This document shows positions 1-64,000 of a DNA stretch of 64,000 nt, piece by piece. The notes beneath the pieces were generated by a model. That model saw only the letters and a program-made list of their open reading frames with translations, did no database searches and was not told the origin of the DNA. A program made the translations under genes and the position numbers. Source of the DNA: Trichodelitschia bisporula (Eukaryota; Ascomycota; Dothideomycetes; Phaeotrichales; Phaeotrichaceae); assembly GCA_010356995.1 (NCBI GenBank), contig ML996688.1:1834579-1898578 (forward strand), given 5' to 3'. Position 1 is the stretch's first letter. Each line of letters starts with the position of its first letter.

Positions 1-837
1 CTAGTCTTTGAGCCGGAGTTCGATTCCGCCATCAACAGCGACGATGAGATGAATGAGACGAAGGAAAACGGAGATACGCACAAGCATCGCGAACGGGAGG
101 CAGCGGTCAACTCGCTTCACAGACACGAGCTCATTGCACTTGCATCGTGTTTCGTCAGTCCAATGGCCGTGGCCTACATGCTGCACGCCATTCGACCATA
201 CCTGTCAAGCCCCTCTGGCGGACTCGTCTCCAATTCGAATCTGACGCTGTTTGTGCTCGCCGCCGAAGTGCGGCCAGTGCTGCACCTGTTCCGGATGGCA
301 GAGGCGCGAACACTTCATCTGCAGCGCATCGTGGCCGAATCACCGGTCGAGCCAATTCTCGACGCGGAAGGCATCCAGTCGCTCGCGCAGCGCATCGACG
401 GTCTAGAGCGCAAGCTGTCCGCGACGTCAGACAAGCCCAACGACAAGGCGAACGACAAACGCGATGAAGTGGCGCTCACGCGTGTCCGGCAGCAGCTGCA
501 GACGCAGCTCGACGCGCTCAACCGTGCAGTGCGGCGGTACGAGAAGCGTGAGATTACGCAGACACTACGTACCGAGGCGCGCCTGGACGGGCTGGAAGTC
601 CAGCTTAGGGATGCGCTCACACTGGCGGCCGCGGCAACACGAGGTCAGCACCGGCGCGGCATCTTCACCATGGGTGTTGACTTCGTGTATTCCGTCTATG
701 TCTACACTTTTGCCATCTCTAGCTATATGCTGCATGCTCCGGCTCGGCTGGCCAGCGGAGTGTATCGCTATCTGCTCGGGCCGAGAAGAAAGAAAATTCG
801 CAGAGTTAGGCCAAAAGACAAGGCGGCTGTGGAATAG
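1..837 (+). CDS. Unknown coiled-coil protein, C-terminal part (5' truncated by window)
   Basis: The reading frame is open from base 1, so the gene begins before the window; the first in-window Met is at 49. The visible 279 residues hold a hydrophobic stretch (about 35-75), then a charged heptad-like region with many Arg, Gln, Leu and Glu residues that looks like a coiled coil. Near the end are two short aromatic/hydrophobic segments (around 'YSVYVYTFAISSYML') and a strongly basic tail (RRKKIRRVRPKDK). This could be a membrane-associated, peroxin-like protein, but I do not recognise the family and assign no function. Codon choice is GC-rich, like its neighbours. The existence of a gene is well supported; its identity is not. 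Confidence 0.7.
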   Translation, partial: LVFEPEFDSAINSDDEMNETKENGDTHKHREREAAVNSLHRHELIALASCFVSPMAVAYMLHAIRPYLSSPSGGLVSNSNLTLFVLAAEVRPVLHLFRMAEARTLHLQRIVAESPVEPILDAEGIQSLAQRIDGLERKLSATSDKPNDKANDKRDEVALTRVRQQLQTQLDALNRAVRRYEKREITQTLRTEARLDGLEVQLRDALTLAAAATRGQHRRGIFTMGVDFVYSVYVYTFAISSYMLHAPARLASGVYRYLLGPRRKKIRRVRPKDKAAVE

Positions 838-1295
838 TAATGCACAGCCGATGCTATGATCTGTCGAATATTGAGACCGGCAAGTACCTTCCGGGCACAG
901 GTCGCACAACGTCATCTGTGCAGAGTTTCAGCCTTCCCAATCGAATCGGTGTCCCGATCTTACCACTTCTCTGCATGAATATGTCAGAGCAGATGCCGTT
1001 GGTGTACGCCCTCCCCTGCATCTCCCTTTTCGTCTATATCCGGACGTTAATCCTTGGATGAGATGCATCTCAGCCTCGTATCTGCAGTCTCGATCTGCAG
1101 TCTCATTGCTGCCTGCTGAGATAGCTCCGCTAAATCCCGGTGCTGATCGTCGTTTCTTATTTCGTTGGCGCTTCCACCCCTGCTCACTTCGGCGCCCATT
1201 TTCCTACCCCACATCTGCCCCGCATCTATATAAAGCAGCCTCGTTGCCGAGTATCACAGCAACAATCAACATCGCCACATCTCAATTCCGCAATC
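838..1295. other. Intergenic, hydrolase promoter
   Basis: No gene seen. The stretch contains a pyrimidine-rich region and a clear TATA box just upstream of the hydrolase start. Confidence 0.6.
1227..1234 (+). promoter_or_regulatory. TATA box of the alpha/beta hydrolase gene
   Basis: TATATAAA lies 62 bp before the inferred ATG at 1296, followed by a CA-rich leader typical of fungal 5' UTRs. A consensus TATA suggests a regulated rather than constitutive promoter. Confidence 0.55.
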
Positions 1296-2502
1296 ATGTC
1301 ACTCCAATCTGACCTGAGCCTCTCTGCCGCCAAGTTCGATCCAGCCGCCGTCCCGGCCCAAGCTGCGCGCCTCAACGGTGTACTGCTGAAAGTCATGAGC
1401 CAGGGGCCGACATGGAATGAGGTATTTCTCTCCGTAAAATGGAAGATTGTCTCTGACCAAAAAGGTGGGCGCTGCGCGCTATCGTGAGATGCGCTGGAAC
1501 AACGAGACGGCACTGCCCCGGCCACCGGTTCTCGAGTCTGGCATCAACGCCACTATTCCGTCTCGCGACAAGGGGCGCGATATCCCGATTCGCCGGTTCA
1601 AGCCGGAAGGAGAGATTCGCGGGACGTTCATGCACATCCATGGTGGTGGTTGGGTGTTGCAGAGCGAGGCTCAGTGCGTGGCTTCCACGTGGCGTGCGTG
1701 GCATGCGCAAGGCTGATTAGGGCAGTCAGGATACGCTGCTCAAGGCTATTGCCGACATGGGTGGCCTTGCCGTTGTATCTGTTGGGTATCGACTCGCGCC
1801 AGGTAGGCCTTCTGCTTTTTCGTAGGAATGGAGCTGACCGGCAGAACACCCTTTCCCTGCTGCTCCGGACGACTGCGTCGATGTTGCCAACTACCTCATC
1901 GAGAATGCAGAGCGCGAGTTCGGCGGGCCGTTGCGCTTCTTCAGCGGCGAGGTTGGTTGTCACGCCCTTTATGGTCCATGTGACTAACTCTCCAGTCTGC
2001 CGGCGGCCACCTCTCCCTTCTTACGTACCTGCACGTACATGCGAACCCGAAGCTGCAGCTCGCCGGCCTGGTCCTGCACTTCGGCTGCTACGAGCTTTCC
2101 TCCTTCCTGCCCAGCTCATACACCAAGAAGAACACGCCGATCGTAACTCTCCAGGGCATGCAGGATTTCATAGACGCCTTCCTACCCAACACGACCGAAA
2201 TCCAGCGCCGGGACCCGCTCATCTCCCCCCTATGGGCGGACTGGGTTGCTATTGGCAATACTTTGCGTGAGGCAGGTGGCAAGCTACCGCCCATACTCTT
2301 CACTGTTGGTACGGAGGACCCGCTGTTGGATGACTCGGTGTTTATGGCGGCGAAGTGGCAGATGGCGGGTGGAGAGGCGATTCTGAAGGTGTACCCGGGC
2401 GCGCCGCATGGGTTCATCTTGTTTGAGGAGAAGGTGCTGAAGTCAGTTGGGGAGTGCTTGCGGGATATGAAGGCTTTCTTTGCGGAGAAGTTGGCAGTTT
2501 GA
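1296..2502 (+). CDS. Alpha/beta hydrolase, hormone-sensitive-lipase family (fold-3)
   Basis: Five exons joined in phase give 341 residues: 1296-1421, 1465-1673, 1726-1802, 1845-1951 and 1996-2502. The four introns are 43-52 nt with GT..AG ends. The product is an esterase/lipase-like serine hydrolase; the substrate is unknown. The oxyanion-hole motif HGGGW is at about residues 101-105. The nucleophile motif GESAGG (Ser about 174) is split by intron 4. The acid is probably Asp281 in GTEDPLLDD and the base His311 in APHGF, so the triad is complete. I chose the start at 1296 because it follows a TATA box by 62 bp and gives the usual family length. There is no signal peptide, so it is probably cytosolic. 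It is a stand-alone gene next to a secreted protein gene with which it shares no obvious function. Confidence 0.9.
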
Positions 2503-2995
2503 GGGGGTAGAGAGCGTGGGATCGCAGGGAGCACGCATTGCTTTTGTCGATTACGGAGGTCCCTTGTCCGGTAACTGAGTATCGTTCGGCGCTTTCTACG
2601 GTTGGTTCGTTGGTAAACGATATTGGAGGCGAGAGTCTTCTTCCGTTGAGCCTTGACTGCCGTTTTAGCCACCCCTAGTGAGTTCCTTGATTGTCAAACT
2701 CTGGTTGACGGCTACTTGCAGCTCCCTTGAAGTATCTTCACATCGAGCGCCATGGACTTCCACTTCCACATCCAGTCAGTTTCTCTACCTCTTCCTCCTT
2801 CCAGACCACATTTCCGGCAACAATCACCTCGAACCCTCGATATCATCCTTCTCGTTTCTAACCCGCCGGTCCTGACCCACCCCTCGCTCCCTTCCCCCTC
2901 CAACACGCAAGCACTCTCCTCCCTTCCCCCCACAAGCCCATAAATACCCACACCCTCTCCCCCCAAAATCATCATCACCATCATTACCCACCGCC
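2503..2995. other. Intergenic, promoter of the secreted Cys-module gene
   Basis: No gene seen. The last 250 bp are CT/CA-rich, with a TATA-like CATAAATA around 2938 some 55 bp before the next ATG. Confidence 0.5.
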
Positions 2996-5900
2996 ATGCG
3001 GTCTCCCACCCCCACCACGACGCTCCTCGTCGCCCTCAGCCTGCTGTCCCACACCCAAGCCGCAGCCCTCAAGCCCCGCAAGGNNNNNNNNNNNNNNNNN
3101 NNNNNNNNNNNNNNNNNNNNNNNNNNNNNNNNNNNNNNNNNNNNNNNNNNNNNNNNNNNNNNNNNNNNNNNNNNNNNNNNNNNNNNNNNNNNNNNNNNNN
3201 NNNNNNNNNNNNNNNNNNNNNNNNNNNNNNNNNNNNNNNNNNNNNNNNNNNNNNNNNNNNNNNNNNNNNNNNNNNNNNNNNNNNNNNNNNNNNNNNNNNN
3301 NNNNNNNNNNNNNNNNNNNNNNNNNNNNNNNNNNNNNNNNNNNNNNNNNNNNNNNNNNNNNNNNNNNNNNNNNNNNNNNNNNNNNNNNNNNNNNNNNNNN
3401 NNNNNNNNNNNNNNNNNNNNNNNNNNNNNNNNNNNNNNNNNNNNNNNNNNNNNNNNNNNNNNNNNNNNNNNNNNNNNNNNNNNNNNNNNNNNNNNNNNNN
3501 NNNNNNNNNNNNNNNNNNNNNNNNNNNNNNNNNNNNNNNNNNNNNNNNNNNNNGGCTCCTTCCACGGCGGAAACAGAGCCCCGATTCCCTGGCCGCCGAA
3601 TCAGCCCGCGCTCCAGCCGGGGCGCGATCATGCGCTTGATGCGGAGACGAATATGGATCCTGAGACGGCGTTGACGTGGGATCGGCCTGAGCCGGGGCCG
3701 AGGAGGAGGGGGGTTGAGGGTGGGGATGAGGAGGGGGTGGAGGGGGAGGCGGGGAGTTTGATTCCGGTTTCTGGGCATATTGCGCCAATGGTGGTGCCGG
3801 ATGAGAAGGACAAGGCAAAGAAGCCGAAGCACAAGAGTGACGACAAGAAGCCTCCCGTGGACGGCCTCAGCCGAAGGGGAGTCGAAGGGGAAGAGGTGGA
3901 GGGTGAGGCCGAGAGGTTGATTCCTGTCAGCGGGCATATCGCTCCGATGTACGTGCCCGACAAGAACGACAAGCCGTGGCACCCCAAGCACAAGGACGAC
4001 GGTAAGCAGCCCCCCGAGCCGGGCACGCCCTGGCAGGCCAAGCGGGATGCTCTGCTCAGCTCAGCCGGCTCCACATCCGCGGATACGGAGCGGCAGGTCG
4101 AGGCTAGCACCCTCGAACGTCGCCAGGTGTGGACGAGCGAGATCCGGTACTGCTACCCCGAAGGCTATAATCCCGAGAAAGACGTGAGCTTTAAATTTGA
4201 GGGGTACTGCGTCCACCCCGAGACCGAAGCCAGGCTACCCGCGCTGCATAACATCTCCACCGCCTGCCCGCAGGAGCGCATGGTTCCGTTCCAGCCGCAG
4301 CCGGTGAATCCGGTAAACCAGTGCTACCCACGGGAGAAGTGCTGCGTGAGGGACTCAGTCCTGGCGAAACTCAAGGCTGAAGCGGGCTCTGCCCCAGCGC
4401 CACAGAGTGTGCAGAACCCGGTCGCCCAGGCAGCGGATTCTGATCGAGGCATTCGCGCCGTTGAACGGCAAGACCAAACTCCCTCCTCGGCTTTTGAAAA
4501 GCGGCCGTGCCGAGGCGCCCTCAACGGTTATGCCATTCCGGGCTACTGCGTCACCACGGTCACCGGCGCTGAGTATCCTGGCCAGCCCGAAGCCGAGACC
4601 TGCCCGCCGATGGATATATGGGCCCCCTGGGCGACAGATGCGGAGCAATGTGGGCCGGGGGAGTCGTGCTGCGCGCGGTTTCCGGATGATCTCAAGCGCG
4701 CAGTCCGCGCGCCCCGGAGTGTGCAGGAAAAGAGGCGCTGCACGGCGGACCTCGGCGACACTGCTGCGGGGTATTGTATTGATCCGTTGACCGAGGCGGC
4801 GGATCCAGCTGGCGATGAGGTGTGTGACCGGAAGTTTTGGTACCCGCCGAACAGCGACACCAACGGCTGCACGGCCGGTCAGAAGTGTTGTGTGAAGCTC
4901 GCGCGCCGCGCTGAGAGCAGCATAAGCCTCACCTCCTTCAGCAAGACGACGGTGACGGGGACATGGGCCACGTCCGGCGCGTGGTCCAACGCTACTCGTA
5001 CGTATAGCTGGTGGGGCACAGCTGGGTACACCACCACAAGCAGCAAGCTCTCGCGCCGCGCTGAGAGCAGCAGCATCAGCCCCATCACCTTCAGCAAAAC
5101 AAAGTTGACAAGCAAGTACGCCACTTTTAGCACGCTGCCCAACACCACGTACACCTGGACGGGCCCGTCTGTTTACACGACCACGACCACGACTACCAGC
5201 AGCAAGATCACAACGCTCACCACGACGGGCACATCTACCTATACCTCCATCGCCACGGCCATCACGACGGCGAGCAGCAAGCCCGCGACAGGCACCACGA
5301 GCAGTAAGTCCACGACCGGCACCACGACTAGCACCACGACAGGCACCACAGCCGCGGGCAACGGACTCACCTTCACAATTCCGCGCCGCGCCGAGAGCAG
5401 CAGCATCAGCTCCATCACCTTCAGCAAGACGACGTTGGCCAGCAAGTGGGCCAACACCACGTACAGCTGGACGGGCCCGTCTGTTTACACCACCACCACC
5501 ACGACTACCAGCAGCAAGCTCACGACGCTCACCACGACCGGCACCAGCACGTACACCTCCCTCACCACGGCCACCACAACTACGGGCAGCAAGCCCACGA
5601 CAGGCACCACAACCCCAGGCAACGGGCTCACCTTCACAATCCCGCGCCGCGCCGAGACCAGCAGCATGAGCAGCAAGCTCACAACCCTCACCACAACCGG
5701 CACCACAACCTACACCACCACCCTCACCACCTCCATCGCTGCCTCCTACTCGCCCCTCCCCTGCCGCGCTCTGGTATGGGAATTCCCCCCCAACGAAATG
5801 CGCGGGACCTGCGCGCCCCCAACGCAAAGCGGGTGTCCCAACGGTCGTTTCTTCCACGAAATGCAAGAGTCAGGCCACTCAATCTGTGCCGACGCGGGGT

Positions 5901-6619
5901 TGCGGTGCTGTGTCCCGTTTGTTGCGCCGACTGGGGCTGAGCCCGCGCTTTGCACGATTAGGAAGGCGTGGGGACTGGATCCGAGGGGGCATTGTGCGGA
6001 TCCGTTTACGAAGGAGGGGTGTGGGAGTGAGGTCTTTCAGCCGCATGACGGTTGTCCGGCGAAGTATATGGGGTGTTGTCCCGAGAAGTCCGGGGTCGGG
6101 GAGGGACGCGCGTATACCATGAAGGATGGGCGCAAGGTCCCAAGTCGGGGCGTTGCGCCGGCGGTGGTGGTGGCGGCGGAGTTTCCGCTTAGGAAGTGGG
6201 AGAAGGAGGGGAAGATGGGGATGGAGATGGGGGAGATGGGAATGGAGGAGAAGGTGCTTGCTGCGCGGGCGACGGGGACGGTGACGACGACGGCGATGAA
6301 GACGAAGCAGATCGTTGAAACCGCGATGCCGATGCCGACGGGGAACGAGACGTGGCTCCTAGGCCGGGAATCGGACTCTGATGACTCTGATGACTCGGAC
6401 TCGGATGACGAGCACGAAGGCCGTAGATGCTTGGCCCGGCGGAGGCATCAGAGTGCCAAGGGGCAGAAGAAGGGGTTTTGCGTGGAGAAGGGGAAAGAGG
6501 ATGAGTGCTGGACGAAGAAGAAGACGCCGTTGCTCAGGGAGGGACATGAGGTGCGCCCGGTTTGGGGCGGGGATTGGAAGTGTTTGGCTGAGGGGATGTT
6601 GTGCTGTGTGAAGGGGTAG
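2996..6619 (+). CDS. Large secreted modular protein: six-Cys modules with dibasic cleavage sites and Ser/Thr-rich repeats (contains assembly gap)
   Basis: One open frame of 1,207 codons, 157 of them unknown because of the N gap. It starts with a signal peptide (hydrophobic LLVALSLLS, likely cleavage near AQA/AA), so it enters the secretory pathway. After the gap come two 56-residue acidic/basic repeats. Three cysteine modules follow at about 4151-4349, 4507-4674 and 4738-4890, then a Thr/Ser-rich repeat region, then three more modules at about 5762-5913, 5950-6080 and 6430-6609. Each module follows C..C..C..C-x4(5)-CC. KR or RR pairs stand just before modules 1-3 and before each Ser/Thr repeat, as expected for Kex2 processing. 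The Thr-rich part is probably O-glycosylated. I recognise no named domain. It may be a cell-surface protein, an adhesin, or a precursor of several small Cys-rich peptides. The reading frame across the gap is an assumption. Confidence 0.75.
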   Translation: MRSPTPTTTLLVALSLLSHTQAAALKPRKXXXXXXXXXXXXXXXXXXXXXXXXXXXXXXXXXXXXXXXXXXXXXXXXXXXXXXXXXXXXXXXXXXXXXXXXXXXXXXXXXXXXXXXXXXXXXXXXXXXXXXXXXXXXXXXXXXXXXXXXXXXXXXXXXXXXXXXXXXXXXXXXXXXXXXXXXXXXXGSFHGGNRAPIPWPPNQPALQPGRDHALDAETNMDPETALTWDRPEPGPRRRGVEGGDEEGVEGEAGSLIPVSGHIAPMVVPDEKDKAKKPKHKSDDKKPPVDGLSRRGVEGEEVEGEAERLIPVSGHIAPMYVPDKNDKPWHPKHKDDGKQPPEPGTPWQAKRDALLSSAGSTSADTERQVEASTLERRQVWTSEIRYCYPEGYNPEKDVSFKFEGYCVHPETEARLPALHNISTACPQERMVPFQPQPVNPVNQCYPREKCCVRDSVLAKLKAEAGSAPAPQSVQNPVAQAADSDRGIRAVERQDQTPSSAFEKRPCRGALNGYAIPGYCVTTVTGAEYPGQPEAETCPPMDIWAPWATDAEQCGPGESCCARFPDDLKRAVRAPRSVQEKRRCTADLGDTAAGYCIDPLTEAADPAGDEVCDRKFWYPPNSDTNGCTAGQKCCVKLARRAESSISLTSFSKTTVTGTWATSGAWSNATRTYSWWGTAGYTTTSSKLSRRAESSSISPITFSKTKLTSKYATFSTLPNTTYTWTGPSVYTTTTTTTSSKITTLTTTGTSTYTSIATAITTASSKPATGTTSSKSTTGTTTSTTTGTTAAGNGLTFTIPRRAESSSISSITFSKTTLASKWANTTYSWTGPSVYTTTTTTTSSKLTTLTTTGTSTYTSLTTATTTTGSKPTTGTTTPGNGLTFTIPRRAETSSMSSKLTTLTTTGTTTYTTTLTTSIAASYSPLPCRALVWEFPPNEMRGTCAPPTQSGCPNGRFFHEMQESGHSICADAGLRCCVPFVAPTGAEPALCTIRKAWGLDPRGHCADPFTKEGCGSEVFQPHDGCPAKYMGCCPEKSGVGEGRAYTMKDGRKVPSRGVAPAVVVAAEFPLRKWEKEGKMGMEMGEMGMEEKVLAARATGTVTTTAMKTKQIVETAMPMPTGNETWLLGRESDSDDSDDSDSDDEHEGRRCLARRRHQSAKGQKKGFCVEKGKEDECWTKKKTPLLREGHEVRPVWGGDWKCLAEGMLCCVKG
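3084..3553. other. Assembly gap (470 N)
   Basis: An unbroken run of N inside the secreted-protein gene. Frames on both sides happen to agree, but the true length is unknown. The gap directly precedes tandem coding repeats, so collapsed repeats are a likely cause. Confidence 0.95.
3704..4030 (+). repeat. Two tandem coding repeats (168-bp unit)
   Basis: Unit 1 begins at 3704 and unit 2 at 3872. Each starts with RRGVEG and carries the shared core LIPVSGHIAPM, then a basic/acidic tail ending in KPKHK or HPKHK and a PP. More copies may lie in the adjacent gap. Confidence 0.85.
4904..5740 (+). repeat. Ser/Thr-rich tandem repeats inside the secreted protein
   Basis: Four units begin with RRAE(S/T)SS at about 4904, 5057, 5387 and 5647. 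Units 2 and 3 are the longest, sharing TFSKT, TYxWTGPSVYTTTTTTTSSK and GLTFTIP blocks. Unit 4 is cut short. The unit lengths differ, so the array is degenerate rather than a clean satellite. Confidence 0.8.
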
Positions 6620-6757
6620 GGGTTCGTGGGGGGTGTATTTCTTGTTTCCGTTTCCTGTCTCCTGGGGGTTCTTTGATTTGATGCCCTTGGGGATAGTTGT
6701 CTAGGTGTTTGGCGCGGTGGTGCAATATGATTATTTCCTCGGCTAAGCGGTTCTGCA

Positions 6758-7009
6758 GTGTACTCGAATGCCTTTATCTTTGTCTTTGCCCCCTTCGCCG
6801 CCGTTCTCAATTCATCACCGCTCAGTCCTGTCTGTGCATGCAATCATGGCCTCGCCAAGTCAACAGTAGCCTCACCACCCACACGGGAGGATGAGTGCTG
6901 GACACGTAAGAAGACGATTCTGCTCAGGGAAGGGCATGAAATGCACCCCGTGTGGGGTGGAGACTGGAAATGTCTTGCTGAGGGAATATTGTGTTGCGTG
7001 AAGGGGTAG
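6758..7009 (+). CDS. Possible 83-residue Cys-rich protein or alternative last exon, from duplicated 3' end of the upstream gene
   Basis: The last 40 codons (from 6887) repeat the final 40 codons of the secreted Cys-module gene, with 35 of 40 residues identical and every cysteine kept. By eye, about 15 codons differ silently and only 5 change the residue, which suggests selection on the protein after duplication. The upstream 43 residues come from non-coding sequence and begin with a hydrophobic stretch (AFIFVFAPFAAVL) that could act as a signal peptide. It could be a separate small secreted protein, an alternative terminal exon of the upstream gene, or a gene remnant. No donor/acceptor pair is compelling. 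Confidence 0.35.
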   Translation: MYSNAFIFVFAPFAAVLNSSPLSPVCACNHGLAKSTVASPPTREDECWTRKKTILLREGHEMHPVWGGDWKCLAEGILCCVKG

Positions 7010-7050
7010 GCATAGGGGGTGTATTCTTGTTCCTTGTTCCTTTCTCCTGG
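6890..7050 (+). repeat. Tandem duplicate of the 3' end of the secreted-protein gene
   Basis: Matches 6499-6660, covering the coding end, stop codon and start of the 3' UTR (both copies continue into a 'gggggtgtatt...cttgttcc...tcctgggggt' block). Similarity fades further downstream, with shared 'cctcgccaagtc' words near 6851 and 7431 that suggest an original unit of several hundred bases. Confidence 0.8.
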
Positions 7051-7461
7051 GGGTGCTTTAATTTGTGATTCAGATTGGTGACTATGGTTATCTCTGCAGT
7101 CGTAGTGTAATGCGACTGCTTCTTCTACTGAGCAGTGCTGTGGTGTTGTTCTTTAATGTTCTCCCTGAGCCCTTCGCCGTTATTCCAACTTCATCTTTGC
7201 TTCGTTTCGTCTGTGGGGGGTGTAGAACAAGGCTCACTGGCACGTATATACAATATGGTAATTGTGAAAGAGTTGATGAAAGACAAGGAGAGGGGAGAGT
7301 TAGAGACTCTCGAGGTTTAATACACGATGTCTTCAACGCTCCTTTCCACAATACTCGTATTACATCATATCACTTGATGACATAAGAATGCCCCTTCCAT
7401 CCACATCAGCGTGCCACACATCACAGCCTCGCCAAGTCCAGCCTCACACCAACACGTGATG

Positions 7462-7468
7462 TGACTCA
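7462..7468 (+). promoter_or_regulatory. TGACTCA (Gcn4/CpcA-type) site upstream of tRNA-iMet
   Basis: A perfect palindromic TGACTCA lies 58 bp before the tRNA. It may be chance: a 7-mer is expected a few times in 64 kb on both strands. Confidence 0.2.
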
Positions 7469-7525
7469 CCTCTTTTTGCCGTTACACTCAAATTTTAGCT
7501 AAGCACCTATGTGGTCATCAAACCA

Positions 7526-7597
7526 AGCTGAATGGCGCAGCGGAAGCGCGCCGGGCTCATAACCCGGAGGACGGTGGATCGAAACCACTTTCAGCTA
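7526..7597 (+). tRNA. Initiator tRNA-Met (CAT)
   Basis: A 72-nt intronless cloverleaf. The acceptor AGCTGAA pairs perfectly with TTCAGCT, starting with the A1:U72 pair typical of eukaryotic initiators. The anticodon loop CTCATAA has a stem ending in three G-C pairs. The T loop reads ATCGAAA instead of TTCRANN, the eukaryotic initiator signature. T-runs follow at about 7601-7605 and 7609-7613 as Pol III terminators. Confidence 0.95.
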
Positions 7598-7901
7598 TTC
7601 CTTTTTGCCTTTTTGCGCGAGGCCTGGTGAGGGTCAATGAGGTTGTCTTGCATGTACTAAAGGGCTCGATAGGTAATGGGCGTGCTTCAATTTTGTGTCA
7701 CAGGACCGAGGAAGTTGTACACGTGCTCTAAAATTTGATATTGAGACAGGCAGAGACTGCTACGCCGGATATCGCCATCCCTAAGGTAAACGTCTAAATC
7801 CACACCAAACCTCATCATGCACTACCCAGGAGTAAACAGTGTAACCGCCACCGACACCTCGACACCACTCTAACGCCCACTTTCTCCACTAGATCAAGCA
7901 T
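7598..7901. other. Intergenic
   Basis: Beyond the tRNA terminator Ts I see no gene or repeat here; it is the shared 3' flank of the MARVEL gene. Confidence 0.5.
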
Positions 7902-8551
7902 CTAAACCGCCCCACTCCCCCTCGTAAAGCTATACCCCTTCCCCCCCCCCGTCGCGGGACTCTCATACGCCCCCCGATACTCCGTATCCCCCCCAACACC
8001 AACACCACCCATAACAGGCGAATGACTATCCAACGGTCCCCACCCCCTTCCCTCCACTTCCCCTCCGCTCAAAGCCTGATACGCCGGCGCCGGCCGCCCA
8101 GGCACAGGTTCTTCGTCGTCGCTGTCGTGTGCCCCGTCGATATCGCGTGTGCTGCTGTCCCAGATCGGATCTTTGGGCGCGGAGGAGGAGTCGAGGGGTG
8201 TGGCGGTGTAAGGGGAGGGCGCGAGCCAGGGGTCGAGGGCTTGGGGGTCGCGGAGGGAGGTGCGCAGCATGAGGGATGAGAGGGCGGTTGTTAGGAGGAA
8301 GGTTACGCTGGGGGGGTTGTTAGTGGAATTTGGGGAGGAGGGGAAGGGGACGTACAAGATGAGCACCCCGACGGAGGCAGCGGAGTATCCGAGCTTGCAC
8401 TTCGCCTCCGGGCCGTAGCCAAAGGTCGTGCAGTTCCCCTGGTCGAGGGGGAGTTTGGCGTCTGTTGTGCCTTTGTCGATGCCGGCGCGGTTCCAGGCGA
8501 GGACGGAGGCGAAGGCGGAGAGCCAGAGGATCTGGTTCGGATCAGTATAAA

Positions 8552-8584
<33 letters not shown>

Positions 8585-8905
8585 CGGGGACGCACGCAGA
8601 ACACAGCGTCCACAGCGACGAAGGCGATTGCCTTAGCGAACTTCGCGGTGCGGGTCCACATGGGCACGGCGACGAGGTAGATCAGCGCGGGGATGGAGAG
8701 GAAGCACTGGCTGCGGTTAGGTTACGAAAGAGGGGGGAGAGGGGGAAAGACGAACGAGACCGAAGAACCACCCCGGCCGGCTGTCAACGCTGCCCGGCTT
8801 AGTGAGGAGGGCGATGGTGATGCATGCTGCGACGAAGATGATGATGGCTTGGAAGGCGTGGAGACAGGTTTTTGCCTTTTGGAGTTTGCTGATTGCCTGG
8901 CGCAT
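7902..8905 (-). CDS. MARVEL-domain four-helix membrane protein
   Basis: Four exons on the minus strand: 8905-8756, 8706-8596, 8531-8356 and 8307-7902, giving 280 residues. The first helix is AIIIFVAACITIALL, the second covers FLSIPALIYLVAVPMW, the third VAVDAVFCILWLSAFASVLAW, and the fourth SVGVLIFVTFLLTTALSSLML. A cysteine pair sits in the loop before the last helix (GNCTTFGYGPEAKCKLG). This matches fungal MARVEL proteins, which sit in the plasma membrane or cortical (eisosome-type) domains. The cytosolic tail of about 110 residues is Gly/Pro/Ser-rich. Intron 2 contains a 33-base homopolymer of G on the plus strand. I chose the start at 8905 because the N-terminus (MRQAISKLQKAKT) precedes helix 1 directly. 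Confidence 0.8.
8552..8584. repeat. 33-base poly-G run in an intron
   Basis: A pure G homopolymer on the plus strand (poly-C in the MARVEL transcript), followed by C and four more G. It occupies half of a 64-nt intron (8532-8595). Length calls in such runs are often unreliable. Confidence 0.9.
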
Positions 8906-9644
8906 TGTGGTGGTTGTGTCGTTGACGCCTCAGGGTGTGTCCGGTGTACAGATGGTGAGCGGCGGCGAACGGTGTTTTGTCAAAGGTAGGTATCCAAGGA
9001 GCGGAGAGAATGAAGTGGCGGACAAGAAGGTCAACACAAAGCTCTTCTCTCCCCCTCAAATGTCGCGGTTCTCGTGCTGCATAGTTCGTGTTTGGGGCTG
9101 AGCGAGGCAGAAGCCAGACGCGCTGCTGGGCGGATGCGAAGAAAGGGAGAGAGTCTAGTCCGAGCGCCTGAGCCCAGCTGGAGGCTGAAAATGCACGTCT
9201 CCGCCCTAAAAATAGTGGCGGAGCGGAGGCGCGGCGCTTTATTGCCGGCATGGGTGCTCGCGTGGATACTGGCGAGGCGGTTGGTGGATGGGTTTTGATA
9301 GACATGAGATGGGAGGAGGGAATGAAGCCGAGCAATGCATGCAAGAACAGTAAACATTGACAAATCGTGGTGTTTAGTCCCATCCGTCGCCATGACGCGT
9401 GAGATCTGGCCCTCCATGAGGCGACAAGGCACATGGCGGCGTGGCGTTAAGGCCGAAAGTCTAGACGATGCCAAGGCGGCTGTGAGGCGACAAGGCGACA
9501 AGGCGACAAGGCGACAAGAAAACAAGGCCATCAATTGTTTCTCAGGCATCAATCCGACCCCACCAAAGACCCCGCCTCGGCCCATGATTTTCACTCCACC
9601 ACGCAGCTGCATCACAGCTACAGTACACCATCACGACCGCCAGA
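8906..9644. other. Intergenic, divergent promoters of MARVEL and DUF89 genes
   Basis: No gene seen. A microsatellite of four perfect AGGCGACA 8-mers lies at 9485-9518, with a related fragment near 9420. Confidence 0.6.
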
Positions 9645-11167
9645 ATGTCGTCCATAACCGCCTCCGATCCCAAGATTGGTAGGTCTACTCTCCTCCCTGT
9701 TAATCAGTACCGCTGACCCTTACCCCACAGCGCCGTATTCCACCTCCAACACTCTCTCCTTCGCCTACCCCTCCGCCCGCGACCGCTGGCCCATAATCCT
9801 AACCCAAGGAATCGACGACCTGCACCGCGCCACCGCCTTGCTCCCAGACTCCCCCAAGTGCACAGAGGGCAAGACCCTCATCGCCTCCCTCGCAAAGCTA
9901 AAGTACGAGCTGCAGCACAATCGCCCACTGACGCCTTTGCCGGATGATGGCCTCCCCGATATCGAGGCGTATAATGCGGAGCTCGAGGGCCTGAGTCCGT
10001 TAAGCTGGTTCGATGGACCGTGGTTGTTTGTCGAGTGTTATTTGTACCGGTGCGCGGCGCTCCGTCCTTGAAAGAAAGGGGCTAACATGAGCAGGTAGAC
10101 GCCTGCAGCAGCTCTTCACGCTGAGCACGCATTGGAAGGCGTATGACATCTTCCACGCCACCAAGACCACCGCGCTGCGCTCGTCCCGGCGGGCCATAAT
10201 CGAGCTCGCCACGCACTTCAAAGCCATCACCCAATCTCTGTCCTCCTCTTCCTTCCCGAGCGAAGAAGACAGGGAAAAAGCCGCCCTCCTCCTCTTCCAA
10301 GAAGTATCCCTCATCAGCCTCTGGGGCAACGCAACCGACCTCTCTCTCCTCCCCGACCTCTCCCACTCCGCGTTACAAAAACTCCAAGGCGCCGCCGCAC
10401 GGCAAGCCTCCGCCGGGAATCTCCTCGCCAACGACCTCCCCGCCGCCTTCGAGGTCCTCCGCGGCCTCCAAAAAGCCGGCAAGCCGCGCCGCGTGGATAT
10501 CGTGCTCGACAATGCGGGGTTTGAACTGTACGTCGACCTTGTCCTGGCGGCGTATCTGCTCGTGGCGGGGCTGGCGGATAGTGTTATCCTGCGCCCGAAG
10601 AGCATGCCCTGGTTTGTGAGCGATGTGGTTGCTGCGGATTTGTACGGGTTGTTGAATGCGCTTGCCGATCCGGCGTTTTTTGGGGATGATGTTGCCGAGG
10701 CCGAGGCTGCGGATTTACGGTTCTTGTTTGAGAAACTGAGTGTGTTGCATGCGGAGGGCCAGATGATTCTCCGCCCTGATGCGTTCTGGACGAGCGCGCA
10801 TAGTTTCTGGCGGCTCCCGAGCCAGGCGCCGGATCTATGGGGTGATTTGAAGGATGCGGCGCTTGTGGTGTTTAAGGGGGATTTGAATTACCGGAAACTG
10901 GTGGGGGATGTGATGTGGCCGCCTACGACGCCGTTTAGTGAGGCTATTGGCCCGTTGAATGAGGGGCTGAGGGTGCTGGCGCTGCGGACGTGTAAGGGGG
11001 ATGTTGTGGTTGGGTTGCCGGAGGGGAGGGATGAGGAGTTGAGGCACACGGAGGGTGCGGCGGGGCAGTTTGATGAAGAAGCGAAGAAGGATGATAAGGC
11101 GAGGCGGTGGGCGTGGTGTGGGAAGTGGGCGGTTGTGCAGTTTGCGGATGGGAAGGGGGGGGAGTAG
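9645..11167 (+). CDS. DUF89 / ARMT1-like damage-control phosphatase
   Basis: Three exons: 9645-9678, 9731-10049 and 10099-11167, giving 473 residues. The family comprises metal-dependent phosphatases that remove damaged or excess phosphometabolites (yeast YMR027W; human ARMT1), probably cytosolic. Recognisable blocks are the N-terminal YPSARDRWPIILTQGIDDLHR, SWFDGPWLFVECYLYRRL, the core VDIVLDNAGFELYVDL with the metal-binding Asp-Asn pair, then SMPWFVSDV and the C-terminal FKGDLNYRKLVGD with the acidic/Asn residues that complete the site. All key motifs are present. The gene faces VPS18, leaving only 85 bp between the two stop codons. The second intron uses acceptor 'caggtag', chosen because only it keeps YRRLQQL in frame. 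Confidence 0.92.
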
Positions 11168-11252
11168 CGAGGAACGGGACATATGGGTGATATGTACGGG
11201 ATTAGACGGCTTCATTAGACGTAGATAGGTGGGTATCGTAGTACGGGTCTCG

Positions 11253-14245
11253 CTATAGCGCCCATTCATCCACCGTCTCATTCGGACTCACGAACGGGAC
11301 ATCGATCTGCTTGACCGCCAGCTCAGAGCAGAGCACACTATCACACGATTAGCCCCGTCCCCACACCCCGCAATCTCAAAGTGTACTCACCAACTCCCCC
11401 CAACCAACTCATCCAACTCCCTCGCCTTCCGTTCCCTCCCCCTCCCCCCATGCACCCCATTCGCAATCTCCCCCTGCAACTCGCGAATCCTGCGCCCCTT
11501 CCCCAGCCCCGCCAGCTCAACAACCTTCCCAGCAAGACAATCCGCATGAAACGCATGCTGACACGGGAATACAAAGAACGCGCGTACAACGAGGGGCATC
11601 CGGCACACAAAACACTTCTCCCCCGGCGCCACCACCGCACACCGTCCCCGCAGGGCGCGCACCTCGCTCCGAATGTGTCCTGCGGCGCGCGCCGCGGCAT
11701 CCATATCCGCCTTCAACCCGTCGATATGCGCGCTATACCCCTCGAGCGCGTGGCAAATTTCCTCTTTGAAATCATCAATGAGGACGAAGTCTGGGAAAAA
11801 CGGAATCAGGTCCTCGATCCTGAGCAACGGACATCGCTGCAAAAAGCTCAACGCGCTTGAGATCCGCGCTTCTTGCCGGATTACCTGCCGCGCTATTGCT
11901 AACCAGAGTTTCTTTTGTGAGGCCGGGGGGGCAGTGTCAGCGACGCTAGCCGCGAGGTCGATTTCGTTGTGCGCCAGCGCCAGCGCGACGGCGGCGCCCT
12001 GGCTGCCCATGCTCGTGTGCAGTTGCACGCAGGAATGGACGCGCGTGTGCTGCATGCACAACCTCAATGCAAAATCCGCATCGTACGGCGAGTCCGCCGG
12101 TGGATTAGCGCGGAGGTACGCCAGCAGCGCAGATTCGTCGCGGGTCGGGGCCGCGGCGTAGATCGAGATGAGCGTATTGTGCACCGCCGGAGAGAGGGAG
12201 TCCAGGCTCGTGATTACGAAGTTGAGATACCGGACGGCTTGGTTCTGGGACAGGGAGACGCTGGTTAGGGTTGTGTAGTGGAGGAGGGCGGGGATGAGGC
12301 GCTCCGGGTCGAGGTTTGTTTGCCGCATGAGGATGTCGACTAGTTCGGCGGGGACGTGGGCCATGAGCACGGCGGCGTATTTGTAGAAGGTTTCGGGGGC
12401 GGATTGTTTCTGCAAGACATCGAGGGCGGCAGGCCAGCGCTCGCGCTGCACCCAGTACGCGAGGACGTAATTGTGGTCCTGCACCGCCGTCGCGAAGAAG
12501 AGCAATTCCTCCTCACGGCCATGGCTGCTGATAACCTCATACGTCGTCTTCACATCCAAATCCGCCCTGTACCTCGTCGCAAACTCCTGAAACTCCTTCC
12601 GCACAACGCTGAGCAGTCCCTCGCTAGCCTTCGCATCGACTCCAGCCGCAAGCTCCGCCTTCGTAGTAATCGTGTCGTCGAGCTCGTTCAGCTTCGCCAT
12701 GTACAGCTCGACCAGCCACGCCGCGACCATGACGCGCTGCATCGTAGCCGCCTTCTTCAGCGTCGCGAGCTTAGTGAGCAAGTACTTGCGCAGCGCGTCG
12801 TGCTCGCCCTTGTCTATGAACGTAAGCGCGACTTGCTCGAAGGGCTTCGCGCTGCGCCCGTACACCGCCGCTGCCTCGAGAAACTGGCCCTTGTTCACGA
12901 GATAATCGCCCGACGCCGTAGCGACCGCATTCTTCTGCGCGCCGTCGCGGGCATACTGGCTCGCGGCGTCGAACTGCTGCGCCGCGAGCATGATGCGCCA
13001 TATATCGCGGCTCTCCTCGTGCGCCGCGATCTCAAAGACCTCCTCGCGCGTCAGCAGCCAGAACGTGTTCTTCTTCACGTCCGCGAAGAGGCCGAGGTCG
13101 CTCTGGCCCGGGGCGAGAACCAGCTGGTCCAGCACGACTGCATCGTCGAGCACGTTCGTCCCCACGATGCGCCCCTCGACTAGCTGTAAAATGTGCCACT
13201 GGCTCAAAATCATCGACGTAGCCGGCTCCTGCGTCGCGCGCGGCCGCCCACTCGGCGCAATCGACGGAGGCAGCTGTGTGCGCGGGAGGAGCTTCGCCTC
13301 CGAGAAGACGCGCTCTCCGAGATCGCTCACCTCGCCGGTAGTGAGCAGTTTCCCGCGCAGCACGCCCTGCGATGAGAGCCAGGCGAAGGAGCGCTCCGCC
13401 ACCGCCTCTGGGCCACTCAGCCCTTGCGTTTCAGGCGAAATGGCGAGCATACACGCCCCCGGCGCCGACGACCCATTCTCGCGCACGGCGGGGGCTTCAT
13501 GCTCGAAGAAGCGGGAGAAGATGGCGGCGCTGCCCTCATGCGCATGTGCCGCCGCCTTGCCGGCGAAGTGCAACAGGCGCTGCGGGGTAGCGACAAGCAC
13601 GCGCCAGGCGTTAGGGCGGGAGGGGAGAGTATCAGCGTAGATACCGACGACAGGCGCATCGCCGGCCTTGTACACGCCCTTTACGTATTTCTCTTCTCTC
13701 CTATAGAACTCCTGCGACGGCTCAATATACGTCTCGTAGACGTTACCGTCGAGCGTGCCGAGGAGGATCTCGCGCGTGGAAGCCGTGGGCTGGGAGGGAT
13801 GCCAGGCGACGCATTCGATCGAGACACCCTTTAAGCGGGAGAGGGGCTTGGGGTGCTTTGACTGGGAGTGCAGGTAGAAGTTCTCGCCCAGCGAAGTCGA
13901 GATAAGGAGATGCGAGGCCGTGGGGTCGAGGAACATGCGGCGAATGACGCCCACCTCGGAGGCCTTCTTCGGGAGGTCAATGTCCTCGATCTCGCCCGCA
14001 TTCTCGAGGTCTGGCAGTTAGAAAACAAGCAACCCGGAGCGCAAGGCCCACGCACCTATCCGTAGAATACGGCCTGTCGAAAACGCGAGGATGATGGCAT
14101 TGTTGGCCACCTGCGCCGCGACAAAGTCCGAGGGCCGCGAGAATTGCAGCTGGACACGCTCGACGTTGAAGATGGGGAGGGCGGCGTCGGAGGCGTCTTG
14201 GAAGTCGGAGGCGGGGACGTAGCCGCTGGCGGGGACGATGGACAT
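11253..14245 (-). CDS. VPS18: Vps18/Pep3, HOPS/CORVET tethering subunit
   Basis: Three exons (14245-14056, 14010-11391, 11337-11253) encode 964 residues, the usual size. Vps18 is a core subunit of the HOPS and CORVET complexes that tether endosomes and vacuoles. The N-terminal half is the beta-propeller typical of the family, starting with NVERVQLQFSRPSDFVAAQVANN. The middle is the alpha-solenoid (clathrin-type repeats, for example RYRADLDVKTTYEVI and DLIPFFPDFVLIDDFKEEIC). The C-terminus is a RING: CFVC ... CQHAFHADC ... CVLC, with all expected metal ligands. The last intron splits the RING, and the final exon codes CVLCSELAVKQIDVPF. An upstream in-frame ATG at 14425 exists, but the start at 14245 fits the family N-terminus. 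Confidence 0.95.
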
Positions 14246-15193
14246 GGTGACTACGGCATGGGAGTGGCGGTGGTGGTAGAGAGGAAGAGCCGAAGAAGAT
14301 GACGGGACACGGTACTGTATTATTGTTTGCGGTGGAGGTGGAGCCGTGATGTCCAGCCAAGGTTCAAGCTGCCGGTGCTCGTGATAGCTTGATACTGAGG
14401 CAGCAAAACTTGGAACCTTAGGCATACATAATTACATCAGCGGAGTTTCTGCCTTGCCCCTTTTCTCCCTCTGCAAGGCAGCAACAGCCTCAGCGATCAG
14501 GCACCACGACCAAAACAAGTCAAGCCGTTTTCCGGGAAGGAACTCGCCACCCAAGCCCTCGCCTTCCCCCCACCCAAACTCGCGCACCTCCTCCCGCCGG
14601 GCAAGAGAGAGCGGTGACTCGTAACCACGAAAACTTCTTCCCATCAACACCGCAAGGTATCTCATCAAACTTCATCACTCTCTCATCGCTGTTCCTCTTT
14701 TACATCCATCCTGCACTGTTACCCATCACATTTGCAGCGAATTTTCCTCCTCTACCGCGGCAAACGTGTCCTCTTCTTTGGGGTGCAGTCATCGCCCCCC
14801 AGTCTCCTCCCCTCACCCGACCACGCTACCTCACTGCGACAAACAACCCCCCCCCGGCCTCGGCCAAAAAAATCTCTGCACCCACAACAAACTTTCCCGC
14901 CCCGCGCGCCGAGCAAAGCCAAGCTTTCCGCTCCACGCTCCACGCTCCTCTGCTGCTAAGAATTCCGCCTTGTCTCCGCTCCACCCCGCAACCACAAACA
15001 TCAATCGTGCAGAGAATCACCAACATCAACACCCGCAACTAACACACGCTAGAGTAATTGCTACAGCTGCTTGCACCGTAGCTGTTTCCACTCAGCACCA
15101 CATCAATCGTGCAGAGAATCACCAACATTAACACCAACAAGACGCGCTAGAATAACTGGTGCAGTTGCTTGCTCCCGCTCGGCAATCGTCGCC
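14246..15193. other. Intergenic, divergent VPS18/EPL1 promoter region
   Basis: No gene seen. Long CT/CA-rich tracts typical of fungal leaders, plus a duplicated 75-bp segment near EPL1. Confidence 0.6.
14999..15172 (+). repeat. Imperfect direct repeat in the EPL1 leader
   Basis: About 75 bp at 14999-15074 recurs at 15101-15172, both beginning CATCAATCGTGCAGAGAATC and ending in a GCTTGC word, with small differences. It lies within 200 bp of the EPL1 start and is probably transcribed. Confidence 0.8.
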
Positions 15194-17051
15194 ATGGCGA
15201 CTCGCGCCACGGGTCAGCGCTTCCGGCAGCGTAAGCTGTCGATGAAGCAGGTGCTCTCCATCGTCGCGGAAGAGGACTTCGCCTCGGGCTTCGACGACGC
15301 CCAGCGCCCAGTCCAGAAGGTGGAGACGGGTGTTGAAAAGGGGGAGGAGACGGTGAGTTCGCGCGGATTTGCTTCGTGATCCCGTGACAACTAACGCAGC
15401 CTAGGAACACCATCTCCAGGCCGTGATCTCTGCCACGGCGGCCGGTAAGAAGGCCACGCTGTATATCCCCACGCCGGATGTCAATCCGTGCAGAAAGCGG
15501 GATTTCAGCGCGGCCTACCGGCCGGACTTCAAGCAACCGCTCTCGTTCATTAAGTCCTCCCAGACGGTCGAAGATCTGATCGGTCCGGCGTATTGTGCCG
15601 ACCGTGAAGATATCGAAAGTGTGGAGCGGGTTGTCTCCGGTATCCACCTTGGCTTAGGTGATACCCCCAAGCGGCGTATGGTTCTCGAAGCCTTCGAGTT
15701 GCTCTTCACCCACTTCGAGGAGCGAGCGGCAGAATCTGCCTCCGACCCGGGTCCACCTCTCCCGTTCGAGCAAATGGGCGTTGGAGAGTCCAAGTACGTC
15801 AAGCAGATGGTACCTCGTTTTGCGAAGGACCTGGAGTTCATAAAGAACGTGTACGAAATCTGGGCCAGCAAGCGCTCCAAGAACGGCAACCGGCCGCTCA
15901 TGCCCACCCTCAAGTTCGAGCGCAATGCCGAGACCGACGATGCAGACCCCTACGTTTGCTTCCGTCGCCGGGAGATCCGGCAAGTGCGGCGCACCCGCGG
16001 CGGCCTCGTCCAGGGGCAGGATAAGCTGAAGAGACTGCGCGTCGAAGTCGAATCGAGCCGCCAGCTGCAGTACAAGGCGGCGGAACGTGAGGAGACCGCA
16101 AAGGAGCGCCTGCGCGTCCAGCGCAAGGTCGTGACCGAGCGCCAGAACCTCAAGCGCCTCAAGCGCCAACTGGGCATCCGAGAGTCCGACGAGGACCTGA
16201 TGATCGATCGCAAGGTATGTGTCCCGTCTGAAGCCGCTTTTTCCGTAGCCAACACTCCGCAGGAGCCCGCTCCCAAACCCAAGCCCAAGATCGATGCCAC
16301 CGTCATTCAGCGTGGCACCGTGCCGGGCATGGTGCCCAAGGCACCACTAGTGCGTGCCGATGGCCGCCCACCAGACTCAGATCTGGTCCAACTGACCGAG
16401 GAGAAGGCACGCAAGGATGCCGCGATTTCCTCGGTCATCCAAGAGAGCATGTTGAAACACCGCACGTGGAACACCGACTGGGTCGACCTGACCTGGCGGC
16501 CAATCACGCCGCCCACCGACCAAGCCGCGGCCAAGCCGGGGTACCGCACAGCAGTGACCGAGTTCCTGCCATCTCCTCCAAGCAGCGTCAGCGATGCCGA
16601 AGATGTCGGCATGACCGACGGGGGGCGCACCCCCAAAACCACCATCAGCGAGCGTTCGAACTTCCCGATCCGATATGCCTCGCCCGCTCCAGAATCCGAT
16701 GTCCAGGTGCCGCGCGCGTCGTATCGTCGCCGTGTGGGCCGGGGCGGCCGTCTCTTCGTAGACCGCCGCGGTGTGCGGCAACCGGTGCGCGATGACGCAC
16801 CACGCTCGCCGCTTGATTCGCCTGCAACTGAGCGCCTAGCCGACGCATTTTACTACGACATAGACTCTGACGAAGAGGCAGACACCTACTTCGCCGATGC
16901 CTACGACGAGTGGAACATTAAGTACCGCGTTGCCTTTGCGCATCTTCCCAGCAGGGGCACCCAGGCCCAGGGTGGATCAGCCGAGGCTGTAAATGGAGGA
17001 CAGCAGCGGCCGAAGATCATGGGCGCGCCGGCCGGCATGAAACGGGAGTAA
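15194..17051 (+). CDS. EPL1: Enhancer of polycomb homologue, NuA4 subunit Epl1
   Basis: Exons 15194-15352, 15405-16214 and 16263-17051 give 585 residues. Epl1 scaffolds the Esa1 acetyltransferase in the NuA4 and Piccolo complexes in the nucleus. The N-terminal EPcA region shows RQRKLSMKQVLSIV, then VEKGEEVEHHLQAV-like sequence (here GVEKGEETEHHLQAV), then YIPTPD, a divergent middle and a basic coiled region (RVQRKVVTERQNLKRLKRQL). The second intron (16215-16262, 48 nt, GTATGT...CAG) is a multiple of three without stops, so the frame also stays open if it is retained. I favour splicing because the donor and acceptor are consensus. The C-terminal tail is Pro/Asp-rich and less conserved. EPL1 is divergent from VPS18. 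Confidence 0.9.
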
Positions 17052-19021
17052 GCGAAGTCGTCCGACATCTTGCGGTCACCGGTGTTGAACTCCGTGGCCT
17101 TTTGTATTTGTATTCAAGGATTCCCCTGTACTTGTGGAGCGTTATGGCGGTGTTCGGGTTGGGGGGGTGGGAGGTCTGGCGGCGATTTCAAGGTTTCATG
17201 GGTGGCGGGTTGTCGGTTTTGCGGTGGGCGCTGGGCGCTGGTTAGGCGGGTTTTTGTGTCCGTGGATAGATTGGGCGTGTGCCTGGTCCTGCTCCAGCAA
17301 TGGAGAACTTTGTATGTGTGCATGATGTTGCCTTGGTGTTGTTGCCGTGATGTCTTCGCCGAACGGGATTGTTCGTGTCGTCCTCGATCGTCATCTGGCC
17401 GTGATCCGGGGGCTGGTAGCAGAGGAGCTGAGAGTCCGCTGTACGCGGCGCCAGCTGAGATGCGGTGTGCGGGGTCCATATAATAACCAGCGAGGAAGCC
17501 AGCTGTTCGCCATCCGCTCGTGCCTCCGTGCTCAGTATCGGGGATCGTGCTGGCGGTCCCAAAGACCGGGGGAAAATATCGCCACGATACGTATCGAATC
17601 CTTCGTGCTTGAGTGTCCGTGGTGAGTGATCGTCGTATTCCATAAGCTTGCTAAAGCGATTTTGAATTCCTGTAAGCTGTCAGCTTTGAACTGGGTCTTG
17701 GTGGAGGGGCTTTGTGGCGGTTTCTTCGTCGGAGGCTAGCTTACGGTTTGTGCTCCGCTGGACTAATTGAAAGAGATGCTGTCAAGGACGAACAAGCGCC
17801 GACGTCCGTAGGATTGTCCAACTCGTCCCCGTGGCGAAGCTGCTCGGTAGAGGTGAGGAATTCCTCTCGGAAGCCTTTGTCGTGGCAAGCTCGCGCTCGA
17901 AGGAGGGGAAAAGAGAGAGGGAAATATGGGACGAGAAGAGGATCTCAGCTCCATAGCTCAAAGAGCATAGTCATGAGCGCCAGTCCACCGGCCGTTCAGC
18001 AGAACCCCGAGTGGAATATTCCCCTCCACTCTGCTCCCCATCCAACGCACTCTCACCCCAACCGCCGGGCAAAAGAAGTCGAAAAAGGCAGCTCCATTTC
18101 CAGGCAGCAGAAGAAAGAAAACCGGTCGGAATCTCCACAGTTAAAGAGACAGGATGGTGAGTATGAGGGGAGGTGAGAAAAGAGCGGCTCGCACTCTGCA
18201 ATATTAATGCTGCGTCTGTAGCGGCTTCGAGGCGGTTAAGCGGGGAAGGTGGCCGGGGGTCCTTTTGGTGGGCTTGGCTGGGCTGGATGGGGACTGAGAA
18301 AGTCGTTGCGCTGCTGAGTGGGGGTCTTGGTGGAAGGTGAGGCGGGGAGTTTGCATTGGTGGGGAGACCCTGTGAGCCTCGTGCAGGGGTGGCGTGGTGA
18401 GGTTTGGATTGGGAGTGAGGTTTGGATGGGGAATTGATGGGGGGATTGTGATATGATGTGTGAGTGAGCTTTGAGAGCGGGGGATGGAGCTGGATGTTAT
18501 TGTCTTACGGAAGGTTTCAAAATTCTCAATGAGAGATTTCTTGGAGGATGCAGAGCTCCTCGCGGGATCTGTTGCTATTGCCATAATAGCGGCTATCGTC
18601 ATATACTGGAAGCTCGCGCCCAATTTCGGCAACGAAATTCAGTACCGCAATATCTGATGTTTACAGTAGGCGGAGAAAATTGCGAGGGAAAGGATGTACA
18701 GCGCATGCTAGAGGTGAATGCCATAGCTATGGGGGCCAGATTGATGCTGCGCGGCCAGTGAGCTTCTATCAGCTTGGCAGAGTGACGGGAGCATTCAAAA
18801 CCGGCAGCAAAAGACGTCGAATGGCGACCCCAATTTATCTCCCTAGCATGCTGTGCTCTGCCCCTACATAAAGATATCTCCCATAGCGGTAGGGCCACCA
18901 ATTGTACACACCAGAGTCGGCTTCATACTTCCCGAGTGTTGAATACGCAATGCTAAGCCCGAGATATAATCCTTCCTCCCGCAACCTCTCTCACCACACT
19001 ACGACGAGCCCAGCTCGCCCA
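17052..19021. other. Gene-poor region between EPL1 and tRNA-Asp
   Basis: Apart from a doubtful 57-residue reading frame at 18484, I see no supported gene. Several 60-150-residue open frames occur on both strands, but they lack motifs and overlap one another. Confidence 0.5.
18484..18657 (+). CDS. Possible 57-residue single-pass membrane microprotein
   Basis: The short frame starts with ATG at 18484. After a polar N-terminus (FSMRDFLEDAELL) it has a clean hydrophobic helix, AGSVAIAIIAAIVIYW, then a short polar tail ending in QYRNI. This layout resembles small tail-anchored or mitochondrial membrane subunits, but I recognise no family. An upstream exon could exist: MSASPPAVQQ... starts at 17973 and ends at a GTGAGT donor near 18156. 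No convincing joining acceptor was found. It is weakly supported. Confidence 0.22.
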   Translation: MELDVIVLRKVSKFSMRDFLEDAELLAGSVAIAIIAAIVIYWKLAPNFGNEIQYRNI

Positions 19022-19093
19022 TCTTCCGTAGTCTAGTGGTCATGATTTCCGCTTGTCACGCGGACGGCCCGGGTTCGATTCCCGGCGGGAGAG
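19022..19093 (+). tRNA. tRNA-Asp (GTC)
   Basis: A 72-nt intronless tRNA. The acceptor TCTTCCG pairs with CGGGAGA (one G-T), the anticodon arm is TCCGC-TTGTCAC-GCGGA with anticodon GTC, the T arm is CCGGG-TTCGATT-CCCGG, and the discriminator is G. A T-run at 19096-19100 terminates Pol III. Confidence 0.96.
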
Positions 19094-19556
19094 ATCTTTT
19101 TGCCGTTTTCGAGGACGTCGGATGTGGATGTGTCGGATCGTGATTACGGAAGCGGGACTCAGCGCTGCGGGGGAGAGGTGTGATTGGCTGAATGGGAAGG
19201 CGGGTATGGTATTAGCGATGGTGATGGGCGAGGAGGGCCTGCTTTTTGATGGATTTGATAGGAGCTTGATATGGCCGGGGTGGAGATTGGGTGTTGACTG
19301 CGAGAGCAAGGAGAGCCCTCTATTTTGCGTGTCTGAGATCCCACTGGAGTCGGCGGTGATGGGGGATGTGCCAGCCTCGACGCAACCTAACCACCCTTCA
19401 CTGGAGCTCCACTCAAATGATGTTCCCTAGCCCACAATGAAGATTGGTTGTTGTTGAGAGGCGGCTCGCCGTTTCCTGGTTAGATCTGCTCACATGACCC
19501 ACAATGTGTATATATACCGGTTATCTAGCACATATTCTTCGAGCATTCCTCCCATC

Positions 19557-19771
19557 GTCCTTCCATCTTTAGGCGCCAGGATTTTGTCGTTTGAGAAGTA
19601 ATTGTCCGGAGACGTTATATCCGATGCGAATCTTAAGCCCGAAGGTAGTGGTTTCGTATGCTGCTGTACGAAGTCTTTGACTACCTGCAGACTTGAAATT
19701 CACTTGGGACGTAGCGTATCCCTCAACTACTTCTCAAACGACAAAAGCCTGGCGTCTAAACGCGGAGAGAC
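19557..19771. mobile_element. Palindromic MITE-like foldback element, copy 1
   Basis: About 215 bp forming one long imperfect inverted repeat. The left arm AGGCGCCAGGATTTTGTCGTT is mirrored by the complement of AACGACAAAAGCCTGGCGTCT on the right. Similarity between the arms continues through the middle (GCGAATCTTAAG... against ...CTTGAAATTCAC). No coding capacity. Terminal words GTC(T/C)TTCC/GGARAGAC are shared with copy 2. No target-site duplication could be fixed by eye. Confidence 0.65.
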
Positions 19772-19806
19772 TTACTGGATTCTTCGATGAGGTTTCTCCT
19801 CCTTTC

Positions 19807-20019
19807 GTCTTTCCATCTACAGGCGCCGGGACTTTGTCATTGGTACTACGATTGTTTGATATACTGTATCCGAAGTGAATCTTGAGTCCCAAAGTAGTGG
19901 TTTCGTATCTGCTGAGTGAAGCCTTCACTACCGGCAGACTTGAAATTCGCTTGGGACACAGCGTATCGGACAATTGCACGACCAATGACAAAATTCCGGG
20001 CGCCCAAACGCGGAAAGAC
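19807..20019. mobile_element. Palindromic MITE-like foldback element, copy 2
   Basis: About 213 bp, in the same orientation as copy 1, starting only 35 bp after it. The outer arms are GTCTTTCC...GGCGCCGGGACTTTGTCATTGG and CCAATGACAAAATTCCGGGCGCC...GGAAAGAC. It is colinear with copy 1 but clearly diverged, so the pair is either an old tandem duplication or two insertions at one site. Confidence 0.65.
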
Positions 20020-21357
20020 AAGCGGAGGAGATAATATGGGAGGGAGTTGGGTTGGAAGTCTGGATGGAGGACGGGTGGAAAGAGGAGATGAAGTCGGCGG
20101 AGGTGAGAGCGGAGGCCGTGCGCCAAGGGAAATGAGACGGGAGGGAACTGGGGGGATTGGGATGGTCGATTTTTGTCACACAGTTCATCATCTCTTTATC
20201 AGATCTACGACTACGTTGAATGTACACATATTTGCCTCGCTGTTGTTGAATGTGTACTATGGTATGTGCTGCTAGAGATGGTGTTGTTTGAAGTCGGTGG
20301 TCGGACATCGGGCGACCCTGAATATCGTGTGCACTCTTGATGCAGTTCGAAGCAAGCAGATGGGAAAAACATTGAGAGTTCAAGTTTCGAGTCCGAACAT
20401 ATCGAATTTATGGTCAAGTCCTGCAGTACGTCTATTCCCCTCCCCTCCCCCTGTTGAGCGGGAGCTCGACTGACGTCCGAAGCAGATCGCGAAGTGTATC
20501 TCAGTATCTATCAGCAGTTAATCCTTCAGCTATGTACCCGTATGGCACTGTCGACTAAGCTCAGTCCTGTCCAAGGGCAGAACCGGGTCCTTACCCGCTT
20601 CGCCTTTACCATGGGATGGGTGACTAGATAGTGCATCAATGCACGATGCCTTCATTGTCCCCGCTACCAGAGCCACCGGAACGGCATTTCCCCATGTTCA
20701 TGATGCCTTCACGATGACGACTTCCAACAATGACACCCTGTTGAAGACATTTAACCTTCAAATTCTCCTACCATCCAGCTTCCTACACCAACATCCACAC
20801 CAAATTGCTCACAACGGTGAGCGGCCATAGGAACTACTTCGCAACAATTTCTACGATTTCGCAGGGCCTGCTGTAAGTTATTGCTTTGATTTGCACTCTG
20901 TTAACTGACGCTTGTGCAGGTTAATTCCGATAGTAAACTCCGTAGGCAATATCCAAATCCCAATACTACGTTGAAATGTACGGGACTAACACCTCTGTCG
21001 TGGCATCTCCAAGCCGGATTCGTCAGATGAGAACTGTCCTTTAAATGACTGAGCTACCTCCCTATATCTAGGCATATACAAAGTCTCACTTCAATGGTAA
21101 GCATCACATCCTCAGCCTGATTTTTCATGAACTCAGATTCCATTGAACACCTAGATACAAATCGCAATGCTATCCCACCACAGTATCAAATATTCCGGGT
21201 ATCATCATCCATATTTTTTATCGTCGAGTCGTCATCAGTCATCAGTCATCACGTATACCATCAGGTTAACGCCAGCAGCCTGTCAACATATACCGTAAGG
21301 TGAACATCAACAGCCTGTCAACATCAACCATCCGGCAACCCCAGCAGCCCGCACCAT

Positions 21358-24300
21358 CTACCACCCATAGCTCTCACAGCGATTGAGCCAAGCAGTAGCA
21401 AACAGAACACGCCATTCATCAGCCCCCATCTTCTCCGGATTCTTCCACATGCCCACCTCCTTCGAGTTCGCCAGGTACTGGCGCGCAACATCCGCCGCCG
21501 TCTGTCCGAGATCACGATCCTTGAACGCCTGACGGAGTTCCTGCTGCACCTGCGAGTGGTGGTACATGCGGAGACGGGATTCCTGCGCATCTGCGGGGTC
21601 GGGCCACATGTGCGTGCCGATGAGCGAGGCGAAGGGGTTGGTGCTCGAGGGCTCCTGCGGGGCGACCTTGGCGAGGTTGCCGGTCGCGTTGACCATGATC
21701 TGAGATGGGTGGCTGTTTATGGCCGGAATGATGCCGGGCATCGAGTGGAACGTGCCGTAAGGGAACAGCGTCGCGAGATTGGCGTTGTCACCGCCCAGAT
21801 CGCCATCGAGATCCGGAGGAGGGCCGACGGGATCCGGAACCTTGACGACTCCCTCGAAAGCGAAGTTATCCGTGCCAGTGGGGGAGGTGGAGTCCGGAAC
21901 GCTAAAGTGGTGACCGGGATGCGGCTCGCCCACTTCCTTGGGACTCTTGTGCTTCACAATCTTGACGAGGTTCTTGAAGGAGAAGTCGCTCTTCTTGGAA
22001 GGGGCATCGCTCGGCGCCTCACTCGGCTTAGAGGAAGCCTCGCTCTGGCGCTTGGGGCCACCGAACACGGGAGCGGCGCCTTCGTTTGCATCGTCGTACT
22101 GGAAAGCGAGCAATGCTTCCTTGTCATCGGCGTCGATCGTGATGTTGCCCTTGGGATTGTTAAGATTCTCTGGGAACAGGCCCGCGGAGTTGCTAGAAGT
22201 GCTCACATCGCTCTGAGACTTCTTGAAGATCCCCAGGACTTTCTTCGCACCCTCAACCAGAGCGGCCTTCTTTTTGCTCTTTCCGCCATTCTCGGTGCCC
22301 TTCTCTTCGTGGTCGCCATCGTAGTCGTACGGGATGGTCGCCTGGCTGCTAAAGGACGAGACCTTGAGCTCGGATTCCGCACCAGCCCTAGGCGTCGCAA
22401 TGTGATGCTGGGACGGCGAGTTCGAATTGAACGGCTTTTCGTCATGGCTGACTTTGCTGTCACCCGGATTGCCGAACAGTTGGCGGGACATCGGGTTCGA
22501 CTCACTGAGCTTTCCGTCACCGATGGCCACGTTGTCCTCCGGAAGAGCGACCGCTTGGCGGCACATCGGGTGTACCGTGATGATACCTCCTCCATGGTTG
22601 ACTATCGTGTCATCTTTCGCTAGCAGGACCGGCTTCCCATGCACATCACAGAACTTGCGCTTACGGCTCTGCGGCTCCACATACGGGGTTGCCTTACCGA
22701 GCTCAGGGAGCTGCTTTTGAGTGTCCGTGGTGAGGGGCGAGTAGACAACGGTGTTGCCGCTACCCGCAGCGCCCGCACCCAAGGTGCCGTATGGGCCCAT
22801 CGGCGGCATCAGAAAACCGTTGTCTGCAATCTCGTTGGTAGCTCCCAGGCTCACTCCGTTGCCTTCAATGTCGTTGGTAACTCCCTGGCTCATTTCGATG
22901 TCCATGGCCTGACCGTTGACGGCTCCATCGTCCCCTTCGTGGTCCACGGTGACCCAGTCCATATCATCATCGGCAACCGGCTCCGGCTTGGGCTTGTGGA
23001 CGACAGTGGCAGTGCTAGGAGAGGCGAAAACTCCGCGGTCACCGTCAGCGCTCTTCGGGCCGAGAAAGCGATCAATCTCGAAGTCGATAGCCGACGACGA
23101 GTCCTCTGCATCTTGGACTCCCAACTCAACTCCGTGCGGGCTGTCAACAACGGCGTGGGCGCTCTTGGAAGTACTCATGTTGCAGTGGATGCCATAGGAA
23201 TTGAGCTGACTTCCAGGCTCGTGGATGGAGTTCTCCGGCTCACTCTGATCGGCATTCGATTCGCGCAGACGCTTGATTATGTCGGTAATGGCCAGCGCCT
23301 CCTTCGGCTCCTCGCTCGAGCTGGAATTTGCAGTCGCATTGAGGTAGGCTTTAACAGGGAGGAACTTGCCGGACCGGCTCTGAATGCCAATGCGGTCGGG
23401 CAAGCCGTTGGGGCGGCCATTGGAGACCCCCAGGACAGAGTCTGTATCGGATGCCGGGGCGTCGAACCATTCGGAAGCCTTGGGGCGGCGATCCACCTTA
23501 GCAGGCTTTTGCGACAACGCACCACCGGGCCCACCAGCAATCTTGCCATGGTACCTACGCAAGTCGCCATCTTCACGAGGCTCGCCGCGAACATAGGGCT
23601 TTACACTCGAAGGCTTTTGCGACAAAGCACCATCAGGCCCACCTACTTCCTTGCCGTGGTACCTACGCTGGTCGCCATGTTCAAGAGGCTCGCCACGAAC
23701 ATAGGACTTAGGATCATCAGTCGGACCCCCAGGCTTCTGCGACGCAGCTCCTTCCGGACCACCTTTGGCCTTGCCGTGGTACTTGCGCCAATCGCCATGC
23801 TCGAGGGGCTCCCCGCGAACGTATGACTTGATTTGTTTCTGCGAGGCAGCAGCTTTGGGACCCCCTTCCAGCTTTCCGTGGTATGTATACGACCCAGGAG
23901 TCTGGACGGGCTCACCACGCACGTAGGACTTAGGGGGGCTGTAACGGGGTTTGTTGTCGCATTTGCTGTCGCTCCTCGGGTCGTCATCGGAGCCCTGACC
24001 CTTTGAGGTGTGAACAGACTGACCAACACTCGTGCCGTCAGGGAAGATGTAGGATGCAGGCGCATCAGCCGCGGTAATAGGCTTACGGACTTCGGCACTG
24101 TCGGATTTACTTGCACCAGCCACGGGTATGCTCTTCTGAGCGCCAGAGCTGTCGGGTCCATTCAAGTCGATGAATGGGATTGCATTGTCGATATCCAATG
24201 GTGTGATATCCGACGGCGTGGATGACGACTTCGAATGGTTCCCACTAGCAGTGCGCTTGAAGCCGTACTTGCGGTCGAACTCTTCGATTTCCTTGGGCGT

Positions 24301-25505
24301 CGGGGGCAGAGGGCGCGAAGCGCTCACCTGGCGCTTGGAGGGACCGGCCGTTGTCGAAGGATCAGCGCTAACCTGCGCAACTTGGTCGCCTATAATGCAA
24401 GCTTTAGCATACTTTCTCATCGCCGATGGTTGTGCAGTGGGACCCTTACCTTCACCGCTCACAGGCTCGTACGGATTGACCTTCCATGCATTCAATGCGT
24501 CGTACTCGCGGAGCATGTCGTCCCAGTGCGAATTGACCTGCTTGGCAAGCGACGATTGGGACTCTTCGCGAGCGTGGGCACCTGATTCGACACCATGGGA
24601 GTTGATTGGAGTTTCCGGCTGGTCGCCCTTGATGCCGTCGTTGGAAGCATTGGTCTTCTTATTTCCGAGGGTAGCACCCGCAATATCGGCAGACGCAAGC
24701 TTCTGCTTCAGGCTCGCGAGCTTCGAGAGCGCTTCCTCGGTCTTTTGACTGATAGAGTCCCTCTCCTTGTACTCCTGGAGCAGGGCAGACGAATCTTGAA
24801 CAACGCGCTCCTGACGCTCCCGACGCTCCTGACGCTTGTGAGCTTCTTGGACTTCCTTTTGCAGAAACTCCTGAGCCAGCTTTTGGTGCGTCTCCGAGTT
24901 TGGAATCATTACCGGCATGACCGGCAGAGGAGGCTCGTCCGATGGCTTCTTCGCAAGGGTGTGTGCGCCATTGCTAGACGCGGAAGCCGAGCGAGATCCC
25001 ATGGTGCCTAGGCTTTCGGTCAGCTCATGCCAGTTGGCATTGCGCAATGTCAGGCAAACTCACGAGGTGTAACCGAAGCTCCGGACAACTTCACTTTCTC
25101 GCGCTCGGTGCGTTCCTTTTCACGCTCCATCTCCTCGAAGCACTTGATCTTCTGAGCGACGCGCTTCTGCTCGGCATCCATCTCCGATTCTGGAACTCGA
25201 GTGAGGGCAATGTTTGCGTCTGCCTTCTCTCTCGCCGATTTCAGCAAGACCTGGAGATCGCGGTATGCCTCGCGAATCTCGAGTCCTTCCTCGGCGTTGA
25301 GCTTGTCGGGAACGGAAGCTTTCTTGCGCAAACTCTTCGGCGTGCGAGGCTGTGAGATCGAAGTGGGTGCCTTGGAGGGAATCCGTGGAACCGGGGGAAT
25401 TGGGGAATTAGCAGGATGAGTGATTGAAGAAGCTGAGCCTGTAGACTTAGGAGTGCGAATTGAAGGAGCTGAAGAATGTGAACGCAACGACCGGAACGGA
25501 GTCAT
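21358..25505 (-). CDS. Large unknown fungal protein with four 38-residue repeats
   Basis: Exons 25505-25064, 25007-24450 and 24389-21358 give 1,343 residues. The N-terminus is Ser/Pro-rich (SLRSHSSAPSIRTPKST). Next comes a charged coiled-coil stretch (EEMEREKERTEREKVK; later VQEAHKRQERRERQERVVQD). The middle holds four tandem repeats with the core (K)SYVRGEPxEHGDxRxYHGKxxGGPxGAxSQKP. Towards the end is a conserved-looking block (ESRLRMYHHSQVQQELRQAF ... AADVARQYLANSKEVGMW ... EWRVLFATAWLNRCESYGW). The 60-nt intron 24449-24390 is in phase and stop-free; its GTAAGG donor and CTAAA branch point make it convincing. A longer start at 25733 is open but low-complexity. I know of no function; it is probably a cytosolic or cortical scaffold. 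Confidence 0.75.
23490..23945 (-). repeat. Four tandem coding repeats in the large unknown protein
   Basis: Four units of about 36-40 codons, each containing YVRGEP, a YHGK block, GGP and SQK. Units 2-4 are closer to each other (EHGDWRKYHGK, EHGDQRRYHGK, EDGDLRRYHGK) than to unit 1 (TPGSYTYHGK). Confidence 0.85.
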
Positions 25506-26880
25506 GGCAGTGCTCGAAAAACTCAATGGGAACAATGGAGGGGGATGTGTGAAGGAGAGGAGAATGGCTCGAATTTCGTCACTGAGGGCCGAGCGAGCGG
25601 TGGATGGGCGGCTTGGCCGCCCGCCAAAGATCTCGAAAATGGAAGTCGCGTAGGGTCGAAGGCGGCGTATGGGGAAGTGGTGTGGGGAAGGAACGATGGT
25701 GGTACTTGCGGGGTGGTGATGGTCTGTGCGCACCGCAAGGCTGGAACTTTTTCCATTTCAGGAAGGGCACCCTTCGACGTCAACTTTTCGTTACCGTCAA
25801 GACCACGAGGCACTGGTTTTCGGCCTCCGTCTTTCGCTTGGCTGTGGAGGCTGCTGAGCATATGCTCACCGGCCACAGCTTTTTGTCATTTACAGCATCG
25901 CCAACCATCTTTTCACTCACGTCTGTGACTGAAGGACACTGTCATGCACCGCCTCATTCATCGGCCATTCTTAGCGGAGCGGCTGCGTTATCTGTTTCCA
26001 CATCTGGGATGGAAGCACAATAAACACCAGCTGCAATCTTCTCGCGCATTTGTAACTTCTTTTTATCCAGATCGGTCTCTTAACATGAAGGTGATCCCTC
26101 CGTTGTGCCCGCTGCTGCCTCTGGCTCTTTGTGCGGTATGTCCGACAAACCACCGTCTTGGACGGCAGTCATTAACCGCTTGGGCGCTTGCTTGTCGGCA
26201 TCATCATATTCCCACATTCAGGGGACTCCGCAATGGCAGAGGAGGCTGGAGAGGCGCGGATCATGCTCGTTCTGGGGCATGAGACGGTTTGGCGATGGTA
26301 CCTCCCCCCTGAAAGTGCACGTATTTTAGGCTCTAATTATAGGACAGTATTTACGAAGTCACAGACGATATTACCATTGAACAAGGCTTTGGATGTTAAT
26401 GTGGGTCAACTTCACTGCAATCAAAGTGCAGTATCATGGATTGAGAAACACTACGATCTAGAATTCAGACCACTAATTCCATATGCTCCCCATGAAAGCG
26501 ATCTACAAGTAACGTAGTCTGATCCACCCCAGCTTGCTTCCGGCCACTCATTTGTATCAGTGTGTCCCAAATAAATCTGCGAAAGAAAGCATCCCGTATC
26601 CATTCATGTTCTGAGCTGTAACCGGCAAGTTACATGAATCCATGCCTTCAAACTTCAGGTCCCCCAGCAAGCCGTTCAATGGAAAAATAACTAGGGTATG
26701 AGGATGTGTCGTTGGCGTCGCCGGTGAGGAAATGGAGGTCGTAGTGATCGCCCATTCCTAGCATCATAAGAGTCCGTCATCCCAGTATGACCCCGAGGAA
26801 AATACAGACCGCTCACGTCATCAATCGTTAATCCGTCTGGTCCGCAAATGCTCGAGTAGTAAGAAGCAGGTCGTCCTAGG
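25506..26880. other. Intergenic, no gene seen
   Basis: 1.4 kb with scattered short frames on both strands and no recognisable motif. It includes the promoter of the large repeat protein and the 3' flank of the next minus-strand gene. Confidence 0.5.
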
Positions 26881-28002
26881 CTAGTTCGCCGAGTTCTGCG
26901 ACCGATGATCCTTCTTCTGCAGATCAGCAGGCGTCGCCTTGCGCGTCCTAAACTAATCAGTACCAATCTATCAACGATCTGGATGCCGGACTTACACCTC
27001 AGTGATCTGCCCCAGGCCATGACCGTAAGAGGTCGGAAGTGGCATGCCCGCTGCCTCGTGCCAGATGTCCATGTTCATAGCAAAGGAAAGGCGACCCATG
27101 GCGTGAAGGCGCTTCAAATATTTCTGCACCTGGCTGCGGCTCTTGATAACTTTGGTCGAAATGACGCCGGGATGATTAACTGTTTTGCGTCAGTGCACTG
27201 CGGAGAGGACAAGGCAAAACTTACTGAGCATGTGAAGACGGCTCTTTGGCTGCAGATTGGTACGACGAGTGCGCTTGTGATGGGGAGCATCATCGGCCTC
27301 CTCCGTGTCATCACGACGGCGCTTCTTCAACTCCTTCTTTGCATCCATGTGCGCGCGATAAGCAAGGCAAAACTGTTCTTGAGCCTGGGCGTAGGTGTCA
27401 TCGGTGAATTGATTCACCACCCAGCTCGGGAAGTAGAGGCTGTCGCTCTCCTCGTCCCCCTCATGCTCAACAATCCTCTTGAAGTTCAGGCCGCCTTCTT
27501 TAATAAGCAGGTGCCTAAATCCCCTCTTGTCCTGTTTAATGAACAGGAGGCTCATCCGACGCTCGTCGAACTGAATGGCCCGCACCATGTTCTTCTTGAA
27601 TTGGTCGCGGAGCAGCGCCATGTCAGGAAGGATGGAATCGGCAGCACCAATGTCGCTGTTCTGAGCCGCAGCCACGTAAATCTTCGAGAGCCGAATCATC
27701 TGAGTCCGAGCCTCGTACGCAACCCACTGGTACTCCATCGCGCGGGTCTTGGCCTCCTCAGCCGACTTAAAGCGTGTGATCATGCCGCTAACGCTGGGGA
27801 TGCGATCCTCCTCGACTTCAACCAAGCCGCGCCAGCCCTTGCCGAAGGTGCCAACAGTCTCCTTGAGGCGTTCAATGTAGGCCTCTGCGCGGCGGACGAG
27901 AGCCTGCTGGGCCCTGGTCGACCCATGCTCGCCGATTTTGAAGCGGGCGGCGGTGAGCTCGAGCCTGTTGACCTGCTGGTAGATCTTCTGAAGGGGAGCC
28001 AT
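26881..28002 (-). CDS. Unknown conserved-looking protein with nuclear localisation motif
   Basis: Exons 28002-27225, 27179-26996 and 26947-26881 join in phase to 342 residues. Introns are 45 and 48 nt. The N-terminal two thirds are helical and charged (IYQQVNRLELTAARFKIGEHG, YIERLKETVGTFGKGW). The middle has FIKQDKRGFRHLLIKEGG. A bipartite basic signal (KKELKKRRRDD...HHKRTRR) points to the nucleus. The C-terminal exon pair codes VIKSRSQVQKYLKRLHAMGR and a polar tail. I do not recognise the family. The frame stays open 256 codons upstream of Met 28002, but that stretch is low-complexity leader. A CDS is likely; function unknown. Confidence 0.7.
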
Positions 28003-29538
28003 TGTGATGAGATTGAAGAGGGGGAGGATGGTGTGGTGGCGGTGAAGAGAGAGATGTTGTGGTGCGTGGTGGTGGGGAGGTTGTTTGTGAGGAAGTGGAT
28101 GGCGGCGGCGGAGTGAAAGAGGAGAATGTGGTGGCTGATGATGGTGAGGATGATGAGTGCCAGTAGGCAACTTCAGGAGGCGATGTGGTGGTGGGCAGGT
28201 GGTTGAAAGCAGTGAGGATGCTAGGGTTGCAGTTGTGTTGTGGTGTTGCACTGGAGAGGAAGGGAGAAGGTTTGAAAAGGGCGGAGGATTTCTTTTAAAG
28301 AGGACACCGAGGACGCCGAGGACACCTTGCTCGTGGACGTGTTGTGGAAGTGACAGCGCCGTGAATTCTTCTGGCTTCTGTGGTGTTTTGGAGGTTGCTG
28401 CTTGGCGCGAGCGAATAGTTATTGTCCGGTCTCTCTGGTGTTTTTGATGTTGCTGCTTGGCAAGGAGCGAATGGTGATTTCCCGGCTCTTGGAGGTCTTC
28501 CGTCCTGGTCAGGTGGACGCCGGCTTGGGAGATCATGAGGGCCCAAGACCTTGAGTTCCCAAGATAGATAGACTGCGTCCTCAGACACAGCAAGACGCAG
28601 CCTTCCATATGCCCAGAAGCGGTCTCCTTTCCCGAAAATATGTCTCTTTTATCGTGGAACATGTTGATTAGCAACCTCTGAGAAGGCTGTGAATTCTCCC
28701 GTTCCCAACCCTCTTTCCGTTGATGAAATTTCCAGCAGTTGTATAGCAGTTGGCGCAGGCTGTTAATCAACCGAGCACCTGGTAGCTCTTTCCGATATCA
28801 GCAACGTAACGCATGGTGATATATAGCTGGAAGTGTACCATATATAGTCATCTGGAGTACAAAGTACTGAAAAGGTTGCTGCTGAGTTCAGTAGCCCCAG
28901 CTGAAGTTGGGTGTACTTATGTACTTGAATAGCTTAGGCAATCGCAGAGATTGAGATGGAATTGAATCGATGGTCACGAAGATAGAGACAACTACAAAGA
29001 ACGACCTAAGGCGCTTGGTCTTTGGGTATATTGAGCATTTACGACCGATTTTCCAAACCCATCCATCAACCACTGTTTGCCAACTCCTCCGCATACTCAT
29101 ATGCCAACATCCTCTAACAGGTCTGTCTTCGCACGATAGCCTTTTGCAACCTGATACCCTTTCCAAGGTCTACCATGAGTAGTTAAAACCTGCATAATAG
29201 GAAAGTATACTTAGAAATACAGATGTAGCGAAGATGTAAAAAGAAGATGACGTGTAGTCGGACAAGGCTGAGATGGTGGAATTAAGGTTGCCATCCCTGT
29301 CGGCTCAAACAATCACGTGAAGGAGGCATCTACTCTTGCTATACTCTCACATCGAACAGCTTCAGTCGACGTCCAATGGCTTTATTTCTCAAGCGTATAA
29401 GATTCAAAATGTATTCCTATGCGATACATCGTCGAACGTTTCACAATGTCACGTGACCGATGACGGAAGACCACGTCCGGAGCTCTATCCAACTCTCACC
29501 CCCCAAAACCCCCTCCTCACAACCTCCCACCCCTCACA
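28003..29538. other. Intergenic, divergent promoters
   Basis: No gene supported. The stretch nearest 28003 is GT/GA-rich on the plus strand (CA/CT-rich leader on the minus). A short tandem duplication lies at 28379-28493. Confidence 0.5.
28379..28493 (+). repeat. Two tandem 57-bp imperfect repeats
   Basis: TGTGGTGTTTTGGAGGTTGCTGCTTGGC... at 28379 and TCTGGTGTTTTTGATGTTGCTGCTTGGC... at 28436, each followed by AGCGAAT and a CCGG(T/C)TCT word. Confidence 0.7.
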
Positions 29539-30658
29539 ATGTCTCCTCCCCCCTCAAAACCCATCCACATCCTCTTCGTCGGCGCCGGCGCCGTCGGCTG
29601 CTTCTACGCCTCACGCCTGCACTCCGTACGCCCACCCCCCCACTCCCCAATCCCCCAACTCACATATCCAGCCCTCCTCCCGCATCCTCGTCTCCCTCGT
29701 CTGCCGCTCCAACTACCGCGCCATCGCCTCCTCAGGCGTGCACATGAAAACGCATACCTTCGGCGACTACCACTTCGCCCCGCACGCCGTATACTCCTCC
29801 ATCGCGCACGCCGCCAGCTCGTCCGACGCTCCGGCTGAGGGATGGAATTACATCGTCGTCACGACGAAGGCGCTCCCCGACGTCACCGATGACGCGCGGG
29901 ACATTGAGCCGCTGGTGCGGCGCGGCGCGGACGGGAAGACGGCGATAGTGCTCATTCAGAACGGCGTGGGCGTGGAGGAAGCGCACCGCGCACGGTTCCC
30001 AAGGAATCCGCTTATTAGTGCGGTTACGGTTATTAGTGCGGAGCAGATCAGTCATGGCGTTGTGAGGCAGAACCGCTGGACGAGGATAAGTCTGGGCCCG
30101 TACTCGGATGGGCTGGGTGGGCGGACGGAGGAGGCGCGCGAGTTGGTGCGCGTGGGCGGCGAACGCACGGATGAGCTCGTGGCGTTGTTTACGGATGTGG
30201 GCAAGGTGCGCGATGCGGAGGCGTATGACGAGGTGGGGTTGCAGCATGTGAGGTGGCATAAGATCTGCATCAATGCGTCTATGAACCCGTCGGCTGTGCT
30301 GTCGGGCGGCGTGGGCAATGCGGATATGGTCCTGGACGAGGAGCTCCGGCGGCATTTGAAGGGGTGTATGGACGAGGTGTTCCTCGCCGCGCCGATGATC
30401 TTGGGAAGGCCGTTTCCTGAGAAGCTGGCGCTTCCGGAGGCTATACTGAAGAGCACGGAGCGGAATAAGGGTGGCAAGCCGAGTATGTTGCTTGATTGGG
30501 AGGCGGGCAGGCCGATGGAGTTGGAGGTCATTCTGGGGAATCCGGTGCGCATTGCCAGGCGGCATGGCGTGGAGATGCCGCGGCTGCAGAGTTTATATGC
30601 GCTGTTGAAGTCTGCGCAGCGGCAGCGCGCGACTCAGAAGACGGCGGCGAAGATGTGA
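29539..30658 (+). CDS. Ketopantoate reductase family (ApbA/PanE) oxidoreductase
   Basis: Exons 29539-29625 and 29672-30658 give 357 residues. The N-terminal Rossmann motif is ILFVGAGAVGCFYASRL (GxGxxG), split from the rest by a 46-nt intron. The C-terminal catalytic half includes QNGVGVEEAHRARFP, a GVVRQNRW-type strand, LQHVRWHKICINASMNPSAVLSG with the conserved Lys-Asn pattern, and the PSMLLDWEAGRPMELEVILGNPVR block. The family reduces 2-dehydropantoate to pantoate with NADPH (pantothenate and CoA synthesis). Fungi carry several paralogues of unknown substrate, so this copy may not be the Pan5 enzyme itself. No targeting peptide is seen. Confidence 0.88.
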
Positions 30659-31207
30659 GTAACTCGAGACGAGCCGCTGGGTGGCGACGATGGGCAGTGT
30701 TTGGTGTTTGACGCCTGTTTTGATGCTGGTGATCAAACATCTGCATTACGTCAGATGCAACACCAGCGTCTTGCTCTGCATCGTTGCGGTGAGCTTCGAT
30801 GCCGTGTATCCATCGTTCCATCCAGCCGTAGCACCCCGTACATAATCCCATCCAATCGAAACGTGGTCTCTATGAGGCTGAGTTCCCGGGCTGGCGTGCC
30901 TGAACCCCCCTCACCCCGCCGCGCCCGGAAACCCCCCGCTCGAAGCCCCCTGCTTCCGCACTAGAACTATCTCCCTACCGTAAATAGCCACACCACGCCC
31001 CCTTAGCACTCCACCACTAAACAGTCGTCAGCCATCAGCCATCACATCAGCCTCAAGACGTCGCGGCGCTGATAGAAAAAGGGGATGACCTGTCCGAATT
31101 GTTTCTCCGTCAAATACTTTCCGTCCGACCACTTTTTTTGCACCGCCTAACGAACTCTTGTAATCGCCTTTCTTCACGCTCTCTTGCCTTCCCCGTTTCT
31201 TGACATC
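30659..31207. other. Intergenic, MFS promoter
   Basis: No gene seen; a pyrimidine-rich leader (TTTCTTCACGCTCTCTTGCC) precedes the MFS start. Confidence 0.5.
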
Positions 31208-32736
31208 ATGGCCGACACTCCCGTCCCCCCCAGCGTGCGCAAACGCGTCCTGCGCGTGCTCTTCATCTCACTCCTCCTCGATCTCGTACGTTAACCCGAG
31301 TCCCTCTCACGCGAGCCAGACTAACATCCCAGATCTCCTTCACCTTCATCCTCCCCCTCTTCCCAAAACTCCTCCAATTCTACCGCACCCTCGAACCCAC
31401 CACCGGGGACTCCAACACCGTCCTCAACCGCGTCTTCACCGGCCTAAACACCTACAAAAACGCCTTCGCCCGCCCCATAAACGACAGGTACGACATCGTC
31501 CTCCTCGGCGGCGCCCTCGGCTCCCTCTTCTCCCTCTGCCAAGCCATCGCCTCCCCAATAATCGGCCTGCTGAGCGATAAATACGGCCGCCGCACCGCCC
31601 TCCTCTGGTCCATGGTCGGCAACATCCTCTCCGTAACCCTCTGGGTCGGCGCCGTCGATTTCCGCACCTTCCTAGCGTCCCGCGTCGTCGGCGGTCTCAG
31701 CGAGGGGAACGTCCAACTTGCAACCGCCATAGCGACGGATATTAGCACGCCGGAGCAGCGGGGCGCGACGATGGCGCTGGTGGGCGCGTGCTTTAGTATT
31801 GCGTTTACGTTTGGTCCGGCGCTGGGGGCGGCGTTGGCGAATATTACTACTTTTGCGGCGAATCCGTTTGCGACGGCGGCGGGGTTTAGTTTGATTTTGA
31901 TTTGTACGGAGACGCTGTATTTGTATTTTTGTCTGCCGGAGACACTCCCCGCGGCCGCGGAAGAGAAGAGCAATGAGTCTGCTAACGGACACGCCAACGG
32001 CCACGCGAAGAAAGGCAAGAAAGCGATCCCCGCGCCGCATGTGCGGACGAACAGCCACACGCTGCTCAACTTTGTGCACTTCAGCTTCATCCTCTTCTTC
32101 AGCGGCATGGAATTCAGCCTCCCCTTCATGACCTGGGATCTGTTCCAATACACCTCTTCCCAATCCGGGCGGCTCCTGGGATATATCGGGCTCGTGGCGA
32201 GCTTGATTCAGGGCGGATTTGTCCGCCGCGTGCACCCGCTGCGGGTAGTCCAGCTCGGGGTGCTGAGCTGCTCTATTGCGTTTGTCCTCTTGGGGCGGTT
32301 GGACACCCAGATGGGCCTGTATGCGGCGGCCACGCTGCTGGCGGTGACGAGCGGGACGGTAGTTACTGGCCTCAACAGCTTGAGTAGTTTTGAGGCTGGG
32401 GCGGGTGAGAGGGGGAATAAGCTTGGGAATCATCGGAGTTTTGGTGAGTTTGTCCAGCTCGGGAGACTGCGGTCGCCTTGGGATGGGTGTGGTGTGATGG
32501 GAGACAGGGGCTAACTGTGTTGTGTAGGCCAGATCGGACGCTCGCTCGGCCCGCTCATCTTCTGCACGCTGTACTGGTGGGCTGGACGGGAGGTGGCGTA
32601 TGCGGTTGGGGGCGCGGGGATGGTTGCTGTGTGTGGGCTTGTGTTTACGGCGTTGAAGATGCCGCCTGGGACGGAGGTAAAGGGACGGGTGAAGAAGGGG
32701 AAAGGGCAGGGGGAGAAGGGGAAGGTTAAGGCGTAA
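31208..32736 (+). CDS. Major facilitator superfamily transporter (MFSD10/YCR023C-like)
   Basis: Exons 31208-31285, 31333-32443 and 32528-32736 give 465 residues with about 12 predicted helices. Helix 1 is interrupted by intron 1 (LFISLLLDL / ISFTFILPLF). The MFS motif A is GLLSDKYGRRTALLW between helices 2 and 3; the motif-B-like region is ASRVVGGLSEGNVQLATAIATD. The central cytosolic loop carries a Lys/Gly/Asn linker and HVRTNSHTLL. The second half ends in FGQIGRSLGPLIFCTLYW and a Lys-rich tail. It resembles the tetracycline-transporter-like MFS group (human MFSD10, yeast YCR023C), whose substrate is uncertain. The gene is convergent with aspartokinase. Synonymous third positions are unusually GC-rich. 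Confidence 0.9.
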
Positions 32737-33063
32737 GTGGGCATCTTGCGTGATATGGGGATTGGGGGAGACTTGGGCTGGGTTTGGAGGATGGGGATGG
32801 CGAAAATGGGTAATCTAATCGCTCGCTTTGTATATGTGGGTGGGGCTTTGGTGGAGGCGGGGAGGGCATGATACTCGAGGGTTTCCAATGTGTCTTTTGG
32901 AGCGTTGACGGGGCGAATGGAATGAAGAAGCAACTTCTGGACCTCAGCAGTGTTCCATGCTATATCATTCGCGGCGCCAATGGGCACCGGCATCTATGCC
33001 GTCTATCCATAACCGAACATGGGATATCTGACCCGCCAGATGCAATCCCTCCTCCCTCCCCAT
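32737..33063. other. Convergent intergenic spacer
   Basis: 3' flanks of the MFS and aspartokinase genes; nothing else seen. Confidence 0.5.
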
Positions 33064-34886
33064 CTACTCCAAGAACTGGAACAGGGACGTATGTACAACA
33101 TTCAACGCGCGGTCGGCATCGCGCGCCCAAATCACACACGAGATATTGATCTCGCTAGCACCTATACCACATCAGCAAACCCACTTACGAAAAGGAGGTC
33201 CAGAACCACCGCACTCACCTTGAGAAATCATCTCAATGTTAATGTTATTCTCGCCCAGCACCGAGAAAAACCTCCCCGACACACCCTTCAAGTTCCGCAA
33301 CTGCTGCCCCACAAGACTCACAATCGCCATATTAGCCGCAATATCCACGACCCCCAGCTCCGCCAGATCCGTAACCGCATCCTGCAGCCTCTCGTCCTCA
33401 ATAACATCCACATTGTCCCCGCTCAGCATGCTATTCTCCGAGTGCAGCGCCATGGACACGTGCACCTCGCTCGACGAGATGAGGTCAACAGACAAATGAT
33501 GCTTATCCAGAATCGAGAAAATCTTAGCCAAGAAACCATGCGCGCGCGTCCGCCGGTTGCTATGTATGTTAAGCACAATAATCGAGTGCTTGATCGTCAC
33601 GGCCGTCGGACGCTGCGGCGCCTGCAGCGCGTCCATGTTCGGACGAGACCGGCAGCGGAACAACGAAGGCCGGTCCAGCGCTTGGACGGCCAGCGGCTCC
33701 ACCACCGGGTTCGGCGAGATGACGGTGCCCGGGCCGCGCGGGTTCATGACGTTCTTGATGCGGATGGGGATGCGCGCCTTGATTACCTGCTCCATGGTGA
33801 AGGGGTGGATGACCTCGGAGCCGTAGAAGGTCAGCTCGGCGGCCTCGGCGGGTGTGACGGAGGGGATGAGTTTTGCGGTTGGCACTTTGCGCGGGTCGGC
33901 GGTGAAAATGCCGTCGACTTCCTTCCAGATCTGTAGCTCCGCGGCCTGGACGCCGACGGCGACGAGTGCGGCGCATAGGTCCGTGTAGCCGCGGCCGATG
34001 GAGTGCAGCAGGCCCTCGGGGACATGGCCAAAGTAGCCGGTGATAATGGGCACCTTGTCGCCGCACGCCAGCACCTCCTGCCCCAGCGCCTTAGCAAGCT
34101 CCTTATACGCACTCTCCTTGACCAGCTGCGGCACACTGTAGCGCTTAATAACATCCGACAAATCGACATACTGCGCCGGGCAACCACGGTCCTCCAGCAG
34201 GGCGGCCATGTACTGGCAGGCCAGCTTCTCGCCCTTGGAAATGATCTTGTTCTCGGCGCCGCGGCTAACCTCTTCCAGGTGCTGGGCGGACTCGAGGATC
34301 TTGATCAGGTTGTCGCACTCGGCGTTGACCTGCACGGCGAAGGCATCGACGCTGTCGAGCGACTCGAATGCGTCGCGCGCCGCCTGGATGTGGTCGACGC
34401 GGATGGCTTCGACAATGGGGAGGTAGAGGCGCGAGCCGACCTTCTCGGCTTCCTTGGCCGCGCGGAGGAGTCTGGCGGGGTGCATGTGTCAGCGCTCCGC
34501 CACCATTTCCGTCTCCCCCACGTCGCGAGGGCAGCACTCGGAGGCGGTATACGAGAAGACCGTAATGGAAACTCACCTATTCGTGGTGCCCTCCAGCTTC
34601 GTATTGTTGCTACGCGCCGAGCAGACAACAGCAATGCGCTGTTTCTTCAACCCATTCCTGCAGAAACACACTCCGTCAGGATCCGCTCCCACCGCCTCGC
34701 GCGTCTCCAGAAAGAACCGACTCACTGCACAATGTCCGCAATATTGCCCGGAAACTTGCCGACGCTGGTGCCGCCAAACTTCTGCACGACCCAGTTGCCG
34801 CCTCCCGGCAAATTCTTCTCCTTGGTGTGGGGTATTGACTGCTCGTAGGAGTGGCCGTTGACCACGAACTCGCTGTGGGCGCCCAT
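33064..34886 (-). CDS. HOM3: Aspartokinase
   Basis: Exons 34886-34726, 34657-34577, 34471-33219 and 33161-33064 give 530 residues, the normal fungal length. The enzyme phosphorylates aspartate, the first step towards threonine, methionine and isoleucine, in the cytosol. The N-terminal kinase domain has VVQKFGGTSVGKFPGNIADIV and CSARSNNTKLEGTTN. Later blocks are GRGYTDLCAALVAVGV, EVDGIFTADPRKVPTAKLIPSVTPAEAAEL and EVIHPFTMEQVIKARIPIRIKN. Two ACT domains follow, with MALHSENSMLSGD and VSGRFFSVLGENNINIEMISQGASEINISCVI, and give feedback control by threonine. A TGAGTC site lies upstream. Homoserine kinase of the same pathway lies about 10 kb away. Confidence 0.95.
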
Positions 34887-36028
34887 CTTGGCTAGAACGA
34901 GTAGGCGATGAAGGGCGGAAAAAGAAATTGTGCTTTCTCAAGTTAGTACTGCTGCTAGCAAAGCGTTTGGCGTGTGTTGGGCGTTTTACGTCCAAACGGT
35001 GCTGCAGGAAGGTTTTTTTTTCTGAGTCGGAGCGAGCGGCGGCGAGGACAAAGCTTTGCGGACTTTGAATGGAGGGGAGAGGGTCTGAGGGAGGGGTGGT
35101 CCCTGTGGGGTAAATATATGACGGAGCGCTAGATCACTGAGCCGACGTGAATGTGCTGCGGCTTCACAAAACCCCAACCCACCTCAAATAGGTGCTTGCT
35201 CGCTCTGACCGAGTGGCCTAGGCTGTGGTCGAGAGATTGTAAGTAAGAAAAAAACCGATAATTGAGCCGAATCTGCAAAGCGTTGTGTCACTGGGCTTAC
35301 GACTGGCTGAAGGGGATTTGTAACCTGGTGATCCAGTCAGCACTATTGGACGCGACGGCCGAACCTGCATACCACGATACGATGATCAGATACGGGAGCC
35401 GCACGTGAAATGGCGTAGGTGGGAATCCAGTGTGTGGATTGGGTGTTTGTATTTGTGAGGCAAGGCTGTCCGCGAACCAACTGGCTTGTAGCCTTGCATC
35501 GATGACCCTCAATCGCTTATATACTGAGGTCGAGGGAGTACTTTGGGAGCATGTATCTCCATTGACTCAATGCGAACATCGGACCTCCCTCGGAACATGT
35601 CTCCTCACCCCCCGAGAGTGATTCCTATTCCAGTAATCCCTCCCTCCGACTTCCCGAACATCAATCTCCTCCTGCCTCGGCCAACACTTCAATTCCCCCA
35701 CGAAAACAGCTCAATATTCTGCAGTGCACGACGACGAGAATGTACAACACCGTGCTGTACCCCACAGATCTGCAAAACGCCTGACTTTAATCTATCTAGA
35801 GGCTGCAAGTGGACCGCCTCCGATATCCCCCGGTCCCCGCCCCGTCCTACTCGAGAAAACCCTTGCCCCGGCGCCTTGCTATGCATAGTAAAACCGTACA
35901 GCCTTGTAAAAAGCACTATTACACCAGCCCATCACCCGGTGTGACCCGTCACCCACGCGCCGAAATCCAGACACATCCGGCCCATCCAACACGCATAACG
36001 CCGCTACATCTCCCCTTCCCCATGGGGT
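34887..36028. other. Intergenic, HOM3 promoter and 3' flank of BUR1
   Basis: No gene seen. It includes a poly-T run near 35011 next to a TGAGTC site. Confidence 0.5.
35023..35028 (-). promoter_or_regulatory. TGAGTC, candidate CpcA/Gcn4 half-match upstream of HOM3
   Basis: Six of seven bases of TGASTCA, 137 bp before the HOM3 start, next to a T-tract. General amino-acid control is expected for aspartokinase, but such a short word could be chance. Confidence 0.3.
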
Positions 36029-38066
36029 TCATCTCCGGTAGAAGTCCCGGTCCCTGTCGTGCGGCCGATCCCTCTGCGGGCTGCGGCTCCGCGTCCTCCT
36101 ATGTCCCCAGTTCCGGTCTGGCCCGAGCCGCTCTTCACGGTCACGATCACGGTATTCACCGCGCGGCGGCGGTGGTCGACGGTCATCCCTTTCCCATGGT
36201 GGTGGATGTGAAAAGCGCCCTGGAGGTTCGCGCCCTGGAGGTTCGCGCGAGCGCCGCTCATCAGGCTCACGGGATACACGGTCGTGGCGTCGAGCAGCAT
36301 CTGGTGTCGTGTAGCTAGGAACGTACGTATCCTTGAAGCGCGGGGGCTCCCTAGGCTCCCGCGAGATCATCGGATTGTGCGGCAGCGGATGACGGGCACC
36401 GTTCGGAGGTGGAGGCGGCAAATGCGCGTGACGCGGGGGGGGCGGGAGATTCTCATACTGGTAGGGCGGAGGAGGACCTTGCTGCCAGGGTGTACGACGC
36501 GGAGGCGGCGCGTTCCCCTCCAAGGCAGCAGGAGGCACTCGGTTGTTGAAAGGCGGTAACTGGGGCGCCGGCGTGTCTTTCCACCCGGGCGGGCGCGAAG
36601 ACGGCGGCGGCTGCGGGAGAGGATGATGCGGGAGAGGCACCGAACCCGTCCCCGTCCACTCCCCGTTCGCGCCAATCCCGACACTGCCTCCAGCGGGTGC
36701 GGGTGGCAGAGCTTGTTTGGTGCTGCGACTGCTGCGACGGTCAAGCTCGTGGGAGTCGCTGTACCACGGTATCTCGTCTGGCCGCGAAGGGAGCGGATGG
36801 TTCTTAAAGAACGGGTGCTCAAGCGCATCAATGGCGTTGATGCGCTTGCGCCAGTCCAGTTTGAGCAGTTCTCCAAGTAACGACACTGTGTCCTTCCCAT
36901 ATCTACGAATTCTTTTAGCGCGGCTACCATAGCAACGACGTCTAACCCACTGTTCAAAAGAGGCTTCAAGTTTGCCTTTGCGAGGCTCGAAGGTCTTGAC
37001 GCCCTCGCACCCAGGGAGTGACGACCAACCCGGCATAGACTCTTCGTTGGGTGATCCAACAAGATCAAAAATGAGCTGCGCCTGGTGCAGCTCGCTGTTG
37101 CCCGTAAAGATAGGCTTCCTGTTGAACATCTCACCCAGTATGCACCCTATACCCCACATGTCGATTGCAGTAGTGTACCGACGGAGGGAGAGGAGCAACT
37201 CGGGCGGCCGGTACCAACGCGTGACAACAAGCATCGTGTAGTCGCGCTTCGCCTCACCGCCGCCGGCGCCCGGGCGAGGCACAGGCTCGTCGTAGTGGCG
37301 CGCGAGGCCGAAGTCCGCGATTTTCAGGATACCGCGGTTGCTAATGAGGATGTTGGCGGCTTCAGGCGTCAGCTAAATCACAACAAGTACCGAAAAGCTT
37401 ACCTTTCATGTCGCGATGCAGAATATGACTCTGTTTCAGCGTCAGTTATCTCGAGCCAAATGCTGGCAAGACTCACGTTGTGGAGGTACTTAATCCCCCG
37501 CAGCAGCTGCAGCATGTAACACTTGATGTACTCCAGCTTGAGATGGACATCTTTGTTTTCAAGCAGACCCGACAAATCGTGCTCCATGTACGGCGTGACC
37601 ATGTAGAGTATGCCTCGCTTGCGTGGTTCTTTGTGGTCAGTGAAAGTCCGTGGTGGTACGGAATCCGAACCTCTCGGTCGCTCCACGGCCATCTCCTCCA
37701 GTTTGATGACATTGACGTGCGACAGCATCTTGAGCAGCTTTATTTCGCGCAGAGCCGTAATAGGGAACTAGCCTGTTAGCTACCATCGCAGCATGAGCAA
37801 ACGACGAACCCCGTCTTTTTCATGGTGCATGAGGATCTTCTTGAGCGCGACAACAGCGCCCGTGCGAATAGACGTCGCCTTGTAGACTTCGCTGTGCCCG
37901 ATGTCAGCTTGCGCGCCTTGCAATGGCTCATGTCTTCATACCCAAATGTGCCTTCCCCAAGCTTCAGGCCGATCTCATAGTTGCGGATGCTGGAACAGCC
38001 GCTGTAGCTGCGGTTCAGCGGCACCGGAGCCGTCGGAGTCGACTTCGGCGGACTTGCCTGCGACAT
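36029..38066 (-). CDS. BUR1: Cdk9-type protein kinase (Bur1/SgvA)
   Basis: Five exons (38066-37942, 37891-37810, 37767-37477, 37430-37403, 37359-36029) give 618 residues. The third intron-flanked exon is only 28 nt. Bur1/Cdk9 phosphorylates RNA polymerase II and Spt5 during elongation, in the nucleus. Motifs in order: glycine loop GEGTFGEVYKA (split by intron 1), VVALKKI, the cyclin-binding helix [12 protein letters not shown] (the PITALRE signature), catalytic loop HRDMKAANIL, DFGLAR, activation segment [13 protein letters not shown], and [11 protein letters not shown]. The C-terminal 270 residues are Pro-rich and Arg-rich with repeated RE/RSREP blocks, as in fungal Bur1. All catalytic residues are present. 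Confidence 0.93.
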
Positions 38067-38565
38067 TGTAGCGACAGATAGGGGGGACAGAGATGAGCGG
38101 GGCGATGACGGAGGAAGTCCGTTATGACGATGCAGACATCAAGGGAGGGGGTTCACAAAATGTACTGGCAATAAGAGTCGGGTTGTCAATGCTGATGCGC
38201 CGATGAAATAGGTAGGAGCATAAGAAAACAAACCATGAGAGGATATGGCCAAATCCGAAAACTAGGAAGTAGCTGTGTGGAGGCGAGGAGAGAGTGAATT
38301 TGATGTCGCCGTTCGACGCCGCCAGCATTCCATGGTCACTGCCAAAGCCGCCAAGCATCACGCCGATCTCAAGGAACGACCCGCGATCTCGGCTGATAGT
38401 TTTGCCGCAAGCCGGGGAACATCAATCCGCCCGACATCCTAACATCGTCACCGTCCCTACCGAAGCGAACTTGTCGTCTCTTTGCTGTCCTTCATCGAAC
38501 AACGGTACGCTACCTGTCGCTACCTGCATGATGCTATGCTGACTCCATCCCAGCCTGCAGTCGCA
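38067..38565. other. Divergent promoter of BUR1 and the complex I subunit gene
   Basis: No separate gene seen in these 500 bp. Confidence 0.5.
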
Positions 38566-38778
38566 ATGGCCGGCCCGAATCATACGGGCTCGCAACCGCT
38601 GCACTTCCACCCCCCTCGCTTCTTCCACAGATTCGCGGGCACCGCTCTCGGCGCCAGCATGTGGTTCTTCGTACGACATTCCCGATACTTAAGGACTCTC
38701 TAACTCTCGCAGCTCTTTTACCGGATGCGCAAGGACGGACCGGCTTTGATGGGCTGGAAGCATCCGTGGGACCATTAG
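38566..38778 (+). CDS. NADH:ubiquinone oxidoreductase small accessory subunit (NDUFB2/AGGG-like)
   Basis: Two small exons, 38566-38670 and 38713-38778, separated by a 42-nt intron (GTACGA...CGCAG). They encode 56 residues: an N-terminal polar stretch, then LHFHPPRFFHRFAGTAL, a short membrane helix around GASMWFFLFYRM, and the tail RKDGPALMGWKHPWDH. The HFHPPR..H, WFxxFYRxRxDGP and HPW(D/E)H words match the fungal version of the NDUFB2-like subunit of the complex I membrane arm in the mitochondrial inner membrane. There is no cleavable presequence, as usual for this subunit. The start is fixed by family length and by a preceding polypyrimidine leader. It is divergent from BUR1. Confidence 0.85.
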
Positions 38779-41770
38779 TCGGGCACAATGAGAGTCAAGG
38801 ACGGGGAGCGGCGCTCAGCGGTTGGTTTGGTGATCCCCTTGTACAGCCCGGGATCATAGATCGGAGTAGCTACACGCTAATGGAGCATGTCGCGGTCTTT
38901 CCGAACACAATGTGCTTCGTTTCCTACACATCCCGCCCCAATTGCAGGCAGCTCCGCGCGCAACAAAGTACCTGCTGGAGATGGGATGACAACCTCGCGT
39001 CGTCTATACTATAATCTCCCTAGCATGGAACCATACGCTAGCCTGACACTCACCATATCTGCGAGCCAGAGTTTTGTCATTGGCCTCCGTACCCGCATGC
39101 ACGCTCACTTGCCTAGTAAGTTTTGAGACAATGTATCTTGTGTGGCCATCACTGTTTCTGAATTATCGCCTCTTCAGGGACCGCTGGGGCGACGCCCCGC
39201 TAACCGACCCGCTCAACCCAGATTCACTCTCCCGTATAACCCTCTGGACTCCGTTCCAGGCATCTCCTTTCTGGTTGCTATTTAGGGCATGCGGCTCGGG
39301 CAAGGGCCGTTACCAGTTCAGGAGGACAGTGTTCTGGGAGTCAAGTACTGAATGCGGGCTTAGGAGATTCGCGCATAACAGGTGCTTCCGAAGCTAGGGA
39401 CATTCCGCTGCTAGCCATTTGGCCTTCACAGTTTGGTAGAGCATCAACGCGATGTGTGGCTGTATATATGCAGCATCAATGACAATCCAAAGCTTTGCGA
39501 TTGTACAAGCTCATCCCATGTAGCACTGACATCAACATTTGAGCTGAATCCGTGACCCAAATCTGAGCACGTACTTGTCCAATTGGACGAAGTTGGGGAG
39601 AGAAGGCATCGAATGCGAGCCATCTGAATTGGTGAGTGGAATTTCAATGTTGTTTGTCCGCTTGTAGATGCGAAAAGGGCAATCCCCGATTTTGGTAGTG
39701 ACATTCATGCAGAATATCAAGAAATGAATCCAGGCACATGCTTTTAGGATTAGACAAATATTTGGCATTCATTCCATTCACGTTCAATATCATTGTTGAA
39801 TAATCGAAATGAACTGTAGGAGATGGGCTGAGGGTTCTTCATGAAAGACGCAATGTCACGATGCGGATGAAACATAAAGATTGTATCAAGCATCAGATTA
39901 TCCTCCGGCCAGGAGAACATTGCTATGTGGGAGTCACCGCAGCCCCTGAATGGGAAGGCATCTCCATAAACAACACTTGCGACCAAAGAACAGTAGACAA
40001 AAGTGAGACAAAGATAAAGGAATGGATATAATGTCTCCGATGTCTGGGGTTGTGATAGCCCATTGTCCTGCGCATGCGCAACGTCGACAAGGAGGCTTGA
40101 AATCGTGTAGGCAAACGAATGGACCACAGCCCGCGCTGGCCCACAATCAGCCGGACGAAGCTCTAACAGTCGAGAGTTATGCGGGAACAGGGCCGCGAGG
40201 GACCTGAGGGACGGAAGGGTACTGTGTATGTGGAGAGGTGGAGTTTGAGGGACGAAGCACATGTCGCCAGCTGCAGACCAGGTCCCCTCGAGCTTGGGCC
40301 ACGAACGAACCCTCTAACCGGTCAAGCGTCATCGCACGTGGTACCCCGCATTATCCGTTTGGAGCGTTGCACTTTTGTTGACTTCAACGGCCACTTTGGG
40401 CCATTGTGTGCGCTGACCTCACCTTACAAAGTGCCAGAGTCCCGAATCGGGCTCTTCGGATGTCGGAGTCTGGAGGAGTTGGGAAATTCCATACCACGTC
40501 TCTGCTGACTCCACCGAATGCGCCTTACCTCGTCCGGGAAAGGCGACAGGGTTCGGTCTCCGCACGGCGGGGCGTCTGATTGGGTTTGATCGCGATCTGG
40601 AGATTGAAGTAGATGAATTGGCAGCACAACAGCCCGATAAGACGCAGAGACACCGATCCCCCGCATATCGCGCACAAAACTCTGTTGACAGTTGGCAGTT
40701 GAGTTACGGGACATGTCTTGAGCGGTGGAAGAACGTGTGGCGTGATGGATGCATTATTGCGGCAAGAGTCGGAGGGCGATCCGTCGAATCCGGCGATCAG
40801 GCTATTGTTGCTCGTGTTTGCTGGATGCGGATAGGGAGGGGGTCAGAAAGGACGGTAGGGATGGGCGCAACAGGCGGTTAGATAGCGAGACCATGGTATG
40901 AAGTGATAAGATGAATAGAAATATGAGAGGTTAAGAGGCTCACCGATGGACGTACGCGGGAGGAAATTCGTTGTTGATGATGACGGGACATGACATAAAA
41001 AGTATTGATGCCTGATGTTGGATGCCATTCGGCCTTGTCGCCTCAAGTGCCTCGCTAAACTGTCTGTGGGAGCCTGAAGGATTAGGCATAAGGAATGATC
41101 GGCGAGGCAGGGCGTGTCGCTCGCCGACGACTTCTCGCTCCTCTCCTCTCAGCCAAAGGATCCCCACCAGCTCCATCATCACCAACCACCTCCACCACCC
41201 TCCTCGACCCTCCAAACCCCGCAGCAACACCAACCTCAACTCTATCATCGACTCCGACCTCCAGTCAATCTCCCCTGCTCCCATCTTCTTCGACCAAAAC
41301 ACCCGATACAAAGCAACATTGTTCACGTTCATCCCCGCCGTGCTCCCAGCTTCAAATCTTTCCGCGCAGCCTGAGTAGCCTCCCGAAACCTCCACCCCGA
41401 TTGGGTATACACATGCTCTTTGTGTAGATACACTCAAAAGGAAAACACGTTTGGCGCAACAATAGCTTGCCTGGACGTACTACAAAACCCTACATTCCTC
41501 CTCCGCCGTCGACGCCATTCTCTCCCTCTGCCATCCCGCCATCTCCCCCCAACCATCGTCCAGATCGCTTTCGACCAGCACCGGAGGCTGTGTGCCGCTG
41601 TCGCTGCTGTCGTCCACCGTCTACTCTGCACCGGATCCGCAGTGCGCATCTTTGCATAGCAGCTGCAGTGTCCCTTCTTCCTCCGCCCGCCAGCTCCCTC
41701 CCTGCCCCACTGTGCCGCGCCGTGAGGCACAAACGCGCAACGGAAAAATTCGTCTTCTATGCAGCGTGCG
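38779..41770. other. 3-kb gene-free stretch and HSF leader
   Basis: 38779-41000 is lower in GC with only short frames; the longest is 170 codons on the minus strand at 39750-40262, without motifs. From about 41140 the sequence is CT/CA-rich, as in long fungal 5' UTRs, and probably belongs to the HSF transcript. Confidence 0.5.
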
Positions 41771-43999
41771 ATGGCTTCACGCAAGCGCAATGCGCCTGGC
41801 GCGTCTCCTCTCCTCCCGCAGCAACAGGCGCAGCACTTCCAGCCGGACCTCTCCTTCCAGCCGCAGGATCCGAACTCCGGATTTGACGCGAGCCTCGTCG
41901 ATTGGTCCACCGCTGACGGCCTGAACGTCGGAGCGCCGCAGTATGCCGAACCGGTCTACGACGCCGTGCAACATCAGCTCTACGACGTCGCCGCCGCCGT
42001 ACCCGTGACCGCCGGCCAGGGTGTCGCACCCACCGCCGCTAGCCAGCTAATCCGCCGAAATCCACAACAGCAGGTCGCAACGCGCGTACGCAGCGCTTGG
42101 ACAGATCCCACTGGTCAGATGCCGCCGCCGGGGTGGGAACAGGTTGAGGAGGAGGAGGACCTGGAGGCAAAGGCCATGGCGGCGAAGCGCGAGGCCCAGG
42201 CGAAGCGCAAGCAGATCCCGCCTTTTGTGCAAAAGCTCAGCAGGTGCGTTGCCGTCGGTACTGAGCGCAGCGAAACTAACGTCGACAGTTTCCTCGACTC
42301 TTCCAACAACACCGATCTCATCCGCTGGTCCGATGACGGCTGTTCCTTCATCGTGCTCGACGAGGATGAGTTCGCCAAAACCCTCATACCTGAACTCTTC
42401 AAGCACAACAACTACGCATCGTTCGTGCGCCAGCTCAACATGTACGGCTTCCACAAGAAAGTCGGCCTCTCAGACAACTCGATGAAGGCGAGCGAGAACA
42501 AGCGCAAGACGCCGAGCGAATACTACAACAAATACTTTCGTCGCGGATGCCCAGAGCTGCTGTGGCTCATCCAGAAGCCGAAGAGCTCGCCGGCGACGAA
42601 GCGGAAACGCGACGACAAAGGCGGCGGACAAGGTGACAGCGATGACGAGCGCAAATACGCTGCTCCAGAGTCTCAGCCACAGCTCGCTGACACGGTGGCC
42701 GGTGCGACCAAGGACCTCACGTTGGTCCCCAAATCGGAGTTCGACAGTCTTCGTCAAGAGATCGTGTCACTGCAGCGGCAGCAGAAGCTCATCTCGAATG
42801 TCATTCAACGCATGAAGCAGCAGAACGACCAGCTGTACCAGCAGGCTAACGCCTTCCAAATGATGCACGAGCGACATGAAAACTCCATCAATGCGATTCT
42901 CACCTTCCTCGCCACCTTCTATAATCGCAGTCTGGAGGGTCAAGGTGGACCCAACATCGCCGACATCTTTTCACATGCTATGCCCCAAAACGGAACGCAG
43001 CAAGGCAATGTCGTCGACATGGGTGACCTGCCGAATGTCGATCTGACCAACATGCAGACGCCCTCACCTTTGCAGCGCGCCCGCCGGCAACAACTCCTCC
43101 TGCCGGCACCAGCGGCTAAAAATGATGACTCACCCGTGACGATGCCGCCATCGGCGCGTGCAACTGCCAGCCCCAAACAGCAAGCGCGTCAAGCCATGCC
43201 TGTCTTTCGTAACAACAACGAGCACCCCACACCGCCCACCGAATCCGCCCAGACGCCACCCATCAAAACAGATGTAGAGACGCCGGTGACACTCGGGGAG
43301 CCGCATGATGTCATGTCCGTCATCCACGCCGCCAACGCAACAACCCCGGCATCGACCGACCCGGGCATGGACTTCGACTCAGCCCTGCACCACTTTGAGA
43401 ATTCGGGCGGGAATACGCCGCTGACAGCACAGGAAAGATCTGAGATTCTGTCGCTCATTGCGGCCGACACGGCGACTGTGGACCAGCAACAGCGGCGGCC
43501 GACGCCATCCAACAATGCGCTAACGAACCCCTTGCCACCGCAGCTTCCGAGACTCACCCAGATCAGCGCCACCAGGGATCAACTCGACCTGCTTCAGCGG
43601 CTGCAGAATGAGCAGGCGGCCAAAGTGCGTAACCTGACGGACCGTCTGCAGCCGCTGTCGCCGAGCGGCACGATTCCAGGGCTCGTGAACAACGGCACGC
43701 CGACACAGGGTGACGGATTTAGCCTTGATGACTGGCTTGAGCCGGTTGACTATGGCTTTCCGCCGCAGTACGAGGTTCAGCCCGGGGTGCCTGGACTGGG
43801 TGGCCTGGAGTTTGACTTGAATGAGAACCAGGCGCCGCCGGGTACCATGATGGATGGGATAGTGCAAGACGGGTACAACGGGAAGAGCCAACGGGTTGAG
43901 AGTATTTCGAGCCGGGGTGCAAGTCCGACGAGTCCAGATGGATATGGTACGGGGAACCACGCGGTGGGCAGTCCGAAGAAGCGGAGAAAAGTGAATTAG
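41771..43999 (+). CDS. HSF1: Heat shock transcription factor (Hsf1 family)
   Basis: Two exons, 41771-42243 and 42289-43999, give 727 residues. The 45-nt intron is in phase and stop-free but interrupts the DNA-binding domain, so splicing is required for QKLSSFLDSSNNTDLIRWSD. The domain (about 150-255) shows DDGCSFIVLDEDEFAKTLIPELFKHNNYASFVRQLNMYGFHK and YYNKYFRRG. A coiled-coil trimerisation region follows (LRQEIVSLQRQQKLISNVIQRMKQQNDQLYQQ). The acidic C-terminal region (LDDWLEPVDYGFPPQYEV; LEFDLNEN) is a likely activation domain. The protein ends with PKKRRKVN, a strong nuclear signal. An ATG at 41759 would add four residues; 41771 has the better +4 G and the family-like MASRKRNAPGASP start. 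Confidence 0.94.
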   Translation: MASRKRNAPGASPLLPQQQAQHFQPDLSFQPQDPNSGFDASLVDWSTADGLNVGAPQYAEPVYDAVQHQLYDVAAAVPVTAGQGVAPTAASQLIRRNPQQQVATRVRSAWTDPTGQMPPPGWEQVEEEEDLEAKAMAAKREAQAKRKQIPPFVQKLSRCVAVGTERSETNVDSFLDSSNNTDLIRWSDDGCSFIVLDEDEFAKTLIPELFKHNNYASFVRQLNMYGFHKKVGLSDNSMKASENKRKTPSEYYNKYFRRGCPELLWLIQKPKSSPATKRKRDDKGGGQGDSDDERKYAAPESQPQLADTVAGATKDLTLVPKSEFDSLRQEIVSLQRQQKLISNVIQRMKQQNDQLYQQANAFQMMHERHENSINAILTFLATFYNRSLEGQGGPNIADIFSHAMPQNGTQQGNVVDMGDLPNVDLTNMQTPSPLQRARRQQLLLPAPAAKNDDSPVTMPPSARATASPKQQARQAMPVFRNNNEHPTPPTESAQTPPIKTDVETPVTLGEPHDVMSVIHAANATTPASTDPGMDFDSALHHFENSGGNTPLTAQERSEILSLIAADTATVDQQQRRPTPSNNALTNPLPPQLPRLTQISATRDQLDLLQRLQNEQAAKVRNLTDRLQPLSPSGTIPGLVNNGTPTQGDGFSLDDWLEPVDYGFPPQYEVQPGVPGLGGLEFDLNENQAPPGTMMDGIVQDGYNGKSQRVESISSRGASPTSPDGYGTGNHAVGSPKKRRKVN

Positions 44000-44754
44000 A
44001 TGTGTGATGCGTGTGAGATTGCGGGTCGATGGGCGAGTGGCGGTTGGATTGGGCGTTATTGAGGAGGATTCTTTCGGCGTAGCATGGTCATAGCCCCGGA
44101 TGGGCACAGGAAAGGGGAAAAGGGAATTGTGGGTATCTCAACGCGAACGTGTTGTTATCGTTCCGGGGTACTGTACTCTGATTAGCGAGAAGGCTTCGCG
44201 GTCTGGGTCTGCATCATTACCATGGAGATACATCCGTGGACTGGGCGGGTTGGCTCCGCTCAGCGAGAGATCTTGTGGTCTTGAATGCGAGTCTCGAGAC
44301 TGGCGAATCTCGCAATGCTAGGTCTCGTACACATGATGATCTGGTGACTCGTTCGGTGTTTGGTAAACGGCAGGGTGCTGGTGATGGCGAATTGTCGATG
44401 AAGACACGCTGCAAGAAAGTCGATTAAGGTAGTGCGGCCTCTTGCGCAGCCAAAGTTTAGCCAGTGCGGAGGTCAGGAAAGAAAATGACGGAGAAGGGTA
44501 TGCTACGAATAGCGGATGTAAGGTTGTTGTTGTAGATATATCATGGCTACGGATGTATGAATGGTCTGCATGGTCAGCCCCCGCAAAGCACATGCTGGTA
44601 CCGAGCGATCAATCCCCGTCCTCCCCCACCTTGGCACGACCCCACCATCAAGATATTCCCCGCTGGTGATCATCTCAAAAATTTATCAACCGCGAGTGTG
44701 ATATCAACACTCACTTCCCTCCACCTATCTCCCTTTCCTCCTCTTCAAACCACC
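44000..44754. other. Promoter region of the homoserine kinase/AIR synthase gene
   Basis: No gene seen. It contains a TGACTC site at 44345 and a pyrimidine-rich leader (CTTCCCTCCACCTATCTCCC) before the start. Confidence 0.5.
44345..44350 (+). promoter_or_regulatory. TGACTC, candidate CpcA/Gcn4 site upstream of THR1 fusion gene
   Basis: Core of the TGASTCA amino-acid control element, 405 bp before the ATG. The matching word upstream of HOM3 makes it somewhat more credible than chance. Confidence 0.3.
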
Positions 44755-47135
44755 ATGACGACCATCAGGGTGCCATGTTCCTCCGCCAACATTGGCCCTG
44801 GCTTCGACGTCGTGAGCACACACCCACCCATCCCCCGCCCTCACGCGCACCGCTAAGAGTTAGATTGGCCTCGCGCTGTCCATGCACCTCGAGCTGCGCG
44901 TCACTACAGATAAATCCGCGCCGCCGGCCCCGCTCAACTGCACGCTTTCGTACGAGGGTCTGGGAAAGGAGGAGGTCAGCCTCGATCCTGGTGAGAACCT
45001 GATCACCCGTACCGCGCTGTGAGCCCGCTGTTCTCCGGCTTGAATGCCACTGTCGGTCAAGGCTAATTCCGTCGTTTTGCAGCTATGTCCTCCGTTGCCA
45101 TGACCAGCGCGCATTCCCGGTCGGCACCCATGTGCACATCAAGAATCCGATCCCTCTCGGTCGCGGACTGGGCTCGTCCGGCGCGGCTGTGGTCGCTGGC
45201 GTCGTGCTAGGCAACGAAGTTGGGCAGTTGGGGCTGGACAAGGCGCGCATGTTAGTCAGTGAGAGTCCGGCGGCGGAGATGAGCAGGACTGACGTCGCAG
45301 GATTACTGCCTCATGATCGAGCGGCATCCCGACAACGTCGCCGCGGCGCTGTACGGCGGCTTCGTCGGCACGTACCTCAATGACTTGGATCCAGAGGACA
45401 CAGAGCGCAAGGAGATCCCGCTCAGCGAAGTGCTCCCGCAGCCTGCGGGCGGCGTGGATACGGGCCTCAGGCCGCCGGAGCCGCCGCTGAATATCGGCCA
45501 CTATAAGAAGTTCCGGTGGGCGAAGGAGATCAAGTGCATTGCTATCATCCCCGACTTTGAGGTTTCGACGGCGTCGGCACGCGCTGTTCTGCCTACACAG
45601 TACTCGCGTGCGGATATGGTGTTCAATATGCAGCGGATTGCATTGCTGGCCACAGCGCTGGGGGAGTCGCCGCCGGATGCGGGGATGATCTACCAAGGCA
45701 TGCAGGATAAGGGTGGGCTCCACGATGCTTAAGGATCACTCGTACTAATGCGCATAGTCCATCAACCATACCGCAAAGGTCTCATCCCTGGCTTGACCGA
45801 GATTCTACAATCCGTCACGCCCAAGTCGCATCCCGGCTTGATGGGAATTTGCCTCTCTGGTGCCGGACCTACAAGTAAGCTGCTCTACGAGTGGTAGGAC
45901 CGCACTAACAGTCAGTTCTCGCACTCGCAACACACAACTTCGAGACCATCGCTGAACACCTCATCGCTCAATTCGCCAAGGAAGGCATCAAGTGCCAATG
46001 GAAACTGCTCACTCCCGCCGAGGAGGGCACGACAGTCACGCGTGACAGCGACGCTGCTCCCATGGAGGGGCTCACATACGCCGCAGCCGGCGTGTCCATC
46101 GATGCCGGCAACGAGCTCGTGCAACGCATCAAAATCGCCGTCAAATCGACACGGCGACCGGGTGCGGACGCCGAAATCGGCGGCTTCGGCGGCGCACTCG
46201 ACCTGCAAGCAGCTGGATACGACAAGGCGCCGGTGCTAGTGCAGGCCATCGACGGAGTGGGCACGAAGCTCAAGCTGGCGTTCGCAATGGGCAAGCACGA
46301 CACGGTGGGGATCGATCTCGTGGCGATGAACGTCAACGATTTGGTCGTGCAAGGCGCGGAGCCGCTGTCGTTTTTGGACTACTACGCTTGTGGGAAACTC
46401 GATGTCGATGTTGCGGCGAGTTTTGTTGAGGGCGTTGCGGCGGGCTGTCGGGAGGCGGGCTGTGCGCTTATTGGTGGTGAGACGGCGGAGATGCCGGGGA
46501 TGTATGCTGAGGGGGAGTATGATGCTGCGGGTAAGGCGACGGGTGCGGTGAGGCAGGGTGTGCAGTTGCTGCCGTATAAGGAGGCTATGGTGGCTGGCGA
46601 TGTGCTGCTTGGTTTGGCGAGCAGTGGGCCGCATTCGAATGGCTACTCGCTGATTCGGAAGATTGTCGAGCGGGCGGGACTGGAATATCAAGATGCAGCG
46701 CCGTGGGATCCGAAGATGAGCGTGGGAGAGAGCTTGCTCACGCCGACGCGGATATATGTGAAGAGCTGCCTGGCGCTGGTTAGGGCGGGGCTGGTTAAGG
46801 GGATGGCGCATATCACCGGCGGCGGGCTGGTGGAGAATATCCCGCGTATGTTGCCCGAGCATCTTACAGCCCTGGTGCATGCGGGTGTGTGGCACGTACC
46901 GGAGGTGTTTGAGTGGTTGCGCAAAAGTGGAGGAGTGACACCGACTGAGTTTGCGAGGGCGTGGAACACGGGCGTGGGGATGGTATGTGTTGTGCCTGCG
47001 GACAGATTTTACGAGGCGAAGGACTTGCTTGAGGCGGAGGGCGAGACTGTGTATAAGGTGGGTGTACTGCGGGAGAGGTTTGATGGGGAGGAGGGGTGCT
47101 TGGTTGTTGGCGGCGATGAGGCGTGGGGAAAGTAA
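44755..47135 (+). CDS. THR1: Fusion protein: homoserine kinase (Thr1) + phosphoribosylformylglycinamidine cyclo-ligase (AIR synthase)
   Basis: Six exons: 44755-44811, 44864-45018, 45083-45254, 45301-45712, 45758-45874 and 45916-47135, giving 710 residues. Residues 1-340 are a complete GHMP homoserine kinase: CSSANIGPGFDVIGLAL, ATP loop NPIPLGRGLGSSGAAVVAG, DYCLMIERHPDNVAAALYGG, and LSGAGPTILALATHNFE. It converts homoserine to O-phosphohomoserine. The last exon runs without a stop from the kinase C-terminus (KCQWKLLTPAEEGTTV) through a 12-residue linker into a full AIR synthase (about 354-710). That half has LTYAAAGVSIDAGNELVQRIK, IGGFGG, GIDLVAMNVNDLVVQGAEPL, GGETAEMPGMY, HSNGYSLIRK and HITGGGLVENIPR; it makes aminoimidazole ribotide for purines. 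Its motifs resemble the AIRS half of fungal Ade5,7, not bacterial PurM. Fungal Thr1 normally stands alone. Confidence 0.9.
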
Positions 47136-48205
47136 GGATGGTGTTGCGATACGGCATTAGAGGCAGTGTTAGAGATCTGCTCCTAGAACTAGATCTACCT
47201 CAGTAGATTGAAGAGGAGCAGAGTGCGAAGTGACTATCGTAGTTCGCAGTGTTCCCGAACGGGTAATCAGCTATCGAATTGCACGTCGCACCGTCACCGT
47301 CCATCGCTGCTGATGACTGACCCTCCGGCAGCAGCAGTCGATATATCGAAGCTGCATGAAGTCGAGCTTCCCGTGTCGTTGCAAGGCTGATAATTAGTTC
47401 GATCCGAACGCCCGGTTTTCTGCAGGCTGCTCTAAATAAATCTCCGCTCCCCCCTGCAATGCTGCTGACTGCGCGTCGTGCATGACGTGCCCCGCGATGC
47501 GTCTGGACTGTACATGTCGAGATGTACTACATCCGGGTGTTTTGGGAGACTTAACTCTACCGAATGTGAGTTATAGTCTATCCAAGAAAGAGATGAAGAT
47601 GATGTTGAAGAGGCTGGATGGCAGTGATGTAAAAGGAGTCCAGTTTTTGCGACCATCACGACCCCCCTGAACTTTTGACTGGCGCGACAACACCACCGAA
47701 CCCCAACAAGGCAGGATGATGAAACCCGCATCAACGACGGCCAACAACCAAGGCACAAATCACCATCATCACGGAGAAAATAATCTCAGCCTAACAGGAC
47801 CATTTCTTCTCATGCCCGGTTCATCGAACGCCACGTCGCGCCACCGGCGCGCGCCCAACGCGGGAAAGGCTGGTGGCTGGTGGCTGGGAGTCCCACCTCC
47901 CAACCACCCCTCCTCTCTACGGGCAGCCACCTATTTTTGAAGCTATATGTCCTCTCACAGTCCTCCCACTAAACAAGACAGAGCGCTAAATCCGTCCTCG
48001 CTTTTATCTGCAGCTAGTTACCGAATCGTCGCTTTTGCAGCTATCTTCGACACTTCCGGCCGACCCGGATATTCTCCACTCCCAGCCCCGCGTCGCGCCG
48101 CCTACCGAATCCACATATCAACCCCCATCCGCCAGGTCGACTCGACAACGCATTCCGCATCCATTCCTCCCTCCCTTACCGCTCCAACCAACCGGCAAAA
48201 CCACC
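47136..48205. other. Intergenic, no gene seen
   Basis: Short motif-free frames only; the last 250 bp are CT-rich leader of the next gene. Confidence 0.5.
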
Positions 48206-49534
48206 ATGTCTTCTCCTCCAACCCCCCCCCTATCATCCCTCTCCTTCCCCCCCCCCGCCCTCACCCACCAAAATACAGCCTACAACAACCACAACTCGCG
48301 CTACCACCTCGCGCCCACCTCCCCAGCACCACCCGCATCCTCAGAAACCTGGCTCTCTAAACGTCTCCCGCTCCTCACGCCCAGTCCCCCGCCTACACCA
48401 CCCTCATCCCGCCCCCAAACGCCGTACTTCCCCGTCCTCTCCGCACGGCCCGAAACCCCCCCCCCAACGCAGCGCCAGCACTCGCAAGCAAGCACCGCCT
48501 CCCGCGCCGGGCCACGGGCTAAATCAGCTTCCCGCGCGCTCTGGGGCGGGTTGTTCACGGGCACCTCCGCGCCTGTAGCCGTGGGCGTGGGGCTATCGCA
48601 AGCGCCGACGCCGGCGCCGAGGGACGAGCACCAGGCCTACACCGCGCATTCACGCACCACATCCACCGCATCCATCGCATCCTCTCGGCAGTCCTCAAGC
48701 CCAAGAGCTGAAGACGAAGCCATGGACCCGTTCACCGCGCGCCCGCACCCCACCCAGCGCTCCAGCCACACGCACACGCTCAGCGCGCCCAAGAAGCTTT
48801 CCTCATGGTTCAGCCGCCCGTCTCGTCCCGCCGCGCAGACGCAGAGACAGGAGGGCGAGGATCCGCTGCTGCGGCCTCCGATGGAGTTGTTGCTCCCGTC
48901 CGGGGAGCACGATCCCTTGGATCCGAGCGCGTATAACGATTTGTTGGCGCAGGCGGTGGGGGTGATTGTGCAGCTGCAGGAGAAGAATAGGGTGCAGGAG
49001 GGGAAGTTGAGGGATGCGCTTGCGGAGGTGGATGTGCGCGGGGAGGAGGTTGAGGAGGGGAGGGTGAGGGTGAGGTGTCTTAGGGGGCAGGTTGAGGGCT
49101 TAGGGAGGAGGGTGGAGGAGTTGGGCGGGGAGGTGGAGAGGGCGAGGGTGCGGGATGGGATGCTGAGTAAGGAGGTTGAGCGGTTGAGGAGGGGTGATGA
49201 TGGGAGCGCGCGGGAGCAGATGCGCCGGACGAGTATTCGCGTTGTGCCGTTTGAGAGCGGGATGTTGCCTGTCCGCGAAAGGCGGAAGAGGGGGAGTGAT
49301 GCGTCACTGGGCGGGGACTCGGGGATTGGAAGCGAGGCGGAGACGGATGAGGGGAGTGTTGGGAGTGGGGTTGAGGGGATGGCGGAGAGGGTTAAGATTG
49401 TGAGGGTTGAGACGGGGGAGGAGTGTGCTAGCGGTGTGAGGGCGGAGAATGCGGCGTTGCGGGCGCGGGTGAGGGAGTTGGAGGAGGTGGTTGATGGGTG
49501 TTTGGGGTTGGTTGCTGGGGTTGGGGGGCGATAA
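48206..49534 (+). CDS. Unknown coiled-coil protein
   Basis: A single exon of 442 residues, starting at 48206 in a good context (CCACCATG); the frame is open further upstream to an ATG at 48035, but that part looks like leader. The N-terminal half is Pro/Ser/Thr-rich and disordered, with PKKLSSWFSRPSRP in the middle. From about residue 220, LLPSGEHDPLDPSAYNDLLAQAVGVIVQLQEKN leads into a long heptad region (VEGLGRRVEELGGEVERARV, LSKEVERLRR), and a second short coiled coil lies at the end (ENAALRARVRELEEVV). Codon third positions are G-rich in the second half. I recognise no family; a cytoskeletal or polarity-associated scaffold is possible. Confidence 0.75.
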   Translation: MSSPPTPPLSSLSFPPPALTHQNTAYNNHNSRYHLAPTSPAPPASSETWLSKRLPLLTPSPPPTPPSSRPQTPYFPVLSARPETPPPTQRQHSQASTASRAGPRAKSASRALWGGLFTGTSAPVAVGVGLSQAPTPAPRDEHQAYTAHSRTTSTASIASSRQSSSPRAEDEAMDPFTARPHPTQRSSHTHTLSAPKKLSSWFSRPSRPAAQTQRQEGEDPLLRPPMELLLPSGEHDPLDPSAYNDLLAQAVGVIVQLQEKNRVQEGKLRDALAEVDVRGEEVEEGRVRVRCLRGQVEGLGRRVEELGGEVERARVRDGMLSKEVERLRRGDDGSAREQMRRTSIRVVPFESGMLPVRERRKRGSDASLGGDSGIGSEAETDEGSVGSGVEGMAERVKIVRVETGEECASGVRAENAALRARVRELEEVVDGCLGLVAGVGGR

Positions 49535-49797
49535 TGTGCGCGGTGCAATCGGCTTCTGGCTACGGTTTATGGGTTATGGGCGGGGATAGATGGTCGGGTT
49601 TTTCTTTCTAATGGCTGCAAGGCTGATGTATCATAGTACGACACTTCACGGATGGACTCGACCGGGCGGGTAGGACAGCGATACAATGTATTCGTCTTCC
49701 AAAAATAATGCAATACCACGAAGTCAGAAAATTAGCACGTCCTCCACTCCTGTTTTGACCTGCACCACCCCCTCATGCCTTCCGTCACGACCACCAT

Positions 49798-50364
49798 CTA
49801 CGAGAACGCAGCAATGCCCTTTTCGAGCGCATCACCCACATCCTTCGTCGCACTGGCAACAAGGCTCTGCACCGCCGCCGGCAACTTCCCCTGAATCGCC
49901 TTGACCAGCGCATCGGACTTCGCCTTCTGCCTCGTCAACGACCCCTTAACATCCGCCTTGAACCCCGCCTTCTCAATGATCGGCTTCTTCGCGATCAACG
50001 CATTAATCACATCCTTCGTCGCCGTCACCAGCTTCCCGCTCGGGCCCTGCAGCTGCAGCGCGCCAGTCAGGGGGATCGCTTGAGCGGCAGTCGTGTCCTT
50101 GGCCGCCTTGTCGAGCGCGTCTTCGATAGCCTTGCTCTTTGCGTCGAGCGCGGCCTTCGCCGTGGCGGCCGGCGAGGACTCGGTGATGCCGGCGAGGGCG
50201 GATTGCAGGTCCTGCAGCTTGGCCGTCACGTCGCCGAGGGCCGCGAGGACGGGCGCAACTTGCTGCAGGCCATTGTCGATCTCGGTGATCTCGGTGATGG
50301 CCTGGCTGGGGGCGGCCCAGGCGGCGCCGAGGAGGGCGAAGGTGATCAGGCTGGAGAAGTGCAT
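49798..50364 (-). CDS. Secreted HsbA-family (hydrophobic surface binding protein A) protein
   Basis: A single exon of 188 residues. Signal peptide MHFSSLITFALLGAAWA, with cleavage probably before APSQA. The mature part is an all-helical, Ala/Lys-rich domain (IDNGLQQVAPVLAALGD, LQDLQSALAGI, KSKAIEDALDKAAKD, LIAKKPIIEKAGFKADV, KLPAAVQSLVASATKDVGDAL), the pattern of the HsbA / cell-wall mannoprotein-1 family. These proteins bind hydrophobic surfaces or lipids at the fungal cell wall and help recruit secreted esterases. There are no cysteines and no GPI signal. A TATA box lies about 145 bp upstream. It is convergent with the coiled-coil gene. Confidence 0.9.
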   Translation of the reverse strand: MHFSSLITFALLGAAWAAPSQAITEITEIDNGLQQVAPVLAALGDVTAKLQDLQSALAGITESSPAATAKAALDAKSKAIEDALDKAAKDTTAAQAIPLTGALQLQGPSGKLVTATKDVINALIAKKPIIEKAGFKADVKGSLTRQKAKSDALVKAIQGKLPAAVQSLVASATKDVGDALEKGIAAFS

Positions 50365-52769
50365 TGTGCCGGTCTGGTCCCGTTAGCCTTATTTTCCGTC
50401 CCGGTCCAGAGCATACTCACAGTAGTCTAGCGATGCGATTTAAAGTGACGTCAAAAAGGAGCGAATTCGGTTGCTTCACCACCACCACCCTCGCGCCCAC
50501 CGGCCGCTCTTATACCCACAGCAACCCCATCACATGCCCCCATCTCGGGCACTAAACCCGCATCGCTAACAGGCATGAAGCCCGCATCGTCAACGTCGCC
50601 AAGCCAATATCCATCGCCACCATCCGCCCCGTGCGCACGCACCGCAACCCATATCGCGACCCGCCCACGTTTCGGGTAAACGCCGAGCCAGACGCATCAA
50701 CCCACGCACCATGCCGAAGGCCCACGCTTGGCCCTGAAAAGCGTCAATGCCTCTCGGCCGAACCTGCTAGTCGCCGCGAAAAGACGTCACGAAACGGCTG
50801 CGCCTGGATCAGCTGTTCTTCCCCGCATATCACACATCATATCCTCTGCCGCCACCATCTGTCTGTTCATGCCGAATGTATCCACCGGATATATCTACAC
50901 ATGCTCCAGTGTCCGCGGCCGTCGGCTCAGCAGACACATGTGCTGGTCGAGCCGCAGCCGGGTAAATAGGGCAATATGCGATATGCAGCGGCCCGTGCGT
51001 TACGATGCCGGTAGGTGGGCAGCCACGCTGCGGCCACGCTGCGGGAGCCGGCCGTTCCTGGGGTGTGGGCGCCAGCTGGTCGGTGGACGGGACGACCGGG
51101 GGGACGGGTAGGGGGCTGTTTTGAGCGGGAGGGGTCGGGGTGTTGATTTGTTCCGCAGCGGGGGAGGGGTGGGGGAGGATTGCGTGCATATTCAGGACGG
51201 GTGCAGCTGGTCTGAGCGATATGGAGATTCATTTCGCCGTGGAGGGAAAGCTGCAAGCTCGTGATATCTCGTCAACGCGCTGTCAGTGTTGAGAGAAGGG
51301 CCGAGGGCGGAGTGAGGGCAGGGTGATATTACGTCGTTGCTGCGATGCTGTCAATAGCACGCCACATGTAGCAAGAAGCAGGGGATATTGGTCGGATGGT
51401 ACTTCACATGTCGACTTCGCTTAAGCGCAACGTCCGAGCTGCAATAAGCATTTCCCTTGGGATGGCTTATTGTTCTTACACGATGCACGTATATCATCGA
51501 AGCACAGTCGTCATGGTGGCCTGAAAACTTATCTGTCAGTTTTAGCGACAGTTCATCCGATTACCGAGTCCGGTCGCTGTCCCGTCGAACCGCATCTGGC
51601 CTCAACGAAGGATCGAGATGCACCTCGACTAACTGGTGTCCAAGCGCCGGTAACTATCGAGCGTCAATATGGTCGGCAGAAGCCGCCGAGCGCAAATGTC
51701 ACCATCAACCTCACCATTAATCAATGTCCAACCGAATCCCATCGCTTCCGCTATTGATGAAGTCCAAAGTGCCGCCTATAATAGGCGAAATGTCGTCAAG
51801 ACCATCTCCGATTTACTGGAAATTAGACAGAACCGCGGAACAAGGGCGCAAGTTCGCCCTCAACAACATCGCTGAGCTCATGTCCGCACCCCCGCACTAT
51901 CTCGGTGGAAATTCTGTATGCCCTACACTTGCTGTAGTCCACCGTATCGATGATATTCCCACTGATCTCCAGCGCCTCGCGATATCAGACGCGTACGAGT
52001 TGGAGAGCAGCACGCGTGCGGCGTGGGCATCGACAAGTTCAGTCAGAAATTGGCTCCATGTCTTGCTACCCCGGGAGCACCTGCGCTCAATTGTCTTTAC
52101 GGAGTCCTGGAAGCCGTGGAGCTCAACATGAGAGGCCAGTGCATCGTCCAGCTTGGTGTCAACGCGGCCCTGCTAGAGGCCTTGGGAAGCTGGTGCGGTG
52201 CTTCGTGCAATCGAGAATCCGTTAGGTATAGACATTGATGGTGCGAATCCTGACCAATTCCTCGCGCAAGATGAATCTTGCTGAATATTGACGCGGAGTT
52301 GCCATCGGCTGAGTTGTCATCTCGGCGGCGTTTTGGCATAGGCTCGCGGGTATCTGAGTTGCGGCGGTGTCCCAATTGCCTCAACCATTTGGATTCTGAT
52401 AGAGTAATAGGCAAAAGTAGCCAAAGAGAGGGGGTGAGAAAAGCTGCTTGTCGATATCGTGCAAAGGGTGAAAGTGAGTGAAGTCCATGAAGTAAAGTTG
52501 TCGTCAGGTTTCAACGACATCGGGAGATGAGGTCAAGGGCAATCTGAAAAAGTCGTCCCAGTTACCTGATAGTCTCTGCCTCTCACTCTGCGAAATGCTG
52601 CGTAATGTGCGGACAGAACTCTCTGCGAAACGGCTTGGATTATTTCTGGGTGGCGCTTGCGCCCTGGACCTCCGGGCGGTGTGGCGGGGCAATATCCTGT
52701 CAAACTCCGCTCCGCAACCTCGCCCACCAGCGCCGTCGACAATTATCCCCCGATCCATCACCACCCACC
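50365..52769. other. 2.4-kb stretch without a supported gene
   Basis: Between the HsbA gene and RSM27 I find only short, overlapping frames. The densest area, 51650-52240, has two overlapping plus-strand frames with protein-like composition (NNIAELMSAPPHYLGG; CLYGVLEAVELNMRGQCIVQ) but no motif, start context or convincing splice sites. It may be a decayed gene. Confidence 0.45.
50508..50514 (-). promoter_or_regulatory. TATA box of the HsbA-family gene
   Basis: TATAAGA on the minus strand about 145 bp before the ATG, suiting a regulated secreted-protein gene. Confidence 0.45.
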
Positions 52770-53183
52770 ATGGCCGTCCCACGTTCGCGGATATTGGACC
52801 TCATGCGGGTAAGCTCGCTTCCTCCAGCGCCATCAACACTAACCCCCAGGCCCAATGCCGCATCTTCAACACAACCTTCAACCCCACAGGCCAACGCCAG
52901 GGCGGCAAAGTCCTACGGCAACGCCTCCGCGGCCCCGCCATCGTGGACTACTACCCACCGCGCGTGCGCGTAGTCCAGGAGCTGAAGCGCGCGTATCCGA
53001 CATGGGAGTTTGAGGATGAGGAGGAAGACGATCGGTTGGAGAGTATTAAGATGCGGAAGCAGAGGGGCAAGGGCGCGCCGAAGAAGCGGACTGCGGCTGG
53101 TAGGTTGATTCATGTGCGGGTTTGGGGTGGAACTGATGAGGGCAGAGTCGAAGCAGCTTACGAAGCGGAGACCGAAGAACTAG
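52770..53183 (+). CDS. RSM27: Mitochondrial small-subunit ribosomal protein mS33 (Rsm27/MRPS33)
   Basis: Exons 52770-52808, 52850-53099 and 53146-53183 give 108 residues, the family length. It is a subunit of the mitochondrial 37S ribosome. The conserved core matches yeast Rsm27: MAVPRSRILDLMRAQCRIFN, TTFNPTGQRQGGKVLRQRLRGP, VDYYPPR, LKRAYPTWEFEDEEEDDRLE and KMRKQRGKGAPKKRTAAE. The last tiny exon supplies ESKQLTKRRPKN and the stop, using donor GTAGGT and acceptor GGCAG. If the last intron is not removed, the frame stays open another 150 codons, which masks the true end. A presequence is absent, as is common for this protein. Confidence 0.93.
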
Positions 53184-54063
53184 GGCGAGGTGGAGCGGAT
53201 GGGGGAGTGGGGAGGTGTATGAGTACTTTTGCGCTGCTTGTAGAGGGGAAAGGCGGCTTGTTGCTGCGGTTTATGAATATACGCAACGCCCTCTTCATAC
53301 GAAAGCCTTTGGTACTGTTGCTGTGTGCATGTGCCTGCCGCGATATCCTCTTCGCAGCGGCTAATATTCACTCCAAGGGGCCAGATCTCACCTTACTGAT
53401 GAGCTACAAGCTAACTCCGGGGCGGCCAGACGTGGGCCATCTCACATATCATGAAATGGCGAGATCTTACGATCTGGAGCTTCATACAGTCCCTTATCCT
53501 CTCACAACGCGCTCTATTATGACGACGCTGACGCTAAACAAGGACGGCCGAAAACTCTACTCATTGGAGCTAGGCAGACCAAGCGGAACCTGAAGGGCTC
53601 AGCGGAAGGCGGATGCACATAGGCAAAGCCTTAAATACAACGTGCCTTCAGATTTTCGGGAACGATCCGCACTTTGAACACATGCGAAAGCATATACTGA
53701 CACCGGGGAAAGGTCGGGGGAGAAGGACTTGCAAGCTCTCTACCTACAAGCAGTCGGGGTATCATGAACGTCAATGGAATAGGAAGTACGAGCCAGGGTA
53801 TCTTGAACGCGGATGGAAACAGAAAGCATACGCGCCGGGGTATCTTGAACGCGGATGAAGCAGAAAACAAGCAAACAAACAGACATGAGAATCAATGCCA
53901 CTCGTCTCCGAGAAGCTTCCGGGACCACCGACGACAAAGAAGATGCGACCTTCCACCATATAACTCCCAGGAACTCCATGAAAACCTAGTTGATAAAGCC
54001 CCCGAAACCCAGGTACAACACGCATCGTAAGCCCGTCTCATCGGCATGCCATGCATCTCCCCA
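53184..54063. other. Intergenic with a short minisatellite
   Basis: No gene supported; an open frame to 53593 is a continuation of the RSM27 intron frame and has no motif. Confidence 0.5.
53754..53873 (+). repeat. Three-copy minisatellite (about 40-bp unit)
   Basis: Units start at 53754, 53793 and 53835, each with (C/T)C(G/A)GGGTATC(A/T)TGAACG followed by a CAATGG or GGATG(G/A)A word. Confidence 0.7.
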
Positions 54064-55750
54064 TTAAGTTGGGACTTGAAGAGGAGCAAACTTCCTCGGC
54101 GCAGTCTGGCAGTCAATCTTCGTCTCGCGGATGAAATCAGGCAGCAGAAATCCACCCTGGATAGCGCCACCGGCTGTCTTGCGCTTGAAGAACCGACAAA
54201 GACGTGTCTTGAGCGTCCGAGGCTCCGACTCCCGTTTGTGGATGGTACCAGTCACGTAGTTCTTGAAAAGCACAGCGTACGTGAAGGCAGTCCCCTCCTG
54301 GCTGCAACAAAGGACGGAAGGCGAGTTGTCTTCACAGCCCCGCGGCGAGTCCTCGGTGCGCCACAGGAGGGACGCGGACTGGATATGCGTTTCGCGGTCC
54401 CAGATGTAGCAGGTACCCTCTGCGATTGCCTGCTCGGGTTTGTCGAAGGAACGCATCTCGGGGTGGACGTTCATGTTGGCTAGGAAACAGGGTGCGCCAT
54501 CCAGTACCGTGCTGTAATTCGGGGCCCAGGGGCGGAGGCTGGTTATGGCGCCAGTTGGTAGGTACAACTTGGGGAGATCGTCGCCTTTGACGACGGAGAT
54601 GTCGTGTTCATAACTGAACGGGAAGGGGCGGAGAAGGTTGAGGTTCTTGTCAAAGGTCTCGTCGATGCGCCCCATCTTGACCGAAGGCTTTCCGATGTTG
54701 ATATTTATTTTAGGTTTCCCGGCGCCCCCGGCAACGTCGACCCGCTTTCCACCTTTGCAGCGAATGTCCACTTTCTTGCCGACCGAACTGGTAGGCGGAC
54801 CTTGAGGAAGATCGCGGTTTGCAATCTTGGAAAACTTTTTCTTGAGACGATTCATGTGGTCAATAACGGCGCGATGGAGTGTATCCTTTTCGCCGGCGGT
54901 CTTTGCATAGGCATGGGAGGGCACCGTGATAAGCTTTGTCTCCTTGCCATTCGGATCCTCAGAGTAGTCATTGTAACTGAGGCGAAGTCCGACGGCGGCA
55001 GGCGAATTGGCCTTATGCGGCGCAGGCTTGAAATCGGCGACGCTATATCTCACGCGCAACTGCCCGATGAAGGGGCACACCCCGCGGTTGTTGACTTCTC
55101 GAAAGAGGACTTTCTTGCTGGAGTAAAGGATGACAACGTACCCGGAGATGTAGACCTGTGCGCCAACGGCGGCCGGGAACGTGTCGCGAATGATTTCGAG
55201 ATCTTCGTGGCCGAAGAACCGGCGAGGGTTCAGCGGGCCGGAAAGTGGATCTTCGATGGGCTCAATATCATGCAGGGGGAAGTAAAAGGGCGAGTCCGTT
55301 ACGAGATGACTGCCTGGAATGATATGGACGTCCGTTCCAGCGACCTTCAAAGCGCATGGCTCATCTGACTCGTCAACGGCCCAGAACCTACGGGAACCGG
55401 AGCGCTCTGTGATGATGTAGACTTTGTTGCGGAAGGCGAGGGATGGATGGTGGGTGCGGAGGAGCGCTTCGTTGTTGTGGATTAGATGTCTTTCTGTGTT
55501 GGCGCGGATGGCGGCAACATCGGGTGGGCCCCACTGTTTCGACTTGGAGCCTGACTGGTCAGTGAGTGTATGGCAAAGTAGAGGTCGACTTACGAGGCAC
55601 CTCACGGACGGTATAGGGTCCGTCGGGCTGGCCGTTGAGGAAAGATGGCCGGTAGTCGACGTCGGCCAGAGGGATTGAGAGAATGTTGTATTGCCTCGGG
55701 TTGGACCCGATCGTGAAGTCCGAGTACTTTCTCTTCGTGCTTCGCTTCAT
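54064..55750 (-). CDS. Unknown fungal protein
   Basis: Exons 55750-55594 and 55550-54064 join in phase to 547 residues. The N-terminus is KRSTKRKYSDFTIGSNPRQY, with a possible nuclear signal. Later segments include SYNDYSEDPNGKETK, a Lys-rich stretch LKKKFSKIANRD, an odd Gly/Lys/Val-rich patch (KVDIRCKGGKRVDVAGGAGK), and a Cys-containing C-terminal half (GTCYIWDRETHIQSASLLW; PSVLCCSQEGTAFTYAVLF). No signal peptide or membrane helix. I recognise no domain; the composition and length suggest a real, lineage-specific protein. The intron acceptor was chosen at GTCAG because it alone keeps the frame (VPRSKSKQW). Confidence 0.65.
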
Positions 55751-56944
55751 AGTGGCGGTGTTTGTAGATTGGGTGCTGGGTGGACAGCTGTGTTGGCGGA
55801 CTGTACAAACAGATTTTGGAGTTTCGTGAGGAGTAAAGGGGATGGATGTTTGGGGGAGGAATGGTGGGAGAGTGAGTATATAGTTCATGACGACCGTATT
55901 GTGCGCGAAAGGCTGTCAAGCCATTATAAGTGTAATGCGGGTTTCTTGGCTGTCAAAATGTACAGTGATATGTCTGATGCTGGATATCAGACGGGATCAC
56001 CGACCCCCGAAGGGGCAGGACCCATGCCACGTATTTTGCGGCACATCTGTCAAATGTCAACGAGTCTCATGGCACTGCTAGAGCTAGGGTACCTTATAAA
56101 GCCCGATCATCTAGGGATGCTATCAGCTGTACCTCCACAATTGCAGCATATAAGCCCCCACCCTCATCACCTTCAACTTCTCCACGGCCGAACCACCAGT
56201 TCCCAACGGCTCCTCATGCCTTTCATAATCGGCCTCTTCCCCGCGCGGGAGTGAAGGGATGAAGGACAGCCGCGAACATCATCATTATTCTCTGTTTAAC
56301 CGTTTCAGCAGTGTAGACTTGTTGTATAAGTATATCATTGTACTCCATGTCTGGAGAGGGGCAGTCTCGGAGACGCTCAACACCGGTCGGAGGAAGGTAT
56401 TGTCATGACGTTAGTCTTCCGAGTACTGTCAAAATATAAACAAGGCAAACGAGGGCATCGCCAATGGAACGAAAGCACCATACGCAGTATATATGATAGA
56501 GGTCTTTGAGTGTAGGTAACAAGAGGAGGAGAGCGTTTAAGCGTCCGCCCGTCCGACTCTTGAGATCAAAAACAGTGCATGTAGGCCACAGCCGAGTCAC
56601 AACTAAAAGATGTGCTGTAAAAATTGTCTCGTGAATGCGATCACCCCGAGTTCACCACATCCTCTGAAGGTGAAGACGGAAGCTGTCAAGAAGGCTGACG
56701 TCGGACCTAAGTCGAGATAGTTCGAGGCCCGTGCTCAGCCAAGCCGCCAAAGTCCGAGAGAAGTCCAGGGCTGGGGCGACGACGCAACCGGGGCCGCTCA
56801 CCTCCGACCACCCCCCAAACCACAACCTCATCCCCGCAAACCCCCCTCTATCGCCTCTCACCAAGCTCTGCGCACTCTCACCACCACCGCCTATTCCTCA
56901 CCACTTAGCACAGTTCCCCGCGCAGCGACGCGCCTACCGCCACC
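55751..56944. other. Intergenic, no gene seen
   Basis: 1.2 kb, lower in GC at 56250-56640, with no motif-bearing frame; it contains the V-ATPase f promoter near its end. Confidence 0.5.
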
Positions 56945-57354
56945 ATGAAGCCCGTTGTTTCTGCTATGAATGCTTGGAGCTGGTAAGCTCCTTATGGAAG
57001 CCTGGGAGCTCGGGCTAATAAGCGCAGCATTGTCGTGTCGGTCTTTGCGATCATCATTCTTTCCACTATCGGCACTATGTTCAAGGTAGACCAACCTCCG
57101 CGGCGCGCATGCTGGATCTGGGCTGACGGGACAGAACAACAATCACATCATGATGGGTAAAGCAGAGGACCCGAAGGATGGCAAGGCCGTTGGTGCTGCC
57201 GTATTCGGCGCTGTGGCCGTGTACCTGGTGCGTCTCATCTGCTGTTACTGCTGGCTACATGGCACTGACAATCTAGGGTTTCCTCGTCTTCTGCGCCAGT
57301 CAAGCATGGCTGCACGTGCGGGAGAGCCGGCGGGGCGCGATAGCACTTTCATAA
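56945..57354 (+). CDS. V-type ATPase subunit f (YPR170W-B-like)
   Basis: Four short exons (56945-56982, 57028-57085, 57135-57227, 57277-57354) give 88 residues, so no single long frame exists here. The translation MKPVVSAMNAWSCIVV... aligns along its length with the small yeast Vo subunit f: an N-terminal (M)(K/R)PVVS...AW.C segment, helix 1 IVVSVFAIIILSTIGTMF, the loop NNNHIMMGKAEDPKDGKAV (yeast has a similar NDPEDGPAV), helix 2 AAVFGAVAVYLGFLVFCASQ, and a short basic tail. It sits in the vacuolar proton pump membrane sector. Each intron is 45-49 nt. It is convergent with ELP3. Confidence 0.9.
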
Positions 57355-57586
57355 GCACATGGGCGGTTGACACTGGCGTTTTGGGGGTGTTTGATCATTG
57401 GTTCAGTGGGTACATAATGCTTCCGACATCCTGAATGCAATGGCTCCTTTGGCCGTCTACAACTGGGCCTCTACCGATTTGCTTTTGCCGCTTCTTGTTC
57501 GGCTCTGCTGTTCCTATTTCGCCACTCCGCCGATGCCCGCCTATGCCATTTTCCCAGCCAAAACGCCGCAAATAGAAACCGTTAAA

Positions 57587-59462
57587 TCACTGATCATCGC
57601 TAGATGCTCCATCGTCATCCAGATCCTTACTCATGTATGGACCGTCCAAGTGGTATCCCAGGCGCGCATAATACGACCGTACACCCACGCCACTGATAAC
57701 GGAGATCTTCTTGCTCCCGTGTTCGAACCGCGCGATGCGCTCCGCTTCCTCCATCAGCAGCGTCCCGAAGCCCTGGTGCTGGAACTTGCGGGGGTCGCGC
57801 GCGTGCACTGGCACAGCGCTGCCGTAGACATGCAGCTCGCGCACCAGACTAGTCGGCTGGCCCTTCAGCTCTGGACGGAATGTGTGGGTATCGCTGCACT
57901 TGCGCAGGCGTAGCAGCGCAATCAGAATGTCTTGCTTCGGGTCCTCGTACGCCAGGAACGTCTCCCACCCGCCGTTGGCAGCGTAGTCACGGCGCACGAG
58001 CTCAACCTGCGACGGCCGGATCTTATGCTTAACCTCGTTAATACCAACCTCCCGAGTGCGTACGTCGCGGCATGTGGTCCCGAAGTCCTTCATGCGCGCT
58101 AGCGCCAGCTCCCGCAGGTTACCGTTCTCTACGCCTGCCGTCACCAAGGGCATAGGGATGTCGCGCTGCACGCGGTAGATACGCGTCCATGGCGGGACGA
58201 GCGCGAGGATGCGTGCAACAATGTCAATGAGCTCATTGGGCGTGTAGTTCTTGTACCGCCCCGTCCGCCAGAGCTCGTACAGGCCGGTGCCGCGGATGAC
58301 GAGCGTGGGGTAAATCTTAAGGCCGTCGGTACGGAAGGCAGGATTCTCAAAATACTCGCGGAACTGGTCGAGGTCGCGCTCCATGCCGACGTTGGGCAAG
58401 TCCGGCATCATATGCGAGACTACCTTGAAGCCGGCGTCCTTTGCGAGGCGGAAGGTCTCGGCAACGGCGGCGACAGTGTGGCCACGGTTCGTGTCCCGCG
58501 CGACGTCCTCGTAGAGCGACTGCACACCGATCTCAAGGCGCGTACAGCCGTAGCGCAGCATGGCTGAGAGGTGTGAGTCGAGGCAGTAGTCGGGACGTGT
58601 CTCGATGGTGATGCCGACACACTTGATGGCCGACATCTCCCCCGCGGCGACCGCCTCATCGACGTCCTTCGTGCTGTAGCCACTGAGCGCGTTGTGCAGC
58701 TGTGCGATGAAGCCGTCGCGGTATGACGCAGGCAGCGACATGAAGGTACCACCCATGATGATGTACTCAACCTTGTCGACGCTGTGTCCGAGCGCCTTGA
58801 TCTGGTCGACGCGGCCACGCGCCTGTTCGTAGGGGTCGTAACGTGCTCGAATGGCGCGCATCGATGTCGGCTCGTACCCGGTATAGGACTGTGTCGAATA
58901 CTCGAAGTCGGAGTCCGGGCCGCCAGGGCAGTAGACACATATGTTGCCGGTATAGGCGATGTGGGGGCAACGATGAGGCTTGCACATGACGGCGACGACG
59001 GCAATGCCGGATGATGTTCCTGAGAGCTCATGAGTATTTGGTGAAGAGGTCAAGGATGAACTACAGAAGCGGAGGGCTGGGATGGCAGAGGCGAAAGGCA
59101 AGGATACGACGCACAACTGGAGCGGGCAACGGAGAGTGGAGAGGCGTACTTATGGGCTTCGCTATCAATTTGGGCAGAATGTACTTCTTGTAGTGTTCCG
59201 GCACCGCCGCGATGATGGCCACGAGCGGCGGCTGCTGGCTGAGATAGTGCTTTTTGGCCATTTGGCCGCGCAGAGCGTTGAGGTTGAGGTCCTTTTTCGG
59301 CGCCTTATTATCCAGCTGCGACTCATGATCCTCGATCAAAGCGTTCACGATGTCGGCGCAGCAGCGCATGTAGCGCTCGTTTTCTGGAGGGAGCTTGACA
59401 TTTTTGGGCAGTCTGCGGGGTCGAGTCTCTGTGGCCGTAGAGGTGGCCGTAGAGGTGGTCAT
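57587..59462 (-). CDS. ELP3: Elongator catalytic subunit Elp3
   Basis: Exons 59462-59150 and 59019-57587 give 581 residues. Elp3 is the radical-SAM/acetyltransferase that builds the cm5 group on wobble uridines of tRNA. The cluster-binding region reads [22 protein letters not shown]. Then come [65 protein letters not shown] and [18 protein letters not shown]. The C-terminal GNAT domain shows [20 protein letters not shown] and [14 protein letters not shown], with [13 protein letters not shown]. All cluster cysteines are present. The 130-nt intron (59020-59149) is longer than most here and is placed to give [18 protein letters not shown]. The gene is divergent from LSC1. Confidence 0.96.
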
Positions 59463-59807
59463 AGTGGGGGTAGTCGTTTGCGTGAGAACGGGCTCAGTAG
59501 GTTTGGAGTACAGTTGACTACGGTTGACTGAGTGTAGAATGACTGTGACGTAGATATCTCGAAAAACTGGCTCTATAAGTGGCGATATCAGAAGTTGTTG
59601 TCTCGTCTTGACCGTCGGAAGAAAAGCCGCCCACATGTCCCACACGTGGGGCATAATGGGGTTGCCAAGCCACGGCTTCCTTCACCCTCCCCGGCTTGTC
59701 CTTGCGGCGTTTGGCTATTCGCATCCGCCCAGGACAACAACATCAAGAACCTCCCCTCACCTTTCCTCAATTCCGCACACCCCTACCCATTGAGCCTGTC
59801 CCTTACA
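59463..59807. other. Divergent ELP3/LSC1 promoter
   Basis: 345 bp shared between two divergent housekeeping genes; a CT-rich leader precedes LSC1. No TATA box seen. Confidence 0.5.
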
Positions 59808-61115
<1,308 letters not shown>

Positions 61116-61349
61116 GCGATGATACCACTACCAATGGGAGAGCGCGCGTCTTGATATAGCCATTGCATACGATTGAGTGATTATAACGGGTAATCGCAAT
61201 ATTTGATGTCGTCTTGCACGATTGATTATTTGAGGAGCGCTGAAGTCATGTGACCTGCCTGCCGCCCCAAGCTGCGGAGAGCTTCCCTCGACTCGGACTT
61301 GTGACAGGACCTCCGTCGCGCTGCATCCAACTCGTGCCACACCGCAGCA

Positions 61350-62759
61350 ATGCTGTCCGGAATCCTCATCTTCAACCAAAAAGGCGAAAATCTCATTTTC
61401 CGCTCCTTTCGCTCCGACTGCCGCCCACGGCTAGCCGATATCTTCCGCATCCAGGTCATCTCCAACGTCCATGTCCGCTCGCCCATCCTTACGCTCGGAT
61501 CGACAACTTTCAGCCACATCCGACACGAGAACATTTACTTGGTGGCGGTGACGAAGAGCAATGCAAATGCCGCGCTCGTATTTGAGTTCCTCGAGCGCCT
61601 GCGCGCGCTGGGGAAGAGCTATTTCGGCAAGTTCGATGAGGAGGCCGTGAAGAACAACTTTGTGCTGGTATATGAGCTCCTCGACGGTGGGTACACTTGC
61701 TGCGACGCTTGTGATGGCGACACATGCGCAAATGCTGATGTAGGCAGAGATCCTCGACTTTGGTTACCCGCAGAACACGGAGACGGAGACGCTGAAGATG
61801 TATATTACAACGGAGGGAGTGAAATCGGAGCGCAATATTGTAGGTCCACTGGTGCCACTTCTTGAATGCACTAACCGGAGCAGGAGGATACGTCTAAGAT
61901 CACAATGCAGGCCACCGGCGCGCTATCATGGCGACGATCCGATGTCAAATACCGTAAGAATGAGGCCTTTGTCGACGTCATTGAGGACGTCAATCTGCTC
62001 ATGTCGGCGACGGGCACCGTATTGCGCGCCGACGTCAACGGCCAGATTGTGATGCGCGCATACCTGTCGGGCACGCCGGAGTGCAAGTTTGGGCTCAACG
62101 ACCGGTTGACATTGGGGGAGGACAATCTGGCGCCATCGGGCAACCGCGCCGGCACAAAGGCGACGCGCGCAGCGGCGGGCTCAGTCACGCTTGAGGACTG
62201 CCAATTTCATCAGTGTGTCAAGCTGGGCAAGTTCGACACGGATCGCATTATCAGCTTCGTGCCGCCGGACGGCGAGTTTGAGCTCATGCGGTACCGCGCA
62301 ACGGAGAACGTCAACCTACCGTTCAAGGTACATGCCATTGTCAACGAGGTCAACAAAACCCGTGTCGACTACAGCATCGCCATCCGCGCCAACTACGGCA
62401 GCAAGCTCTTTGCCACAAATGTCGTCATCCGCATCCCGACGCCGCTCAACACGGCGCGCATTAGTGAGCGTGTGTCGCAGGGTAAGGCCAAGTACGAGCC
62501 GGAGCAAAACAATATCGTATGGAAGATTCAACGCTTCTCGGGGCAGTCGGAGTTTGTGCTGAACGCTGAGGCCACGCTGACGTCCATGACGAACCAGAAA
62601 GCATGGAGCCGGCCGCCGCTGAGCCTGAGCTTCTCGCTGCTCATGTTTACGTCGAGCGGCCTGCTGGTGCGGTACTTGAAGGTGTTTGAGAAGAGCAACT
62701 ACAGCAGCGTCAAGTGGGTGCGGTATATGACGCGCGCGGGGAATTACGAGATCCGGTGA
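61350..62759 (+). CDS. APM4: AP-2 adaptor complex mu subunit
   Basis: Exons 61350-61686, 61748-61839 and 61884-62759 give 434 residues. Mu2 binds tyrosine sorting signals and phosphoinositide in clathrin-coated pits. The longin-type N-terminus MLSGILIFNQKGENLIFRSF is diagnostic for AP-2 rather than AP-1. It is followed by VFEFLERLRALGKSYFG and ELLDEILDFGYPQNTETETL. The C-terminal mu-homology domain includes GALSWRRSDVKYRKNEAF, DVNLLMSATGTVLRADVNG, CKFGLNDRL and VKWVRYMTRAGNYEIR. A short insertion with SGNRAGTKATRAAAGS appears in a loop (about residue 225). The gene lies downstream of LSC1 on the same strand. Confidence 0.96.
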
Positions 62760-63437
62760 GTGCGAATGTCTTTATGAGAGTATGGTCTAACAGCGCAGGT
62801 TTTGATTACTGCATGGCGTTGGGGTTGGGTTGCATGGCTGCCGATGATCTGGGATGGGATTGCTGGCGGTGGTTCTCTGGAGCTCACGGATGGGCGTGCA
62901 TTTGATGATAGTGTACATAGGTCAGAGCTCCAACCTCGAGGCGATGCTCGAGGACGGATTCGAAGTGGATGTTGCCCAAATACGGATGGTAAAAGGGCCA
63001 GAGTCTCCGTGAGATTGTTTGAGGCTGCGCTTGGCGCGTGTTCAAGTCCCGAAATGGCCGAGGTCGCCAACGTGGCCGATTCCGGTGTGACTCCTGTACC
63101 TCCATACTACTCGAACATTTGGAGCATCAATTCAGCATTGGCCGAGGACATGATCGTCAATGCTCGAGAAGCCCATGCCAGAGATCGGGACGCTGAATGG
63201 CTGGCTGGTAGCTGGAATTCCCAGTCCTCTGGTGTCTGCCTTGTCCATCTCATCCCGTATCCCCCATTGTTATCCACCATCTCGTATTCCCCGCCGTTGA
63301 TCGCTGCACAGCCCCACCACAACCACACGCGTCTCAACTCCACTTAAGCAAAGTCATGCCGATTTCCGTTCTCAATGTCAAGTCACCACATTTTATAACG
63401 CGAAGGAAAATGTGACGCGGCCACTTGAGCCGAAAAA
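62760..63437. other. Intergenic, no gene seen
   Basis: A 181-codon plus-strand frame (62802-63347) has no motif and overlaps several others. Confidence 0.5.
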
Positions 63438-64000
63438 ATGCCCGGCGATGATAACAACTACGGGTTCGATGGGAATCCAGATATTTACGGCATTGGTATG
63501 GCCCAAGGCCCTTCTCTCCGCCTCGCTCCTTGACTGATCGCCGGTGAACAGGAATCCGCGTGGGATACTACACGCAGGCGCTCACGATATGGGTTGCCAA
63601 TCTTTGGGCTCCGCAGGAGGCGCCCTTCACTCAGTCGGTCACAATACAGTTCCTGGTAGCGCTCCTCGTCGGCGTGTGCGTACTGTGTCGAAACCCGACT
63701 GATACATACGCCGTGGAGCCATATATGCTAATGCAAGTGGCTTACTACGTAAGTCAAGTTGGCTGACCGAAATTCATTCGCCTCTGATCCCGCAGACCAT
63801 GACCATGAGCTTCCTCGGCCGCCCAACGCCCGAGCTGCTCATCTGGGATGTCCACTACAAGTCGCGCTTCATCCTTGACGGAATTTATCTCGGGATGAGC
63901 AGCTTTGATCTGTGGTTTTGGTGGTTTGGTGTATACCAGCTTAAGCCAACCGCGACACCTCAAGGAACGCCGGTCTTCTTTGTATATTTTGGCCAGACGG
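63438..64000 (+). CDS. Multi-pass membrane protein, unknown (3' end beyond window)
   Basis: Three exons are visible: 63438-63495, 63550-63765 (or to the GTAAGT donor near 63750) and one from about 63797 that runs off the window. The product begins MPGDDNNYGFDGNPDIYGIG, then IRVGYYTQALTIWVANLW, helix TIQFLVALLVGVCVLC, and a third part with SFDLWFWWFGVYQL. The layout (short acidic N-terminus, GxGxRxGYYxQ, several helices, tryptophan-rich loop) resembles fungal membrane proteins of unknown function seen in many filamentous ascomycetes. I assign no role. Confidence 0.7.

Follow-up and report, generated by a model that had tools for sequence, protein, structure and literature searches.

A single gene on the forward strand joins a homoserine kinase (Thr1) in frame to an AIR synthase (AIRS), as the predicted translation confirms. 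The gene lies in the window, the whole 64,000-nucleotide stretch of DNA analyzed here, which corresponds to positions 1834579-1898578 of contig C2. Fungal AIR synthase is usually fused to GAR synthetase (GARS), in the protein Ade5,7. We predict that the gene described here very probably produces one bifunctional enzyme, with homoserine kinase and AIR synthase activity, and that the Ade5,7 pairing is broken in this genome. Both enzymes are known, and their combination in Thr1-AIRS is new.

Gene structure and domains of the fusion

The gene extends from its ATG to its stop at window positions 44755-47135 (+). Spliced together, its six exons form a single open frame, 710 codons long before the stop, with a predicted product of 710 residues and 75.4 kDa. 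The first five exons (44755-44811, 44864-45018, 45083-45254, 45301-45712, and 45758-45874, all +) belong to Thr1, and the third contains the glycine-rich motif of GHMP kinases. They are followed by introns at 44812-44863, 45019-45082, 45255-45300, 45713-45757, and 45875-45915 (52, 64, 46, 45, and 41 nt), all five of them GT-AG and four with a match to the CTRAY branch site. The sixth exon (45916-47135, +) has the same coordinates as in the first-pass annotation of this DNA. It encodes the C-terminal end of Thr1, a linker, the whole AIR synthase, and the stop, and an intron-like stretch is absent inside it.

Matches to both family models run over almost their full length, which bears out the in-frame fusion that the first-pass annotation had proposed. 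The N-terminal half matches the curated equivalog model for homoserine kinase (ThrB/Thr1; NCBIfam TIGR00191, thrB) over its whole length, with 337 bits against a cut-off of 168.25 (residues 3-347, profile positions 2-303 of 304). The C-terminal half matches the curated equivalog-domain model for AIR synthase (PurM; NCBIfam TIGR00878, purM), also over its whole length, with 409.8 bits against a cut-off of 236.35 (residues 357-691, profile positions 1-331 of 332; window 46071-47075, +). The Pfam models GHMP_kinases_N (residues 64-148), AIRS, and AIRS_C each score above their own cut-offs in the fusion protein. The stand-alone Thr1 of yeast ends in the region of about residue 347, whereas the frame of the fusion continues into AIR synthase. 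The AIR synthase half keeps 73 of the 77 columns that are invariant in 24 other AIR synthase rows, counted within the 275 columns common to 7LVP and human AIR synthase; the four changes are I478V, F511K, V513T, and F654W.

Nine residues (348-356; window 46044-46070, +) form the linker that separates the thrB match from the purM match, as set by the borders of the profile matches. The spliced translation has no in-frame stop at the junction, and no candidate combination of donor, branch site, and acceptor turned up when the final exon was scanned. A hidden splice or stop separating Thr1 from AIR synthase was considered and rejected on the frame and the scan of this exon.

It is highly improbable that two separate genes were wrongly joined by assembly or annotation. 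Read support for the join is a possible weak point of the gene model, but the join falls inside one open exon and between complete domains. The only run of Ns in the window is a scaffold gap at 3084-3553, and none lies near the junction. In addition, GARS is found elsewhere with its own stop, which fits a real rearrangement.

The linker includes an in-frame ATG (Met354, window 46062), three codons ahead of the purM match. This ATG may be the relic start of a once separate AIR synthase gene, or it may be a start that is still used. Its position would suit a locus with overlapping products, where the long transcript exists but an internal transcription start and this ATG give most of the AIR synthase as a separate protein, and the fusion protein is a minor product. 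We consider this decidedly unlikely as the main output of the gene, because no stop codon closes Thr1 ahead of the AIR synthase half and no intron-like stretch was found in the final exon, so that full-length Thr1 should carry the AIR synthase half.

Pfam searches of 16 long frames in the window gave matches that include Vps18, MRP-S33, a radical-SAM protein, an adaptor medium subunit, and an HSF-type factor. This gene content, together with the short introns and CTRAY branch sites, suggests that the window is part of the chromosome of a filamentous ascomycete. The fusion lies about 25 kb from the end of the contig, where there is a GC-rich repeated stretch (L113 8601-9001); no telomere-like repeat was seen in the last 401 bases of the contig.

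Copy number of AIR synthase and the separate GARS gene

The genome searched contains 25.65 Mb in 30 contigs. The N-terminal domain of AIR synthase has one match genome-wide, which is the fusion in the window. The C-terminal domain has three matches, one in the window and two in a single 1446-residue frame on contig C4, which we take to be FGAM synthase (Ade6) from its size, its paired domains, and knowledge of the family. A search of the fusion protein against its own genome recovered its own five pieces and a weak match on contig C10 (E 0.087, 35% over 51 residues), which we judge to be chance. A duplication, in which the fusion would be a spare AIR synthase, was rejected because the N-terminal domain was found once and the protein search turned up neither a further copy nor a remnant.

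GARS also has one match genome-wide, on contig C3. The gene (C3 845009-846347, equivalent to L004 1180-2518) encodes 428 residues with its own stop, contains a 52-nt GC-AG intron (L004 2273-2324), and has a product whose match covers the whole purD model. Judged by the domain boundary, the stop falls about where AIR synthase would begin. Among solved relatives, 7LVO, a GAR synthetase chain, scores best (485 bits), followed by human (417). We take 7LVO, and the AIR synthase 7LVP used for comparison, to be from Cryptococcus neoformans, partly from the title of a reference on the bifunctional enzyme. A 640-residue frame at the GARS gene was considered as a second fusion and rejected, because the frame is merely open through the GC-AG intron and the spliced product has 428 residues. 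Nothing similar to AIR synthase was found in the 10 kb around GARS, where the best match has an E value of 0.38 over 21 residues.

The first-pass annotation had suggested a check for a full Ade5,7 in the same genome. That check finds GARS alone, on C3, and the N-terminal AIR synthase domain only in the fusion, on C2, so the two enzymes do not share one chain as in fungal Ade5,7. Because the AIR synthase N-terminal domain was found nowhere else and GARS is separate, the Ade5,7 pair appears to be split and the fusion is not a spare copy. The further proposal, that the AIR synthase half arose by duplication or transfer, survives in part: the result contradicts a simple additional copy and favours transfer or replacement of that half.

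Two formyltransferase-type matches were found in the genome, one of which is presumably Ade8. They suggest that the rest of the purine pathway is present, and thus that the single AIR synthase is probably needed. A search of the genome for 5.8S rRNA gave no match among the 39 of 806 candidates that were scored, and the rDNA may be missing from the assembly. The genome may therefore be incomplete, which makes the absence of Ade5,7 less than certain. The fusion is the only AIR synthase found in this genome.

Origin of the AIR synthase half

Identity of the AIR synthase half over 275 shared columns is 57.8% with 7LVP, 56.0% with human, and 64.7% with Azospirillum; with E. coli it is 53.3% over 272 columns. 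The top identity among the compared rows is thus to Azospirillum, as might be expected if a bacterium, possibly one of the Alphaproteobacteria, was the source of the AIR synthase half, which was placed behind Thr1, with the native AIR synthase half of Ade5,7 then lost. Such an acquisition would leave the function of the protein as in our main explanation and change its history alone. However, human AIR synthase is likewise nearer to Azospirillum (62.5%) than to 7LVP (55.3%), so the bacterial-looking identity pattern of the fusion is not special.

A tree of 25 rows places the fusion at an open fork that also includes human and alphaproteobacterial rows. The 7LVP row joins beta- and gammaproteobacterial rows (92/92) and so stands apart from human and the fusion. 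Fungal AIR synthase halves may lack a single common history, or a long-branch artefact may misplace 7LVP. AU tests on this tree rejected none of the placements that bear on the origin of the half: the fusion with Azospirillaceae (p-AU 0.22), as an acquisition would predict, but also the eukaryotes as one clade (0.171), the fusion with 7LVP (0.178), and the fusion with human (0.257). A yeast sequence of provisional status was placed with the fusion (82/91), a lead only, and one that would run against a bacterial source.

The AIR synthase half is intronless, whereas GARS is nearest to 7LVO, and this difference would also fit an acquired AIR synthase beside a native GARS. GARS matches in 12 of 12 alphaproteobacterial genomes, with a best score of 397.5 bits; this was obtained with another program setting and is only roughly comparable with the 485 bits for 7LVO. 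By these scores GARS looks fungal. Composition argues against a foreign AIR synthase half. At the first, second, and third codon positions, G+C is 0.67, 0.45, and 0.71 (0.709) in the AIR synthase half, 0.63, 0.45, and 0.74 in the Thr1 half, and 0.66, 0.46, and 0.77 in the GARS gene. The AIR synthase half is like Thr1 and GARS in composition, and nothing marks it out.

Bacterial AIR synthase loci were represented by the best 80 of at least 574, of which 19, hand-picked for spread, are in the trees. No Thr1-like sequence was found in the flanks (up to 1.5 kb) of these best 80 loci, and a ready-made bacterial Thr1-AIRS fusion was rejected as a source on this count (0 of 80). The first-pass annotation had described the AIR synthase half as the Ade5,7 type; neither a eukaryotic placement nor one with Azospirillaceae is rejected by the AU tests, and they do not establish this description. 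The half could come either from a fungal Ade5,7 or from bacteria, and we regard the bacterial acquisition set out above as possible but rather unlikely.

Predicted function and comparison with known fusions

In the bifunctional enzyme that we favor, the N-terminal part would convert homoserine to O-phosphohomoserine in the threonine pathway, as a homoserine kinase, and the C-terminal part would convert FGAM to AIR in the purine pathway, as an AIR synthase. Each half would have its own independent active site, with the short linker joining them. From the gene model and the conserved domains, we expect translation as one protein and activity of both halves. In the simplest history, the linkage of GARS and AIR synthase would have been lost when the native AIR synthase half was relocated behind Thr1, or when an acquired one behind Thr1 took its place. 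The fusion probably arose by chance and persisted through the need for both halves. Since only one copy of each activity was found, a strain lacking the gene should require both threonine and adenine for growth. ATP and ADP are the only substrates or products common to homoserine kinase and AIR synthase. With no shared intermediate, channelling is not expected, and the fusion would be neutral or mildly useful, with no metabolic channel.

Threonine can be converted to glycine, which is the substrate of GARS and so enters purines. A fusion that couples the level of an enzyme for threonine to that of an enzyme for purines could be useful through this route, as a regulatory device, and the genome has a threonine-aldolase-type gene on contig C9 (PF01212, 279.6 bits). 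We consider this unlikely, since the two fused reactions have no common intermediate and the glycine-using enzyme, GARS, is not the fused partner. Upstream sequence points the same way. TGASTCA is absent from the 755 bases upstream of the fusion, where TGACTC occurs once (about 0.2 expected from its density in the window), and both motifs are absent from the 1179 bases upstream of GARS. General amino-acid control common to both pathways, which had been put forward in the first-pass annotation, is thus not supported by a TGASTCA site, and the wider threonine-purine regulatory link that it envisaged is possible but showed no positive sign. Equally doubtful is the full form of this scenario, in which Ade5,7 was dismantled and AIR synthase rebuilt behind homoserine kinase, at a fixed ratio, as a cross-pathway link via threonine-derived glycine.

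The predicted bifunctional Thr1-AIRS enzyme resembles several known proteins in part. Excerpts of the literature describe one gene for GAR synthetase and AIR synthase, Ade5,7, in C. albicans (PMC5488104), and a bifunctional GAR/AIR synthetase of C. neoformans appears among the cited references in an excerpt of PMC12565308. In fungal Ade5,7, as here, AIR synthase is half of a two-enzyme chain (PMC5488104, excerpt). The partner there is GARS, whereas here it is homoserine kinase and GARS is separate on another contig. Vertebrate GART is described in an excerpt of PMC10912719 as a trifunctional GARS-AIRS-GART protein, so AIR synthase is within a multifunctional protein there too. All the activities of GART belong to the purine pathway; the partner here belongs to threonine synthesis. 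Since AIR synthase carries a GARS partner in both vertebrates and C. albicans, a fused partner appears to be tolerated, and a change of partner would be mechanically easy.

Fungal Thr1 is identified as homoserine kinase in an excerpt of PMC8241756, and the fusion has a complete match to the thrB family, like fungal Thr1 and bacterial ThrB. A natural fungal fusion of enzymes from different pathways is described for Flammulina in an excerpt of PMC10051792. This protein, FfSpdsSr, is a spermidine synthase-saccharopine reductase; like Thr1-AIRS it joins two metabolic enzymes of different pathways, but the enzymes are other than those here, and by the title of that paper they are fused in basidiomycetes and separate in ascomycetes (PMC10051792). 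No report of a Thr1-AIRS pairing was found in the portions of the open-licence literature covered by our search. Threonine, homoserine, purine, and similar terms are absent from the excerpt of PMC9925542. The fusion may already be present in public annotation, unremarked.

In this genome, GARS appears to have been replaced as the partner of AIR synthase by an enzyme from a different pathway, and GARS remains as a stand-alone gene. Annotation by best match alone would drop one of the two functions of such a gene, each of which is likely needed. Thr1-AIRS is a natural experiment on the importance of the linkage of GARS and AIR synthase, and on the neutral or regulatory nature of fusions between unlinked pathways. 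When its distribution is known, the fusion may also serve as a rare genomic marker of a fungal clade.
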